From a virus, in IMG/VR virus record IMGVR_UViG_3300045284_000173, positions 1 through 43,893 of that record: a stretch of 43,893 nt of DNA; one strand, 5' to 3'. The notes below the pieces were generated by a model. It was not told the DNA's origin. It was given only the letters and a program-made list of their open reading frames with translations, and made no database searches. Position numbers and translations under genes: made by a program. Shown piece after piece: positions 1-43,893 of this stretch (position 1 is its first letter; each line of letters starts with the position of its first letter).

Positions 1-437
1 GCGCGGGCGGCTGGGGCGGCAGGGGCGGCGGTGGGGGGGGGGGCGGCGACGGGGGCGGCGGAGGCACCGGAGGCGGCGGCGTGGGCGGCGGCGACGGGGG
101 CGGTGGAGGCGGAGGCGGAGGCGGGGGCAGCGGAGGCGGCGACGGGGGCGGTGGAGGCGGAGGCGGAGGCGGGGGCAGCGGAGGCGGCGGCGTGGGCGGC
201 GGCGTGGGCGGCGGCGACGGGGGCGGCGGCGGAGGCGACGGCGGGGGCAGCGGAGGCGAGGGCGGCGGCGGAGGCGGCGGCGGCGGCGGCGAGGGCGGCG
301 GCGGAGGCGGCGAGGGCGGCGAGGGCGGCGGCGGGGGCGAGGGCGGCATGGGCGGCGGAGGCGGCGAGGGCAGCGGAGGCGACGGGGGCGGCGGCGGAGG
401 CGGCGAGGGCGGCGGCGGAGGCGACGGGGGCGGCGGC
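1..437. repeat. GGC-rich trinucleotide array, left end
   Basis: Almost purely GCG/GGC triplets with occasional GAG, ACG, TGG and GGG triplets, kept in register so that one frame is an alanine-rich coding array. A 48-bp unit is tandemly duplicated at about 91-138 and 139-186. Positions 41-145 match 43741-43845 at an offset of exactly 43700 with two mismatches (67 and 129). The first 40 bases, including an 11-G run, look like degraded contig-end consensus. Confidence 0.9.
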
Positions 438-501
438 AGATAAAGTCCTTCAGGACGCCTGTCAGATTTGGCAGGAGGAAGCCGACAAGATAGGAGATTG
501 A
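1..501 (+). CDS. C-terminal part of alanine-array protein (gene continues from 43236 across the junction)
   Basis: This is an open frame from the first base to TGA at 499-501. It encodes A-W-A-A, A-T-G-A and A-E-A-A type repeats and ends in a unique tail, DKVLQDACQIWQEEADKIGD. There is no credible internal start; an ATG near base 31 lies in the degraded end of the array. The right-end gene starting at 43236 is open to the last base in the frame that gives the same repeat motifs. Joining the two at the 43700 offset gives 505 + 461 = 966 nt, an exact 322 codons, so this is the 3' portion of that gene. The family is alanine-array phage proteins of unknown function; the tail resembles C-termini I recall from that family. 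Function is unknown. Confidence 0.75.
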   Translation, partial: ARAAGAAGAAVGGGAATGAAEAPEAAAWAAATGAVEAEAEAGAAEAATGAVEAEAEAGAAEAAAWAAAWAAATGAAAEATAGAAEARAAAEAAAAAARAAAEAARAARAAAGARAAWAAEAARAAEATGAAAEAARAAAEATGAAADKVLQDACQIWQEEADKIGD

Positions 502-582
502 CCTGGACGCAGGTCATAGGGGTGGGTTCAGGCCGCAAGGGACCGGGCATGCACGCTCACCCTCGTCCCCTGAACTCACCCC
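499..582 (+). promoter_or_regulatory. Tandem stem-loops in the leader between the array gene and the gene at 614
   Basis: Two adjacent inverted repeats are seen. The first, 499-516, is a 7-bp stem (TGACCTG/CAGGTCA) with a GACG loop that contains the stop codon of the upstream gene. The second pairs 519-532 with 569-582 over 14 positions including one G-T wobble, around a 36-nt loop. No T-run follows, so this is not a classical intrinsic terminator. It may be an mRNA stability or processing element, or a structured 5' leader for the gene at 614. No promoter was recognised between it and the gene. Confidence 0.6.
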
Positions 583-613
583 GATTCGTAACAGCAGACA
601 AGGAGCGCAGCAT

Positions 614-1438
614 ATGGGTGTGAAACCGAGCGGATATAAAACGGGCGGCTTTCTGAACGGCGTGGATGTGGTCTGGGAGGGGTATGCGTTTCAGGCGAAG
701 ACCTTTACGGCTAAGGTCGGGGATAATGCGGGCGAGGACTTCACGCCCGTGAATCTCGAACTGACCTTCAGACTCGATGGGGCCGATGAGCCGGTTAAGA
801 CTTGGTTACGGATGGGTTTGGCCGACTCATGGGGCGGCATCATGGAGGACGGTAAGCGGCTGGGCACGCCAGACGGCCAGTCCCTCAGCTCGAATAGCCA
901 GGTGGGGACCTTCATTGCCAGCTTGGTACAGGCGGGGCTGGCTGAGAAGGAACTGGACGCGGACGACAACCCCGAATACCTGTCGTTTGAGCATCTGGTG
1001 AGCCAGAAGCCCCGATTGCGGCTCATCCAGCCGGTGAATGTCGAGAAGACGGAGAAGTTCGGGCAGCAGAAGAACCGCAAGACTGGCAAGACCTTTGACC
1101 GGCGTGACCTGAAGGTCGAGAAGTTTTATGGGTTTACGGCCAGCTCGCAGAACGGTGGCAAGAAGGCCATAAATGGCTCAGGGAAGACCATCGAACCGAA
1201 GACCGAAGACCTCACCGACCTCGCGGTCAAGACCTTGCAGGGCATTCTGAAGGACGCGGGCGGGTCCATCGTCAAGACCAAGTTGCCGGTCAAGGTCGGG
1301 CAGAAGCTCAGTAAACATCCCCAGTTTGAGGATGTGCGGAAGCTCGTCTGTTCGGATGCGTTCTTGCGGTCGGGCGGGCCGAACGGTGGCAGCGATTGGG
1401 CCTATGACGCCGACACGCAGACCATTAGCAGCGTGTAG
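614..1438 (+). CDS. Phage early protein, possible single-stranded DNA-binding protein
   Basis: This encodes 274 residues from ATG with a good Shine-Dalgarno AAGGAG eight bases upstream. The middle (about 30-95) is beta-rich with repeated polar/aromatic alternation. The C-terminal third is lysine-rich, and the last residues are Asp-rich (WAYDADTQ). It is the first gene after the structured leader and sits just upstream of nuclease, Sak4-like ATPase and DNA polymerase genes, where many phages place their ssDNA-binding protein. That assignment is from context and general composition, not from a diagnostic motif. An alternative is a recombination accessory protein. Confidence 0.5.
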   Translation: MGVKPSGYKTGGFLNGVDVVWEGYAFQAKTFTAKVGDNAGEDFTPVNLELTFRLDGADEPVKTWLRMGLADSWGGIMEDGKRLGTPDGQSLSSNSQVGTFIASLVQAGLAEKELDADDNPEYLSFEHLVSQKPRLRLIQPVNVEKTEKFGQQKNRKTGKTFDRRDLKVEKFYGFTASSQNGGKKAINGSGKTIEPKTEDLTDLAVKTLQGILKDAGGSIVKTKLPVKVGQKLSKHPQFEDVRKLVCSDAFLRSGGPNGGSDWAYDADTQTISSV

Positions 1439-1441
1439 GCC

Positions 1442-1525
1442 GTGCGTCCGGACTGGCGGTATTCATTCGGCTTCGTGATTGGATTCTGGACCGGGGTCAT
1501 TGTGGCCCTGGTTCTCGGAGGGTAA
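1442..1525 (+). CDS. Possible 27-residue single-span membrane peptide
   Basis: A GTG-started frame encodes a short basic/aromatic N-terminus (RPDWRYSFG) followed by a continuous hydrophobic stretch of about 17 residues ending LVLGG. It fills most of the gap between two firm genes and lies on their strand. The ribosome-binding site is weak (an AGG just upstream), and such short frames arise by chance, so this is tentative. If real it would be an inner-membrane microprotein of unknown role. Confidence 0.35.
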   Translation: MRPDWRYSFGFVIGFWTGVIVALVLGG

Positions 1526-1551
1526 AGTCGTGAGACGAAAGAGAGGGGAAG

Positions 1552-2013
1552 ATGCAGATTGAAGAAAAACATGCGGCCTTGCCGGTATCAAAGGCTAAGA
1601 CGGCTTACGGACTCTTGCGAGAAATTCAGCAGTGGAGTCGGGAGGCTCCGGAACGAATGAGAATGGCGGTGGAGGTTCGGCGAGGCAAGGCCCTACAAGA
1701 TGCCGAAGAACTCATGGGATGGAAACGTCCGGCTTGCGGAGCAGTTGGGTGTGTGGCTGGTTGGGTGGTTCTCAGTAAGAGGTTGACGGACCCAGTGAGC
1801 AATTATGGTATGTCTTTTAACCACGAGTCGCCAATGGAGAAGGCCCAACAGGTTTTAGGTCTGACCTCTAGGCAATATGATGAACTGTTCACCCCCTCTC
1901 GCTTAGTAAACTCCCGCCACCAGGGCACCCGTCGTCACGCACAGGCAGTTATCCGACACATTGACCGCTTTATCACGAAATATCGATCACAATTGCGTTG
2001 GACCAAAGTCTAA
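1552..2013 (+). CDS. Hypothetical protein with CGAVGCVAGW motif
   Basis: This encodes 153 residues. The ATG is preceded by GAGAGGGGAAG, a strong Shine-Dalgarno site. A conserved-looking motif, CGAVGCVAGWVVL, lies near residue 62, followed by a helical segment with AQQVLGLT. Small phage and bacterial proteins with a CGTxxCxAGW motif are common and uncharacterised; the two cysteines are their hallmark. The stop TAA abuts the GTG start of the nuclease gene at 2014, so the two are probably translated together. No catalytic function can be assigned. Confidence 0.7.
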   Translation: MQIEEKHAALPVSKAKTAYGLLREIQQWSREAPERMRMAVEVRRGKALQDAEELMGWKRPACGAVGCVAGWVVLSKRLTDPVSNYGMSFNHESPMEKAQQVLGLTSRQYDELFTPSRLVNSRHQGTRRHAQAVIRHIDRFITKYRSQLRWTKV

Positions 2014-2625
2014 GTGAGAATCACGCCGGTCGTCCATAGTCTCGACCTCGGCAACAGTGGACCCCGCACCCATGAGCGGGTCCACATGAGTACGCTCTAC
2101 AACGCCATGTATGCGAAGCTGAAGAAGCCGCAGGACGAGATGCCGAACGACCGGCAGGCCGTCTTATTCGAGTTGGGCCTGGCGTGGGAAAGCATGCTGG
2201 AGGATGCGCTGAAACGACGGCCAACCTTCGACGGAGAGTTCATCCAGCGGCCGGGTGAACTCCTCACCGAGCCTGTGGGTCCTCGGGGGGTCCGGATTGC
2301 ATATAATCCGGACCTTCTGATTCATGACCATCAACAGGTCCGAGTCGGGGAAATTAAACTCAAGTGGCAGAGTAGCAAAGATTGGCCGCGAGAACCCGCG
2401 ACCTACCTGCCACCGAAGGTTGACAAGGATGTCACACAGATGAAGTGTTATTGCCATCATGTGGGGACCTTACTGGCCCGGTATTACGTATTTTTCGTGA
2501 ATGGAGATTGGAAGCCGCCGTTGCCGCATGACCCGTTGGTCTACGATATCGAGTTTGAGCCGTGGGAAGTGGTCGAGGAGTGGCAGGCCGTCATGAACTT
2601 CAGTATTGGGGAGGGACTCTTATGA
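2014..2625 (+). CDS. PD-(D/E)XK superfamily nuclease (RecB/Cas4-like fold)
   Basis: This encodes 203 residues from a GTG start directly after the upstream stop. Core signatures are in order: an acidic helix FELGLAWESMLEDAL (about 53-67), the PD dipeptide in YNPDLLI (about 98), GEIKLKW (about 112, the ExK) and a following helix QMKCYCHHVGTLLARYYVFF with the conserved Q. This arrangement fits a small single-domain RecB-type nuclease, which in phages usually acts as a recombination or DNA-processing exonuclease beside an annealing ATPase; here a Sak4-like gene lies three genes downstream. The stop overlaps the next start (ATGA at 2622). Confidence 0.75.
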   Translation: MRITPVVHSLDLGNSGPRTHERVHMSTLYNAMYAKLKKPQDEMPNDRQAVLFELGLAWESMLEDALKRRPTFDGEFIQRPGELLTEPVGPRGVRIAYNPDLLIHDHQQVRVGEIKLKWQSSKDWPREPATYLPPKVDKDVTQMKCYCHHVGTLLARYYVFFVNGDWKPPLPHDPLVYDIEFEPWEVVEEWQAVMNFSIGEGLL

Positions 2626-2975
2626 TATCAAAATCACCAATGTGGACCCTGAAAGAGGCGTTGACGTTAGTTCGTACCCTCCAGCCAAAACTTTGGCAAC
2701 GAAGCTACCACATGGCGTTAGGTGGGGGTGTGTTGAATCGAGGAGACTCACACAAGGACCTTGACCTATATATCTTTCCTTTTAATGGGGAGATTGATTT
2801 GGCCCCGATTCTACCTTTTCTCGAATCCGAGTGGGGTCCGTCCGAGGTAATAGGCAACGAGCAACCGAATTATCCGCCCGATGTAAATTTTCAACGACGG
2901 CAGAAGTTCTTCATTGGGGAGCATAAAGACGTTCGTATCGATGTGTTTATTCTTCATGATGGGGTCACCCGATGA
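2622..2975 (+). CDS. Minimal nucleotidyltransferase-fold protein
   Basis: The start is placed at ATG 2622 because it overlaps the previous stop (ATGA); a longer frame from 2562 would overlap the nuclease needlessly. The 117 residues show the nucleotidyltransferase signature GG-VLNRGDSHKDLDLYIF (about 36-54), i.e. GG, then S, then D-x-D. A third carboxylate lies in VRIDVFIL near residue 106. The three acidic residues of the family are therefore present. Substrate is unknown; such minimal enzymes occur in phages, usually unannotated. Its stop again overlaps the next start. Confidence 0.6.
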   Translation: MISKSPMWTLKEALTLVRTLQPKLWQRSYHMALGGGVLNRGDSHKDLDLYIFPFNGEIDLAPILPFLESEWGPSEVIGNEQPNYPPDVNFQRRQKFFIGEHKDVRIDVFILHDGVTR

Positions 2976-3223
2976 ATGAACAGAAGCTGACCTACGTTCG
3001 GACCTGTAAGCGATGTCGACAACCAGTCCTGGCGAACGCTATCGGCATGGCCCGCCACGGGTCCGTCTGCCTCCGCTTCGACATGCGGGACCGACTGGTC
3101 CGCAAGTTGCAATGGGCCGACTATATTCCTGACGACAGACGGCCGGTTATTGAGAACCTCGGACCAGAACGCAAACAGAAGGGTTCGCCTATCCGTCGTG
3201 GCATGAGAGGGAGGCACCGATGA
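2972..3223 (+). CDS. Small Cys/His protein, putative zinc finger
   Basis: This encodes 83 residues with a start overlapping the previous stop (ATGA). The N-terminal half contains CKRC (about 11-14) and then H and C in RHGSVCL, spaced as a C2HC-type zinc-binding knuckle. The C-terminus is strongly basic (KQKGSPIRRGMRGRHR), consistent with nucleic acid binding. It lies between the nucleotidyltransferase-like and Sak4-like genes and is probably co-translated with both. Function is unknown. Confidence 0.65.
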   Translation: MNEQKLTYVRTCKRCRQPVLANAIGMARHGSVCLRFDMRDRLVRKLQWADYIPDDRRPVIENLGPERKQKGSPIRRGMRGRHR

Positions 3224-4047
3224 GTGAGTGGGGTAAATCGAGTATATATCAGCCGGTCGTGCCGAGGCTCATTTGGCGGTCCTACGGCCCTGAGAAGACC
3301 GGCAAGGACCACTTTGGGTTGTCGGCCCCCGGACCTTACGCCAAACATCTCTTTGACCCGGGTGGTCTGGAGGGGGTTGCCGACAAATTCCAAAAGGAGA
3401 TTCATGTCTTCTCCTACAAGCGCGTGGACAAGCGGGTCTTCAAGAAGGCAGCGAGCGGTGAGGCCGCACGTCGGGCATGGGATGAGGCCAAGCGTCAGCG
3501 GGATGATTTTCAAGAGAACTTCGCCCTATCACTTCAACATGCCCGAACTATCAGCCTTGACGAAACTGAAACTTGGGAACTGTTCAGGTTTGCCGAATTC
3601 GGCATTGGTGATAGCGCAGGAACGGCCGCACCCAAGAACTACGATGTGTTGAATGCCGATTACCGCGACATGATTCAATCGGGTGTGGACGCTCGGGTGA
3701 ATCTCCAGCTTATCCAGAAGCTGAAGGAGAAGTGGGGGTCCACCGACGAAATTAAGGTGGATGAGAATGGTATGCGTCGGACCATCAAAAAGCCGTATGC
3801 GACCGGCGAGATGGTGCCCACTGGGTATAAGGAATGTGGCTACATTGTCCAGGCCAATCTGAGACACTACTGGGATAAGGACCAAGGTTTTGGCATCGAG
3901 GTCCTGAACTGTCGCCAGAATATGAGTATTGCGGGTCAGACGTTCACGTCAGGATGGCCGCTCAACCAAGAAGATAGCGTGCCCCTCGACTTTTCTTTCA
4001 TCGCACAGATGATTTTCCCCGACACCGAAGCGGAGGACTGGGCATGA
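3220..4047 (+). CDS. Sak4-like RecA-fold ATPase (ssDNA annealing/recombination)
   Basis: This encodes 275 residues with an ATGA overlap upstream. A P-loop-like sequence, RSYGPEKTGKDH, is near residue 20 and is followed by a short hydrophobic strand and APGP, the arrangement seen in phage Sak4 proteins. A Walker B-like strand, ARTISLDET, is near residue 110. The usual Thr/Ser after the P-loop lysine is Asp here, which may weaken or alter nucleotide binding. Sak4 proteins act with phage SSB and nucleases in single-strand annealing recombination, and the neighbours fit that role. A diverged AAA-type regulator is possible. Confidence 0.7.
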   Translation: MSEWGKSSIYQPVVPRLIWRSYGPEKTGKDHFGLSAPGPYAKHLFDPGGLEGVADKFQKEIHVFSYKRVDKRVFKKAASGEAARRAWDEAKRQRDDFQENFALSLQHARTISLDETETWELFRFAEFGIGDSAGTAAPKNYDVLNADYRDMIQSGVDARVNLQLIQKLKEKWGSTDEIKVDENGMRRTIKKPYATGEMVPTGYKECGYIVQANLRHYWDKDQGFGIEVLNCRQNMSIAGQTFTSGWPLNQEDSVPLDFSFIAQMIFPDTEAEDWA

Positions 4048-4298
4048 CCAAGGAAGAATTCAAGACGGCAAAGGCGGCGGCAAAGATTGCCCAAGAACAG
4101 GCATTACTCGACGATCAATATTATGAGGAATTTATTCGACGGGATAAGGCTTTGACTGTGGCCCAACTTATTGAACAGTTGAAATTGATGCCCCCCGAAG
4201 CCCCTGTTCAGACAGAGGGATGTGACTGCTACGGTCCTGCGGCTCATGTGTGTCTGGTAGACGATATGGTTGAAATTCTTCGGAAGCGCCCAGAATGA
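4044..4298 (+). CDS. Conserved small phage protein, unknown function
   Basis: This encodes 84 residues with an ATGA overlap. An N-terminal Lys/Ala/Gln helix is followed by LTVAQLIEQLKLMPPEAPV and then EGCDCYGPAAHV, a pattern I recognise from many short phage proteins of unknown function. It sits between the Sak4-like and ERCC4 genes in the same transcription unit. Confidence 0.65.
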   Translation: MTKEEFKTAKAAAKIAQEQALLDDQYYEEFIRRDKALTVAQLIEQLKLMPPEAPVQTEGCDCYGPAAHVCLVDDMVEILRKRPE

Positions 4299-4999
4299 TG
4301 CTGATAGACCCGGCCGTCGGTTCGAAGGACCTCGTAGAGCCGCTCAAGGCGATGGGTCTACCTGCGGTTGCGGTCCCAACTTCGGGGGATATTGCCTTCG
4401 AAGGCCGGGGGATTGGCGGCAAGCCGGTGACTATCGGTATTGAATATAAGAAGTTGGGAGAGTTCATCGGCTCCCTGATGACCGAACGGCTCCAGGGCCA
4501 TCAGTTGGTCAAGATGCAGTCGGGGTTTGATTTCCGGTGGGTTCTCATTGAAGGTGAGGTCTTAACGACCCCGACCGGTTATCTCGCTCGACGTGCGGGC
4601 AAGCATAAGCGTGTGCCCTATCCCGGTCATATGACGGTCACCGGCCTGTGGAAGCGCCTCCTCACCCTTCAGGTTTGTGGCGGCCTGACCCCCATCATGG
4701 TCGAGACACGGGACCAATCTTTGCACGTGATTGAGGCATTGTATCGCTTCTGGACCGACAAGAATCAGGACGAGCACAAGTCCCACATTGCCATCTATGA
4801 ACCCGCCCATCTCCTGCCCATTAGCCAGTTCCGCCGCACCGTGGCAACCCTCCCTGGCATTGGCGTGGGTCTTTCCCTACGAGTGGCTGACCGTTTTGTT
4901 TCACTACGAGAAGCATTTAATGCGCCCGTTGCAGCTTGGACACAAGTGGACGGGATAGGAACGAAGACGGCTGAGCGGATCGTCAAGGCCATATCATGA
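4295..4999 (+). CDS. ERCC4-type (XPF/MUS81-like) structure-specific nuclease
   Basis: This encodes 234 residues. The N-terminal nuclease domain has D (LIDPAVGSKDL), GDIAFEG (about 29-35) and IGIEYKKLGEFIGSL (about 49-63), corresponding to the GD..ERK core of the ERCC4 family with E-Y-K-K. The C-terminus carries two helix-hairpin-helix elements, LPGIGVGLSLRVADRF (about 186) and VDGIGTKTAERIVKAI (about 217), which bind DNA backbone. The combination is typical of XPF-family nucleases cutting branched DNA. It probably resolves recombination or replication intermediates with the neighbouring Sak4-like and polymerase proteins. The Arg-to-Tyr change in ERK deserves note. Confidence 0.8.
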   Translation: MMLIDPAVGSKDLVEPLKAMGLPAVAVPTSGDIAFEGRGIGGKPVTIGIEYKKLGEFIGSLMTERLQGHQLVKMQSGFDFRWVLIEGEVLTTPTGYLARRAGKHKRVPYPGHMTVTGLWKRLLTLQVCGGLTPIMVETRDQSLHVIEALYRFWTDKNQDEHKSHIAIYEPAHLLPISQFRRTVATLPGIGVGLSLRVADRFVSLREAFNAPVAAWTQVDGIGTKTAERIVKAIS

Positions 5000-5184
5000 G
5001 CATGGATGACTGGGGTTGGAGTTCATGGAATCCGCCTTCCTTATATAGGTGTGGTCTGTGTGGTGAGGAGCATACGTCCCTTGTCTTGCATAAATGCAAG
5101 AGGGGTACGAACTGGCGTCAATCGTCCGAACCCCTCATCATGAAGGCCGTCGCAGAGTATCTGCAAGCATGGTTTGAGTTATGA
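4996..5184 (+). CDS. 62-residue zinc-ribbon-like protein
   Basis: A short frame with an ATGA overlap to the ERCC4 gene and another to the polymerase gene at 5181. It begins with a Trp-rich segment (DDWGWSSWN), then CGLCGEEH and H-x-C (LHKC), giving C-x2-C ... H-x2-C ligands. The second half is helical. It may be a DNA- or protein-binding accessory of the replication block; no closer identity is evident. Confidence 0.6.
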   Translation: MSMDDWGWSSWNPPSLYRCGLCGEEHTSLVLHKCKRGTNWRQSSEPLIMKAVAEYLQAWFEL

Positions 5185-7217
5185 GAGAGCCGCGAGCGAC
5201 CATTGATTTTGAAACCCGGTCCACGGTCAGTCTCAAGAAGGTCGGGACGTGGCGATACTCTGTTGACCCGACAACCGAAATCCTCTGCCTATGCTACCGA
5301 TTGCCCTATTGGGAGGAAGGTCGGGTCGAAGTCTGGACCCCCGAGTTCTACCAGACCGGAACCGGACCCTCCTCCTTCTGGGGCTTCAATGAACTCATGG
5401 AGTGGGTCGAGTCTGGGGGTCTGCTTGAAGCCCACAATGCGTGGTTCGAAAGGTGTATATGGCAGAATATTCTTGTTCCCTCGTATGGTTTTCCCCGAGT
5501 GGACGGCGTAAAGGGTCAATGGAGATGCAGTGCAGCCAAGGCAGCGGCGGCTGCTTTGCCGAGGAGTCTCGCCGACGCGATAAACGCTTTGGGTCTGTCC
5601 GTTGTCAAGTCCGACTCCGGCAAGAAGGTCATGCAAAAGATGACCAAACCCCGGAAGGTCAGGAAAAAGGAGTTAGCATCTGGAATCGAGCCTGCCGCGA
5701 TTCTGTATCACGAAAGTCAGGAACTGACTGACCAACTCCTTGCCTACTGCAAACAGGACGTATTGGCTGAGGAAGCCCTCAGTCACGTCTTACCCGACCT
5801 GTCACCCGACGAACAACAGATTTTCGACCTCGATGCAGCCATTAATGAACGGGGGTTTCAACTTGACCAAGAAGCAGTTCTTTGCGCACTTCGACTCCTT
5901 GGGAGTGAAACGAAGTCGCTCAACCGAGAGTTGGAGAATCTTACAGAAGGAGCCGTCAAGAAAGCCAGCGAGCGAGCAAAGCTTCAAGCGTGGTTCCAAA
6001 CTCAAGGCCTCGAACTTGAAGACACGACGAAAGAGACGGTCAATAGTCTCCTCGACATCCGACCGGGTGTTGACGCGCCTCCCAGTGCGACCGTCAGACC
6101 CCTCGAAATCCTCCAAGCGGTCGGCCAATCCAGCACCGCCAAATACGAGTCAGCCAAACTCAACGCCGACCCCTCCGACTGGCGGGTCCGGGGTGGTCTT
6201 TTATATCACGGGGCGAGAACAGGTCGATGGTCGGGTAAGGGAGTCCAGCCGCACAATTTCCTACGAGGAACTATTAAGGACATCGATAGGCACTGGGCCG
6301 CGCTTACTACTGGAGTTCAAACAGATTGTGAGGAGGCTGGAGGGACTCGAATGTCTGCCTTGGCCCAAGGACTCCGAGGAATAATTATCGCGGGACCAAA
6401 CCAGTCACTTTATGTCGCCGACTATAACGCCATCGAAGCCCGAGTGCTTCCCTGGCTAGCCGACGATACGGAGTTGTTAAATGACTTCAGACAAGGCACA
6501 GACCCTTATCTCAAGATGGCGTCCACAATTTACGGATATCCTTGTAACCGATTGGACCACGGTCAAGAGCGGGCATTGGGGAAAGTGGCAATTCTTGGTT
6601 TGGGCTACCAAATGGGGGCGTCGAAGTTTCGAGATTCAGCATGGACGATGGGGAAGGTTCACATTGACGATGACTTGGCTCAAAGGACCGTTGACCTATA
6701 CCGAGAGTACCGATGGAAAATAAAGCACCTGTGGTGGGCGATGCAGGATGCCGCGATGGAAGCTGTCAACGGACCTTCGGTAACGGTTGGCAAGGTCCGG
6801 TGGTCACGGTCTGGTCGTTTCTTACACGTTACCTTGCCTTCTGGGCGAAACTTATCGTATCCGGACCCCGAAGTCAGGCTGAGAGAGACGCCATGGGGCG
6901 AGAAGCGACCATCAATGACCTTTATGGGGGTGGACACTCGAACCCATAAATGGAGCCGCCAAACGACCTACGGCGGCCTCCTCGTCGAAAACGTCACGCA
7001 GGCTGTCGCCCGTGACATCATGGCGTATGCTATGCTTCGACTGGAGCGAGGCGGCATCTATAAGCCAGTCCTGTCCGTTCACGATGAGGTCATCTCGGAA
7101 GCCGACCCCGGCATAGATATTGAAGACTATGTGAGTGAATTGACGACGTTGCCGGCGTGGGCAAACGGGTGCCCTATCGCTGCCGAAGGATGGACAGGAG
7201 GTCGTTACAGAAAATGA
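5181..7217 (+). CDS. Family A DNA polymerase with 3'-5' exonuclease domain
   Basis: This encodes 678 residues. The exonuclease begins at once with TIDFETRS (D-x-E at about 9-11), followed by the HNAWFE motif (about 85) and CKQDV near residue 193. Polymerase motif A is VADYNAIEARVLPWLA (about 411-426). Motif B is RALGKVAILGLGYQMG (about 463), and motif C is SVHDEV (about 631). All catalytic carboxylates are present, so both activities are expected. Length and order fit the phage replicative PolA branch. It is the core replicase, in an operon with recombination nucleases; the stop overlaps the next small gene (ATGA). No 5'-3' exonuclease domain is present. Confidence 0.95.
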   Translation: MREPRATIDFETRSTVSLKKVGTWRYSVDPTTEILCLCYRLPYWEEGRVEVWTPEFYQTGTGPSSFWGFNELMEWVESGGLLEAHNAWFERCIWQNILVPSYGFPRVDGVKGQWRCSAAKAAAAALPRSLADAINALGLSVVKSDSGKKVMQKMTKPRKVRKKELASGIEPAAILYHESQELTDQLLAYCKQDVLAEEALSHVLPDLSPDEQQIFDLDAAINERGFQLDQEAVLCALRLLGSETKSLNRELENLTEGAVKKASERAKLQAWFQTQGLELEDTTKETVNSLLDIRPGVDAPPSATVRPLEILQAVGQSSTAKYESAKLNADPSDWRVRGGLLYHGARTGRWSGKGVQPHNFLRGTIKDIDRHWAALTTGVQTDCEEAGGTRMSALAQGLRGIIIAGPNQSLYVADYNAIEARVLPWLADDTELLNDFRQGTDPYLKMASTIYGYPCNRLDHGQERALGKVAILGLGYQMGASKFRDSAWTMGKVHIDDDLAQRTVDLYREYRWKIKHLWWAMQDAAMEAVNGPSVTVGKVRWSRSGRFLHVTLPSGRNLSYPDPEVRLRETPWGEKRPSMTFMGVDTRTHKWSRQTTYGGLLVENVTQAVARDIMAYAMLRLERGGIYKPVLSVHDEVISEADPGIDIEDYVSELTTLPAWANGCPIAAEGWTGGRYRK

Positions 7218-7327
7218 CAATTTGGGACTGGTTCGTGATTATCTTAGTGTTGACCGGTGGGAGTCTTCTTGTACTGTGTCTTTCGTTAATATGGATTGCG
7301 ATTTTTAACCTATGGGATTTTCGATGA
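7214..7327 (+). CDS. 37-residue single-pass membrane protein
   Basis: The ATG overlaps the polymerase stop (ATGA), and its own TGA overlaps the next ATG at 7324, so it is well supported by translational coupling despite its size. The sequence is a Trp-containing N-terminus (TIWDWFV) and one hydrophobic span of about 25 residues (IILVLTGGSLLVLCLSLIWI), ending in a short polar tail. It is an inner-membrane microprotein of unknown role. Confidence 0.6.
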   Translation: MTIWDWFVIILVLTGGSLLVLCLSLIWIAIFNLWDFR

Positions 7328-7665
7328 AACTTCAGCAGGTCCAACAACCCGAACCGACTGTCCTAACCCAACCCGACCTCCACGAAGCGGTCATGGTGTA
7401 TCTGGAGGCCAAATGAAAGTTTGATAGCGTCGAAGAAGCCGTGGACCGCGCCAAGAAGGTCCTTGTGGACCTCTACGAGCAGACGGGCGAACTCCGGGCC
7501 ATCTGTGAGGGAACCGGCCTGACGTGGGTCTTTCCCGAAAAGTCCACGCTCGACAAGAAGAAGCTCCTGGCGCAGGGCGTCACGATGGCCCAAATTGAAG
7601 CCGCCACGATCACCAAACCGGGCAAACCCTATCTCTTAATCACGCTGCCAAAGGAGAAACCATGA
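7324..7665 (+). pseudogene. Hypothetical gene interrupted by an in-frame TGA at 7414-7416
   Basis: From ATG 7324 (overlapping the preceding stop) the frame encodes 30 residues ending VMVYLEAK. It then meets TGA and continues without frameshift as KFDSVEEAVDRAKKVLVDLY to TGA at 7663-7665. The segment on both sides of the TGA reads as one amphipathic helix, and the downstream part alone has only a GTG at 7441 without a convincing ribosome-binding site. One base change (TGA from TGG, CGA or GGA) or a sequencing error explains it best. Readthrough is possible. Other genes here use TGA as stop, so wholesale recoding is excluded. The family is unrecognised. Confidence 0.65.
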
Positions 7666-7835
7666 ACGACACCGAGAAGATTTTGTGCAGGATGGCGGGC
7701 AATATCGCGGCCGGATTTGTCGGTCACGCGACATCAGGGCTGACGAGCGAAGAAATTGAGATTGCGTCCACTGAGCTTGCCCTGCGACTCCATAGCCGTA
7801 TTGTGGCCCAGCGAAAGGACAAAAAGGATGCCTGA
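7662..7835 (+). CDS. 57-residue helical hypothetical protein
   Basis: The ATG overlaps the previous TGA (ATGA). The protein has an Ala/Gly-rich N-terminal helix, a turn (GLTSEEIEIAS) and a basic C-terminus (AQRKDKKDA). The next gene starts inside its last codons at 7828. There is no recognised family, but coupling on both sides supports it as a real gene. Confidence 0.55.
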   Translation: MNDTEKILCRMAGNIAAGFVGHATSGLTSEEIEIASTELALRLHSRIVAQRKDKKDA

Positions 7836-7971
7836 CCGTTGGCTTCGTTTCTACGGTGCCGTCAGCGTCATCATTTACTTCGTCATCATCCTGCTTTCGG
7901 CGGCTAGCGTAGCCGTCACATGGAGTTACTGTGGGTCAACCACGCACTATACTCTGGGACATCGAGACTAG
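7828..7971 (+). CDS. 47-residue single-pass membrane protein
   Basis: Starts at ATG 7828, overlapping the preceding gene by eight bases, with AAAAGGA as ribosome-binding site. A basic N-terminus (PDRWLRFYG) is followed by about 24 hydrophobic residues (VSVIIYFVIILLSAASVAV) and a short tail. The N-terminal charges suggest an N-in orientation or an uncleaved signal anchor. Its 3' end overlaps the exonuclease gene by 41 bp. Confidence 0.5.
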   Translation: MPDRWLRFYGAVSVIIYFVIILLSAASVAVTWSYCGSTTHYTLGHRD

Positions 7972-8701
7972 TCACAATCTCGTCGCGGTCTTCAAGTTGC
8001 TCCAGCAGGATTACCTGCCCGCTGAAAACATCCGACAGGAACGATTTATCATTTCAGCCGCATGGAAAGAACTCGGAAAGGGACCCGTTCACGCGACTAG
8101 TATTCTTGATAGCCCTGCTACTTTTGTTCGGAATAAGTGTTCCGACGCTCATGTGGTGCGGGTTCTGCATCGCGTGCTCTCTGATGCCGACATCATTGTG
8201 GCCCATAACGGGGACGCCTATGACATCAAGTTTACCGAAGCCCGTATGTTGTATCACGGTTTGCCCCCGCTGCCACCAATCCTCAAGATTGACACACTTA
8301 AGGTCGCCAGGGACCGATTCCTATTTAATGCAAATAACCTCGACTACCTTGGGAAGTTCCTGAAGGTCGGTCAGAAGAAGCACACCAAGACCGGCCTCTG
8401 GCTCAAGGTCCTAGACGGCGATAAGGCCGCCATCAGGGAGATGGTTCGCTACAATAAGCAGGATGTCCTGCTCCTTGAGCGGGTCTTTAACAAACTCCGT
8501 CCTTATATCGCAGCCTTCCCGAATCGCGAACTTTTCGGTCAGACAGCCGGATGTCCGCGCTGTGGGAGCCTGAAGGTCCACGCCCGTGGCATTCACCGTG
8601 CATTAACCCAACTCTATCAGCGGTTTCAATGTCAAGCGTGCGGTGGCTGGTTCCGCGAGAAGAAGGCCAGTAATCTGAAGGTCCACACGAGAACACTCTA
8701 A
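7931..8701 (+). CDS. DEDD-type 3'-5' exonuclease with C-terminal zinc ribbon
   Basis: This encodes 256 residues from GTG. The RNase H-like exonuclease motifs are ILWDIETS (D-x-E, about 8-15), IIVAHNGDAYDIKF (about 89-102) and YNKQDVLLLE (about 179, the Y-x3-D of the DEDDy class). After residue about 205 comes a separate zinc ribbon, CPRCGSLKVH ... CQACGGW. The split architecture suggests a predicted nuclease of the YprB/RNase H-like group with a nucleic-acid-binding tail. It could proofread or degrade host or phage DNA ends beside the PolA protein, which already has its own exonuclease. The stop overlaps the next start (TAATG). Confidence 0.75.
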   Translation: MGQPRTILWDIETSHNLVAVFKLLQQDYLPAENIRQERFIISAAWKELGKGPVHATSILDSPATFVRNKCSDAHVVRVLHRVLSDADIIVAHNGDAYDIKFTEARMLYHGLPPLPPILKIDTLKVARDRFLFNANNLDYLGKFLKVGQKKHTKTGLWLKVLDGDKAAIREMVRYNKQDVLLLERVFNKLRPYIAAFPNRELFGQTAGCPRCGSLKVHARGIHRALTQLYQRFQCQACGGWFREKKASNLKVHTRTL

Positions 8702-9000
8702 TGGATAAACAACTTGTCAAACTCGTCTGGCATGACGCCTCGGACCCCGATGCCAGTTCTGGTCCCTGGTATAGCGATGAAGACATCGATGACTTCGGCA
8801 AGGAAATCGTCGAGGTCACGTCGGTGGGTTGGCTCAAGAGTCAGACCGACAAATATATTACCTTGGTGGCCGATTACTTCGTGGAGCCAGATGAATCGGT
8901 GACGTGGGGCCGACCGACAAAGGTCCCGACTAAGATGGTTGTCTCAATGACTGTGATAGAGGAGGGAGGGAAGGTCAATGAACAGCGACCCGCAGAATAG
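8701..9000 (+). CDS. Conserved hypothetical phage protein
   Basis: This encodes 99 residues with a TAATG overlap to the exonuclease. Features are an N-terminal VKLVWHDA, an acidic stretch DEDIDDFGKEIVEVTSVGWL and beta-strand-like YITLVADYF. The pattern recalls small phage proteins of unknown function that modulate or accompany replication genes. It overlaps the next gene by 23 bp. Confidence 0.6.
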   Translation: MDKQLVKLVWHDASDPDASSGPWYSDEDIDDFGKEIVEVTSVGWLKSQTDKYITLVADYFVEPDESVTWGRPTKVPTKMVVSMTVIEEGGKVNEQRPAE

Positions 9001-9397
9001 TGCCAGACCATGTGGCTGTGATCCCGGTGCGGGCTATCACTGTGACCAACACTCGATAGTTTCGTATGTGGTTGGGCAAAACAAGACGGGGGTGTTCTCA
9101 GGGAGTTTACCAGCTGAGGCTAACGAGCGTAAACAACACCCTATCGCCACGGGCGTCCTCGACTACTTCCCTGACGCCTTAGCCGTCATTGCTAATGTCT
9201 CGTGGCACGGTAACAACCAACATAACCCCGGCACTCCACTCCACTGGGACCGCGCTAAATCCACCGACGAAGCCGATTGCCTCATCCGTCATTTCCTGCA
9301 ACGTGGCACAAAGGATACCGATGGCCTGCGCCATACGGCTAAGATGGCGTGGCGTGCGCTCGCGTTGCTTCAGAAGGAATTGGAGAGTGAACGGTGA
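8978..9397 (+). CDS. dATP/dGTP diphosphohydrolase-like protein (DUF5664 group)
   Basis: This encodes 139 residues. After a Cys-rich start (CGCDPGAGYHCDQH) the core reads PDALAVIANVSWHGNNQHNPG, LHWDRAKSTDEADCLIRHF and LRHTAKMAWRALALLQKELE. This matches the layout I know for the phage dATP/dGTP diphosphohydrolase N-terminal family: a helix with N-Q-H-N-P-G, then D-E-x-x-C-L-I-R-H, then H-x-x-x-M-A-W-R-A-L. Family members are MazG-like hydrolases that clear or reshape purine dNTP pools; in Z-genome phages the relative is MazZ. No PurZ was recognised here, so Z-DNA is not implied. Confidence 0.65.
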   Translation: MNSDPQNSARPCGCDPGAGYHCDQHSIVSYVVGQNKTGVFSGSLPAEANERKQHPIATGVLDYFPDALAVIANVSWHGNNQHNPGTPLHWDRAKSTDEADCLIRHFLQRGTKDTDGLRHTAKMAWRALALLQKELESER

Positions 9398-9789
9398 GAA
9401 TATATGTGGCAGGGAAGTATGAGGAAAAGGAGCGCGTCCAAGAAGTGATGGCCCAGCTTATCAAGGACGGCCACACCATCACCTACGACTGGACCCGCCA
9501 CGACGAGGGCTTCACGCCCCGCCAGGCCAAGAAGGATATGGATGGTGTCGTGTCGGCTCAGGCGTTAGTGATGGTCGCGGAGAAGGACCTACCCTACAAG
9601 GGTTCGCTCGTCGAAATGGGCATGATGCTGGCCTGTGGTCGCCTGGTCTGGATTCTCGGCAACGCCATCAACGACTGTATCTTCACGAAACTCTACCAGG
9701 TCCGTTATGGGTTCCCGCCACCGGTCACAGTCTTCGCTCAATCAGGTAGTCCGTCAGCCGATCCATCTTCTTCTCGATCCGGTCTATAG
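9394..9789 (+). CDS. Nucleoside 2-deoxyribosyltransferase-like protein
   Basis: This encodes 131 residues with an ATGA-type overlap (GTGA). It starts with MRIYVAGKYEEKERV, the G-x-Y loop of the family. Then come TYDWTRH (about 29), DMDGVVSAQALVMVAE (about 49) and GSLVEMGMMLACGR (about 70, the catalytic-type Glu in S-x-x-E-M-G). These match short phage and bacterial deoxyribosyltransferase-like proteins. The last 20 or so residues (SGSPSADPSSSRSG) look non-homologous and are encoded where the gene overlaps, on the opposite strand, the end of the late arm. It probably acts in nucleoside salvage or base exchange; substrate is unknown. Confidence 0.7.
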   Translation: MRIYVAGKYEEKERVQEVMAQLIKDGHTITYDWTRHDEGFTPRQAKKDMDGVVSAQALVMVAEKDLPYKGSLVEMGMMLACGRLVWILGNAINDCIFTKLYQVRYGFPPPVTVFAQSGSPSADPSSSRSGL

Positions 9790-9958
9790 CGTCGAGAATG
9801 TTCTTGTGAATCAGTTCGTCCTTTTCGATATGACTATTCAGTTTGGCCGCAATCGGGTCCGTCACATACCGTACCAGAACGAAGCTCGCGCCGAGCACGA
9901 ACGGTACTCCGGTAATGACCATCCCAAGAATCTTCCCCAATAGGTCCAGGGTAGGCAT
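9725..9958 (-). CDS. Small membrane protein with C-terminal coiled coil
   Basis: This encodes 77 residues. One hydrophobic span (ILGMVITGVPFVLGASFVLV) is followed by a charged amphipathic helix rich in Ile/Asp/Lys (DAIDRIEKKMDRLTDYLIE). It is the last gene of the late arm and overlaps the plus-strand deoxyribosyltransferase-like gene by 65 bp. Its start abuts the preceding gene's stop at 9958. Such proteins can be holin- or spanin-associated, but nothing decisive is visible. Confidence 0.6.
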   Translation of the reverse strand: MPTLDLLGKILGMVITGVPFVLGASFVLVRYVTDPIAAKLNSHIEKDELIHKNILDAIDRIEKKMDRLTDYLIERRL

Positions 9959-10227
9959 TAGCGCCCCTCATAGGGGCCAATGCCGCCTACCTTCGTATGA
10001 TTAGTCCGCGCATAGTAGGTCGAGACAATCGCAATGAACGCGAAGTTCAGGATCTGAGCATCGATCATTCGGATGGCGCAGAAGATTGCGGCCCCGGTGA
10101 CCATAACCGTTACGATGGCTTGCGTCAATTCCCAAATTACATTGATGCGTCGCTGACCAGCACTCGTCAGGTCTTGTTGGGCTGTCGTATCAGGAGGTAG
10201 GGGCGGGTGGGCAGCCACGTTGTCCAC
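9958..10227 (-). CDS. Two-span membrane protein, holin-like
   Basis: This encodes 89 residues. A soluble N-terminus is followed by two hydrophobic spans (VIWELTQAIVTVMVTGAAIFCAI and NFAFIAIVSTYYA) and a short polar tail with RTNHTKVGG. Size and topology suit a class II-like holin. The phage's lytic peptidase gene lies on the other arm, so the assignment is tentative. It overlaps neuA by 38 bp. Confidence 0.55.
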   Translation of the reverse strand: MDNVAAHPPLPPDTTAQQDLTSAGQRRINVIWELTQAIVTVMVTGAAIFCAIRMIDAQILNFAFIAIVSTYYARTNHTKVGGIGPYEGR

Positions 10228-10855
10228 GGGAAAGCCTCAGTTCAGCAAGCTGCCAATCGAGCGGTGTATCCAAGGGGCAGGATTCCTCGGGTGGGATGAG
10301 TATGAGGTGGGAACCACGTTGGAGAGATGTCAGGGCGGGAAATGCTTTGCGACGGAAGGTATAGACGGTTCCATCACAGCGATAGGTTTTGCGGGCGTCC
10401 TGACGACGTTCAACCGGAATACTTACGGGCAAGAGAACGTCATCAGCGTCGGTGACAAAGTAAAGCTTCTGTACGCTTTCTGTTTCGACGACCGATACCA
10501 CTCGGGGATACTGTTCTGACAACTCAATCGCTTGTGTGAGGTGTTTTGGCTGTCGAAGCGGCTGTGTCGGCTCAACGAGTAAAATGAGTTCATCGGGCGG
10601 TCCATCGACTTGTTGCAGGAAGTGCTCGATGACTAGCCGCATTGGTGTCGTATCTTTTGCGAGTTCGGCCGGTCGCTCCACCCACCATCGCCAATGCTCA
10701 AGGTTTGGCCTATCGGAGCTGACATACGCCTTGATCCCTGCGCCGAAACACGCCGTGACGGCCCGCATGACCGGCGAAATGCCGACGAGCGGTCGAAAAT
10801 TCTTATTGGGAATGCCGTGGCTATGGACGCGAGCCGGGATGAGAGCTATTGGCAT
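10190..10855 (-). CDS. neuA: CMP-sialic acid synthetase (acylneuraminate cytidylyltransferase)
   Basis: This encodes 221 residues, close to the usual length. The nucleotide-binding signature IPARVHSHGIPNKNFRPLVG is at residues 6-25, followed by AYVSSDRP (about 44). LLVEPTQPLRQPKHL (about 92) aligns with the L-x-P-T-x-P-x-R region of the family. YRCDGTVYTFRR near residue 153 contains the D-G/N-x-x-Y element. The enzyme activates a nonulosonic acid with CTP. It overlaps neuC by 10 bp and so is co-translated with it. Legionaminic or pseudaminic acid activation cannot be excluded. Confidence 0.85.
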   Translation of the reverse strand: MPIALIPARVHSHGIPNKNFRPLVGISPVMRAVTACFGAGIKAYVSSDRPNLEHWRWWVERPAELAKDTTPMRLVIEHFLQQVDGPPDELILLVEPTQPLRQPKHLTQAIELSEQYPRVVSVVETESVQKLYFVTDADDVLLPVSIPVERRQDARKTYRCDGTVYTFRRKAFPALTSLQRGSHLILIPPEESCPLDTPLDWQLAELRLSRGQRGCPPAPTS

Positions 10856-11928
10856 AGCAGGTTCTTCAGCTTAGCGGCAATCTTCGGAGCCGCATAGCCA
10901 TCACCATAGAGGGTACTCGGGTGGTATTTGATGATATCGGACCAATTCGGTGGCAGGTCATCCCGTACATTATTCGCCCGCTCTCGCCCACGTTGTCTAT
11001 GCCCGATATTGAACACAGGAGTACCAATGAACGAGCACTCCCTAATACCAGCACTCGAATTACCGACCAAGGCCGTGGTCTGATACATGAGCCGAAGGAA
11101 CCGCTCAGGAGGCAGGGTCCGAACCGTTCGTAGGGGAGCGTGCGCCTTGATGACCCGAATGGCCTTACTGGCCTCCTCCATGCCTGCGTCCTGACCGGGC
11201 CAGAAGACGACCAAGGGAATCTGATAGTCCTTCAACCGCGAAATGAGCGTGAAGGTATCGTTTCCAGCTAACTCGGGACGTTCGGTTTCAGGATGGTAGA
11301 GGACGGTCAGGAAGGGTTTGGAGAGGTCTATTGATGGACCCTCACCGCCCAATTCCTGGTCTGTAACCGGGGGAAGGTTAGCCGCCTGACGAGCTACATC
11401 GATGGACGGACACCCCCAAGGATATACCGGCAAACCGGTCATATCAAAGACACGTTCTGCCGCCTTGAGGGTGGCCGGGAAATGGTAATCCGCCAACATC
11501 GTATTAGCGTTCCGGACTTTATCGTCAATATTCCCGCTAACTTCCCCACCCTGTAGGTGGGCAATCGGAACATTCTGGTAACTGGCCGCGATACTGACCC
11601 CTAGGGTTTCGTGTCGATCAGCCATGACCACGACCATTTGCGGTTCGCGAACTGCGAATTCCCGACCAATCCCTTGACTGAGTGTAGCTGTAGACAACAC
11701 ACTCGTCAACCGTGTATCGCCTTCATACACAGAAGGCACATGAATCCGTTTAAGTTGTGGAAAATCCTGCTCAATCTGGGTCGAAACCTGCCCATAACGG
11801 GGCAATAAGGCCGACGCACAGACATAGAGATCCGGTTCGACCCCTATACTCAACAGAGTGTTGACTAAGGGCTTGATTTTCGCATAAGACGGCCGAGCGG
11901 TGACGACAATGCCGAGGTTACTTCGCAT
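10846..11928 (-). CDS. neuC: UDP-N-acetylglucosamine 2-epimerase, hydrolysing type
   Basis: This encodes 360 residues from ATG 11928, preferred over a TTG at 11946 because it has a GGTGGGA ribosome-binding site and overlaps the neuB stop. Landmarks are VVTARPSYAKIKPL at the start, VMADRHETL (about 99), HLQGGEVSGNIDDKVRNA (about 125) and YHPETERPE (about 212). GNSSAGIRECSFIGTPVFNIG (about 290) is the UDP-binding C-terminal signature. This is full length for the hydrolysing epimerase that makes ManNAc from UDP-GlcNAc. A LegG-type epimerase using a UDP-bacillosamine derivative is the main alternative. It is the middle gene of the cassette neuB-neuC-neuA. Confidence 0.9.
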   Translation of the reverse strand: MRSNLGIVVTARPSYAKIKPLVNTLLSIGVEPDLYVCASALLPRYGQVSTQIEQDFPQLKRIHVPSVYEGDTRLTSVLSTATLSQGIGREFAVREPQMVVVMADRHETLGVSIAASYQNVPIAHLQGGEVSGNIDDKVRNANTMLADYHFPATLKAAERVFDMTGLPVYPWGCPSIDVARQAANLPPVTDQELGGEGPSIDLSKPFLTVLYHPETERPELAGNDTFTLISRLKDYQIPLVVFWPGQDAGMEEASKAIRVIKAHAPLRTVRTLPPERFLRLMYQTTALVGNSSAGIRECSFIGTPVFNIGHRQRGRERANNVRDDLPPNWSDIIKYHPSTLYGDGYAAPKIAAKLKNLLCQ

Positions 11929-12622
11929 GGTCCCACCGTCCGACAAACCGCTTGGGGTCCTGGTCGGCCCACTGCCGCAGCGCCTGAATCTCCTCTACCG
12001 TCGCTTCCCACGGGGAAGGAGTTCGGGCCTGGGTCTTCAGTTGAACATGTTTTTCGACAATCTGTGCGCCCAGCGTGATGGCCGTCATACAGCCGTCCAA
12101 TCCCACACAGTGGTCGGACCAGCCGTCCGCGAAGTATTCGAGGAGTTTGGACGCCACCAAGTTGGCTGGGTGGGGGTATCGGCTAATGCACGCAAGGAGC
12201 TTGGCGTCCATCGACCGATAGACGCCGCTTGGCGGTAGAACCCCATTACTGACGAGCACCCGCGAGAAGTCAGCCGACTTGATCTGATCGGCCAGCTTCG
12301 TACTGTGAGCCTCCCCACTCCCGACCTTCACCTGATTCGTTAGCCCTCGCACGGCCAATACGTCATCCGGATGGTAGACCGTAAGCAAAAAGTTTTTGCC
12401 CAACGTGTAGACGTATTCAGAGAGGTCATGAAAGTCCCTGTCTGAAAACTCGGCCTTCGCAAACCAGTCGTATTGAGGGTCCGTTCGCGCCAGTCGCTTA
12501 TACCTCGTATACTGGAACTTGATGGTGTCCGCGCCCGCCTTCGCAAAGGCATCCACAAACTGGATGGCGCGGCCGAGCGAACCCCCGTGATTTGTCGCCA
12601 CTTCCGCGATAATTTCGACCAT
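11918..12622 (-). CDS. neuB: N-acetylneuraminate synthase, catalytic domain only
   Basis: This encodes 234 residues with a GAGGGA ribosome-binding site. The TIM-barrel signatures are IIAEVATNHGGSL (about 4), GADTIKFQ (about 30), VKVGSGEA (about 97), VLVSNG (about 121) and SDHCVG ... GAQIVEKHVQL (about 168-198). The two metal-binding histidines (SDH and EKH) are kept. Family members usually run to about 340 residues with a C-terminal SAF (antifreeze-like) domain; that domain is absent and the PDH motif after EKH is altered. The enzyme condenses PEP with ManNAc or a related 2-acetamido sugar. It is the first enzyme gene of the cassette. Confidence 0.85.
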   Translation of the reverse strand: MVEIIAEVATNHGGSLGRAIQFVDAFAKAGADTIKFQYTRYKRLARTDPQYDWFAKAEFSDRDFHDLSEYVYTLGKNFLLTVYHPDDVLAVRGLTNQVKVGSGEAHSTKLADQIKSADFSRVLVSNGVLPPSGVYRSMDAKLLACISRYPHPANLVASKLLEYFADGWSDHCVGLDGCMTAITLGAQIVEKHVQLKTQARTPSPWEATVEEIQALRQWADQDPKRFVGRWDHAK

Positions 12623-12641
12623 GATTCCCTCTCAGGATGGC

Positions 12642-12998
12642 TTACTGAATACGCAGGTTCTGCGGGATAGACGGCACAACCACGAAGGTAAAGTTCAAGG
12701 GAGCTGACTTCGCAGTTTCCCCGGCCGCATTCGCCGCCGTTACAGTCAGACTATGGTTGCCCGGTGTGAAGGCTGGGAAGGGGGTCTGGCAGACAAAGGG
12801 CGAGACAGTGCCGGTACAGGCTACCGCGACCGTAATACCTGTTGTGGCAGCGTCCGGATAGTAACGGTAGGTCAGACTGTTCGCCTCCGCCAAGGTCGCC
12901 GCCTGCTGGTCAAACGTGAGCTTCGAACTGCCGGTCGCTTGCGCTGAGGTCAGGACCGGAATCAATACAAACAACACAGCGAGCATCAGTTTCTTCAT
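12642..12998 (-). CDS. Exported Ig/FN3-like domain protein
   Basis: This encodes 118 residues with AAGGAG upstream. The N-terminus is a Sec signal peptide: KK, then LMLAVLFVLIPVLT, with a likely cut after TSAQA. The mature part has alternating strands with VACTGTVSPFVCQTPF (a possible disulfide) and FTPGNHSLTVTAANAAGETA, a fibronectin/Ig-like strand pattern. It is the first gene after a strong terminator and directly precedes neuB by 19 bp, so it may belong to the cassette. It may act at the host envelope; the role is unknown. Confidence 0.6.
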   Translation of the reverse strand: MKKLMLAVLFVLIPVLTSAQATGSSKLTFDQQAATLAEANSLTYRYYPDAATTGITVAVACTGTVSPFVCQTPFPAFTPGNHSLTVTAANAAGETAKSAPLNFTFVVVPSIPQNLRIQ

Positions 12999-13025
12999 AA
13001 GAGTCTCCTTGGACCTTTCGTAAGC

Positions 13026-13109
13026 AAAAACAGGGCCGTTCGATCAGGCTTTCGCACGCCACACCGCTGGAGAGGGACAGCGGGGCATCCGGCCGACCGA
13101 ACGACCCTG
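13026..13109 (-). terminator. Intrinsic terminator upstream of the neu cassette (minus strand)
   Basis: Arms 13095-13109 and 13031-13045 pair over 15 positions with two mismatches. A nested 6-bp hairpin lies at 13064-13083. On the minus strand the stem is followed by TTTTTG (13026-13030). It lies just after the HTH gene ending at 13111, so late transcription should stop or attenuate before the neu genes. Confidence 0.75.
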
Positions 13110-13110
13110 G

Positions 13111-13857
13111 CTAAGCCTCGACGGCGGCGTCGAGGACCGGAAGGATGGGTAAGGCAGGAAGAGACTTTACGTCAGCCGACCCCACCACAATCACGACTTT
13201 CGACCCTTTCTGTTCTTCCTGACGTTTGGGTGCGACATCGAGCCGGTCTAGGAGTTCCAGCGCGACCTCACCCTTACCCGTCTGGCTGGCGACCGCAGAA
13301 GCACGAACCGCATCTCGGGTGATCTGTTCGGCCTTGTTTTGGAGGTAGGCTTTAGCGAGGGGTCTGGTATCGCCAAAATCAGCCAAAACCCTTGCTACCG
13401 TATCAACGCCAATATTCATAACCTTGGCAATTTCGGCCTGTGTGGCTTCCTTCTGTCGCAGGGCCAAAACGAGCGCCACGTCCGTCGCATCAATCGCCCC
13501 GCCCCGTTGCCGACCCGGTAACTTCACTTTGCCCTTCTCTCGGCCTGCCTTACGGCGATCAGCCTGACGCTTGGCCCGACGTTCAGGAGTATCTTCGGGG
13601 TCTGGAGGCGGTTCGGCCTCAGCGCGTTTCAAGGCCCGTCGCATGGCATGCTCAGCCTGCTTGGCGATATAGGCTTTGCGTTTCAGGACCTTCTCCCGTT
13701 CGGCGTCTTGACCATCGCGCTTCGCCTTGATCGCCATGCGGCGAGCAAAACGATCAGACAGTTTTTGGGCCTCTGAACGAGCCGGTAAGACATACCGTCG
13801 CCGAACCTTCTTCTCGGGTTCGGGTGCTGGGATTGGCGATACTATGTCGTCTGACAT
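13111..13857 (-). CDS. HTH protein, candidate small terminase subunit or regulator
   Basis: This encodes 248 residues. The first 110 are highly basic and coiled (many K/R/A/E, with PDPEDTPERRAKRQADRRKAG). A helix-turn-helix follows, ATQAEIAKVMNIGVDTVARVL (about 137-157), then a helical region and KVVIVVG near the C-terminus. A DNA-binding HTH, central helices and a VVVVG-like tail resemble some small terminase subunits, and no other gene here fits that role, although it lies far from terL. A late regulator or a virion-packaged DNA-binding protein is also possible. Confidence 0.5.
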   Translation of the reverse strand: MSDDIVSPIPAPEPEKKVRRRYVLPARSEAQKLSDRFARRMAIKAKRDGQDAEREKVLKRKAYIAKQAEHAMRRALKRAEAEPPPDPEDTPERRAKRQADRRKAGREKGKVKLPGRQRGGAIDATDVALVLALRQKEATQAEIAKVMNIGVDTVARVLADFGDTRPLAKAYLQNKAEQITRDAVRASAVASQTGKGEVALELLDRLDVAPKRQEEQKGSKVVIVVGSADVKSLPALPILPVLDAAVEA

Positions 13858-13867
13858 TACTTTCGCC

Positions 13868-14455
13868 CTATCGCATTTGTTTCGACGATACCAAATCCCG
13901 AACCATCTGCTGTAGGATGTTCTGAATCTGATTCTCTGGTAGTTTGGCCGCTCGCATTGCCGTCTCGATTTCCTGCATATTAGGAAGTCCTTGAGTAGCG
14001 AGTCTTACCAATGGAGTCGATTGTTCGGCAGGAGCGAGCGCCTGTTCTGCGGTCGCGGCGGTTTTTCCGACCCCCGACAGAAGTCTTCCTCCGATTTTCA
14101 AGGCGGCAGCTACGGGCCTACCGGGATTGGATAAGGTGGGGAAATTCTCCCCGGCGAATTGAGCGGCGGCTCCGAGTCCTCGGGCCGCAACCGGGGCGGC
14201 TGTTCTAATCGCACCTCCCGTAAATTGTGCAACCTTTGCCGGACCCATGAGGGGTGCTCCGAGAACTTCTGTGTTGGCGGGAAGTCCAGTACTCGGAAAC
14301 GCGGCGCTCATTCGAGCTTGGTGAGGATCGGGAACGGGTTTGGTGGACCCTTGACTGCGGACCACGGCTGCGGCCTTCTTCGGGTCCATTCCCGCAGGAA
14401 AGTGATGTTCGGTCCCGTCCTCATCAACGATGACGAAATCTTCTTGGTCTGCCAT
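13868..14455 (-). CDS. Putative internal virion protein
   Basis: This encodes 195 residues, its start coupled to the previous stop (TAATG). The N-terminus FVIVDEDGTEHHFPAGMDPKKAAAVVR resembles a module found at the start of some phage structural proteins. The rest is Ala/Pro/Gly-rich and ends in a helix. It is in a row with two other glutamine- or alanine-rich proteins at the end of the virion gene block, where podoviruses keep ejection or internal proteins. Role inferred from position. Confidence 0.5.
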   Translation of the reverse strand: MADQEDFVIVDEDGTEHHFPAGMDPKKAAAVVRSQGSTKPVPDPHQARMSAAFPSTGLPANTEVLGAPLMGPAKVAQFTGGAIRTAAPVAARGLGAAAQFAGENFPTLSNPGRPVAAALKIGGRLLSGVGKTAATAEQALAPAEQSTPLVRLATQGLPNMQEIETAMRAAKLPENQIQNILQQMVRDLVSSKQMR

Positions 14456-15621
14456 TATTGGATGGGGTTGCCGTTCATATCATAACGGCGAATCTTCGGG
14501 TTAGACGAGGATTGGTTCTTTTGAATGACCTTATCCATGATTCCAGCAATGTCGTCCATGGACTGTTGTGCGCCAGCTAATGACTGTGCCCGCTGGAGCC
14601 GACCGACCGCCTTCTCGAACGCTATAAACTCATACTGAGTGAGTCGACCGAATCCCGAACTTCCGTTCTTCGCTTCGCTGCGCCACCGATTGAGGTTCTC
14701 AAGAGATACTGATGCCTTCAGTTGGTCAAGTTTGGCGGCAGCATCCATCGTGTCGCCCTGAACGTCGGGAGTCCGACTATTCATGAACCCGAACAGATGT
14801 GAGAACCCCGGATGGGCCTTGAGGCTCGTTGCCATATCCTTGATACCTTGAGCCTCGTCAATTACTCGTTGGTGCTTCTGGGCTTCGTCTTTTGTGGCCG
14901 TATCTTTCTTATCAAGAAACTGCTGATGTACGTCATCAGCGTGTTGTTGCTTGGTCGTGGTCAACACGCCACCCAAGAATCGTTTTAGGTCATTACTATC
15001 GGCTGCTCGTTGGTTCTCTCCTGCAACACGTTCGGCTGCAATCTCCTTTGCGTTCTGAAGTGCACGCCCTTGGGAGAAGAACTTCTCGTTCTGTGCGTCG
15101 TTTGACTCTTTAGTTCGCCACTCTTCATCCCGAATCTGCTTTTGTTCCGCAGGACTTTGTGGTCGATAGACGCCTTCAACCTGACCCACGTCAGTCTTGG
15201 GAGCGTTCATCACGTTCTGATTCACATCCCCGCGTTTCGATCCTTCGGTCCCAATCCCAACCTGTTGAGTCGAGGGGAGTCGGGTCTGCCCCGGTCCCAC
15301 TGTCTTCAGCATCCCACCCAGACCAACCCGATTAACCTTATTCACCATATCAGAGTTCAGGGGTTGAGTCGGGTCGGTATATTGTAGTTCAGAGAGAGTG
15401 TTCGCTTTTTGGGTTTCTCCGAACTGTTGATTTCGGATGTCCTGGTCCCGTTTTTGCAGATCCAATTCCTCCTGATGCCGTTTATTCTCGATGATCTGCT
15501 GCGCCTGTTGCCGCGCAATCTCCTGCTTCTTCATCTCTTCGGCCTTACGTTTCGCCAAGAGATCCTCTAAGTCACCCCCGAATGACTGTAGACCGGCTCC
15601 GATTCCGCCTAACCAGCCCAT
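14455..15621 (-). CDS. Long coiled-coil internal virion protein
   Basis: This encodes 388 residues. It begins with MGWLGGIGAGLQSFGGDLEDL and then a long charged coiled coil (KRKAEEMKKQEIARQQAQQI ...). A Gln/Asn-rich middle and further helices follow, ending in YDMNGNPIQ. No tape-measure length or transmembrane segment is present. The gene order suggests an ejected internal protein of a short-tailed phage. Its start is coupled to the upstream stop. Confidence 0.55.
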   Translation of the reverse strand: MGWLGGIGAGLQSFGGDLEDLLAKRKAEEMKKQEIARQQAQQIIENKRHQEELDLQKRDQDIRNQQFGETQKANTLSELQYTDPTQPLNSDMVNKVNRVGLGGMLKTVGPGQTRLPSTQQVGIGTEGSKRGDVNQNVMNAPKTDVGQVEGVYRPQSPAEQKQIRDEEWRTKESNDAQNEKFFSQGRALQNAKEIAAERVAGENQRAADSNDLKRFLGGVLTTTKQQHADDVHQQFLDKKDTATKDEAQKHQRVIDEAQGIKDMATSLKAHPGFSHLFGFMNSRTPDVQGDTMDAAAKLDQLKASVSLENLNRWRSEAKNGSSGFGRLTQYEFIAFEKAVGRLQRAQSLAGAQQSMDDIAGIMDKVIQKNQSSSNPKIRRYDMNGNPIQ

Positions 15622-16331
15622 TAGGATTGTCCGTACAGCCGACGATACTCCTCGTCAGGCAGAAAATTATGATTGATGATCGGTTGATGAGGGTCGGTAT
15701 CCGGGGTGGTGCCCGGGATGACCGGATCATTAGGATTCGCACCCATGTTCGGCTGTTGTGTCCCGCCGTTATCCCCGACATGCTTTTTATTGTTGCCGCC
15801 AAATAACCACGGTTTGAGCATCTTTTCGAGGAGACTTGGACCGGTGTCGGCGGCAAGAGTTCCGGCGACCGAAGACCCTGATGAAGGTGGGGTCGAAGAA
15901 CTGGAATTGGTCAACAGTTTGGGTTTCGCGTATGGATCATCCACCCCACCAATCTGTCCATTTTTGTCATCGCCATTCATCGCCGATAAGAGCGCCTGAC
16001 GACTCGTCACACGGCCGAGATCCCGACTGTCTTGGCTCAGAAGGTTCGGTGACAAACCACCTGTAAACCGAAGGTCCCGTCCCGACCCCGTGGTCCCAGA
16101 CTTTTGGACATTGGCCATAATGTCGCCATGCACGCTGTTGTGCATACGGTCACTGACGGCCGACCGAGCAAGCTTGGCAGCCTCAATTTCGGCTTGTTGT
16201 TTCTGGGCATCAAGACGCAGTTGTCGGTCGAGGTCAGCCTGTTGATTTGAATTGGACTGTTGGTTGCTTTGGTTGATACCGGACCCAACCCCTTTAATAA
16301 TTTCGGCCCACGGTACATCACTCCATGACAT
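15621..16331 (-). CDS. Putative internal virion protein, Gln/Ser-rich
   Basis: This encodes 236 residues. An amphipathic N-terminus (SWSDVPWAEIIKGVGSGI) leads into an Asn/Gln-rich helix (NQSNQQSNSNQQADLDRQLR). A low-complexity Ser/Gly/Asn/Pro half follows, with an acidic-aromatic end (LPDEEYRRLYGQ). The composition matches minor virion or ejection proteins and the gene is coupled to the coiled-coil gene after it. No enzymatic motif seen. Confidence 0.5.
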   Translation of the reverse strand: MSWSDVPWAEIIKGVGSGINQSNQQSNSNQQADLDRQLRLDAQKQQAEIEAAKLARSAVSDRMHNSVHGDIMANVQKSGTTGSGRDLRFTGGLSPNLLSQDSRDLGRVTSRQALLSAMNGDDKNGQIGGVDDPYAKPKLLTNSSSSTPPSSGSSVAGTLAADTGPSLLEKMLKPWLFGGNNKKHVGDNGGTQQPNMGANPNDPVIPGTTPDTDPHQPIINHNFLPDEEYRRLYGQS

Positions 16332-16340
16332 ACGGACTCC

Positions 16341-16700
16341 TTACTTCACAACCCCTTCGTAGAGGTATTGATGCTTGCCGAATCCCAGGAACCGAGCGAG
16401 ACGATCCGTGATCGTAGGACGGCCCATATAGAGGTGCGTGCCGGGGGCACAGAGCGACATGACCTGCGAGAGTAATGATACCCATAGAGTTGAACCACGA
16501 TAGGAGGGATCGACCCAGATCGGTTCGACGAACGGGGTCATCTGGAGGGTCGCAAACCCCCGAAGATAACCGTCCTCTTCGGCTACGACAATCTGCGCGA
16601 GTCCCGGATGTGGACGAGGCTTCTTGTTTTCTCTACAAACAGCAAAAATCTGGTCCCACTCATCGACTGGCAGCACCCGATACGTCACTTGCCGCCCCAC
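16341..16700 (-). CDS. GNAT-like acetyltransferase, small
   Basis: This encodes 119 residues from a GTG start overlapping the upstream gene. The order IVVAEEDGYLRGFATLQMTPFVEPIWVDPSYRG fits the GNAT beta4 - V-x-P-x-Y-R-G pattern that binds acetyl-CoA, here V-D-P-S-Y-R-G-S. The N- and C-terminal arms are short, so this is a minimal or partial GNAT fold. Phages sometimes carry such genes among virion genes; the substrate is unknown. Confidence 0.5.
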   Translation of the reverse strand: MGRQVTYRVLPVDEWDQIFAVCRENKKPRPHPGLAQIVVAEEDGYLRGFATLQMTPFVEPIWVDPSYRGSTLWVSLLSQVMSLCAPGTHLYMGRPTITDRLARFLGFGKHQYLYEGVVK

Positions 16701-16879
16701 ATGTGCTCAAGCATAGCTTCCCGTTTGGGGTCCACTTCCTGGTCCTCGTTCGTGCCCTTTCGCTTCTCACTCAGCATAATAGCGATGGCCTGTTTACGGT
16801 CACCGACCTTCGGACCACTCTTGGACCCACTATGCAGATCCCCGTGCTTAAATTCCGGCATCACATTCGTATACGGCAT
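16685..16879 (-). CDS. DUF6496-like small protein
   Basis: This encodes 64 residues. It has MPEFKHGDLHSGSKSGPKV followed by RKQAIAIMLSEK, the signature I associate with DUF6496 proteins found in phages and bacteria. The rest is charged. It ends inside the GNAT-like gene and begins just after the protease gene. Function unknown; the KHG and RKQAIAI motifs suggest nucleic acid or protein binding. Confidence 0.65.
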   Translation of the reverse strand: MPYTNVMPEFKHGDLHSGSKSGPKVGDRKQAIAIMLSEKRKGTNEDQEVDPKREAMLEHMWGGK

Positions 16880-16882
16880 AAA

Positions 16883-17512
16883 TCACTCAAAGAAGCGTTC
16901 GAGAAGTTGATGGGTAGTTTGGAAGGCCGTCCCGCCCGCAATCGGCGCGCAAGGTTTAGTCCCAAAACCGAGTTGCACGACGCTGACGATATCGCCGTCC
17001 TTATTAAGAATGGGTGAGCCGCTTGCGCCCGCACAAATACTAAGATTGAACAGGTCCCGAATCTGACCCTCATCACTGACTTTCGTACTATCCGACACCA
17101 TATAACCACGTACGAATTGAAGCTTTGTGAAAGCCAATGGGAAGCCAAACGAATGAACCTCGTCTCCGACCTCTGGACTGACGGTCGCCAACTTCAGTGC
17201 AGTGACTCTCAGACCCGGAGTAATAAGGACTGCCAGGTCTTCCATTCCGTTCTGCCAGATCACGGTTGCTGGATAGAATGGATGATCGGGGTCCGAACGA
17301 TCTTCGACCTCGACCGGGCCATTCTGGACGCAATGGTTCGCGGTCAACCACAGACCAATCTTGCCATTAATCGAGCTGGTCGTACAAATTTGTGAGTGGG
17401 GTACGTCGGCTTGTTCAACAAGCCACAAAGGCCGAATCGAGATATTCGGACTCGCCCCCACGTAGATAACCGACCCTAACACGAACGCCAACCCCAGCAT
17501 CCATTGTTTCAT
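16883..17512 (-). CDS. Exported trypsin-like serine protease
   Basis: The start is placed at ATG 17512, which overlaps the previous stop and begins a signal peptide (MKQWMLGLAFVLGSVIYVGA, cut near ASP). The catalytic triad of the S1/trypsin-like fold is visible: His in LTANHCV (about 58), Asp in GMEDLAVLI (about 90) and Ser in CAGASGSPIL (about 168). 209 residues match a single compact protease domain. The position among virion genes together with a signal peptide is unusual: it could process surface proteins of the host, act in lysis, or be carried in the virion. Confidence 0.8.
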   Translation of the reverse strand: MKQWMLGLAFVLGSVIYVGASPNISIRPLWLVEQADVPHSQICTTSSINGKIGLWLTANHCVQNGPVEVEDRSDPDHPFYPATVIWQNGMEDLAVLITPGLRVTALKLATVSPEVGDEVHSFGFPLAFTKLQFVRGYMVSDSTKVSDEGQIRDLFNLSICAGASGSPILNKDGDIVSVVQLGFGTKPCAPIAGGTAFQTTHQLLERFFE

Positions 17513-17715
17513 GAGGTCCCCACATTCGCAGCTGTAATGAGTTGTGCCCAAGCATTACTGATATCGCTCGTCCCGACGTTCGGGGCCTTGAGGAATCGTT
17601 GTAAGAGAGGAGCGAGGTCCGCATTAGTCGTGCCGTACAGCGCATTCAGGTAATCCCGCATAGCCGTATTCATGTCGGCACTCTGGGTTTTAAAGTTATC
17701 AGAGGTGTTTGCCAT
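17509..17715 (-). CDS. Small protein, paralogue of the adjacent 79-residue gene
   Basis: This encodes 68 residues. The core DMNTAMRDYLNALYGTTNADL ... LLQRFL, then DISNAWAQLITAA, aligns with the neighbour at 17715-17954. The ATGA overlap with the protease gene and the coupled start (17715) place it in the same translation unit. Likely a duplicated helical virion-associated protein; no function recognised. Confidence 0.6.
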   Translation of the reverse strand: MANTSDNFKTQSADMNTAMRDYLNALYGTTNADLAPLLQRFLKAPNVGTSDISNAWAQLITAANVGTS

Positions 17716-17954
17716 TAGGACTTCCCTTGAGCGTGTCGGAGGAGGGTCTGCCAGCGGTTCTGAATGTCGTGCGCTGTGTCCTCATGCAAATACCGCGCCA
17801 ACGGCTGCTGGATATCCTGATAACTCGTTCCGTAGTAGACGTTTAGGAACTTGAGAATGGCTGTATTCATGTCTCGGGTACTGGTGAAGTAGTCAGTATA
17901 AGAAACTCCCCCGGCTGTGGTCCACGTCCAAATACTGAGTGCGGAACGCCACAT
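17715..17954 (-). CDS. Small protein, paralogue of the 68-residue gene that follows it
   Basis: This encodes 79 residues. It shares DMNTAILKFLNVYYGTSYQD and LARYLHED ... DIQNRWQTLLRHA with its neighbour, indicating tandem duplication. The N-terminus is Trp-rich (SIWTWTTAGG) and differs from the paralogue. It is coupled to the gene before it at 17954 (TAATG). Function unknown. Confidence 0.6.
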   Translation of the reverse strand: MWRSALSIWTWTTAGGVSYTDYFTSTRDMNTAILKFLNVYYGTSYQDIQQPLARYLHEDTAHDIQNRWQTLLRHAQGKS

Positions 17955-18202
17955 TAGGGAAGGGTCTGGACGACCCGCTCAATGAGAAGACCAATATCCT
18001 TCCGACTCATGGTCGGATAGAGGTCGATGAGGTCCGCGTACACACGATGTCGCTTATACTCTCCGCCCACAGTATTGTTCTTGCTCCAACCCTTCGCCAG
18101 ACCTAAGGCCGTCTGATAGGCCGGGTGCTGAGTTTCGAGACGTTCAGCCCAATCTCTGAACTTCCGAGCCAGCCACAACTTAAACCGTTCAACCTTTGTC
18201 AT
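17954..18202 (-). CDS. Small basic helical protein
   Basis: This encodes 82 residues. The N-terminus is a basic amphipathic helix (VERFKLWLARKFRDWAERLE), followed by YKRHRVYADLIDLYPTMSRKDI and a final helix. It has an ATGA overlap upstream. It belongs to the run of small genes between the fibre-like proteins and the protease. No family recognised. Confidence 0.55.
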   Translation of the reverse strand: MTKVERFKLWLARKFRDWAERLETQHPAYQTALGLAKGWSKNNTVGGEYKRHRVYADLIDLYPTMSRKDIGLLIERVVQTLP

Positions 18203-19281
18203 GCGGGGTCCACCGTCGAAATCGGGTTACCGGCTGCGGTCGTAATGGTCGCGGTCCAGGCTGACGTACTATCATCCTCCTGATAAACGGTCGCCGTTCC
18301 GGCCGCAATATCAACCTTATTCCTCAGGCTCCGTAGCGCATTTCGTATATTGCGCGTATTACCCGACCCACCGCCCGCCAAATTGCGATCCAACACCTCG
18401 TCCGCAATTTCTTGCGCCGCACCCTGAGCAAGTTCAGCCGCACCGATGGCATCGGTGGCAATGGCGGCGGCATCAATGGCCCCCGCAGCGAAGGCAGTAG
18501 CGGCAATTCCCCCAACCCCAATAGCATACCCAGTCTTATCACTGACGGTTCCTGCGGTCACGGTTGGCGTGGCGGCGGTCGCAGCCGTTGTCACGCTGGT
18601 TTTCATGGTGGCGGTCAAGTCACCATTCGTCGGTGCGTTCGTCAGGTTCGTGACGGTTGCAATCGTGCCCGCCGTAATATTGGTCGTGCTGGCGAGTGTG
18701 GCCGTCGTTGGGAAGGTAATCGTTCCTCCGTTGACCACAGGATTTGTCTTGATCGTATCGACATCGACCTTTTGGGTCGTCTTGATCGTCGTATTCGAGA
18801 GATCAAGTGTTGTCGTCGGACTCCCGACGTTCGCCCAATCGACTCCTGCTTCTCCGGTGGCGGATACGTCAAGTGTCCGTCCAGCGGTGGTCGGAGACAA
18901 GGGGGCCAAACCTGCCGTCAACCAGTCAAATATCACAGCCGGAAGCACAAAAAATTCGTGAAAAACCGGAACGTGGTTTGCAGCATCGGTGATTGATAGG
19001 GACATACGCCCTACTCTATTGACATCGGCTGCCGCCAATTCCATTTGCATATATCCGGCGTCAGTGCCCGTAATATAGTTTAGGTCGTTAGCCGTACCGC
19101 TCGTTGCGCCTGTGATGTTATCGAGAATGTTGGTAGGCGCTGATCCAGCGTCCGTGTCAGCCGTCAAACTGATCTTTTCATTCGTGATAGTCAGTGCTCC
19201 CTTAATGGTCACGCCATCAGTTTTGTCATAGAATGGCCCAACCGTCACAATTACCGCCGTATTCGACCGAAGGAATTGCAT
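18199..19281 (-). CDS. Virion surface or fibre-like protein
   Basis: This encodes 360 residues. The N-terminal module FLRSNTAVIVTVGPFYDKTDGVTIKG is one I have seen at the start of phage structural proteins, with about 100 residues of beta structure. Thr/Ala-rich strands and AAAIATDAIGAAELAQGAAQEIADEVL, a trimeric-fibre-like helical patch, follow. A short C-terminal domain comes after LAGGGSGN. The N-terminal half probably docks in the virion and the rest exposes a fibre. Confidence 0.5.
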   Translation of the reverse strand: MQFLRSNTAVIVTVGPFYDKTDGVTIKGALTITNEKISLTADTDAGSAPTNILDNITGATSGTANDLNYITGTDAGYMQMELAAADVNRVGRMSLSITDAANHVPVFHEFFVLPAVIFDWLTAGLAPLSPTTAGRTLDVSATGEAGVDWANVGSPTTTLDLSNTTIKTTQKVDVDTIKTNPVVNGGTITFPTTATLASTTNITAGTIATVTNLTNAPTNGDLTATMKTSVTTAATAATPTVTAGTVSDKTGYAIGVGGIAATAFAAGAIDAAAIATDAIGAAELAQGAAQEIADEVLDRNLAGGGSGNTRNIRNALRSLRNKVDIAAGTATVYQEDDSTSAWTATITTAAGNPISTVDPA

Positions 19282-19964
19282 TACAGACGCCTTTCCCGAT
19301 AATAGCGCATTAAAATCGGTACGATGCTTGCGCCTCCTGCGGCAGCCGCCTGAATGTGAACTCCTGCATAGGCTGGGGTGATACCACCCGCCCCGGTGAA
19401 CGTGTGACCATTTGACGAACCTCCTAATGTATAGGACGCGCCCCCACCTGGATTCAATGGAGCCTCGGCATAGATTTTTGAGAAATTAACAGTTGGAGTA
19501 GACCCGTTAATCCCCCACGTCGCGACTGTCGCCCCACTCGAATCAGAGGTAATCGTAACAGTTGTACCAAGATTCCCCCCAACCGTATCACCAGTGATAA
19601 GCGGGGTGGTGGTGTGAGATCCGGTAAATGAAACCGCTGACATATAGCAGTCGGCAGTGGTTGTCCAACTCAAGGCTAATGTTTTCGCTCCCGAAGTCGG
19701 ACTCACGATATAGAGTACGGCGGCAGAACCACCACTACTGCCGCCGTCTTGCTGTTTCGCAACCGTTAAGGCCGCACCGTTCCAGGTTCCTGCAAGATTG
19801 GTAATCGAGGACCCTCCGGTTTGAAAGTATGCGACCACGACTAACAAGGACGCACTCGCTCCAACGGTAATACCTGTTGACGAAATAGACGTACTTGTCG
19901 CCTGCTGATTCAGTCCATCAGCACTGTTACCAGTCGTCATGGTCGCGTCGAAGGCTACAGCCAT
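19281..19964 (-). CDS. Beta-rich virion protein
   Basis: This encodes 227 residues, nearly all Thr/Ser/Gly beta-sandwich-like strands (SLLVVVAYF, TWNGAALTVA, YMSAVSFTG). The C-terminus is short and basic (RYYRERRL). The pattern is that of exposed decoration, collar or fibre proteins of environmental phages. It is coupled to both neighbours. No catalytic motif. Confidence 0.5.
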   Translation of the reverse strand: MAVAFDATMTTGNSADGLNQQATSTSISSTGITVGASASLLVVVAYFQTGGSSITNLAGTWNGAALTVAKQQDGGSSGGSAAVLYIVSPTSGAKTLALSWTTTADCYMSAVSFTGSHTTTPLITGDTVGGNLGTTVTITSDSSGATVATWGINGSTPTVNFSKIYAEAPLNPGGGASYTLGGSSNGHTFTGAGGITPAYAGVHIQAAAAGGASIVPILMRYYRERRL

Positions 19965-20254
19965 CAGAGGAGCGCGAGTAACGAATTTACCGCGAATTGC
20001 GTATCAGAATCGTTCGGAACGGTAGGTGCGGCGGCTCCGATAGTGGCGTTTCCGGCCGCAACACGCCAAGCCATATTTGACGCATCGCTTGCAGCATTCT
20101 GAAAGATGCCGTTCATCACGTCAAGCGTATGAACAGTCTGGGCGGTCGAACTGGTCAAAAGTTCGTTTGCGCGAGAAATCATCGCGGCTCGGATTTTCAC
20201 AATGAAAGAATTATCTGTCGCAAGTGTGGCTTTGTCGTTCAGTGTTCCAGCCAT
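19964..20254 (-). CDS. Small virion protein
   Basis: This encodes 96 residues. A helical N-terminus (FIVKIRAAMISRANELLTSS) is followed by an Ala/Asn-rich segment with a conserved-looking DTQFAVNSLLALL end. It starts two bases after the stop of the 554-residue gene. Such proteins occur in phage structural operons; role unknown. Confidence 0.5.
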   Translation of the reverse strand: MAGTLNDKATLATDNSFIVKIRAAMISRANELLTSSTAQTVHTLDVMNGIFQNAASDASNMAWRVAAGNATIGAAAPTVPNDSDTQFAVNSLLALL

Positions 20255-20256
20255 CG

Positions 20257-21921
20257 TTACCCCATTGCCGCCAGTGTGGCGTCTCGATCACGGTTAGATT
20301 GTGAGTTGGCGACATCCAACCCATATTTGTCATTCCACTCACTCTGCTGTTCAGAGATCGCTTGAGCATGACGTTGATTTTCGGCCGCAATTTGAGCGTC
20401 CGTCATATACCGAGCGTTCTTCATCTCGGCATCATGACGAGCATTCTCTGAGTCCAGATTGGCCTTGAACTGTGTTTGAGCCTGTGCCAAGGCACGATTC
20501 TTATAATCTGTATCCGTGGACAGTTGACGGTTTGCCAAATCAATATTGGTCCCGAATTGTGAACCCTGTTGGGCCTGAGAAGCGCCAAACTGTGTGTTCT
20601 GTTGAGTGAGGGCGCGGTTCTTATAATCCATATCCAGTTGAGCCAACTGTTTCTGGAGTTTGTTCGCGTCCTCGCGTGCGCCAATACTGTTAGCCTGGGT
20701 AATCGCGTCCTTCAACTGTTGACGTTTGGCATCCACTTCATGAGTCATGATATCAGACTGGTTTTGTGAGATATCTTGTCCCGCGCTCGAATAGATACTG
20801 TTTAGTCCGATATCGAAGGCTCCACTACTTTCACCACCGTTCAACAGGCCGCTTTGAGCCGATCGTTCCGCCATCTTACTGCGCTGTAGTTGAGCTTGTC
20901 GAGTACGTGTGTCGGCGAACGTCTTCGATTGTGCGGCAAGAGCCGGATCGTTCATATCGACCGGCTTTTCGGCCTGTGCAAGTTCGTCAAGAACAGCCTG
21001 ACGACCGGCTTTATCCTCGGGGGAAAGTCCGGCATATGGATCAGTTGAGGTTGGATCTACGGTTGGACGATTATTCAAACCAGATAGCGTGAGTCGTCCA
21101 GACCCGTCAGCTGTTTGTTTCTGGATTTGTGCAGCATTCGTCTGAGCCTGGTTTGCGTAAAACTTATCTTGAGCCGCTTGTTCTCCAGAGAGGGGATTAC
21201 CCATAGCGTCAACTTGTGATGGATTAAATGACGTTCCCCCACTACTTTCGGTACTCCCGCCCCCAAGAAAATCAGGTCGAGGATCTCCAGAAATCCCTGG
21301 ATTCTTAAAACTTTCACCTTGGGAAGCTGAGTACGCCATCGTAGGTGAACCGCCACCGGACGGTGACGACGACCCTCCTGGCGTTCCTTCTGAGGCGAGC
21401 CAGAAGGCATTCGTCCCGTTTCCGGAATCCCGGATCACATCTTGAGGTCCGTTCCCGAAATCAACCTTATCGTTTCCGACGACCTTGGCGTTCGTCCCGT
21501 ATTTCTGATTATACTGGTCGATAATCGTCTGAAGTTGACCGTTTCGAGCAGCTGTCGCTAGATCACTGGCTCCCGACCGGCCCGCCGTAGCGTCAAAACC
21601 CTGATTCCCGGCCAACTGGTTAGTAAAGTCAATCCAGTTCGCGTCACCTCGACCGGTAGAAGGACTGGTAGACGTACTGGTTGCATTACCAAGGTTATTG
21701 GTCGTTCCGGTTCCCGTAGCAGTATTCTTCGATTCGGGAGTCGTAAAACCACCTGTCGCGGTATTGCCAGAACCAGCTAAGGCTGTCGTTCCTCCGGACC
21801 CATACGAGTCACCCGCAAGAAAAGAGTCTCCCCCCATCTGTCCGAGGAGTGCCTTACGTTTGGCCGTTTCATCGGTGGGGTCTGTCGAGTCATTTACCTG
21901 AAAGGCATCATATGCAGCCAT
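20257..21921 (-). CDS. Large Gln/Ser/Gly-rich internal virion protein
   Basis: This encodes 554 residues. The first 280 are low-complexity Gly/Ser/Thr/Asn with GGSSSPSGGGSP-type linkers. The second half is a long helical region rich in Gln, Ala, Asp and Lys (QLQRSKMAERSAQS, LAQLDMDYKNRALTQQ) with near-repeats of DYKNRAL. No signal or membrane span. The composition and the place between fibre and small virion genes suit an ejection or internal core protein. Confidence 0.5.
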   Translation of the reverse strand: MAAYDAFQVNDSTDPTDETAKRKALLGQMGGDSFLAGDSYGSGGTTALAGSGNTATGGFTTPESKNTATGTGTTNNLGNATSTSTSPSTGRGDANWIDFTNQLAGNQGFDATAGRSGASDLATAARNGQLQTIIDQYNQKYGTNAKVVGNDKVDFGNGPQDVIRDSGNGTNAFWLASEGTPGGSSSPSGGGSPTMAYSASQGESFKNPGISGDPRPDFLGGGSTESSGGTSFNPSQVDAMGNPLSGEQAAQDKFYANQAQTNAAQIQKQTADGSGRLTLSGLNNRPTVDPTSTDPYAGLSPEDKAGRQAVLDELAQAEKPVDMNDPALAAQSKTFADTRTRQAQLQRSKMAERSAQSGLLNGGESSGAFDIGLNSIYSSAGQDISQNQSDIMTHEVDAKRQQLKDAITQANSIGAREDANKLQKQLAQLDMDYKNRALTQQNTQFGASQAQQGSQFGTNIDLANRQLSTDTDYKNRALAQAQTQFKANLDSENARHDAEMKNARYMTDAQIAAENQRHAQAISEQQSEWNDKYGLDVANSQSNRDRDATLAAMG

Positions 21922-21928
21922 TTATCAC

Positions 21929-22834
21929 CTATGCGCTTGCGCGATAACAGCCAGAAAAATAGATTGAATTCCCTGAAAGAGTAACGTTGGTAACGCTTGC
22001 GATTCCCGAAGTTGTGGGACGTATAGTCGTGGTCGTTGGGTTCCCCTGTAAACCCAATAAGGTAGTTTCATCGCTTTCAAATGCAAAGAATGCATAACTC
22101 GAATTGAGAGTAAACGGTAACCCACCGATTAAGGCGTTCGATCCATCAACCGTTACCGGATACGTTAAAGACCCAGCAAGAAAAACTAATTGTCCGATCT
22201 TAACGTATTGGTTATTTCCAGAGTTGATTGGGGTAGTGAAAGCTAAACTTGCTCCACTAGCATCACTTGGTGTCCACGTTCCCTCTTCGTAATCATCAAG
22301 ACTGTTTGGATCGCTTGAAGCGATTTGAATTGGTAAAAAAGACACCCTAGACACGAATAAAATTTTCTGCGATATATCCATGTCCACGTTTGACCCAAGG
22401 AGAGTATCCGCAATAACTACTTGGGCAGTTGGCACAAAAATCGAGTTTTTAGTGAGTGCGGTCGCGCATCGAAATGAAAGTGTCCCGAGATCAAAATTAA
22501 TGATACAGGCTGTGGTGTCTAACGCATACCAGCTGCCCAACTCAAAACGTGCTCCGAACGCTATAGCGATGTTGTTTGGAGAGGTGCCGTATATATTAAT
22601 AGAAGAAGACTGTTGAAGATTCGCGCCAGCCGTTCCCGCCACGAGGGTCACACCGGATCGACCAAACCCAGGACCTACCGTAAATACCGCATTAGTATTA
22701 TCCTGATCCTGCAGAGCTTGAAAAGTCTGTTGTAACTTAGGAAGCCACGTTTGGATCGCCGCTAAGGCTTCTTGCACCATGTCAATGTTTACGGGGATAG
22801 CAAAGGGTGCTAAACCCGTTCTAGTGAGTGGCAT
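21929..22834 (-). CDS. Tail fibre or spike protein with EGTWTP module
   Basis: This encodes 301 residues. After a helical N-terminus (MVQEALAAIQTWLPKLQQTF) comes beta structure. Then LDDYEEGTWTP (about 183) appears, a motif that recurs near the C-terminal domain of many phage tail fibres and spikes. The final 110 residues form a compact beta domain. It follows the nozzle-type gene by one base, the usual place for a tail-fibre gene in short-tailed phages. It likely contacts the host receptor. Confidence 0.65.
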   Translation of the reverse strand: MPLTRTGLAPFAIPVNIDMVQEALAAIQTWLPKLQQTFQALQDQDNTNAVFTVGPGFGRSGVTLVAGTAGANLQQSSSINIYGTSPNNIAIAFGARFELGSWYALDTTACIINFDLGTLSFRCATALTKNSIFVPTAQVVIADTLLGSNVDMDISQKILFVSRVSFLPIQIASSDPNSLDDYEEGTWTPSDASGASLAFTTPINSGNNQYVKIGQLVFLAGSLTYPVTVDGSNALIGGLPFTLNSSYAFFAFESDETTLLGLQGNPTTTTIRPTTSGIASVTNVTLSGNSIYFSGCYRASA

Positions 22835-24868
22835 TTATCGAGGCTCCTGAGGAAACACGGTTAACGCCAACTCATGGAGTTTCCATTGGGTGGCGGCAAC
22901 GGCAGCCGAATCGCCGAGTTGGACCTGAACCACACCCGCTCCTGCGATTTCAGAGTCTTCAAATTTTCGAATCACTTTCGTTTCGCTGGCCGCAGCGGTC
23001 AAAGATACCGCTGATGTCCGAGTTTCCAATCCGTAATCACGAATCATGGAAAGGGTAATATTCACTCCCGTTGCTGGATCGGCAAGCAGTGAACTGACCC
23101 CCAATCCTACGTTATCCCCAAACTGTTGTATGTCAAGAGGTCGGGATTTCACATACGCTTGAAAATTCTGAGCGTTATCGGTCGTATCGGTAGTATCACA
23201 CTTCAAAAGAACCGCTGAACTAGAGAGTCCTGCGTAGGGCTTCAGATCCGACGACATCGAAGCCCCTAACGTATTCGCAAACATGGCCGCACATGCGGCC
23301 CCATGACTCATCGTAGGCCCAGCCGTAAAGTCGGTATGAATACTCCAACCCCCTCGTACATAATCCCCAACTTCTATGGTCCCCCGCATGATATCGAATA
23401 CGGCTTTGACTGGGATCGTATTCCCGCCATTGACATAGTTAAACCAAAACCAGACTTGGTGTAACCCGGCATAAAAGATCGCAAACGGATAGGCTTGGGT
23501 GTATCCAGCAAACGTAATTTGACTTGTCAGGTCCTTGATATCCTCTCCAAGATACTGAACATCGGTCGATCCTGCATTCGTTGCCACTAATCGACAAGGA
23601 CCTTCTTCACTCCAGAAATACAAAGCCGGTTCTCCGTAGAGATTACGACCTTGGACAATGGAAGCCTGGTTGATCGCGCCAAAGGCTGACGTGATTAATC
23701 GAGGAAGGTAGGGGGTGACATCATCGCCTGTCGCAGAGATTCGCCAGATTTGCCGTCGTTTAAAAGCGTAAAAGGACCCGTTCATCGAAGGGGCTAGTCC
23801 AGTAATACTGCCACCATCTTTTTCATTGAGCGTAATGAAATTTTCGTGTGTCGAATTGATAGGAACCCGTTCGAGGTCTCCCATATCCGTGGAACCTAAA
23901 ACAGGACTAAAGAAAATACGACTGCCATATCCTGTCGATTCGGTTGTTCCGGCTCCGATAAGACGATTTCCATCCGAAATAATAAATCGAACAGCGGGCC
24001 AGTTTAAGAACTCGCCTACTGCCGGAGCTAGTTCATACGATAATGGGTAATCCGATACCTTAAGCGTCGAGTCCGTATAGGTGGTGGTAGCGATTGCTGT
24101 ATCACCGAGGATATAATATAAATCCTGTTCCTCGTCGGCCGAAAGGTTCGCATTATGCCCAACGACTTCTAGCCGCCAATGTGTTTCACCTAATCCAGGA
24201 GCGGTTCCTCGGGTAATGACCACTGTGGATTTCGTTCCTGAGGGCGTAAACGAATAATACGCACTCGGTTCACTCATGCGAATGATCCGCGTGCCATCTT
24301 TCTCCAACCAACGTTGTCGATAACGACGTGGTTCGGCCGCGACCGCTCCGGCTCCTGCTCCGTCTGCCGCTGTAGGCGTGGTAGCCAAAGGATAATCAAA
24401 CCCAACAAATCGAATACGTGCGCCGCTTGGATGATACGGATCATACGTAAAGAGTCTGTTTTCGGCTGAGCCACAGTGTGCGGCAATATACAGTTGCCCA
24501 TTTAAACTCGTCACTTCAACTTCGGGCAGTGATCCGGCCTGGAGCGCGGTCACTTGGGTGACATCGGCCCAAGAAGTCCCTCCGGCCAACCGCTTCGCTA
24601 ATACGCTCGATGAGGGTTGAGAAAAGGACCACAGTTCAGCGTTCGCGTCATTTCCGTCAGGCATATGACGAAAGACTCTTCGCAAACCTCCGGGAGAGGT
24701 TCCGCCAGTCAGACTAGTCGTGGATGCACCTCCCCGTCGTCTCGCTAACGCGGCCCCGTAAGTGTCCGTATTTACTGATTCCACGACCTGAGTCTGTGGG
24801 ATCAAGTGGGGCGGATCGAACCCGTTCCGTCCTGTTCGCCAATCATTGATGAGAATTGACTCAGCCAT
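22835..24868 (-). CDS. Tail nozzle / tubular protein B-like, beta-propeller
   Basis: This encodes 677 residues. The N-terminus WRTGRNGFDPPHLIPQTQVVESVN and repeated propeller-type strands (SLNGQLYIAAH, ISDGNRLIGAG, MNGSFYAFKRRQIWRIS, GEPALYFWSEEGPCRL) resemble nozzle proteins of short-tailed phages (T7 gp12-like in role). It lies directly after the adaptor gene, the conserved order adaptor - nozzle - fibre. Assignment rests on size, order and propeller repeats rather than strict identity. Confidence 0.65.
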   Translation of the reverse strand: MAESILINDWRTGRNGFDPPHLIPQTQVVESVNTDTYGAALARRRGGASTTSLTGGTSPGGLRRVFRHMPDGNDANAELWSFSQPSSSVLAKRLAGGTSWADVTQVTALQAGSLPEVEVTSLNGQLYIAAHCGSAENRLFTYDPYHPSGARIRFVGFDYPLATTPTAADGAGAGAVAAEPRRYRQRWLEKDGTRIIRMSEPSAYYSFTPSGTKSTVVITRGTAPGLGETHWRLEVVGHNANLSADEEQDLYYILGDTAIATTTYTDSTLKVSDYPLSYELAPAVGEFLNWPAVRFIISDGNRLIGAGTTESTGYGSRIFFSPVLGSTDMGDLERVPINSTHENFITLNEKDGGSITGLAPSMNGSFYAFKRRQIWRISATGDDVTPYLPRLITSAFGAINQASIVQGRNLYGEPALYFWSEEGPCRLVATNAGSTDVQYLGEDIKDLTSQITFAGYTQAYPFAIFYAGLHQVWFWFNYVNGGNTIPVKAVFDIMRGTIEVGDYVRGGWSIHTDFTAGPTMSHGAACAAMFANTLGASMSSDLKPYAGLSSSAVLLKCDTTDTTDNAQNFQAYVKSRPLDIQQFGDNVGLGVSSLLADPATGVNITLSMIRDYGLETRTSAVSLTAAASETKVIRKFEDSEIAGAGVVQVQLGDSAAVAATQWKLHELALTVFPQEPR

Positions 24869-24869
24869 T

Positions 24870-25847
24870 TTAAGAGGTCGCGACGTTTACTGCCGAGGCA
24901 ATGGGACGATTTTGAGCATTGGATCGAAGGTTTGGTGATCCGATCATCTTCGTTAAGGCCCAGTATTTCAGTTTATCCAGACCCATGACGTATTCACCAC
25001 GAGCCACCTGCATTCGTGGTAGCTGATTCTGCTTCTCGTATTCTTTGGCTCGTGCTCCGATCGCTAACAATCGGTGAAAGTTGAACGGGATGAGTGGCTC
25101 ATCTGTCGAAATCGTCATATCACTGACCGTTCGTTCGTAATCGACGGTATAGTCCAAAGCAGCAACAGGAGTTGGAACCAAGGCAATCTGGTAATATCGA
25201 GGGGCCGTATATCCGACAGGAATCCGACTCAATATCACAGAATTTGTCGTCGCTATTAAATGTATACGTCCGGCTGCTGCCATACTCACGTAGAATTTCG
25301 TGATATATCCAACACTTCCGCCACTAATAGAAAAAGTTGCAGCGGAACCCGCTACCCCGGTCATCGCCACACTGCTAGAAAAAGGTAAGTATGACCCTGA
25401 AGACGACTCGAAACCCTCAACGTAAGCCGTTCCGTTATCACCAGCAGACGTACTGATAACTCCAATCCCACCGGAAGCAGGCATCTGCTTGAAGACAGCA
25501 GACATTCCCATATTCACGTAATACTCAGGAGTCCCTGGATCTTGAATCGGATTAGGAAATCGACCACGATACTGCCCCAACGACATAGGCTGGAGAGTTC
25601 TCCGATTTGTTGTATCTCGAATCTGTTTGATGCTTTGAACGGTTGATGGTAACTCATACTCAGCTTGAGCGACCACACTAGAAACGAGGATCTGGTCGTT
25701 ATACAACCAGTTCAGTCCCGGCTCCTCAAGGATCTCTCGCTGTGTCTCATTCACGAAGGCCGTAATTCGGGTGGCAACATCGGTTGCAGGCGTAGCCGCA
25801 TACCCACACCGTCGATACACATCAGCGAGAATGGTGCCGAGGTTCAT
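24870..25847 (-). CDS. Head-tail adaptor (tubular protein A-like)
   Basis: This encodes 325 residues. It starts with LGTILADVYRRCGYAATPATD and an N-terminal helical bundle with FVNETQREILEEPG, the signature I know from podovirus head-tail adaptors. A beta insertion of about 80 residues (about 125-205, Ser/Gly-rich with an Ig-like strand pattern) interrupts it before DYTVDYERTVSDM and the final helix. The insertion may be a surface decoration domain. It precedes the nozzle gene by one base. Confidence 0.7.
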   Translation of the reverse strand: MNLGTILADVYRRCGYAATPATDVATRITAFVNETQREILEEPGLNWLYNDQILVSSVVAQAEYELPSTVQSIKQIRDTTNRRTLQPMSLGQYRGRFPNPIQDPGTPEYYVNMGMSAVFKQMPASGGIGVISTSAGDNGTAYVEGFESSSGSYLPFSSSVAMTGVAGSAATFSISGGSVGYITKFYVSMAAAGRIHLIATTNSVILSRIPVGYTAPRYYQIALVPTPVAALDYTVDYERTVSDMTISTDEPLIPFNFHRLLAIGARAKEYEKQNQLPRMQVARGEYVMGLDKLKYWALTKMIGSPNLRSNAQNRPIASAVNVATS

Positions 25848-26428
25848 CCCTGGTAACCTGCCAGTTGAATCTTCAACTGCTCAATCTGAGCACGAAGACT
25901 TTCGGTCGAGGCCGACTCTCCGAGCACTTCACGCAGATACGATTCCATGCTCAGGTGGTTAGAACGATCCTCATTACTCTTGCACGGGAAGTGGATGTTC
26001 ATCCGTTCCAGCTTCCCGTTATCGTCCTTCTTGGCCGTTACTGTAAAGGGGATAGTCCGACCATCTGACTTCGTAACCCGAAACTCTCCGGGTTCGAGTT
26101 TATTAACCAACTCGATTTCGTCTCGTCGGAGCGTCTCCTTAGTCATCCGATAACCGACCCACCGGATATCAGTCTTCAAATCCGGTTTCGGGTGATCCCG
26201 ATCCCCGAGCGGATTAAAATGGCTGATCATCGGGGGACTGAAGAGGTTCTCATGCGGTCGGGCCTGCTCTCGGTCCTCCAGCAACTTCAGCATCCCCTCG
26301 AGTTGGGGATTGACGACAGCCGGTTGTGTCTGACCAGCCTTAATCGATTCAGCCAACGCAAGAATCGCGGTGGCAATATCGGAATTGTCCTGTGGCACGT
26401 CGGTCTTCTTATCAGATGGTGCTGACAT
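25844..26428 (-). CDS. Virion-associated protein, unknown
   Basis: This encodes 194 residues. A low-complexity N-terminus is followed by WVGYRMTKETLRRDEIELVNKLEPGEFRV, a pattern I recall from uncharacterised phage proteins next to head-completion genes. A C-terminal coiled coil, ESLRAQIEQLKIQLA, ends it. It overlaps the adaptor start (ATGA). Confidence 0.5.
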   Translation of the reverse strand: MSAPSDKKTDVPQDNSDIATAILALAESIKAGQTQPAVVNPQLEGMLKLLEDREQARPHENLFSPPMISHFNPLGDRDHPKPDLKTDIRWVGYRMTKETLRRDEIELVNKLEPGEFRVTKSDGRTIPFTVTAKKDDNGKLERMNIHFPCKSNEDRSNHLSMESYLREVLGESASTESLRAQIEQLKIQLAGYQG

Positions 26429-26440
26429 CGAATACTCCTG

Positions 26441-26761
26441 TTAGATAGCCGTGTTAAGTTCGCTGATCGCTGAGGTTTGAGAAGTACCTGAGGTCCAATA
26501 CGGCGAGGTTGCAGTCGTTGGTTGTCCAAACCAATCCCCACTTGATGTCGCTCCACCCATTCCCAAGTCCAGTTCTACAACTCGATTAGCCGTATACGAA
26601 CTATTCACGCAGTCGGCACTCACACCAAGACACTCAGCCGACTCCTTAGTCGTCGAATCGCCAGGAGTTCCGGCCCCCGCGATCACTCGCTCAAACCCAG
26701 CCGCCGAACCGGCCGCAATATTATCATACCCAAGACGCTTACTTTTGAGTGTGTAGGCCAT
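26441..26761 (-). CDS. Small beta-rich head protein
   Basis: The start is placed at ATG 26761, which overlaps the upstream stop (TAATG) and leaves 106 residues; a GTG-type start further up would overlap needlessly. The N-terminus AYTLKSKRLGYDNIAAGSAAGF is followed by Thr/Ser/Gly strands. It may be a head decoration or stopper protein; the sequence is not distinctive. Confidence 0.5.
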   Translation of the reverse strand: MAYTLKSKRLGYDNIAAGSAAGFERVIAGAGTPGDSTTKESAECLGVSADCVNSSYTANRVVELDLGMGGATSSGDWFGQPTTATSPYWTSGTSQTSAISELNTAI

Positions 26762-27582
26762 TACTTTCCGTCCTTCCACGGACCTTTTTTATGATCCGGC
26801 AATACCATATCCGACATAGGCGGCTCCATAAGTTTGGGAGCATTCAGCCCATCTGCCGGAAGTAACTGAATATTGTTATTCAGCCCACTTGGGTTAATTC
26901 GTGTCACACCTGGTCCTATCGTAAAGGAATAGGAGGGGTCGCGGACTCCGTTGGGGTGCGATTCATACCCATAGAGCAAAGATGGCCGATTAAGGAGGTC
27001 ACACCCAGGAGGAATAAGAACGTGTACTCCCCGCCCTTCAGCCACGCCCAACCAATACTCAGCAGACCCACGCTGAGGACCATATTCAGACCCCGCATCA
27101 TAGTGACAACCGAAGATCCCGATATGGGTGACCCCCTCCATGAGCGCAAGAGGAATCATATAGGAAAGGGTATTAGTGTGGTACCCTCGGGGAAATTCCG
27201 TCACCATCGACTCAAACGGATACTTGATACTTGTAGGGGCATCAGGATACTTTTGCTGCATCATGATGGGCGTATGAGTCGCCTTCAGCCATGCAGGATA
27301 TCGAGGGTCCCAGAACTTCTTATCCGCATCCCGCCATAATTCTGGAGGATGCAGATCGAACAAAAGGTCTGGTTCTCGCCCACACTGATGCCGACACGAA
27401 TGATGGGACCAAATTTCCCATGTGGGGTCATCCCACGGCACATGACGAATCGTGCCCGCTCCACCGACCATCGCAATCTTACGCAATCGTCCAACCCCGG
27501 CAAACACAGGACGACGCGGAACAAGCGGACGAGGCGTATATTCGCTCATCGCCCGCGTGAGCGGAAACCGTTGCTTCTTCAT
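26761..27582 (-). CDS. Rossmann-like protein with MptE/GT42-reminiscent features
   Basis: This encodes 273 residues. The core starts with KIAMVGGAGTIRHVPWDDPTWEIW (split by a turn), then DLLFDLHPPELW. TNTLSYMIPLALMEGVTHIG and IFGCHYDAGSEYGPQRGSAEYW follow, with a C-terminal LLYGYESHP. The N-terminal G-x-G nucleotide loop and the S-x-M-x-x-L-A-L ... G-x-I-x-I-x-G-x-x-x segment resemble the DUF115/MptE and CstII-type sialyltransferase fold. I recognise the FGCHYDAGSEY-QRGSAEYWLG pattern from unnamed phage proteins, so it is not unique to phages with neu genes. Possible glycan or nucleotide-sugar enzyme; function unproven. Confidence 0.4.
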   Translation of the reverse strand: MKKQRFPLTRAMSEYTPRPLVPRRPVFAGVGRLRKIAMVGGAGTIRHVPWDDPTWEIWSHHSCRHQCGREPDLLFDLHPPELWRDADKKFWDPRYPAWLKATHTPIMMQQKYPDAPTSIKYPFESMVTEFPRGYHTNTLSYMIPLALMEGVTHIGIFGCHYDAGSEYGPQRGSAEYWLGVAEGRGVHVLIPPGCDLLNRPSLLYGYESHPNGVRDPSYSFTIGPGVTRINPSGLNNNIQLLPADGLNAPKLMEPPMSDMVLPDHKKGPWKDGK

Positions 27583-27595
27583 TGTCCCTCTCTAC

Positions 27596-27632
27596 AAAAA
27601 AGAATTGGGGCCGACCCAAAGGCCGACCCCAA
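27596..27632 (-). terminator. Intrinsic terminator after the capsid-accessory gene (minus strand)
   Basis: A 12-bp stem (27621-27632 with 27605-27616, two G-T wobbles on the RNA) with a 4-base loop is followed on the minus strand by TTC and six T residues (27596-27601). It lies just after the stop of the gene ending at 27640. It separates the packaging/capsid block from the downstream tail block and could cap or attenuate high-level capsid transcription. Confidence 0.8.
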
Positions 27633-27639
27633 GCAGCCG

Positions 27640-28380
27640 TTACGTCGTGCCAGCGCCCAGAACCATCGCGTTACCGTCGCACCACGGATAGTTCAGGAAG
27701 ACCGCATACGTTTGACCAATAAAGGCTGACGTATTGTCACCGCTGGTTTTGCCGAAGAACGTGCCCACGCTCACCGGACCCGACGTATCGCTGACTGATG
27801 CGCCAAACTGTGCGACAGTCGGCACCGTGAAGGCCGAGCCAGCCGCCGTGCCCAGATTCGACACCTGAGTCGGAGGCAGGACCCACAGACCCCAAATACG
27901 AGGAGAATCAGTGCTCGTGATCTCGATAGACGTGCCTGCGACCGCCGTAATCAGACTGAAGGTCCCACTGGGGGTGCCCACCGAAGTCTGAGCGACCGCA
28001 AAGTACTCGACCGTGCCGTCCGATGCCAGACCACCGGATGCGCTGCCGGTCTGGGCAGCATAGAACATCCCGTAAATCTGAACCCAACCACCCTTGGTGG
28101 TATCACCGTGCAGGGCGTTATTCGACACAGCCTGTCCACCGCATACAATCCCCACACGATAGGGATCGCGTGCCGTGCCGAGCAATGCTGAGGCCGTATA
28201 GTCAGCCGTAATCTGGACCAACGTTCCGACATAGACATTCCCCGTGAACGACACAAAGAGGTACTCGTTACCATCCTTGTCTCGACCCTTATCCCCCGGC
28301 CTGTGCGGGAAGGGCGTGGTATAAAACTCCGACGTATTGCCCGCGAAGCCCATTGCTCCGGGGCCAGCCAAGGTGCTCAT
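27640..28380 (-). CDS. Capsid-associated beta-rich protein (decoration type)
   Basis: This encodes 246 residues. It is beta-rich with DKGRDKDGNEYLFVSFTGNVYVG at the start, DPYRVGIVCGG and VQIYGMFYAA, and ends in WCDGNAMVLGAG. It lies immediately after the major capsid gene and before a terminator. Position and fold suggest a head decoration or minor head protein (DUF2190-like in role). A GGAAAGGATTC ribosome-binding site supports strong expression. Confidence 0.6.
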   Translation of the reverse strand: MSTLAGPGAMGFAGNTSEFYTTPFPHRPGDKGRDKDGNEYLFVSFTGNVYVGTLVQITADYTASALLGTARDPYRVGIVCGGQAVSNNALHGDTTKGGWVQIYGMFYAAQTGSASGGLASDGTVEYFAVAQTSVGTPSGTFSLITAVAGTSIEITSTDSPRIWGLWVLPPTQVSNLGTAAGSAFTVPTVAQFGASVSDTSGPVSVGTFFGKTSGDNTSAFIGQTYAVFLNYPWCDGNAMVLGAGTT

Positions 28381-28416
28381 AATGAATCCTTTCCGTTACG
28401 CAAGTTGCAGTAGACG

Positions 28417-28434
28417 TTACGCAAGAATGCGTAA
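28417..28434. promoter_or_regulatory. Hairpin and direct repeat between capsid and decoration genes
   Basis: TTACGCA and TGCGTAA form a perfect 7-bp inverted repeat with an AGAA loop directly after the major capsid stop (28436-28438). The sequence CGTTACGCAAG at 28415-28425 also occurs at 28394-28404, a direct repeat 21 bp apart. There is no T-run, so it is more likely an mRNA 3'-end stabiliser or processing element than a terminator. Confidence 0.4.
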
Positions 28435-28435
28435 G

Positions 28436-29413
28436 TTAGGTGATGGCCGTCACGACACCCAGCATACGCCGGTTGGTCGTAATGAGGTTGCAGCGTGCCG
28501 ACACCTGATAGATGTCAACAGTCTGGTTGGCGGGACGAATCGGACCCGTCATCTTGTACCAATGTCCCTTGAGATAGGCAAGCTTCAAGAACTGGGGATG
28601 ATACATATACATCAGACCCGAAGGCACCGCGATATCGTAGCTAATGGCCGACGCCTTGAACTTCAGAACCTCATTCTTGAAGCCACCATCACCGGACGAC
28701 TTGTCAGTGAATCGCTCGTTGACCGTCAGTAGACCTTCGAACCCCTGGAATACGGTCTGGGTGGTCGTGATATACTGAGGATGTTTGCCAGACATGCCAT
28801 TGCTGGACGAGTTATAGATCGACCGCATGGTTGCACGCAGGTTATCGAACGCCGAACTCGACTGTGCACCACTTGCCTGCTGGTTGCGCCAGAAGGAGAA
28901 GTTGGCCGCATTGATCGAGCCGACTGTGCCAGTCGTCGGAGTCGAAGAAATCAGGAGTTGCAGACCACCCAATTCCTTGCCGCCCGTCCCAGATCCGTCC
29001 GAATACAACGACGTATTGATGACGGAATCCAGCGTGGACCGCAGGTTCTTCAACTTGCCATCCAGTAGATCAAACTTTTTGGCCGAACCCTGAACAACAC
29101 CGTTCTCCAGTTCCGACTGAAGCACGGTGCCTGCGACTTCCTTCCAGGCAAATTCTGCCCGGTCGAACACTTCAGAACGCTGCGTCGAGATCGTCTCGGT
29201 GTCTGAATAAAACCCAACAGTCCCGTTGAGCGCATACTCCAGACTGGCCGTAATGACATCGCCACCATCCACGCTCATGAAGGACTCGCCCTTCTTCAGC
29301 GTGTTCAACAGCCAATAATCATTAAAGATGTTATCCTCGGGCTTGTCATTGACCAGGGCATTCCATGCCGCAGCCACGATCATCCCGTCATTCGGAACGT
29401 TTACAGGAGACAT
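28436..29413 (-). CDS. Major capsid protein, HK97-type
   Basis: This encodes 325 residues. It follows the scaffold gene by 18 bases and precedes the decoration gene. Features are an N-terminal segment (NDGMIVAAAWNALVNDKPED), a long spine helix region (FDRAEFAWKEVAGTVLQSELENG) and, late in the chain, PSGLMYMYHPQFLKLAYLKG, the pattern of P22/HK97-like capsid proteins of podoviruses. The order terL - portal - scaffold - capsid supports the call. Confidence 0.8.
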   Translation of the reverse strand: MSPVNVPNDGMIVAAAWNALVNDKPEDNIFNDYWLLNTLKKGESFMSVDGGDVITASLEYALNGTVGFYSDTETISTQRSEVFDRAEFAWKEVAGTVLQSELENGVVQGSAKKFDLLDGKLKNLRSTLDSVINTSLYSDGSGTGGKELGGLQLLISSTPTTGTVGSINAANFSFWRNQQASGAQSSSAFDNLRATMRSIYNSSSNGMSGKHPQYITTTQTVFQGFEGLLTVNERFTDKSSGDGGFKNEVLKFKASAISYDIAVPSGLMYMYHPQFLKLAYLKGHWYKMTGPIRPANQTVDIYQVSARCNLITTNRRMLGVVTAIT

Positions 29414-29431
29414 AGGACTCTATGTCCTTTC

Positions 29432-30370
29432 TTACCGACGGCCCGCCATCGCTGCAGCCTCTTCGGGGTGCTCAGCATAATACTGAGCGGCGGTCCCGAA
29501 GGACTTGAACTTTGGCGTACCGACAGTGGTACTATTGGGAGCGACGGTAGACGCAGCCCCCGCATTTTGCAGTTGTTGGATCGCCGACCGCTGTTCAGCC
29601 TGACTCAGGGTAGGTAGGATCTGTGTCATCATGACGTGATTAAACGCCTGATGGACGTTCGATCCCCACTTGGGGTTGTCCATGAGTGCTTGCTTAACGG
29701 CAGCCTCGTGTTCCTTGAAGTACGGAAGTTGACGCAGTTCGGTCAAGGTTTCTTTGGCGTTCGAAGTGGCCCGATCCCAGAGTTGCTGTTCTCTGGCCTG
29801 CTCCTGACGCTCGCGCTCGCGCTGCTCCAACGGAGAAAAACGTTCCTCAAACTTGGCCTGAAATTGGGCCTCGTTCCAACGTTGCCACTCCTTGAGCCGT
29901 TCGGCGCTATAGGTCTTGCCCGTAATGTTCCCATTGCCGTCCACAATCGGCACATCGGGTGCAGGTTCCTGCGGAACGGGAGCCGGTTGGCCGCGTTTGC
30001 CCACCCACTCCTTCACTTTGTCCCGGTATAGACTGTGCTTCTCGGCATTGCCGAGCCACGTCTCTATCGCGGACCACGGATCACGCTCAAAGTCCTGATA
30101 CGGCTGGAACCGCTGCTCCCACTGAGTGTTGGCTTCCTGCCGCGCTTTCTCGCGTGCATTCTGAAGGATCGAGTCCCACCGCTCTCGCGGCGGCTCATTA
30201 CTTTGTGTGTTTGGCTGAGAACCGACTTGCGATCCTGCCTGCACATCGGGTTGACCTGTCGATGATCCGCTTGCGGGCGTTCCTGTCGCGGACGCTGGCG
30301 CCGACACCGCAGACGAACCGGTGGACCCTGACGAACCTGATGCTGGTGCCGAGGCAGCGATATCGGCCAT
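29432..30370 (-). CDS. Capsid scaffolding protein
   Basis: This encodes 312 residues. The Ser/Ala/Gly/Pro-rich first 55 residues are followed by a long charged coiled-coil body (RDKVKEWVGKRGQ, AQFQAKFEERFSPLEQRERE, REQQLWDRATSNAKETL) and a short C-terminus. Typical scaffold composition: no Cys, many Glu/Gln/Arg helices, located just upstream of the capsid gene. No protease motif, so it is probably expelled or degraded rather than self-cleaving. Confidence 0.8.
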   Translation of the reverse strand: MADIAASAPASGSSGSTGSSAVSAPASATGTPASGSSTGQPDVQAGSQVGSQPNTQSNEPPRERWDSILQNAREKARQEANTQWEQRFQPYQDFERDPWSAIETWLGNAEKHSLYRDKVKEWVGKRGQPAPVPQEPAPDVPIVDGNGNITGKTYSAERLKEWQRWNEAQFQAKFEERFSPLEQRERERQEQAREQQLWDRATSNAKETLTELRQLPYFKEHEAAVKQALMDNPKWGSNVHQAFNHVMMTQILPTLSQAEQRSAIQQLQNAGAASTVAPNSTTVGTPKFKSFGTAAQYYAEHPEEAAAMAGRR

Positions 30371-30430
30371 GAAGTTACCCTACCTAACGATGGAATGCCG
30401 CGTTTGTCGTAACGCGACGAAACGGAAGTC

Positions 30431-30511
30431 TTACTTACCGGCGATGCGAAGAACGAGGATGATAATCAGCAGAATAAAGACAATAGGGACGAGAAACTCA
30501 AGACCGGGCAT
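30431..30511 (-). CDS. 26-residue membrane microprotein
   Basis: ATG at 30511 follows AAAGGG and starts three bases after the zinc-ribbon stop. The peptide is PGLEFL, then an unbroken hydrophobic run VPIVFILLIIILVL and the basic tail RIAGK. One-span microproteins of this form are frequent in phage genomes just before scaffold or capsid genes. Too short for homology; supported by the ribosome-binding site and spacing. Confidence 0.5.
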   Translation of the reverse strand: MPGLEFLVPIVFILLIIILVLRIAGK

Positions 30512-30513
30512 TC

Positions 30514-30639
30514 TTACGCCCTTTCTGGCGGGAGACTAGGAGTTTGGACGACTTTTCCGCATTCGAGACAGACGACGGAGCCGCTGGGTTTCGCGTACGG
30601 CACAGGGATTCGACAACTGCACGGGCGTACGATCATCAT
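30514..30639 (-). CDS. 41-residue zinc-ribbon protein
   Basis: The start at 30639 overlaps the upstream stop (ATGA). The sequence has C-x-C (RPCSCRIPV) and, 14 residues later, C-x2-C (VCLECGKVV), a compact zinc ribbon. It sits between a 137-residue Cys-rich gene and the membrane microprotein gene, all coupled. A competing frame starting at 30643 encodes a basic peptide without Cys motifs and is less likely. Confidence 0.55.
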   Translation of the reverse strand: MMIVRPCSCRIPVPYAKPSGSVVCLECGKVVQTPSLPPERA

Positions 30640-31049
30640 ACATGTTCTGCGCGACCCACGCCATCCATCGTACGCGTGACCATCGGGTTCGCCATGAGAC
30701 GGCTGGTGCAGGGGCAGGTGATTTGGAAGATCGCATCCTGGGGCGAATTGTCACCCTGTACTGGGGTGTGGCAGGACGCGCACCGGATGCCCCAGTTGAG
30801 GGCATTGAGGAGTTCCGGGACTTCGATTGCGCGCTTCTTGCTCGCCCAACCGGATGTGTGGCCGCAGGACCAATGAACCACGTTGGCGTCAGGCGCAAGA
30901 GTGACCGTCGCAGGGACCCCCATAAAGCCACAGTAAAGGCAGTAGGGTTCAAGCGAAACAGAAGCCAGCAGTTCACGGCCATGAGCCAGAAGGTACGTCC
31001 CATCAGAGAGTGCCCTAACGACTGACGAGTTTAGCGGGAGGTGTTTCAA
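30636..31049 (-). CDS. Cys/His-rich protein with two zinc-finger-like modules
   Basis: This encodes 137 residues. C-x2-C and H/C pairs occur as CLYCGF, HWSCGH, CASCH and CPCTSR. These fall into two putative zinc modules (about 37-64 and 88-113) with a final segment MVTRTMDGV. The gene overlaps both neighbours. Such proteins accompany head genes in some environmental phages; function unknown. Confidence 0.55.
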   Translation of the reverse strand: MKHLPLNSSVVRALSDGTYLLAHGRELLASVSLEPYCLYCGFMGVPATVTLAPDANVVHWSCGHTSGWASKKRAIEVPELLNALNWGIRCASCHTPVQGDNSPQDAIFQITCPCTSRLMANPMVTRTMDGVGRAEHV

Positions 31050-31476
31050 TGGGTAAAGTCCTTATTGAGGTTTCGACAGAAAGGGTGGAACCGAGGTCCT
31101 CACTTTCACGGAGGGCACCCGGTCGCGTAACAAGCACTCTCGCCGCGTCAAGAGTATAGGGATCGATAGCCTTTGACCAATCCGTTAGGTGTTTATCCCC
31201 CGGCACATACTTGATACGCTGCTCCACGCCTGCCTGATGCATCTTCTGTGCCAAGTCTTGGCGAGAATAGACGGTGACGGGGTTATGGCCCAGATTTTCA
31301 ACCACTAAACCGCCAATGAAGGCCTCGTCGGTGATAATTCCATGGCTAGCTCCGGTCGCCCGCCACATGTAGATCGTCGGCCCGTCGCATTTGACACACG
31401 GAGGATGCGTGCCGCCTTCCAGAAACACGTCCTCCTCGAATCCACAAGACTCACAGTGCGTGGTAAAACGGGGCAT
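31015..31476 (-). CDS. Phage protein with N-terminal FmdB-like zinc ribbon
   Basis: The start at 31476 is favoured because it overlaps the upstream stop (TAATG); 153 residues remain. The first 35 residues carry C-x2-C and C-x2-C (HCESCGFEE ... CVKCDGP). Then come TDEAFIGGLVVENLGHNPV and VYSRQDLAQKMHQAGVEQ, a pattern I know from phage FmdB-type zinc-ribbon proteins encoded near the portal gene. Function unknown. Confidence 0.65.
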   Translation of the reverse strand: MPRFTTHCESCGFEEDVFLEGGTHPPCVKCDGPTIYMWRATGASHGIITDEAFIGGLVVENLGHNPVTVYSRQDLAQKMHQAGVEQRIKYVPGDKHLTDWSKAIDPYTLDAARVLVTRPGALRESEDLGSTLSVETSIRTLPIETPPAKLVSR

Positions 31477-31637
31477 TACTTCCTCGCGTTTGCCAACCAC
31501 AACATTGCCGTATCCAGTTCTGTCAGAGCGATAGAGATACTTCGACCATCGAACGACCCCGGTTTCTCCTTCAATTTCTGGATGGAGTCATACTGTTCCT
31601 GCAGACCGACAATAATAGCGATAATTTCTTCGTCCAT
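31476..31637 (-). CDS. 53-residue candidate Acb2/Tad1-like helical-hairpin protein
   Basis: Both ends are TAATG couplings, which supports a real gene. The protein is two helices separated by EKPGSFDGRS; the second helix reads SIALTELDTAMLWLANAR. This is close to the pattern (S/I)-x-A-(L/I)-T-x-L-(E/D)-x-A-x-x-W that I associate with Acb2/Tad1-domain proteins, phage sponges that sequester cyclic oligonucleotide or gcADPR signals of CBASS and Thoeris defence. The match is by eye only. A generic helical phage protein is the alternative. Confidence 0.45.
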   Translation of the reverse strand: MDEEIIAIIVGLQEQYDSIQKLKEKPGSFDGRSISIALTELDTAMLWLANARK

Positions 31638-31834
31638 TACTTCTTCTTCCTCTCTGGTTCTGGGTTAAGATCCGTGATCGGACGACCAGCATACCCCGGT
31701 AGTCCTTCCCATGTATGACGACGATCAGACCCATGTTTATCATGTCCCTTCGGTTTCGTACACCGTTCCATCAGCATACTCTGAGCATAACAAAGTACTG
31801 GATCGACGATATTAGGAACTTGGATGACCTTCAT
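31637..31834 (-). CDS. Small hypothetical protein after portal
   Basis: This encodes 65 residues. CYAQSMLMERCTKPKGHDKH contains two Cys and His residues that could bind metal, followed by RRHTWEGLPGYAG and a basic end (PEPERKKK). The ATGA overlap with the portal stop and the coupled downstream gene place it in the packaging operon. Function unknown. Confidence 0.55.
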   Translation of the reverse strand: MKVIQVPNIVDPVLCYAQSMLMERCTKPKGHDKHGSDRRHTWEGLPGYAGRPITDLNPEPERKKK

Positions 31835-33894
31835 TGGACTTGTGGTTTCACACCCGGTCGCTGTCCTGACAGATCAGCCGATTGCTGATTAAGAGGTCGG
31901 ACCTTATCTGCAGGCCCACCGTGGGGAGCGGCCCCATCCTGATGGGTTTGCTGTGGCGCGATCTTTCCGCTCGCATCCCGAAGTCCAAGGATCATCTGAC
32001 TATTCAGTTCCTGAGCACTCATCTGTACGGCATCGGGCGTGATCTTGATGCCACATTGCGCCAGGATTTCGAGGACCATCGGAGCCTGCGGACCGAGCAA
32101 GTCATCACCCTTGAAAGTAAAACCGACTGACGGGTCTGGTTTCTTCGGTTCGGGCGGCGGAACGATAATATCGACAGGATTCAGTCCGGCCTTGACCATC
32201 AAATTCTCAAGAAGCTTCCCCCGGTCCACACGAGAGTCCTTTGCCACCATCTGATATAGGTCAAGCGCGAACTTTCGTTCCGTAGCGGCATCGAGCTTCA
32301 CCTGAGAGTCTGGGCGTGCTTTGAAAACGAACCTCCCGTCCCAATTCTGCTTATCCCACTTCGCCCACTCTTGCGCGGCAGCCGGTCCAATCAGTGGAAT
32401 GGCCAACTGCGGCGTGAGGAACCGGCAGACGAGCGAACTAAATTTCTGAACCCCCTTAATATACCACGCTAAGACGGCTCGTCGTTCGGCGTCGAGTCGG
32501 ACGGATCGGATTTTGTCAACGGTCCCGATTTCGGTCGCCGTTCGGTTCGAGTCACCGGATACACCAGCGCCAATGCTATCCATACCAAGAGTGCGATCCA
32601 GATCATGCTGGATATAATCATTGGCCGTATAACTCCCTCGGGTTTGGGTGCCTTGTGCGACTTGCACCATGATTTTGTCGATACCCGCCATCAGGGCGTC
32701 ACCCTCGACAGGAATTAGAGCACCAATTGTGCCATTTTGAATCTTCTCGAGGGCTTCGGGCGTCAGTTTAGCCGAGTCATAGAGCATTCGAGGGATGTTG
32801 GCGTCTCGCTCTTGGACCTGTTGGGTGCGAAATGTACACAATTCTCGGACAAGCGGCCGAATCATCGAACTATCGGACGGCACATAGGCGCTATCGGGCA
32901 GCGAACGGATTGCCAACACATGAATCGGATAGCCAATCATGCTGTTCGCGCTCAGACGACCATTCGGCAGTAAGGTCTGATAGGGGTTGTCAACCGTCTT
33001 CTCGCAGAACCCGTCAAAGCCGTCCACCAAAATGTGGCGTCGAATCAGTCGCGGGTTCTTTGCGTCCTGATCGAAGATACTCGCATAATACCAGATTTCG
33101 GTCCCCTCGACATAGGGAATGGTCGTCACCTGACTCTGGTCCTGCACCGATTCCAGTACCTTCTTGTCTTTTTCGGTCGTCGGCGTGTAATCTACCGGCA
33201 AATTCATGATCGATTCTGCGTCTGGAACTGGCAACCGAAAATCCATAGCCAAGTAGGGCGACTTATCGTAATCGGTGTCCGTAAAGTCCGCAGGAATACG
33301 AAATTTTTTCGAAGGAATCCGGTCCCAATACCATTGTTCTGCTATCGGAACAGGAATCGCCCCTTGAGGGTCCATCTGTGGGTCCTTCGCCATCATATCT
33401 GGCGTCGGAACCGTCTGTCCCTGAGCCGCCGAGAACCCGATCTTCGTCGCTCCTACCCCGGCCGTCACCAAACAATCGAGAATCACCTTGTGGATCGTCG
33501 GCAAAACGTTCGCTTCCTCTAGCAAATCATTCATGATCTCACGGTGCGCCATGATAATTGGGTCGGCCGGAAGGGTCATTGGAGGTGGCTGGCCGGGAAT
33601 CATTGCAGCCGGTGCCTTCTCCATGAAAACGCCCTTCGCGCTCAACATGAGATCGGGCGTCTCGTAGAACAACTGCGATTTCTTGACCTCGGCCGACGTA
33701 AAGTCCGAATTCGTATTGACGTAATTTGAGTTATGGTCGGTCGCGATCAGGGCGTCCGGAGACTTACCCTGAAAATACCGAAGATTTTCTTCCCAATCCC
33801 GCCAATGGTTATTCTCAGCCACCCGCCGTGATCGAGTAATCTCCTCAGCCCACGCTTCGGCCTTCGAAAAGTCTACAGACAGATTATTCGGCAT
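31831..33894 (-). CDS. Portal protein
   Basis: This encodes 687 residues. The N-terminal region has EENLRYFQGKSPDALIATDH, then a conserved-looking WYWDRIPSKKFRIPADFTD (about 187). A long helical core follows, with RTQQVQERDANIPRMLYD and RTATEIGTVDKIRSVRLDAERR (the last split by a turn). The low-complexity C-terminus is Gln-rich. Gene order terL-portal and length are typical for short-tailed phage portals. Its start overlaps the terL stop (TAATG). Confidence 0.8.
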   Translation of the reverse strand: MPNNLSVDFSKAEAWAEEITRSRRVAENNHWRDWEENLRYFQGKSPDALIATDHNSNYVNTNSDFTSAEVKKSQLFYETPDLMLSAKGVFMEKAPAAMIPGQPPPMTLPADPIIMAHREIMNDLLEEANVLPTIHKVILDCLVTAGVGATKIGFSAAQGQTVPTPDMMAKDPQMDPQGAIPVPIAEQWYWDRIPSKKFRIPADFTDTDYDKSPYLAMDFRLPVPDAESIMNLPVDYTPTTEKDKKVLESVQDQSQVTTIPYVEGTEIWYYASIFDQDAKNPRLIRRHILVDGFDGFCEKTVDNPYQTLLPNGRLSANSMIGYPIHVLAIRSLPDSAYVPSDSSMIRPLVRELCTFRTQQVQERDANIPRMLYDSAKLTPEALEKIQNGTIGALIPVEGDALMAGIDKIMVQVAQGTQTRGSYTANDYIQHDLDRTLGMDSIGAGVSGDSNRTATEIGTVDKIRSVRLDAERRAVLAWYIKGVQKFSSLVCRFLTPQLAIPLIGPAAAQEWAKWDKQNWDGRFVFKARPDSQVKLDAATERKFALDLYQMVAKDSRVDRGKLLENLMVKAGLNPVDIIVPPPEPKKPDPSVGFTFKGDDLLGPQAPMVLEILAQCGIKITPDAVQMSAQELNSQMILGLRDASGKIAPQQTHQDGAAPHGGPADKVRPLNQQSADLSGQRPGVKPQVQ

Positions 33895-35525
33895 TATCGG
33901 CTTTCAGTACCGAGAAGAGGGACAGTTATTTGTCGTCCTTGTCCTCGGAACCACGCAGGACTGTAGGGTTCGATGGCTTTGGGTTTGGGCGTACTGCGCC
34001 ACCGCACGCCGGACACACCGCCGTATCGGGCGGCATCGACCCAATGGTCGTCTCCCTTGGTATCAATATCTTCGGGGTCATTTTTAGCCTGTAGCTGGGC
34101 TGGTAAAGTCCTAACGCCGTAAGTGCATCGCGGAGATACCAGTAGCCAGGGTCGGCCGTCCGGAGCCAGTCTAAACAGCTCATGTAGGCGCTGCCAGCCC
34201 GACCGACGATCATTGTTGGCCTTAGCGACGGGGATTCGGTATTTGAGAAAGGTATCCGCGATGGATTCACCGATCTGTCCGGTGTTCTGCCAGCAAGCGG
34301 GATCTGTCCAACAGGTCGGAACCTTTGGGAGTCCTCGGTCGGTGCATCTCCGCTTAATCTCTGTCGCCACGTCTTTGACAGTGAGTTTAGATCCAACCAC
34401 ATCGCCATTGAACTTGTATTCGTCCTCTATGTAGTAACGTCCGTCGGCAAGTGCGACCCACCAGAGCACGACGCCGGGAGCGTTGCGACCCCAGTCCATG
34501 GATAGGAACCGGGGACACTCGATAGATACAGGCCCGAGATCAACAACATGCTTGGCGACTCGGAACTCATCAAAGAATTGTCCTTCGAAGACTCCCCAAT
34601 CGCCATCGAGAAGTTGTCGTTTACGGTTTTCACGCAACCCTGCAAGGGATTGTTCATACCCACCTGCCTTGATATAGGGGTTATCTCTCAGGTACGCGGG
34701 GAAGAACGCCCACTGACTCGCATCATACGTGCTGAATTCCTCGGGGTCTGGACTTTTGTCAATAAAGAAGTCCTTGACCCAAGCACCGCCACGCCCACCA
34801 GGGTTACTAGCAGCGAGAATAAAAGATCCATCATAATCGTCCGCGAGATTCCCTCTCAACTCGACCATCGCGGGGTTGGTCGTCCGTGCTCGTGTGAACA
34901 GTTCTAGCATCAGGTCACGTGGGAACGTCACGAGTTCGTCCGGCACTATGACATCATACTCACTAGAGAGGTAATTTTCGATATCTGCTGCTGCATCGAG
35001 GTAACCGCATCGGATAATCGCTGGAGGTCCATGAGGATGGTCGAAGGTAGCGATTTTGTCGGTACGGTTCCAGTCTGCGCCTCGTTCAGCGAGTTCATGT
35101 CCCATGAATCGGAGATGGGATTGGTCGAGGTCCTTAAGGGTCCTGCGTAAAAGTAAGGCATGAAGCCCAGGGACTTGTCGGGCAAAGAGATAGAGCTGCT
35201 CCCGCAAAAACCGGCTTTTGCCCGGGCCTGCTGCGCCTCCAGCCAAGAGTCTACGTATTCTTGAGTCGTAGGCTGCTTCGTGCCAAACAGTTTGTGCAGG
35301 AGCCGGAACATAGAGGTACTTTTGGACGCGTCCATCTTTATCCTGCGTAATCGTGGCATACTTGAGTTGTCGTAAGGCACACGGTGGGTTCGGACACCAC
35401 CAACACCCTTGAATATGGACTAACGAATGTCCGGACCAACAGCACTTCGCACTCGGGTGGACCAAGGCAGGACCGCCAGTCCGGTCGGGCGACAGGACTG
35501 ACGGTGTGTTGGGGTAGGTCATCAT
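33894..35525 (-). CDS. terL: Terminase large subunit
   Basis: This encodes 543 residues. Walker A is GGAAGPGKS (about 94-102) and Walker B is YDVIVPDE (about 189). The coupling motif region is ILAASNPGG (about 234) and the nuclease aspartate is in LSMDWGRN (about 346), with later acidic motifs TCWTDPACW and GDDHWVDAARYG. The first 55 residues hold a Cys/His cluster (CCWSGH ... CWWCPNPPC) that looks like an added zinc finger before the ATPase. The promoter at 35531-35559 would place the transcript start at or next to the start codon, so translation may be leaderless. The motor and nuclease are complete. Confidence 0.9.
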   Translation of the reverse strand: MMTYPNTPSVLSPDRTGGPALVHPSAKCCWSGHSLVHIQGCWWCPNPPCALRQLKYATITQDKDGRVQKYLYVPAPAQTVWHEAAYDSRIRRLLAGGAAGPGKSRFLREQLYLFARQVPGLHALLLRRTLKDLDQSHLRFMGHELAERGADWNRTDKIATFDHPHGPPAIIRCGYLDAAADIENYLSSEYDVIVPDELVTFPRDLMLELFTRARTTNPAMVELRGNLADDYDGSFILAASNPGGRGGAWVKDFFIDKSPDPEEFSTYDASQWAFFPAYLRDNPYIKAGGYEQSLAGLRENRKRQLLDGDWGVFEGQFFDEFRVAKHVVDLGPVSIECPRFLSMDWGRNAPGVVLWWVALADGRYYIEDEYKFNGDVVGSKLTVKDVATEIKRRCTDRGLPKVPTCWTDPACWQNTGQIGESIADTFLKYRIPVAKANNDRRSGWQRLHELFRLAPDGRPWLLVSPRCTYGVRTLPAQLQAKNDPEDIDTKGDDHWVDAARYGGVSGVRWRSTPKPKAIEPYSPAWFRGQGRQITVPLLGTESR

Positions 35526-35530
35526 GTAGC

Positions 35531-35559
35531 ATTATAATGCAATCGTGTAAGAATTACAA
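35531..35559 (-). promoter_or_regulatory. Sigma70-type promoter for terL and the late arm
   Basis: On the minus strand TTGTAA (35554-35559) and TATAAT (35531-35536) are separated by 17 bp. The -10 is a perfect consensus hexamer and the -35 matches TTGACA at four of six positions. The expected transcript start is about 35524, at the terL start codon. The spacer overlaps a 13-bp motif (GTAATTCTTACAC) that is repeated in the opposite orientation at 36769-36781. Confidence 0.65.
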
Positions 35560-35567
35560 GGTAAATA

Positions 35568-36758
35568 TTACTCGATGATACGACTCTGCCAGGCCGCTGC
35601 AATGTCTCGGGTCAGCCCATCCATCACTAAACTCCGCTGGCTGAAGTAGTTATGAAAGACCATCCCGGCGACTTCGGCCGAGTAATGTTGGGCAAACCGC
35701 CGAGCCATTGCGGCGTCGTACTGCGGGGCCGTCCCATTTGTCCCGAATTTCGGCGGCTCACTGATGATTAGCGGAACCTGCACATTATCCCGAATCTGAA
35801 GGGTAACCGGACTCGCCACCGTATCCAATAAGGCAGCCGGAAGGTCCTGTCGGGGATGAAACTCCGCGAAGGATGCAGTGCCAATCGGCAGAGGCTGATA
35901 CGGATTCGGGTCGGCGGTCCAGCTACCCTTACTCCACGTCACGCGAGGGTCCACCATTGTGTCATCCCGCGTGCCATTTTTATCTCGTTGGTTTCCATAC
36001 GACAGCGCAATAACCGTTCCTTGAACCGTTTCACCAACCGCCTTCCAAAGGTTCGCTCGCTTTGTGAAATCCGGTACAATATCCTGAGCGTCCACAAACA
36101 CATTGGCATTTAGAACGATACCTTGTGTATTTACGAAGTCTGTGAAAGGTCGAATCTGGTTAAAGACGCCAGAATCCAATGTATTAATCGTGGCAATCGT
36201 ATTCTGGGCCTTCGACCCCATAAACCACGTACGCCACATGTCAAACTTCAGGTCCTTAGACTCCTGCACGATATCCAATAGCCCGTGGTCGCCATCCAAC
36301 CACCGCCTAAAGGCAAAAAATTGGTCAATGCCCCGAAGCACTCTTCGTGATCCGTTCGCATGGATGAAGTCTCGGCCTCGGATTTGCAGGGGTTCGGCCT
36401 TCGACTCAACCAAACCATCAAGGATTAGTGTGATCCCCAATCCAACCACTCCAGGCCTCGTCAGGACATTTCCGGACTTCTGGAAGACCTCCCACTCTCC
36501 GGGATTCGTTCGTGCTCCTGAACGCGATTCTAAGCTTCCTGAGGGGGTTTCTGTGAGCCATCGGTTGGCGGCGAGGAATCGGACAGCCACATGGTCGTCA
36601 ACGGGCACCAGTTCGACCTCTTCCCACGACCCAATGACCTTCCGATCCACGTATACTGGAAAATCTGAGTCCGGTCGCGTATCCGGAACCCTCGGTTCCA
36701 CGCCGATAGCCAGCCCATTCAGCCGAATCCCTAATGCCATACCCCGACCACCATGCAA
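35568..36758 (-). CDS. Fascin-like and glycoside-hydrolase-like protein
   Basis: This encodes 396 residues (ATG 36758; a second ATG at 36740 is an alternative). An N-terminal module, about 50-100, reads EVELVPVDDHVAVRFLAANR ... GEWEVFQKSG, like a beta-trefoil actin-crosslinking (fascin-like) repeat. It is followed by a possible GH5-like barrel (FIHANGSRRVLRG, FFAFRRWLDGDHG, LKFDMWRTWFM). No signal peptide. It is the first gene of the late arm, upstream of terL. Candidates are a virion-borne glycan-active enzyme or a tailspike-like depolymerase. Catalytic Glu residues could not be fixed by eye. Confidence 0.5.
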   Translation of the reverse strand: MHGGRGMALGIRLNGLAIGVEPRVPDTRPDSDFPVYVDRKVIGSWEEVELVPVDDHVAVRFLAANRWLTETPSGSLESRSGARTNPGEWEVFQKSGNVLTRPGVVGLGITLILDGLVESKAEPLQIRGRDFIHANGSRRVLRGIDQFFAFRRWLDGDHGLLDIVQESKDLKFDMWRTWFMGSKAQNTIATINTLDSGVFNQIRPFTDFVNTQGIVLNANVFVDAQDIVPDFTKRANLWKAVGETVQGTVIALSYGNQRDKNGTRDDTMVDPRVTWSKGSWTADPNPYQPLPIGTASFAEFHPRQDLPAALLDTVASPVTLQIRDNVQVPLIISEPPKFGTNGTAPQYDAAMARRFAQHYSAEVAGMVFHNYFSQRSLVMDGLTRDIAAAWQSRIIE

Positions 36759-37148
36759 TTCTTACGCCGTAATTCTTACACGGTGCGTAGAATACACACG
36801 GTATTCGACGCAGAAGTTACTGCCACAAAGTGGCACAACTGCCATGTCATGACACTGACAGTTTCTCATTCTTTTGGCCAAAATCTTGAGTTACTGCCAT
36901 GGCAGTAATCAGTCTTTCTGCCACCCTTACTGCCACTTATTTTTAGGGTTAAGTGTCGTGCGCCCAATAGGTTATCCTGCTGCCACACTTACTGCCAAAC
37001 CCTCTAGATAGCCGTCCCAAGTGTCATTTCTCCCTGTATCTATAGATACAGGGAAAACACAGAGAAAATTATTTCTACTGACAGTTCCTCTGCTGCCGCA
37101 GGTCTGGCCCACACATTGCATTAGGTCAGGTCAAAGGAGTCCGACATC
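36759..37148. promoter_or_regulatory. Divergent control region with TTACTGCCA repeats and palindromes
   Basis: No gene is seen in these 390 bp between the two arms. TTACTGCCA occurs at 36817-36825, 36891-36899, 36927-36935 and 36989-36997. The 36891 copy meets its complement to form the perfect palindrome TTACTGCCATGGCAGTAA (36891-36908), and variants lie at 36836 and 36915. TGTCATGACA (36845-36854) and a 24-bp perfect palindrome with core CTGTATCTATAGATACAG (37031-37054) follow. GTAAGAATT appears twice on the minus strand at 36761-36781. AAAGGAG near 37134 serves the next gene. Operators or an iteron-type origin are both possible; no firm promoter was identified. Confidence 0.65.
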
Positions 37149-37274
37149 ATGAATATCGTCTTCGAAACCCTCTTGAACGCGCTGTGGTCCTACCTGCAAA
37201 AGCACCCCGACCAGATCGAGCACATCATTGAACTGTTGGTCCAGAAGGCTGTCACAGCTCTAGAGGCCAAGTGA
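37149..37274 (+). CDS. 41-residue small protein at the head of the lysis module
   Basis: ATG with an AAAGGAG ribosome-binding site nine bases upstream. The peptide is an amphipathic helix (NIVFETLLNALWSYLQKHPD) plus a second helix (IIELLVQKAVTALEAK). I have seen similar short proteins before endolysin genes in phages; role unknown. It is followed at 37271 by a 14-codon GTG frame that is probably not a gene. Confidence 0.6.
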   Translation: MNIVFETLLNALWSYLQKHPDQIEHIIELLVQKAVTALEAK

Positions 37275-37319
37275 TCGCCTGGTTGTTCGGGTCGCTCGTG
37301 GAGATCTTGGATTAGCCTC

Positions 37320-37664
37320 ATGACCCTCCGCGAGAAACAGAGTCTATTTGGGCGACTGGTCGGCCAACTGCTGGGGTACATCTATACGTCAGGCTATGAG
37401 ATTACCTTCGGCGAGACCTATCGGTCGCCCGAGGAGGCTGCTCGCCTCGCCCACCTCGGCCTTGGGATTACCCAATCCCTCCATACCTCCCGCCTTGCTA
37501 TCGACTTGAACCTCTTCCATAATGGGACATATTTGCCGAATGCCGAAGACCATCGGTTTTTTGGCCTGTGGTGGGAATCTCAGCACCCACTTTGCCGCTG
37601 GGGTGGACATTTCACTAGACCGGATGGCAACCACTATTCCCTCGAACATGAAGGCCGTCAGTAA
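37320..37664 (+). CDS. M15-family peptidase, endolysin
   Basis: This encodes 114 residues. The zinc-binding signatures of the D-Ala-D-Ala carboxypeptidase/L,D-endopeptidase (VanY-like) group are SLHTSRLAIDLNLF (His and Asp, about 57-70) and HYSLEHEG (about 105). ETYRSPEEAARLAHLG precedes them as in the family. No signal peptide, so release needs a holin; a membrane protein gene overlaps its 3' end. It probably cleaves peptidoglycan cross-links during lysis. It lies in the plus-strand arm, opposite the late genes. Confidence 0.85.
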   Translation: MTLREKQSLFGRLVGQLLGYIYTSGYEITFGETYRSPEEAARLAHLGLGITQSLHTSRLAIDLNLFHNGTYLPNAEDHRFFGLWWESQHPLCRWGGHFTRPDGNHYSLEHEGRQ

Positions 37665-37827
37665 TCGAGTATTCGGCTGGGCCTGTATATTTCTAGGGGT
37701 CCCATTGCTGGTCCTCCCCGGACCTGGTATCCCCTTTATTCTGTTAGGCTTAGGCCTCCTCGCTCCCACCACACCTTGGGCTGCTAAGCTCATCAATAGA
37801 ATCAAGAAGTTCATCAGTCGATCCTGA
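37648..37827 (+). CDS. PGPGW-type small membrane protein, possible holin
   Basis: The start is placed at ATG 37648, overlapping the endolysin stop, giving 59 residues. A hydrophobic N-terminal span (FGWACIFLGVPLLVLPGPG) contains the PGPG turn of the PGPGW transmembrane family. A second span (PFILLGLGLLAP) and a basic tail (AAKLINRIKKFIS) follow. Overlap with the endolysin suggests a lysis role such as a pinholin or holin. PGPGW proteins are otherwise of unknown function. Confidence 0.6.
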   Translation: MKAVSNRVFGWACIFLGVPLLVLPGPGIPFILLGLGLLAPTTPWAAKLINRIKKFISRS

Positions 37828-38228
37828 CACCCTTCATTGCCCCGCCCGCCCCGGATGGGTCCCTCGGCGATTCGTCCGCCGGAGGGTCGGCCTGAGGTCT
37901 GGCTGATTGGATGGTCCTGACCAGCTGCCATACTGTCAATCCTACATTTTTGTCACCCATTATGTAGGCCAGGATGTGAGTGTCGGGGACTCAAGGTTGG
38001 CCCGCTCATTCCACTTACAACTGTAGTAGGCCCTGTCCGCAATCCATACACAGGGTGAACGTCAGAGTTACACTCGTGTGTAGATGTGACGCGAACGGTC
38101 CTGGTATAGATTGTGCGCTATTGGTGTGACATGACACTTGTATGGTTTTCATACGGTGGTATGGTCTGTGCTATCTTGTCTGGCAGCAACCACGGCAGAA
38201 ACTGCCAAAGCTGAAAGAAGGTGTAACG
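37828..38228. promoter_or_regulatory. Intergenic region, 400 bp, with inverted repeats
   Basis: No convincing gene. An inverted repeat CCTACAT/ATGTAGG lies at 37941-37968, GGCAG-AAA-CTGCC at 38194-38206, and a GC-rich imperfect stem at about 37860-37890. A weak sigma70-like pair TTGTAT (38138-38143) and TATGGT (38160-38165), spacer 16, precedes the gene at 38229. The region may hold a second early promoter. Confidence 0.4.
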
Positions 38229-38441
38229 ATGGCTGGTAAACGTTTCGTAAAACCTGTCAAAGCCCAGATAGCGCCCGTGACCCCACATCGTGAACCGTAT
38301 GACATCTGGCTAGCTCAGGACAAAATCACCCGAGAAGAGTATCGGTATGTCCTGGCACAAACCAAACGTCAACATCCTGATTGGACCCTAGAACAGCGTC
38401 GGACATACGCTCAGAATGCTGCACAATCGTTGTTCGATTAA
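38229..38441 (+). CDS. Small basic phage protein
   Basis: The start is ATG 38229 with GAAGGTG upstream, rather than an earlier start at 38142. 70 residues: GKRFVKPVKAQIAPVTPHRE, then YDIWLAQDKITREEYRYVLAQ, and a helical end. The charge pattern suggests nucleic acid or protein binding. It starts the block of small genes before the helicase; function unknown. Confidence 0.55.
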   Translation: MAGKRFVKPVKAQIAPVTPHREPYDIWLAQDKITREEYRYVLAQTKRQHPDWTLEQRRTYAQNAAQSLFD

Positions 38442-38456
38442 TCTTAGGAGCGCACA

Positions 38457-38759
38457 ATGGACACACTGTATCGGCTGTATACGGAAGGCGGACCGCGACG
38501 TGAGGCAAAGGTCCGCGAGATTGTCGGAGCGCAGTTTGACGGCTTTACCATCCTGCAGGCTGAGGGAAGCTGGAAAGGCCAGCGCGAGAACAGCATTGTC
38601 GTTGAGATACTCGTTGATAGCAACGAGATACGTTCGACGGTATCGGGTCAGGTGTCAGTCGAGGATGTTGTCCGCATAGTTGCGACCGACATCAAGTTCC
38701 TTAACGTGCAAGAGACGGTCATAGTCACACGACAGAACGTTACGGTAGACTTCATTTAA
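38457..38759 (+). CDS. Conserved hypothetical protein
   Basis: This encodes 100 residues with TTAGGAG upstream. Mixed alpha/beta with LYRLYTEGGPRREAKVREI, then FTILQAEGSWKGQRENSIVV, and a C-terminal VIVTRQNVTVDFI. The layout resembles small phage proteins in early regions; no function is known to me. Confidence 0.55.
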   Translation: MDTLYRLYTEGGPRREAKVREIVGAQFDGFTILQAEGSWKGQRENSIVVEILVDSNEIRSTVSGQVSVEDVVRIVATDIKFLNVQETVIVTRQNVTVDFI

Positions 38760-38817
38760 GGTCTTGCCTCCTGCGGTCAGCTATGCTACGGTATGGCTGA
38801 CCAGAGGATACAATATC

Positions 38818-39519
38818 ATGAAGAGTCAGTATGACAATCGGTTGCCAGAACTTCGGGCGAATCTGCGGACCGTCTGGGCGCAAGTCACTATAGAGGATAT
38901 GGTCCGGGGTCAGGCCTGGTATGCGGACGCACAGGCGGTTGTGCGAGAGTGGTCCAGGCACTACGGTCTGTCGATTGAAACGGTCGCCAGTGTGGTGGCA
39001 GCACTTTCACCACAATGCCGCTGGGGGCGTAACCTTGTGTGCGCCACGAATGTCCTAGATGAACGGCCGATGAGTTTAGGCGAGGGGGCGTTCCCTGAGA
39101 ACTATCGGAAGGCCGAAGCCATTCTGAGAGATAGGGCCGATTCAATCCTGCCCTATTTCAAGTCTGCGCCGAAGGTCGCCAGCTTTCAGCAGAACCTCCA
39201 GGGGAATATGGAATTCGTGACGGTGGATACGCACGCTGCACAGGCCGCCTTGAATGACCCGACAGCCAAGATTAGCCTAAAGTGGGCGGCCTATGTGGTG
39301 TTCGCGTCGGCGTTTGCGAGCAATGCGGCGGAGGTCGGCTTGACCCCAGCGGAGTATCAAGCGATATTGTGGGTCGCGTGGAAGCGGCTGTATCCTCCGG
39401 CCGATAAGCGGTCGAGGATACGCAAGGCCAAGGTCACTAAGTATCGGAAAGGGAGGAGGCAGTATGACGATTCATCCATCGTTGACGGAAGCGCGCATCG
39501 TCAAGGCAGTCCGGCATAA
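38818..39519 (+). CDS. DUF7178-like phage protein
   Basis: The start is ATG 38818 with AGAGGA upstream; 233 residues. The order RGQAWYADAQAVVREWSRHY, ETVASVVAALSPQCRWGRNL, KVASFQQNLQG and FVTVDTHAAQAAL matches a phage family I know as DUF7178. That family has a helix-rich body and a conserved D-T-H, here VTVDTHAA. Speculatively a helix-hairpin-helix-type DNA-acting fold. The C-terminus is basic. Activity unknown. Confidence 0.65.
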   Translation: MKSQYDNRLPELRANLRTVWAQVTIEDMVRGQAWYADAQAVVREWSRHYGLSIETVASVVAALSPQCRWGRNLVCATNVLDERPMSLGEGAFPENYRKAEAILRDRADSILPYFKSAPKVASFQQNLQGNMEFVTVDTHAAQAALNDPTAKISLKWAAYVVFASAFASNAAEVGLTPAEYQAILWVAWKRLYPPADKRSRIRKAKVTKYRKGRRQYDDSSIVDGSAHRQGSPA

Positions 39520-39706
39520 CATGAGTCACGACGAATTCACGGGCTTCTGTGTGGCCTGCGGACGCAAGGCCAAGCAGAACTGTGAGGGAGATGCCGAGAA
39601 CTATCCGTGTTTGTTCAAGTCCTGCGGGCAAGCGGCTGTATATGGGGCTGAACAGTTGTTACTGATGACGGTCGCCTACCAGGAGACATCACATGAAAAG
39701 AAGTAG
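39464..39706 (+). CDS. Zinc-ribbon phage protein
   Basis: This encodes 80 residues, overlapping the preceding gene by 56 bp. C-x2-C pairs in FTGFCVACGRKAKQNC and CLFKSCGQAAVYGAEQLL match a common small phage family with a GFC-x-x-CG and a VYGAE motif. Probably metal binding. Role unknown. Confidence 0.65.
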   Translation: MTIHPSLTEARIVKAVRHNMSHDEFTGFCVACGRKAKQNCEGDAENYPCLFKSCGQAAVYGAEQLLLMTVAYQETSHEKK

Positions 39707-39902
39707 AGTAGACTTCAGACCAAATCATCGTCTTGATATCGTTAACAATATCATCGCGTATGAGAATGGCGACCTTGACGAGACTGATGTGGTCACACTC
39801 TTTCAGCAGCTGGTTGACACGGGCCTAGCGTGGCAATTGCAAAGCGCATACGGACGACAGACGATGAGGTTTCTGCAAGACGGTTTGATTACGAAAGGCT
39901 GA
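39693..39902 (+). CDS. DUF7417-like small protein
   Basis: This encodes 69 residues, overlapping the previous gene. The sequence IIAYENGDLDETDVVTLFQQ followed by LVDTGLAWQLQSAYGR and FLQDGLI is the pattern of a widespread phage family (DUF7417 in my memory). Helical, no catalytic motif. Confidence 0.65.
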   Translation: MKRSRVDFRPNHRLDIVNNIIAYENGDLDETDVVTLFQQLVDTGLAWQLQSAYGRQTMRFLQDGLITKG

Positions 39903-39914
39903 GCGTATGTCTTG

Positions 39915-39937
39915 TAGGCAGGCCCGTAGCCTGCCTA
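39915..39937 (+). promoter_or_regulatory. 9-bp hairpin between two small genes
   Basis: TAGGCAGGC and GCCTGCCTA pair perfectly around CCGTA. No T-run follows, so a transcription terminator is unlikely; an mRNA structure or an operator is more plausible. Confidence 0.45.
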
Positions 39938-39975
39938 GAGGACATAGGCAGATAACCAAGAGGAGGGACAGGACC

Positions 39976-40164
39976 ATGAAACAGACCAGTTCGATTACGC
40001 GACGGATGACGGCAGCACAGGATAAGGCGTCCGAGAACAAGCGATTCAATCGGGAGAACTTGACGCGGGCGTTCTGTGAGGGGGCGTTAGGGAAGGATAG
40101 GCCGATTCTTATTGAGGGGTTCGTGGCGTTTCTGAAGACCCTGAAGACCTGGGGCGGTATCTGA
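39976..40164 (+). CDS. Small basic protein
   Basis: The start is ATG 39976 with GAGGAGGGACA upstream; 62 residues. SSITRRMTAAQDKASENKRF leads into FCEGALGKDRPILIEGFVAF and a short tail. Possibly helical and nucleic-acid associated; not recognised. Confidence 0.5.
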   Translation: MKQTSSITRRMTAAQDKASENKRFNRENLTRAFCEGALGKDRPILIEGFVAFLKTLKTWGGI

Positions 40165-40165
40165 G

Positions 40166-40357
40166 ATGGCGCACTACATTTTTGTCGTCAATGTGCGGAC
40201 ACAGGACGGTCCTGTCGAGGATGAGGAAGCACGAAGTTCGGCTGAGAACCTGCAATCAGACATCCAATCAAACCTCGAATGGTTTTGGGATGTGGAGAAG
40301 GTTACCGTGCGCCAAGTCCTGACGACCTATGAGGACGCCGCAAGGGAGGACGTATGA
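40166..40357 (+). CDS. Small hypothetical protein
   Basis: This encodes 63 residues. Beta-like YIFVVNVRTQDGP, then an acidic helix EARSSAENLQSDIQ, and VEKVTVRQVL. It overlaps the next start. Nothing more can be said. Confidence 0.5.
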   Translation: MAHYIFVVNVRTQDGPVEDEEARSSAENLQSDIQSNLEWFWDVEKVTVRQVLTTYEDAAREDV

Positions 40358-40737
40358 AAACGTGGACCGTAGACCAGATGGTCAAAGAAGGGGCGTGCTA
40401 TACGCCCGAACGGATAGCCGAACTGTGGGCCAGACGAACGGCTTTGGCTCTGCCTGATATCCTCGCCTTGGATATTCCATCTGTTGATAAGATGTGGGTC
40501 GTATGGCGGCCGAAGGCTATAACGGTCGTTCAACAACAACACATTGTTGAACATATTGTGGCCCGTTGTATACAAGCACATGCTTTGTCTGAGGCAGTTA
40601 CGAAAGTGTGGGCAGAAAATTGGTTGTCAGGAAAAGACCGAACAAGGAAGGCGGCGGGGGCGGCGGGGGCGGCGGCGGGGGCGGCGGAATATGACCGTCA
40701 GGTTCAAGACGTGCTGGATTGTCTGGAGGAGGATTGA
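40354..40737 (+). CDS. Hypothetical protein with a short GGC/alanine array
   Basis: This encodes 127 residues, overlapping its neighbours on both sides. Residues about 98-112 are encoded by the GGC-rich tract at 40651-40687 and read AAGAAGAAAGAAEYD. The rest has KAITVVQQQHIVEHIVARCI and an acidic end (DCLEED). A 9-bp inverted repeat (40528-40536/40544-40552) is inside the gene. The array is the same triplet class as the genome-end array, so this gene may be another site of repeat growth. Confidence 0.55.
   Translation: MKTWTVDQMVKEGACYTPERIAELWARRTALALPDILALDIPSVDKMWVVWRPKAITVVQQQHIVEHIVARCIQAHALSEAVTKVWAENWLSGKDRTRKAAGAAGAAAGAAEYDRQVQDVLDCLEED
40651..40687. repeat. GGC/GCG triplet tract inside a gene
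   Basis: A tract of 37 bases of GCG and GGG triplets only, in the alanine/glycine frame of the host gene. It matches the composition of the end arrays but is much shorter. Confidence 0.8.
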
Positions 40738-40931
40738 TGGCAAGATGCCCTGCATGTAAGCGTCATTTTCGGACCCTCGACGACGAGGAAGGGATGCATG
40801 AGTGTCCGCGATGTGGCTATGCGCCGTGGCATGACCGGGAGCCAGAAGAGGAACCCGAACCCTGCCCACATAATATCACGGAGTGGCAGGACGGCGAACG
40901 TCTGTGTTTGCAATGTGGAGACGTGTTGTAA
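40737..40931 (+). CDS. Two-ribbon zinc protein
   Basis: The start is ATG 40737, coupled to the preceding TGA (TGATG). 64 residues: RCPACKRHFRT, then CPRCGYAPWH, and near the end CPHNITEW ... CLQCGDVL, giving four Cys-pair motifs and two likely zinc ribbons. Probably a small nucleic-acid-binding protein; the next gene starts at its stop (TAATG). Confidence 0.6.
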   Translation: MARCPACKRHFRTLDDEEGMHECPRCGYAPWHDREPEEEPEPCPHNITEWQDGERLCLQCGDVL

Positions 40932-41134
40932 TGGAGTGGCGTGTCGGGGACCGTTTGATTGTCCTGACGCCAGACGGTCAGACTTCGTTTGAACGTGGTG
41001 TGCACGAAATCAGTTCTCAGTTGTTGACGCTTCAGCATCTGGGGGCTGACTGGGATAAACGGCCAATGGAGAAGGTCAAAATAACGCAAGTGGAGTTGTG
41101 GTGGCGAGAACGGTTACTCAGGGTGGAGGTCTGA
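40931..41134 (+). CDS. Small hypothetical protein
   Basis: This encodes 67 residues from ATG 40931 (TAATG). WRVGDRLIVLTPDGQT at the start, then a helical middle and ELWWRERLLRVEV. No family recognised. Coupled to the next gene. Confidence 0.5.
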   Translation: MEWRVGDRLIVLTPDGQTSFERGVHEISSQLLTLQHLGADWDKRPMEKVKITQVELWWRERLLRVEV

Positions 41135-41337
41135 TGGAGAAGCGAGCGCGATACTATGCATACGTCATCACAGAAATGACAGACGGTCACGTCTCATTTC
41201 GGCATGACTTCCTGTGGGCTGATAACGAACAGGATGCGTATAGGCGGGCGCACAATGCACGGCAGACAGGCGTGTCCTTTATCGCACAACCGACAGGGAA
41301 CGGTCTGAACGATTACATCTTTGAAGTGGAGTGGTAA
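41134..41337 (+). CDS. Small hypothetical protein
   Basis: This encodes 67 residues from ATG 41134 (TGATG). YYAYVITEMTDGHVSFRHDF, then DNEQDAYRRAHNARQTGV. Mixed alpha/beta, unrecognised; continuous coupling supports it. Confidence 0.5.
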   Translation: MEKRARYYAYVITEMTDGHVSFRHDFLWADNEQDAYRRAHNARQTGVSFIAQPTGNGLNDYIFEVEW

Positions 41338-41341
41338 TCAT

Positions 41342-41509
41342 ATGGATTGGGGTGACGCGAAACGACCAGAGGACGACCCCGCGTATATCTGTGACTTCTG
41401 TGGTCATGTGGCTTGTGATGGGTTCAGCTGTGATGAGGCATTGCAAGCCATCGAGGACTATGACGACGACAATGCGAGCGAACAGGATACGAGCAATGAG
41501 GGTTCTTAG
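41342..41509 (+). CDS. Acidic Cys-rich small protein
   Basis: This encodes 55 residues. CDFCGHVACDGFSCDE contains four Cys, then an acidic tail (EDYDDDNASEQDTSNEG). The start follows GGAGTGG. Possibly metal binding. It overlaps the start of the next short gene. Confidence 0.45.
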   Translation: MDWGDAKRPEDDPAYICDFCGHVACDGFSCDEALQAIEDYDDDNASEQDTSNEGS

Positions 41510-41600
41510 GTGGGTGTTTGGGCTGACGTTTAGGCCGAAGGTTGGGCCGATGAATGAAGTGTGGATTCGTGAGTATCTCTATCAGGAAGGGAAAGCGTGA
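41496..41600 (+). CDS. 34-residue basic peptide
   Basis: A short frame from ATG 41496, with a Trp/Phe/Arg-rich N-terminus (RVLRWVFGLTFRPK). It overlaps both neighbours (GTGA at 41597). Position in the coupled run supports it weakly. Confidence 0.4.
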   Translation: MRVLRWVFGLTFRPKVGPMNEVWIREYLYQEGKA

Positions 41601-41833
41601 CCATGAGTCATGTGCGAATTCGACATGCGGGCGCAGAAAAGTGGTATCGGAATGTCAGAAATGTTTGGGAAGCGAACGGCTACGTTCATATTGATGTTGG
41701 GCCGGTCCACCCCTACCTCGTTCACTATTGGCGAGAGAGTGGACGGGTATCGGTCCTTATCTGTGAGACGGACGAGGATGTGACCCGGAGTCTCAGGGAG
41801 GAGATGGGATGGCCGACCCTTACTCCGACGTAG
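41597..41833 (+). CDS. Small hypothetical protein
   Basis: This encodes 78 residues (GTG 41597; ATG 41603 is an alternative). HVRIRHAGAEKWYRNVRNVW, then DVGPVHPYLVHYW. Mostly beta, overlapping the helicase gene by 25 bp. Unrecognised. Confidence 0.5.
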   Translation: MTMSHVRIRHAGAEKWYRNVRNVWEANGYVHIDVGPVHPYLVHYWRESGRVSVLICETDEDVTRSLREEMGWPTLTPT

Positions 41834-42912
41834 ACATTCTGACGTTCAAAGAACTGTTAGCCAGACCTGAACCGCCTTGGCTCATTGAGGATGTCTTACG
41901 AGCGGACCAAGTAGGCGTGGTGTATGGCCCACCGAATAAAGGCAAGACCTTCCTGGTCTTGGACTGGGGGTTGCATGTGGTAACCGGCTTGAACTGGGCC
42001 GGTCATGCTATCACACAAGGGCCGGTTCTGTATATGGCCGGGGAGGGGGCGTTTAGTTTGCAGAAGCGGGCGGGCGCATGGGCCGCATACCATAAGATGG
42101 ATGATATCGCCATGTATTTTCAGTGCAGGCCGCTAGACATGCGGTCGGACGAGACGCTTGAACAGCTACAGGACGCGCTAGACAATTGGGCCGACCACGA
42201 ATCGGGCGAGCCGCAGTTGAATCCTCGGCTGGTGATTGTAGATACTTTGTCGCAGTTCTTTGGCGGCGGTGACGAAAATAGCGCGGACATGGCGCAGTTC
42301 GTTCAGGCATGCAGGTCGCTCAGTCAGCGCAATGAAACCGCCGTGCTGATTGTCCACCACACGAATAAGGGCGGTATCTCCGAACGAGGACATACGGCAC
42401 TCCGAGGCAATACCGATGTAATGTTCGGTGTAGAGGCCATTGAGGAACACGAGAAGTTGGTTGGGCTGCGGATCACGAACGACAAGCACAGGGATGACCC
42501 CAAGCGCGAAGCGATGACACTACGGATTATCCACTGCCAGGATAGTTTAGTGATTTCCGGCCTGATGTCGGAGAAGGTGTCACGACATGTCGTGACAGTG
42601 CCATCAGAAAAGCTGAAGGATTTGCTACTCTGCGCGTTGACAGTCGAGGATAAGGAACGGGAACTGGTGCCGCTGTCGGATTGGCAGATGACCAGTCCGC
42701 TCGCGGTTCGGACCTTCTACCGCAATCTCCATAAGTTGTTGGATATGAAGCTCGTGAAGACCGCAGGGCGGGGGTTCTATCGTCTGACCCCAGATGGACG
42801 AGAAACCGCCTTTGCGTTACTGCCAGACGGTCAGATGGCAGTAAGAGTAGTGACCACAACCTCATCTTCTGTATCTATAGATACAGAAGGGAGTGGCAAG
42901 GAGGGCACATGA
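41809..42912 (+). CDS. RepA/AAA_25-type replicative helicase
   Basis: This encodes 367 residues. A P-loop VYGPPNKGKTFL (about 43) follows the FKELLARPEPPWLIEDVL lead-in typical of this group. The Walker B-like strand is LVIVDTLSQFF (about 143) and LIVHHTNK (about 182) is the sensor strand. The C-terminal third reads as a winged-helix-like domain (VEDKERELVPLSDWQ, FYRNLHKLLDMKLVKTA). The family includes plasmid RepA helicases and phage helicase/primase-associated ATPases. The final 40 codons overlap motifs also found in the divergent control region. Confidence 0.75.
   Translation: MADPYSDVDILTFKELLARPEPPWLIEDVLRADQVGVVYGPPNKGKTFLVLDWGLHVVTGLNWAGHAITQGPVLYMAGEGAFSLQKRAGAWAAYHKMDDIAMYFQCRPLDMRSDETLEQLQDALDNWADHESGEPQLNPRLVIVDTLSQFFGGGDENSADMAQFVQACRSLSQRNETAVLIVHHTNKGGISERGHTALRGNTDVMFGVEAIEEHEKLVGLRITNDKHRDDPKREAMTLRIIHCQDSLVISGLMSEKVSRHVVTVPSEKLKDLLLCALTVEDKERELVPLSDWQMTSPLAVRTFYRNLHKLLDMKLVKTAGRGFYRLTPDGRETAFALLPDGQMAVRVVTTTSSSVSIDTEGSGKEGT
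42578..42889. promoter_or_regulatory. Motif cluster within the helicase gene 3' end
   Basis: Three inverted repeats lie within 312 bp. They are TGTCACGACATGTCGTGACA (42578-42597), a perfect 20-bp palindrome; TTACTGCCA and TGGCAGTAA (42817-42844) spaced by 10 bp; and a 24-bp palindrome with core CTGTATCTATAGATACAG (42866-42889). The second and third are also found in the divergent region at 36.8-37.05 kb. No comparable structure is expected of ordinary coding sequence. Confidence 0.65.
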
Positions 42913-43178
42913 CGTTGAAAGAACGGTTTGACCAATACGAGAACGAATATCTGTTGTATCGGGAGGCGGGCCGACCGGACCTCAACGCCTTTTATCTTCT
43001 CGATAAGCTGATACCAGGCACGGAAGATATGATTAATGGGGCGGAACACGACGAATACTACCTATCGGTGTCACCCGAGGTCCTGCATCAGGTTGCCTCT
43101 GACGAGGACATTTTGTTTCTCGTTCGATGCGGGGTTCGCTATGACGAAGACGTAGACTCCTTGGCCTTGTATGCGTAA
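42909..43178 (+). CDS. Small hypothetical protein after the helicase
   Basis: This encodes 89 residues with an ATGA overlap to the helicase gene. Acidic helical: LKERFDQYENEYLLYREAGR, AFYLLDKLIPGTEDMINGAE, then ASDEDILFLVRCGVRYDED. No family recognised. It ends 57 bp before the array gene. Confidence 0.55.
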   Translation: MTLKERFDQYENEYLLYREAGRPDLNAFYLLDKLIPGTEDMINGAEHDEYYLSVSPEVLHQVASDEDILFLVRCGVRYDEDVDSLALYA

Positions 43179-43235
43179 CGACCCCAACCCCAGATATAGA
43201 TATGGCAGGCATTCTGCACAGGAAGAGGAACAATC

Positions 43236-43893
<658 letters not shown>

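Follow-up and report, generated by a model that had tools for sequence, protein, structure and literature searches.

The neuB-neuC-neuA cassette and its genomic setting

The window, that is the whole stretch of DNA analysed, is an entire IMG/VR virus record of 43,893 bases. Homologues of neuB, neuC and neuA span positions 10190-12622 on the minus strand, where they are co-directional and overlapping and terminate the leftward virion arm. The features discussed below are as follows:

10190-10855, minus strand: neuA-like gene, 221 aa; predicted CMP-nonulosonate synthetase (Pfam CTP_transf_3)
10846-11946, minus strand: neuC-like gene, 366 aa from TTG; predicted hydrolysing UDP-GlcNAc 2-epimerase (NCBIfam NeuC_NnaA)
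11918-12622, minus strand: neuB-like gene, 234 aa; predicted SAF-less nonulosonate synthase (Pfam NeuB)
11933-11959, minus strand: NeuB C-terminal motif DPKRFVGRW, with invariant R229 and W230
26761-27582, minus strand: p26761, candidate nonulosonyl/sialyl-transferase with a GT42/Maf-like fold
27640-28380, minus strand: p27640, head-decoration-like, directly upstream of p26761; candidate acceptor
28436-29413, minus strand: major capsid protein (MCP), phrog_9953 major head protein (1.2e-46); alternative candidate acceptor

The sequence upstream of neuB is GAGAGGGA. At 55.7%, the GC content of the cassette differs little from that of the window as a whole (54.4%), so that a recent horizontal transfer is not suggested. 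Viral contigs were scanned with NeuC and NeuB and the loci annotated by HMM; about 20 distinct phage contigs from IMG/VR showed the conserved B-C-A order. Because three genes recur in an identical order across so many contigs, the cassette is not a chance arrangement. Most of these contigs have TerL, portal and capsid proteins in common with the window; the remainder are fragments missing the TerL-portal-capsid region, or are more distant. The cassette occupies three sites: upstream of TerL, between the portal and scaffold genes, and at the far end of the virion arm (the window and L001/G001). In a distant set of loci (L023-L031), the NeuBs are mostly longer and a SAF domain was found in both proteins tested. 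Cultured phages gave weak NeuB and NeuC matches only, and no PHROGs match was obtained for NeuA, NeuB or p26761.

Open reading frames, protein families and recurrence agree with an earlier note on this DNA, which described a complete, overlapping and co-oriented neuB-neuC-neuA set at the end of the virion arm of a short-tailed phage. TerL, portal, major capsid, tail and internal-virion-type proteins were identified, and no sheath or tape-measure match was found among the proteins scanned. The lack of such a match is compatible with a short tail.

The contig ends (1-470 and 43650-43893) share one G-rich (GGC/GGN)n tract with an identical stretch of 61 bases, so that the assembly break probably lies inside a single low-complexity tract of a genome that is circularly permuted or larger. 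In the closest relative of the window, G001, neuC was found at both contig ends (L050/L052; G001:C1:9-1118 and 42981-43073), an overlap of the ends that points to a complete genome assembled as a circle.

The predicted enzymes of the cassette

All three proteins carry the family signatures that the earlier note had claimed for them, at different levels: NeuC passed an NCBIfam equivalog cut-off, whereas NeuB and NeuA passed Pfam cut-offs but fell short of the NCBIfam equivalog level. NeuC matched NeuC_NnaA (TIGR03568) with 242.7 bits (5.2e-72; equivalog cut-off 235.9) and Pfam Epimerase_2 (3.9e-38), and its best PDB matches were hydrolysing 2-epimerases (human GNE and LegG-type structures). The motifs R-x-S-x-A-K, DRHE, GGE-x-G-x-IDD, H-P-x-T and NSSAG-x-RE are largely kept, in comparison with GNE (4zht) and across the phages. 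The true start of neuC is probably not the TTG at 11946 but the ATG at 11928, which is preceded by GGTGGGACC.

NeuA matched CTP_transf_3 (PF02348; 2.5e-8, 34.4 bits against a gathering cut-off of 22.6) and NCBIfam PseF (2.3e-16, 60.1 bits, far below the equivalog cut-off of 205.7), and its best PDB matches were CMP-Neu5Ac synthetases. The N-terminal R...PxKN motif is present (IPARVHSHGIPNKN), and R9, K18, the RRQ motif and D196 (equivalent to D211 of the Neisseria meningitidis (Nm) enzyme) are kept. At the position of the metal-binding Nm D209 the window protein has a proline, and only the D211 equivalent of the pair is retained. The family and PDB matches and the kept residues point to a CMP-nonulosonate synthetase.

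NeuB matched Pfam NeuB (1e-20, above the Pfam cut-off) and NCBIfam NeuB_NnaB (TIGR03569; 89.8 bits, far below the equivalog cut-off of 399.65), and its closest PDB relatives were NeuB-type synthases. The barrel residues E7, K35, Q37, T81, K99 and E104 (Nm E25, K53, Q55, T110, K129 and E134) are kept in the first half of the protein and Y149, S169, H171, E190 and H192 (Nm Y186, S213, H215, E234 and H236) in the second half; the positions of Nm N184 and D247 are changed to Ser and Pro, respectively. The protein ends at residue 234 and a Pfam scan detected no SAF domain in it, while the phage NeuBs of L029 and L025, used as controls for SAF detection, do have this domain. Arg314 of the SAF (antifreeze-like) domain is described as critical for the N. 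meningitidis enzyme (PMC6795526), and a SAF arginine of Caulobacter NeuB was likewise chosen for mutagenesis (PMC7591256); lacking the domain, the phage protein lacks an Arg314 equivalent. The phage NeuB is therefore not of the canonical form.

All intact NeuBs of the lineage, and that of L192, carry a [FYV]-x-x-R-W motif at their C-terminus or close to it; none of the 19 bacterial NeuBs sampled has it. A phylogeny against bacterial neu genes, as the earlier note had proposed, was run for NeuB: the lineage proteins form one deep separate group (support 100/98) that includes neither the bacterial NeuBs, sampled only from Chloroflexota and one Acidobacteria MAG, nor those which other phages obtained by separate acquisition. 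Short SAF-less relatives, measuring about 280 aa from the start of the barrel, are present in phages and probably in bacteria too, and the PDB entry 6ncs holds a NeuB-type chain of 290 residues.

The cassette resembles the bacterial NeuB-NeuC-NeuA pathway (N. meningitidis SiaC/SiaA/SiaB) in its three reactions, as assigned by family, in their order of use and in most catalytic residues. It differs in the missing SAF domain and Arg314 and the distinct C-terminus of NeuB, in the scores of NeuB and NeuA below equivalog cut-offs, and in being carried in a virion arm. The earlier note had regarded catalytic loss in at least two of the enzymes as evidence against its reading; the absence of the NeuB SAF domain and of one NeuA aspartate goes part of the way towards such a loss and does not clearly amount to it. 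Gene families, conserved catalytic residues and recurrence support the proposal that the phage would make its own CMP-activated nonulosonate.

p26761 and its association with the cassette

The earlier note had left the transferase open, seeing none in the cassette. A strong GT42/Maf-like candidate, p26761, was found outside the region which that note covered, adjoining the capsid genes beside that of the MCP. Its likeness to GT42 was suspected by eye ahead of every test, and the protein is strongly conserved among near relatives (59-68% identity). A first AlphaFold model (pLDDT 63) was superseded by a domain model based on an alignment of 66 sequences (pLDDT 91.5, pTM 0.87). With this domain model, all Foldseek matches in the PDB at E<1e-3 were Cst-II (eight chains), and VIA gave Z 10.8 for Cst-II (151 residues, 3.2 A) and for Cst-I, and Z 10.3 for the Pasteurella multocida GT42 enzyme. 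Thiamine pyrophosphokinase, HPPK and SteA followed at Z 9.7-9.9; since other Rossmann-type folds thus lie within about 1 Z, the fold alone is not decisive for GT42. For the first, weaker model the top VIA match was the Maf glycosyltransferase 5mu5 (Z 9.7), which is not among the matches listed for the second model.

At the sequence level, a p26761 profile placed GT42 enzymes at ranks 1-8 of 177,635 PDB sequences, each weakly (E 0.28-0.8); a 17-sequence profile gave no matches. Weak matches were obtained to Pfam CST-I (PF06002) for three of the 66 family members (best 0.0017) and to Pfam MptE-like (PF01973) for four (best E 0.028); the window protein itself had no match in a Pfam scan, the CST-I gathering cut-off not being reached. 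The catalytic His/Tyr/Asn of Cst-II could not be matched in p26761, and a Tyr pair is offset in the HMM alignment. A likeness to Plexin in a single-sequence PDB search was discarded as noise.

The GT42 enzymes Cst-I, Cst-II and that of P. multocida therefore provide the closest fold and the best, though weak, sequence match; compared with them p26761 is shorter, about 11-16% identical and without a Pfam match, and its catalytic residues are not demonstrably common with theirs. Maf enzymes transfer nonulosonates onto protein (PMC7591256); unlike the Maf flagellin glycosyltransferases and DUF115 proteins, p26761 is a single compact domain, and its sequence link to them is the weak one seen in four of 66 members. 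Model and sequence together make p26761 a candidate GT42/Maf-like transferase.

No GT42 sequence was found in 297 bacterial genomes of the phylum sampled, in which the controls were silent too. In bacterial genomes p26761 was found in three MAG contigs only, one of them binned with an Anaerolineae MAG, and these provide weak hints of the host. Cultured phages gave one match, a Microcystis phage protein annotated as a type 11 methyltransferase. Two phages, G004 and G020, each carry two tandem p26761 paralogues (L009:10377-11875 and L067:3187-4858), which perhaps serve two linkages or acceptors.

All the near-complete cassette-bearing contigs of the lineage that were searched carry p26761; cassette contigs without it are short fragments or members of the distant set. 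A lineage-matched contrast was drawn from an independent capsid-protein scan: among capsid-homologous phages, neuA was present in 9/9 carriers of p26761 (G000, G001, G002, G006, G011, G021, G026, G030 and G032; neuA of G006 from an HMM scan), six of which were originally found via neu genes, and neuA or neuB in 0/11 non-carriers. The Fisher value, calculated by hand and ignoring phylogeny, is 1/167,960 (about 6e-6). On the MCP tree, the joint state of cassette and p26761 changes five times, at least four of them on well-supported branches, and in a phylogeny-corrected test both genes switched together in 4/4 independent pairs (p = 0.125). A single state vector was used for both in this test, because p26761 and the neu genes agree wherever both are known. 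G002 and its sister G353, and G006/G032 and G355, are examples of such joint switches, and p26761 varies between sister phages while the neighbouring virion genes stay. p27640 follows the MCP gene in nearly all relatives, with p26761 present or absent; co-variation of the two was considered and dropped, since an iterated HMM search finds p27640 in non-carriers, and p27640 is thus no marker of the system.

Outside the lineage, a CTP_transf_3 gene was present in 10 of the 14 contigs >35 kb found only via p26761 (some being near-duplicates, and one synthetase being KdsB-like), and none of the three neu genes was found in the carriers G028, G031, G037 and G041, all >35 kb. In two unrelated phages, G043 and G038, p26761 overlaps a PseF/NeuA-type gene (L195:989-2864 and L196:981-3009), and neuB and neuC were not found in the contigs of these loci. 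In G048, G039, G042 and G047, PseB-like dehydratases, aminotransferases or acetyltransferases (GNAT) lie beside neuB/neuA, as in Pse/Leg pathways. One cluster of G048 (L193, G048:C1:34000-42500) holds genes for a PseB-like dehydratase, a LegC/PseC-type aminotransferase and NeuA-, NeuB- and NeuC-like proteins.

Proposed virion decoration and competing explanations

We consider it probable, with moderate confidence, that the phage encodes CMP-nonulosonate synthesis and, with it, a GT42/Maf-like transferase for decorating a virion protein. NeuC would convert host UDP-GlcNAc to ManNAc, the SAF-less NeuB would form a nonulosonic acid by condensing ManNAc and PEP, and this acid would be activated with CTP by NeuA to give the CMP-sugar. 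A soluble p26761, made beside the capsid genes, would then transfer the nonulosonate to a virion protein before release, the acceptor most likely being p27640 or the MCP. The gain would probably be protection of a virion coated with acidic glycan, or its altered adsorption. Of the three uses proposed in the earlier note, virion decoration is favoured because p26761 lies beside the MCP gene and, in lineage-matched phages, strictly co-occurs with the cassette; alteration of the host surface and counter-defence are less favoured. Several observations count against virion decoration: NeuB lacks the SAF domain and with it the arginine reported as key in N. meningitidis (PMC6795526) and is changed at N184 and D247, NeuA has Pro in place of Asp209, p26761 has no Pfam match of its own, no matched GT42 catalytic residues and rival folds that score about 1 Z or less below GT42, no neu gene was found in four carriers >35 kb, and the independent pairs number only four.

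The product of the SAF-less NeuB might not be Neu5Ac but an ulosonic acid that carries other substituents or lacks N-acetylation; the cassette would then not be a sialic-acid pathway in the strict sense, though still feeding p26761, a possibility that shares its mechanism with the favoured explanation and differs in product. The absent SAF domain, the two changed positions, the phage-specific DPQ and RW motifs and the deep separate clade (100/98) speak for it; the equivalog-level assignment of NeuC as a UDP-GlcNAc 2-epimerase, the short SAF-less NeuB relatives elsewhere and the 290-residue chain of 6ncs speak against it, and we regard it as possible but rather unlikely. It is less likely still that the CMP-nonulosonate modifies the host surface (LPS, capsule or flagellin) against superinfection or detection, via p26761 or a host transferase. 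Phage-encoded acetyltransferases do modify host nonulosonate capsules (PMC6586298), and Maf, which led the VIA matches for the first model of p26761, is a flagellin glycosyltransferase; the genes, however, are located in the virion arm, where the inserted p26761 is directly flanked by the head-decoration-like gene on one side and by the following virion gene on the other, and no signal peptide or membrane segment was seen in p26761 (sequence inspection only).

That p26761 is a structural or assembly protein, co-occurring with the cassette by shared ancestry, would fit its high conservation (59-68%) within a head-tail operon, but is improbable given its Rossmann-type enzyme fold, nearest to GT42, and its presence or absence in sister phages whose adjacent virion genes are retained. 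Lowest of all we place an auxiliary or counter-defence role, in which the CMP-sugar or free sialic acid would act as a metabolite, or the sugar would be placed on phage DNA, p26761 being unrelated. DNA glycosylation by phages exists, according to literature cited in PMC12619734; the joint presence and absence of cassette and p26761, and the overlap of p26761 with a CMP-sugar synthetase gene in other phages, argue against such a role here.

Returning to virion decoration, phage transferases are reported to decorate capsid and tail proteins in the mycobacteriophages Che8, Corndog and Myrna (Freeman et al. 2023, cited in PMC12363180 and PMC12619734). As described in these citing papers, only glycosyltransferases are reported there, whereas the window phage would add a donor-sugar pathway and a predicted nonulosonic acid. 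Prophage O-acetyltransferases (PMC6586298) are likewise phage genes acting on nonulosonates, but modify an existing host sugar, without synthesis or a link to the virion. Searches of open-access full text found no account of a phage that couples nonulosonate synthesis of its own to a virion transferase. Transferase-decorated phage capsids are thus known, and a phage with both a CMP-nonulosonate donor pathway and a matching transferase was not found in that text.

More tentatively, and with slightly more doubt than belief, we propose a general form of this explanation: many unrelated phages would carry out self-contained virion sialylation, combining a full de novo CMP-nonulosonate pathway (Neu-, Leg- or Pse-like) with a new, almost virus-only compact GT42/Maf-like family, capsid-adjacent in this lineage; here NeuB would also have shed a SAF domain thought necessary for catalysis, and may rely on its invariant C-terminal Arg in its place. 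If true, phages would coat their particles with a sialic-acid-like sugar independently of any host pathway, which would bear on phage adsorption, on clearance by animal immune systems and on the spread of sialic acid in microbial communities, and compact new sialyltransferases would be on offer. The lineage NeuB would in addition be a natural test of whether NeuB works without a SAF domain.

Two further genes of the window were recorded. A trypsin-like protease gene (16883-17551, minus strand; Trypsin_2, 1.2e-14) lies in the virion arm. A small GNAT acetyltransferase gene (16341-16700, minus strand) is conserved in G013 as well as in L001; its product might act on the sugar or have an unrelated role.

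What the first reader, a model, noticed from the sequence alone, without database searches (positions are those of the whole stretch)
42578..42889. Same motif pair inside the helicase gene, 6 kb away
TTACTGCCA ... TGGCAGTAA (spaced by 10 bp) and CTGTATCTATAGATACAG both recur here, with a third 20-bp palindrome TGTCACGACATGTCGTGACA. The divergent region holds TGTCATGACA, a shorter relative. Two motifs recurring together at two loci is unlikely to be chance. It could mean looping, a second operator, or a replication element built into the 3' end of its helicase gene.
Basis: partly seen in the sequence, partly recalled or inferred. Interest (0 to 1): 0.65.

Follow-up and report, generated by a model that had tools for sequence, protein, structure and literature searches.

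The report
Doubled phage replication-origin signal
The end of this phage's helicase gene doubles as a DNA signal that looks like a replication origin, made of short repeats and a hairpin; many phages carry such a signal right after the same kind of gene, and this phage has an unusual second copy 6 kb away.

Summary
The only perfect zero-spacer palindromes of 18 bp or more in 43 kb lie in two places: the divergent intergenic region (36.8-37.05 kb) and the last 335 bp of the RepA-type helicase gene (41809-42912). The letters are private to this phage; the anatomy is not. In 73 other phage loci with a relative of this helicase, the 260 bp after its stop codon tends to hold phage-specific short repeats (iterons). 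In 34 of the 73 it also holds a hairpin with the same C-TWTA-G centre as CTGTATC-TATA-GATACAG, arms covarying (0 of 3085 control windows). Some add DnaA boxes. Four named complete genomes have the iteron cluster once, at the helicase 3' end. Best reading: a replication origin, with iterons for an initiator and a hairpin acting like the RSF1010 ssi sites or pRN1 stem-loop. This phage differs in having two copies, one inside coding sequence, as SPP1 has oriL in gene 38 plus oriR. No replication assay exists, and neither copy here has a perfect DnaA box.

The parts
41809..42912 (+). RepA-type (AAA_25) replicative helicase gene, 367 aa, with a low-confidence C-terminal winged-helix-like domain (about residues 267-337) and a disordered tail
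   Evidence: Pfam AAA_25 E 5e-38; only PDB sequence match is RSF1010 RepA, E 7e-5, also the top fold match; model; closest relative 39%
42578..42597 (.). 20-bp perfect palindrome TGTCACGACATGTCGTGACA over the codons of the linker between helicase and C-terminal domains; role unclear
   Evidence: linker residues 255-265 pLDDT below 50
42817..42844 (.). Inverted iteron pair TTACTGCCA-N10-TGGCAGTAA inside the helicase C-terminal codons
   Evidence: rare codons
42866..42889 (+). 24-bp palindrome (hairpin with C-TATA-G centre) in the codons of the helicase tail, 20 bp before the next gene's start codon
   Evidence: same centre as the family hairpin; tail pLDDT about 30
36759..37149 (.). Divergent intergenic region carrying the fuller copy of the element
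   Evidence: cumulative GC-skew minimum at 37852
36817..36825 (+). Iteron TTACTGCCA
36845..36854 (.). TGTCATGACA, short relative of the 20-bp palindrome (weak)
36891..36908 (.). Back-to-back inverted iterons TTACTGCCATGGCAGTAA
36927..36935 (+). Iteron TTACTGCCA (an imperfect one, TTTCTGCCA, at 36915-36923)
36989..36997 (+). Iteron TTACTGCCA
37031..37054 (+). 24-bp palindrome (hairpin with C-TATA-G centre), second copy

Best explanation
The motifs form an origin-of-replication element of a type that sits directly 3' of RepA-type (AAA_25) helicase genes in many phages. Short phage-specific iterons (here TTACTGCCA) would be bound by the phage initiator, possibly the helicase's own C-terminal domain. 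The adjacent hairpin, with a near-constant C-TWTA-G centre and covarying arms, would be exposed once the duplex is melted and serve as a structured start site for the primase or for helicase loading. This phage carries two copies in the same order and strand. The fuller one (5 exact iterons plus hairpin) lies in the divergent intergenic region and is probably the main origin. The smaller one (2 iterons plus hairpin) is built into the last codons of the helicase and is probably a secondary origin or control site. Shown: the motifs, their excess over chance, the doubling, the family-wide element with its position and covariation. Inferred: that it is an origin, what binds it, and the division of labour between the copies.
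For: Window: all long palindromes and 7 of 7 iterons fall in the two places; DNA-level constraint on the helicase codons, placed over disordered protein. Family: in helicase loci, 31 of 32 C(TWTA or variant)G hairpins with arms of 7 or more in 754 kb fall within 250 bp after the helicase stop, in 17 unrelated sequence clusters; 34 of 73 loci against 0 of 3085 control windows. Iterons: top 8-mer 4.1 against 1.85 copies, block in the top 1% of windows in 42 of 73 loci; DnaA boxes 31 in 23 kb against 27 in 710 kb. Covariation 75 two-sided changes against 28 in shuffles. Closest relative L188/L195 has iterons plus a TATA-centred hairpin just after its helicase. Named genomes RHph_N65, 1N2-2, CRP-831 and XX1924 have the iteron cluster once, at the helicase 3' end. 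Helicase is of RSF1010 RepA type, whose origin uses iterons plus priming hairpins.
Against: No replication data. The window's element is atypical: its hairpins lack the flanking inverted iterons seen in 17 of 18 relatives (27% of controls), and it has no perfect DnaA box. The fuller copy lies in a divergent promoter-type region rather than next to the helicase. 39 of 73 relatives lack the strict hairpin. The DnaA-box excess comes largely from one related subset. The C-terminal winged helix is low confidence. The innermost six pairs of the covariation test were part of the selection rule.
Confidence: 0.62

Rival explanations
1. The motifs are operators: a phage repressor or activator binds the palindromes in the divergent promoter region and an auxiliary set inside the helicase gene, perhaps joined by looping, to control the two arms of the genome.
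For: The fuller copy lies in the only divergent gene junction of this kind in the window; palindromes suit dimeric regulators; many relatives also have their block between the helicase and further genes.
Against: Across relatives the centre is conserved and the arms vary with compensation, the reverse of operator half-sites; strict linkage to a replicative helicase; promoter scans at chance level at both places; no regulator recognised among the proteins scanned.
Confidence: 0.18
2. The hairpin acts in RNA: a terminator, attenuator or processing site at the 3' end of the helicase message, whose loop is fixed because a protein or enzyme reads it.
For: Loop orientation is TTTA in the helicase sense in all 20 informative IMG/VR cases, never TAAA; compensatory arms.
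Against: Iterons and DnaA boxes share the same block; terminator scans find nothing at the helicase copy and chance level at the other; no Rfam family matches; in Alteromonas phage XX1924 the loop is reversed relative to the helicase; CTATAG centres read the same on both strands.
Confidence: 0.1
3. The element is a site for another DNA process: packaging (pac), partition, or resolution of genome multimers.
For: Iterons and palindromes also occur at partition and resolution sites; one copy is about 1.3 kb from the terminase gene.
Against: Linkage is to the replicative helicase, not to terminase: 842 kb of terminase-selected loci hold only three such hairpins, all in one locus. No partition or recombinase gene was recognised in the proteins scanned.
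Confidence: 0.06

Closest known systems
RSF1010 (IncQ) oriV with RepA helicase, RepC iterons and ssiA/ssiB hairpins
   Same: Same helicase family; iterons for the initiator plus small hairpins where priming starts (PMC4234260, PMC4434180)
   Different: RSF1010 has three separate proteins and one ssi site per strand; its sequence was not held, so loop and arms were not compared. No RepC or RepB' was recognised in the window
Plasmid pRN1 stem-loop 3' of the primase-helicase gene orf904
   Same: A stem-loop starting 54 bp after the replication gene, needed for replication, with pairing but not sequence conserved; the authors report a similar stem-loop 3' of the replication proteins of phage BIP-1 (PMC4234260)
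   Different: About 100-nt stem-loop with a large loop and no iterons; SF3 helicase with archaeo-eukaryotic primase, not a RepA-type helicase
Phage SPP1 oriL (inside gene 38) and oriR
   Same: Two origin elements of similar make-up, one inside a replication gene and one non-coding (PMC6316719)
   Different: Gene 38 is an origin-binding protein, not the helicase; [quoted passage not shown] about 13 kb apart; no C-TWTA-G hairpin was tested for
Phage P4 ori1/crr with the alpha protein; phage lambda ori
   Same: P4 alpha binds origin repeats through a C-terminal winged helix (PMC4234260); lambda iterons lie inside a replication gene (PMC11447400)
   Different: Different helicase classes and repeats; the paired ori1/crr layout of P4 is from memory and its sequences were not compared here

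Membership tests
Origin-like element 3' of RepA-type phage helicase genes (defined here) | Located at the 3' end of a RepA-type helicase gene | tested here: met
   Copy at 42817-42889 lies inside the last codons; relatives have it 30-165 bp after the stop
Origin-like element 3' of RepA-type phage helicase genes (defined here) | Hairpin with C-TWTA-G (or close variant) centre | tested here: met
   Both window copies are C-TATA-G with 10-bp arms
Origin-like element 3' of RepA-type phage helicase genes (defined here) | Cluster of phage-specific iterons beside the hairpin | tested here: met
   TTACTGCCA: 5 exact copies at the divergent site, 2 at the helicase site
Origin-like element 3' of RepA-type phage helicase genes (defined here) | Inverted iterons flanking the hairpin on both sides | tested here: not met
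   17 of 18 relatives share an inverted 6-mer across the hairpin, both window copies score 0; a usual rather than a defining feature, since the control rate is 27%
Origin of replication (function) | Initiation of DNA synthesis at the site | not testable with these tools
   No read-depth or plasmid assay available
DnaA-dependent origin | Perfect DnaA boxes (TTATNCACA) in the block | tested here: not met
   Enriched in some relatives; the window has only one-mismatch TTATCCACT at 42527, one of nine such sites
RSF1010-type oriV | RepA-family helicase | tested here: met
RSF1010-type oriV | RepC initiator and RepB' primase genes | tested here: inconclusive
   None recognised among the proteins scanned in Pfam and PHROGs; several early proteins have no known family and not every ORF was scanned
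Repressor operator pair with looping | Conserved half-sites in relatives, at promoters, with a cognate regulator | tested here: not met
   Arms vary and covary, centre conserved; no promoter excess; no regulator recognised

The most novel reading that the evidence does not exclude
Many tailed phages that encode a RepA-type helicase or primase-helicase share an undescribed class of replication origin just 3' of that gene. Each phage has its own iterons, but they share a hairpin whose centre (C-TWTA-G) is fixed while its arms drift with compensation. This phage has doubled the origin and written one copy into the codons of the helicase itself.
Probability: 0.5. Interest if true: 0.75.

Novelty: new variant of a known kind. 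Interest (0 to 1): 0.64.

Why it matters
If right, the origin of replication of a broad set of uncultured and cultured phages can be located by a simple rule: look for iterons and a C-TWTA-G hairpin within 260 bp of the RepA-type helicase stop codon. The fixed loop with free, covarying arms points to recognition of a structure rather than a sequence, which makes the link between the RSF1010 ssi hairpins, the pRN1 stem-loop and phage origins directly testable. The window adds a case where origin letters constrain codons and where a second copy exists.

Tried and rejected
Exact searches for the palindromes in IMG/VR (1 hit each) and GTDB species genomes (2 hits) are about what chance would give: L090 and L005 are coding-sequence coincidences. 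L003 has CCTGTATCTATAGATACAGG in a divergent intergenic region of a different phage, but the one relative found did not cover that region and its record shows no such helicase, so it was not used. Terminase relatives (L010 at 65%, L011-L013) were uninformative: no helicase match in their records, and the 8.9-kb L010 fragment has a different arrangement upstream of terminase. A helicase-only search for close relatives found none. Promoter and terminator scans gave chance-level results. Rfam gave nothing for the element. The RSF1010 sequence was not held under the accession tried. Simple duplication of the intergenic block into the gene was considered and is unlikely: only the motifs match, spacing and surroundings do not. 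DnaA-box similarity in the window itself was dropped as evidence (nine such sites).

Full report
The window is a 43,893-base IMG/VR virus record. Structural genes run leftward from 36758 to about 9958 (terminase 33894-35525, major capsid 28436-29413). Early genes run rightward from 37150 to the end and on from base 1 to about 9.8 kb (helicase 41809-42912, DNA polymerase A 5181-7217, exonuclease 7931-8701). Both contig ends lie in the same kind of GGC-rich repeat, which would encode an alanine-rich protein. The genome is therefore probably circular or permuted and was cut there by assembly (inference).

In 43 kb there are four perfect zero-spacer palindromes of 18 bp or more, against 0.2 expected, and all four are in the two places named: 36891-36908 and 37031-37054 in the divergent intergenic region, and 42578-42597 and 42866-42889 in the helicase gene. 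The two copies of CTGTATCTATAGATACAG each extend to 24 bp, with outer pairs that differ between copies but remain complementary. TTACTGCCA occurs seven times exactly, five at the first place and two at the second. Scored by shared 8-, 9- or 10-mers, the helicase 3' end is the best match to the divergent region anywhere in the window. Given the protein, the DNA choices are improbable: none of 4000 synonymous recodings gave two such palindromes, and the sites use rare codons. The model of the helicase places the 20-bp palindrome over a low-confidence linker and the 24-bp palindrome over a tail of pLDDT about 30, so the DNA signal sits where the protein can tolerate it.

The literal sequences are private to this phage. 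Exact searches of IMG/VR and of 84,980 species genomes return one or two hits, about what chance gives for an 18-mer in that much DNA; two inspected ones are coding coincidences. The lead came from the replication module instead. A DNA polymerase search found L188 (full record L195), which shares a 39% identical helicase, a 55% identical polymerase and two other early genes. Immediately after its helicase stop codon it has TAGGGGTA iterons in both orientations and the strongest inverted repeat in its 20 kb, CTCCCTCTCT(CTATA)AGAGAGGGAG. The letters differ; the place, the iterons and the TATA centre are the same.

That prompted a test on the 80 IMG/VR loci already fetched with a distant relative of the helicase. 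Perfect inverted repeats with arms of 9 or more are about 15 times denser around the helicase 3' end than elsewhere in the same loci (29 in 40 kb against 29 in 615 kb). Their centres are not random: C(TTTA)G 20 times, C(TATA)G 7 times and C(TATAA)G 3 times, none of which is among the commonest centres of 207 background hairpins. Counted strictly, 31 of 32 such hairpins in 754 kb fall within 250 bp after the stop codon, in 17 clusters of unrelated sequence; 34 of 73 loci have one with arms of 6 or more, against 0 of 3085 control windows. In 20 aligned hairpins, including both from the window, the closing C, first T, last A and closing G of the centre are invariant while the arms change with compensation: 75 two-sided changes against 28 in shuffles. 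The innermost six pairs were part of the selection rule, so the independent evidence is mainly the seventh pair (18 of 20 paired, 8 compensatory) and the variety of arms. The loop letters were also part of how these 20 were picked; the unbiased evidence for the loop is.

The same 260 bp holds iterons, different in each phage. The most repeated 8-mer occurs 4.1 times on average against 1.85 in background windows, and the block ranks in the top 1% of windows in 42 of 73 loci. Consensus DnaA boxes TTATNCACA are enriched about 35-fold (31 in 23 kb against 27 in 710 kb), though many come from one related subset, and the window lacks a perfect one. In 17 of 18 elements an inverted 6-mer is shared across the hairpin, against 27% of control positions; the window's two hairpins lack this. 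Named genomes show the block too. Rhizobium phage RHph_N65 has about ten GGCGGAGAT iterons and a CCCCTATATAGGGG palindrome. Idiomarinaceae phage 1N2-2 has GGTACA iterons and ACACACCTATATAGGTGTGT. Roseobacter phage CRP-831 has GTATAAA iterons and AAACCCTTTAGGGTTT. Alteromonas phage XX1924 has TGGTTCA iterons and GGCTCTCTAAAGAGAGCC. In each the main iteron cluster is at the helicase 3' end and nowhere else. CRP-406 has GGCTGGAAA iterons and an AACCCTAAGGGTT palindrome.

Iterons, DnaA boxes in some members, a covarying hairpin and constant linkage to a replicative helicase together point to an origin of replication. The helicase belongs with RSF1010 RepA: that is its only sequence match in the PDB, and RepA structures are its top fold matches. 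In RSF1010, RepC binds iterons, RepA unwinds and RepB' primes next to the ssiA and ssiB hairpins (PMC4234260 and PMC4434180). In plasmid pRN1 a stem-loop starting 54 bp after the primase-helicase gene is required for replication, its base pairing but not its sequence is conserved, and the authors report a similar stem-loop after the replication genes of phage BIP-1 (PMC4234260). The proposed mechanism is therefore: initiator on the iterons, local melting, hairpin extruded on one strand, priming or helicase loading at its fixed loop. The loop reads TTTA in the helicase sense in all 20 informative IMG/VR cases, with XX1924 as an exception.

What sets this phage apart is the doubling. The helicase-linked copy is reduced to one inverted iteron pair and the hairpin, and the reading frame runs through it. 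The fuller copy lies 5.8 kb upstream in the divergent region, in the same order and strand, close to the cumulative GC-skew minimum (37,852; maximum 11,338), although gene orientation also changes there. None of the relative loci examined has two hairpins of this kind, though most are fragments. SPP1 gives a precedent for a paired arrangement with one origin inside a replication gene, where the second is thought to stall forks and trigger concatemer formation (PMC6316719). Whether the window's copies divide labour in that way is a guess.

Limits. No replication assay exists. The library of papers is open-access only, so a description elsewhere may have been missed; none was found. The locus set came from a capped candidate list. 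The C-terminal winged helix is a low-confidence model. The operator reading is kept at 0.18 because the divergent copy is where a repressor would act, and one site can serve both purposes.

Noticed in passing
window 43640-43893 and 1-440: Both contig ends lie in GGC-rich repeats that read as an alanine-rich repeat protein in frame with 43236 onward and with the first ORF; the genome is probably circular or permuted and was broken by assembly inside this gene.
   Followed up: partly
L003 7664-7683: A different phage has CCTGTATCTATAGATACAGG, the same core palindrome, in its own divergent intergenic region upstream of small terminase; possibly chance, possibly another origin of this type.
   Followed up: partly
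window 35544-35569 and 36757-36782: An imperfect inverted repeat (26 nt, 81%) built of AATTCTTAC units flanks the 396-aa gene between terminase and the divergent region.
   Followed up: no
window 37150-37827: The first rightward genes after the divergent region look like lysis genes (an M15-type peptidase at 37320-37664 and a small membrane protein), ahead of the replication genes.
   Followed up: no
L139 9089-9260, L142, L151, L152, L095: Besides the hairpin, the post-helicase blocks of many relatives share a GGGGCAAAA-like stretch between two iteron groups; its role was not examined.
   Followed up: no
L195 11839-11911: The closest relative carries a tRNA gene shortly downstream of its origin-like block (Rfam tRNA, 51.8 bits); the window has none.
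   Followed up: no
L011 15545-15658: A terminase relative has a dense array of AAGATCTT palindromes next to CGTAATACGACCGTATTACG, about 4 kb downstream of its terminase.
   Followed up: no
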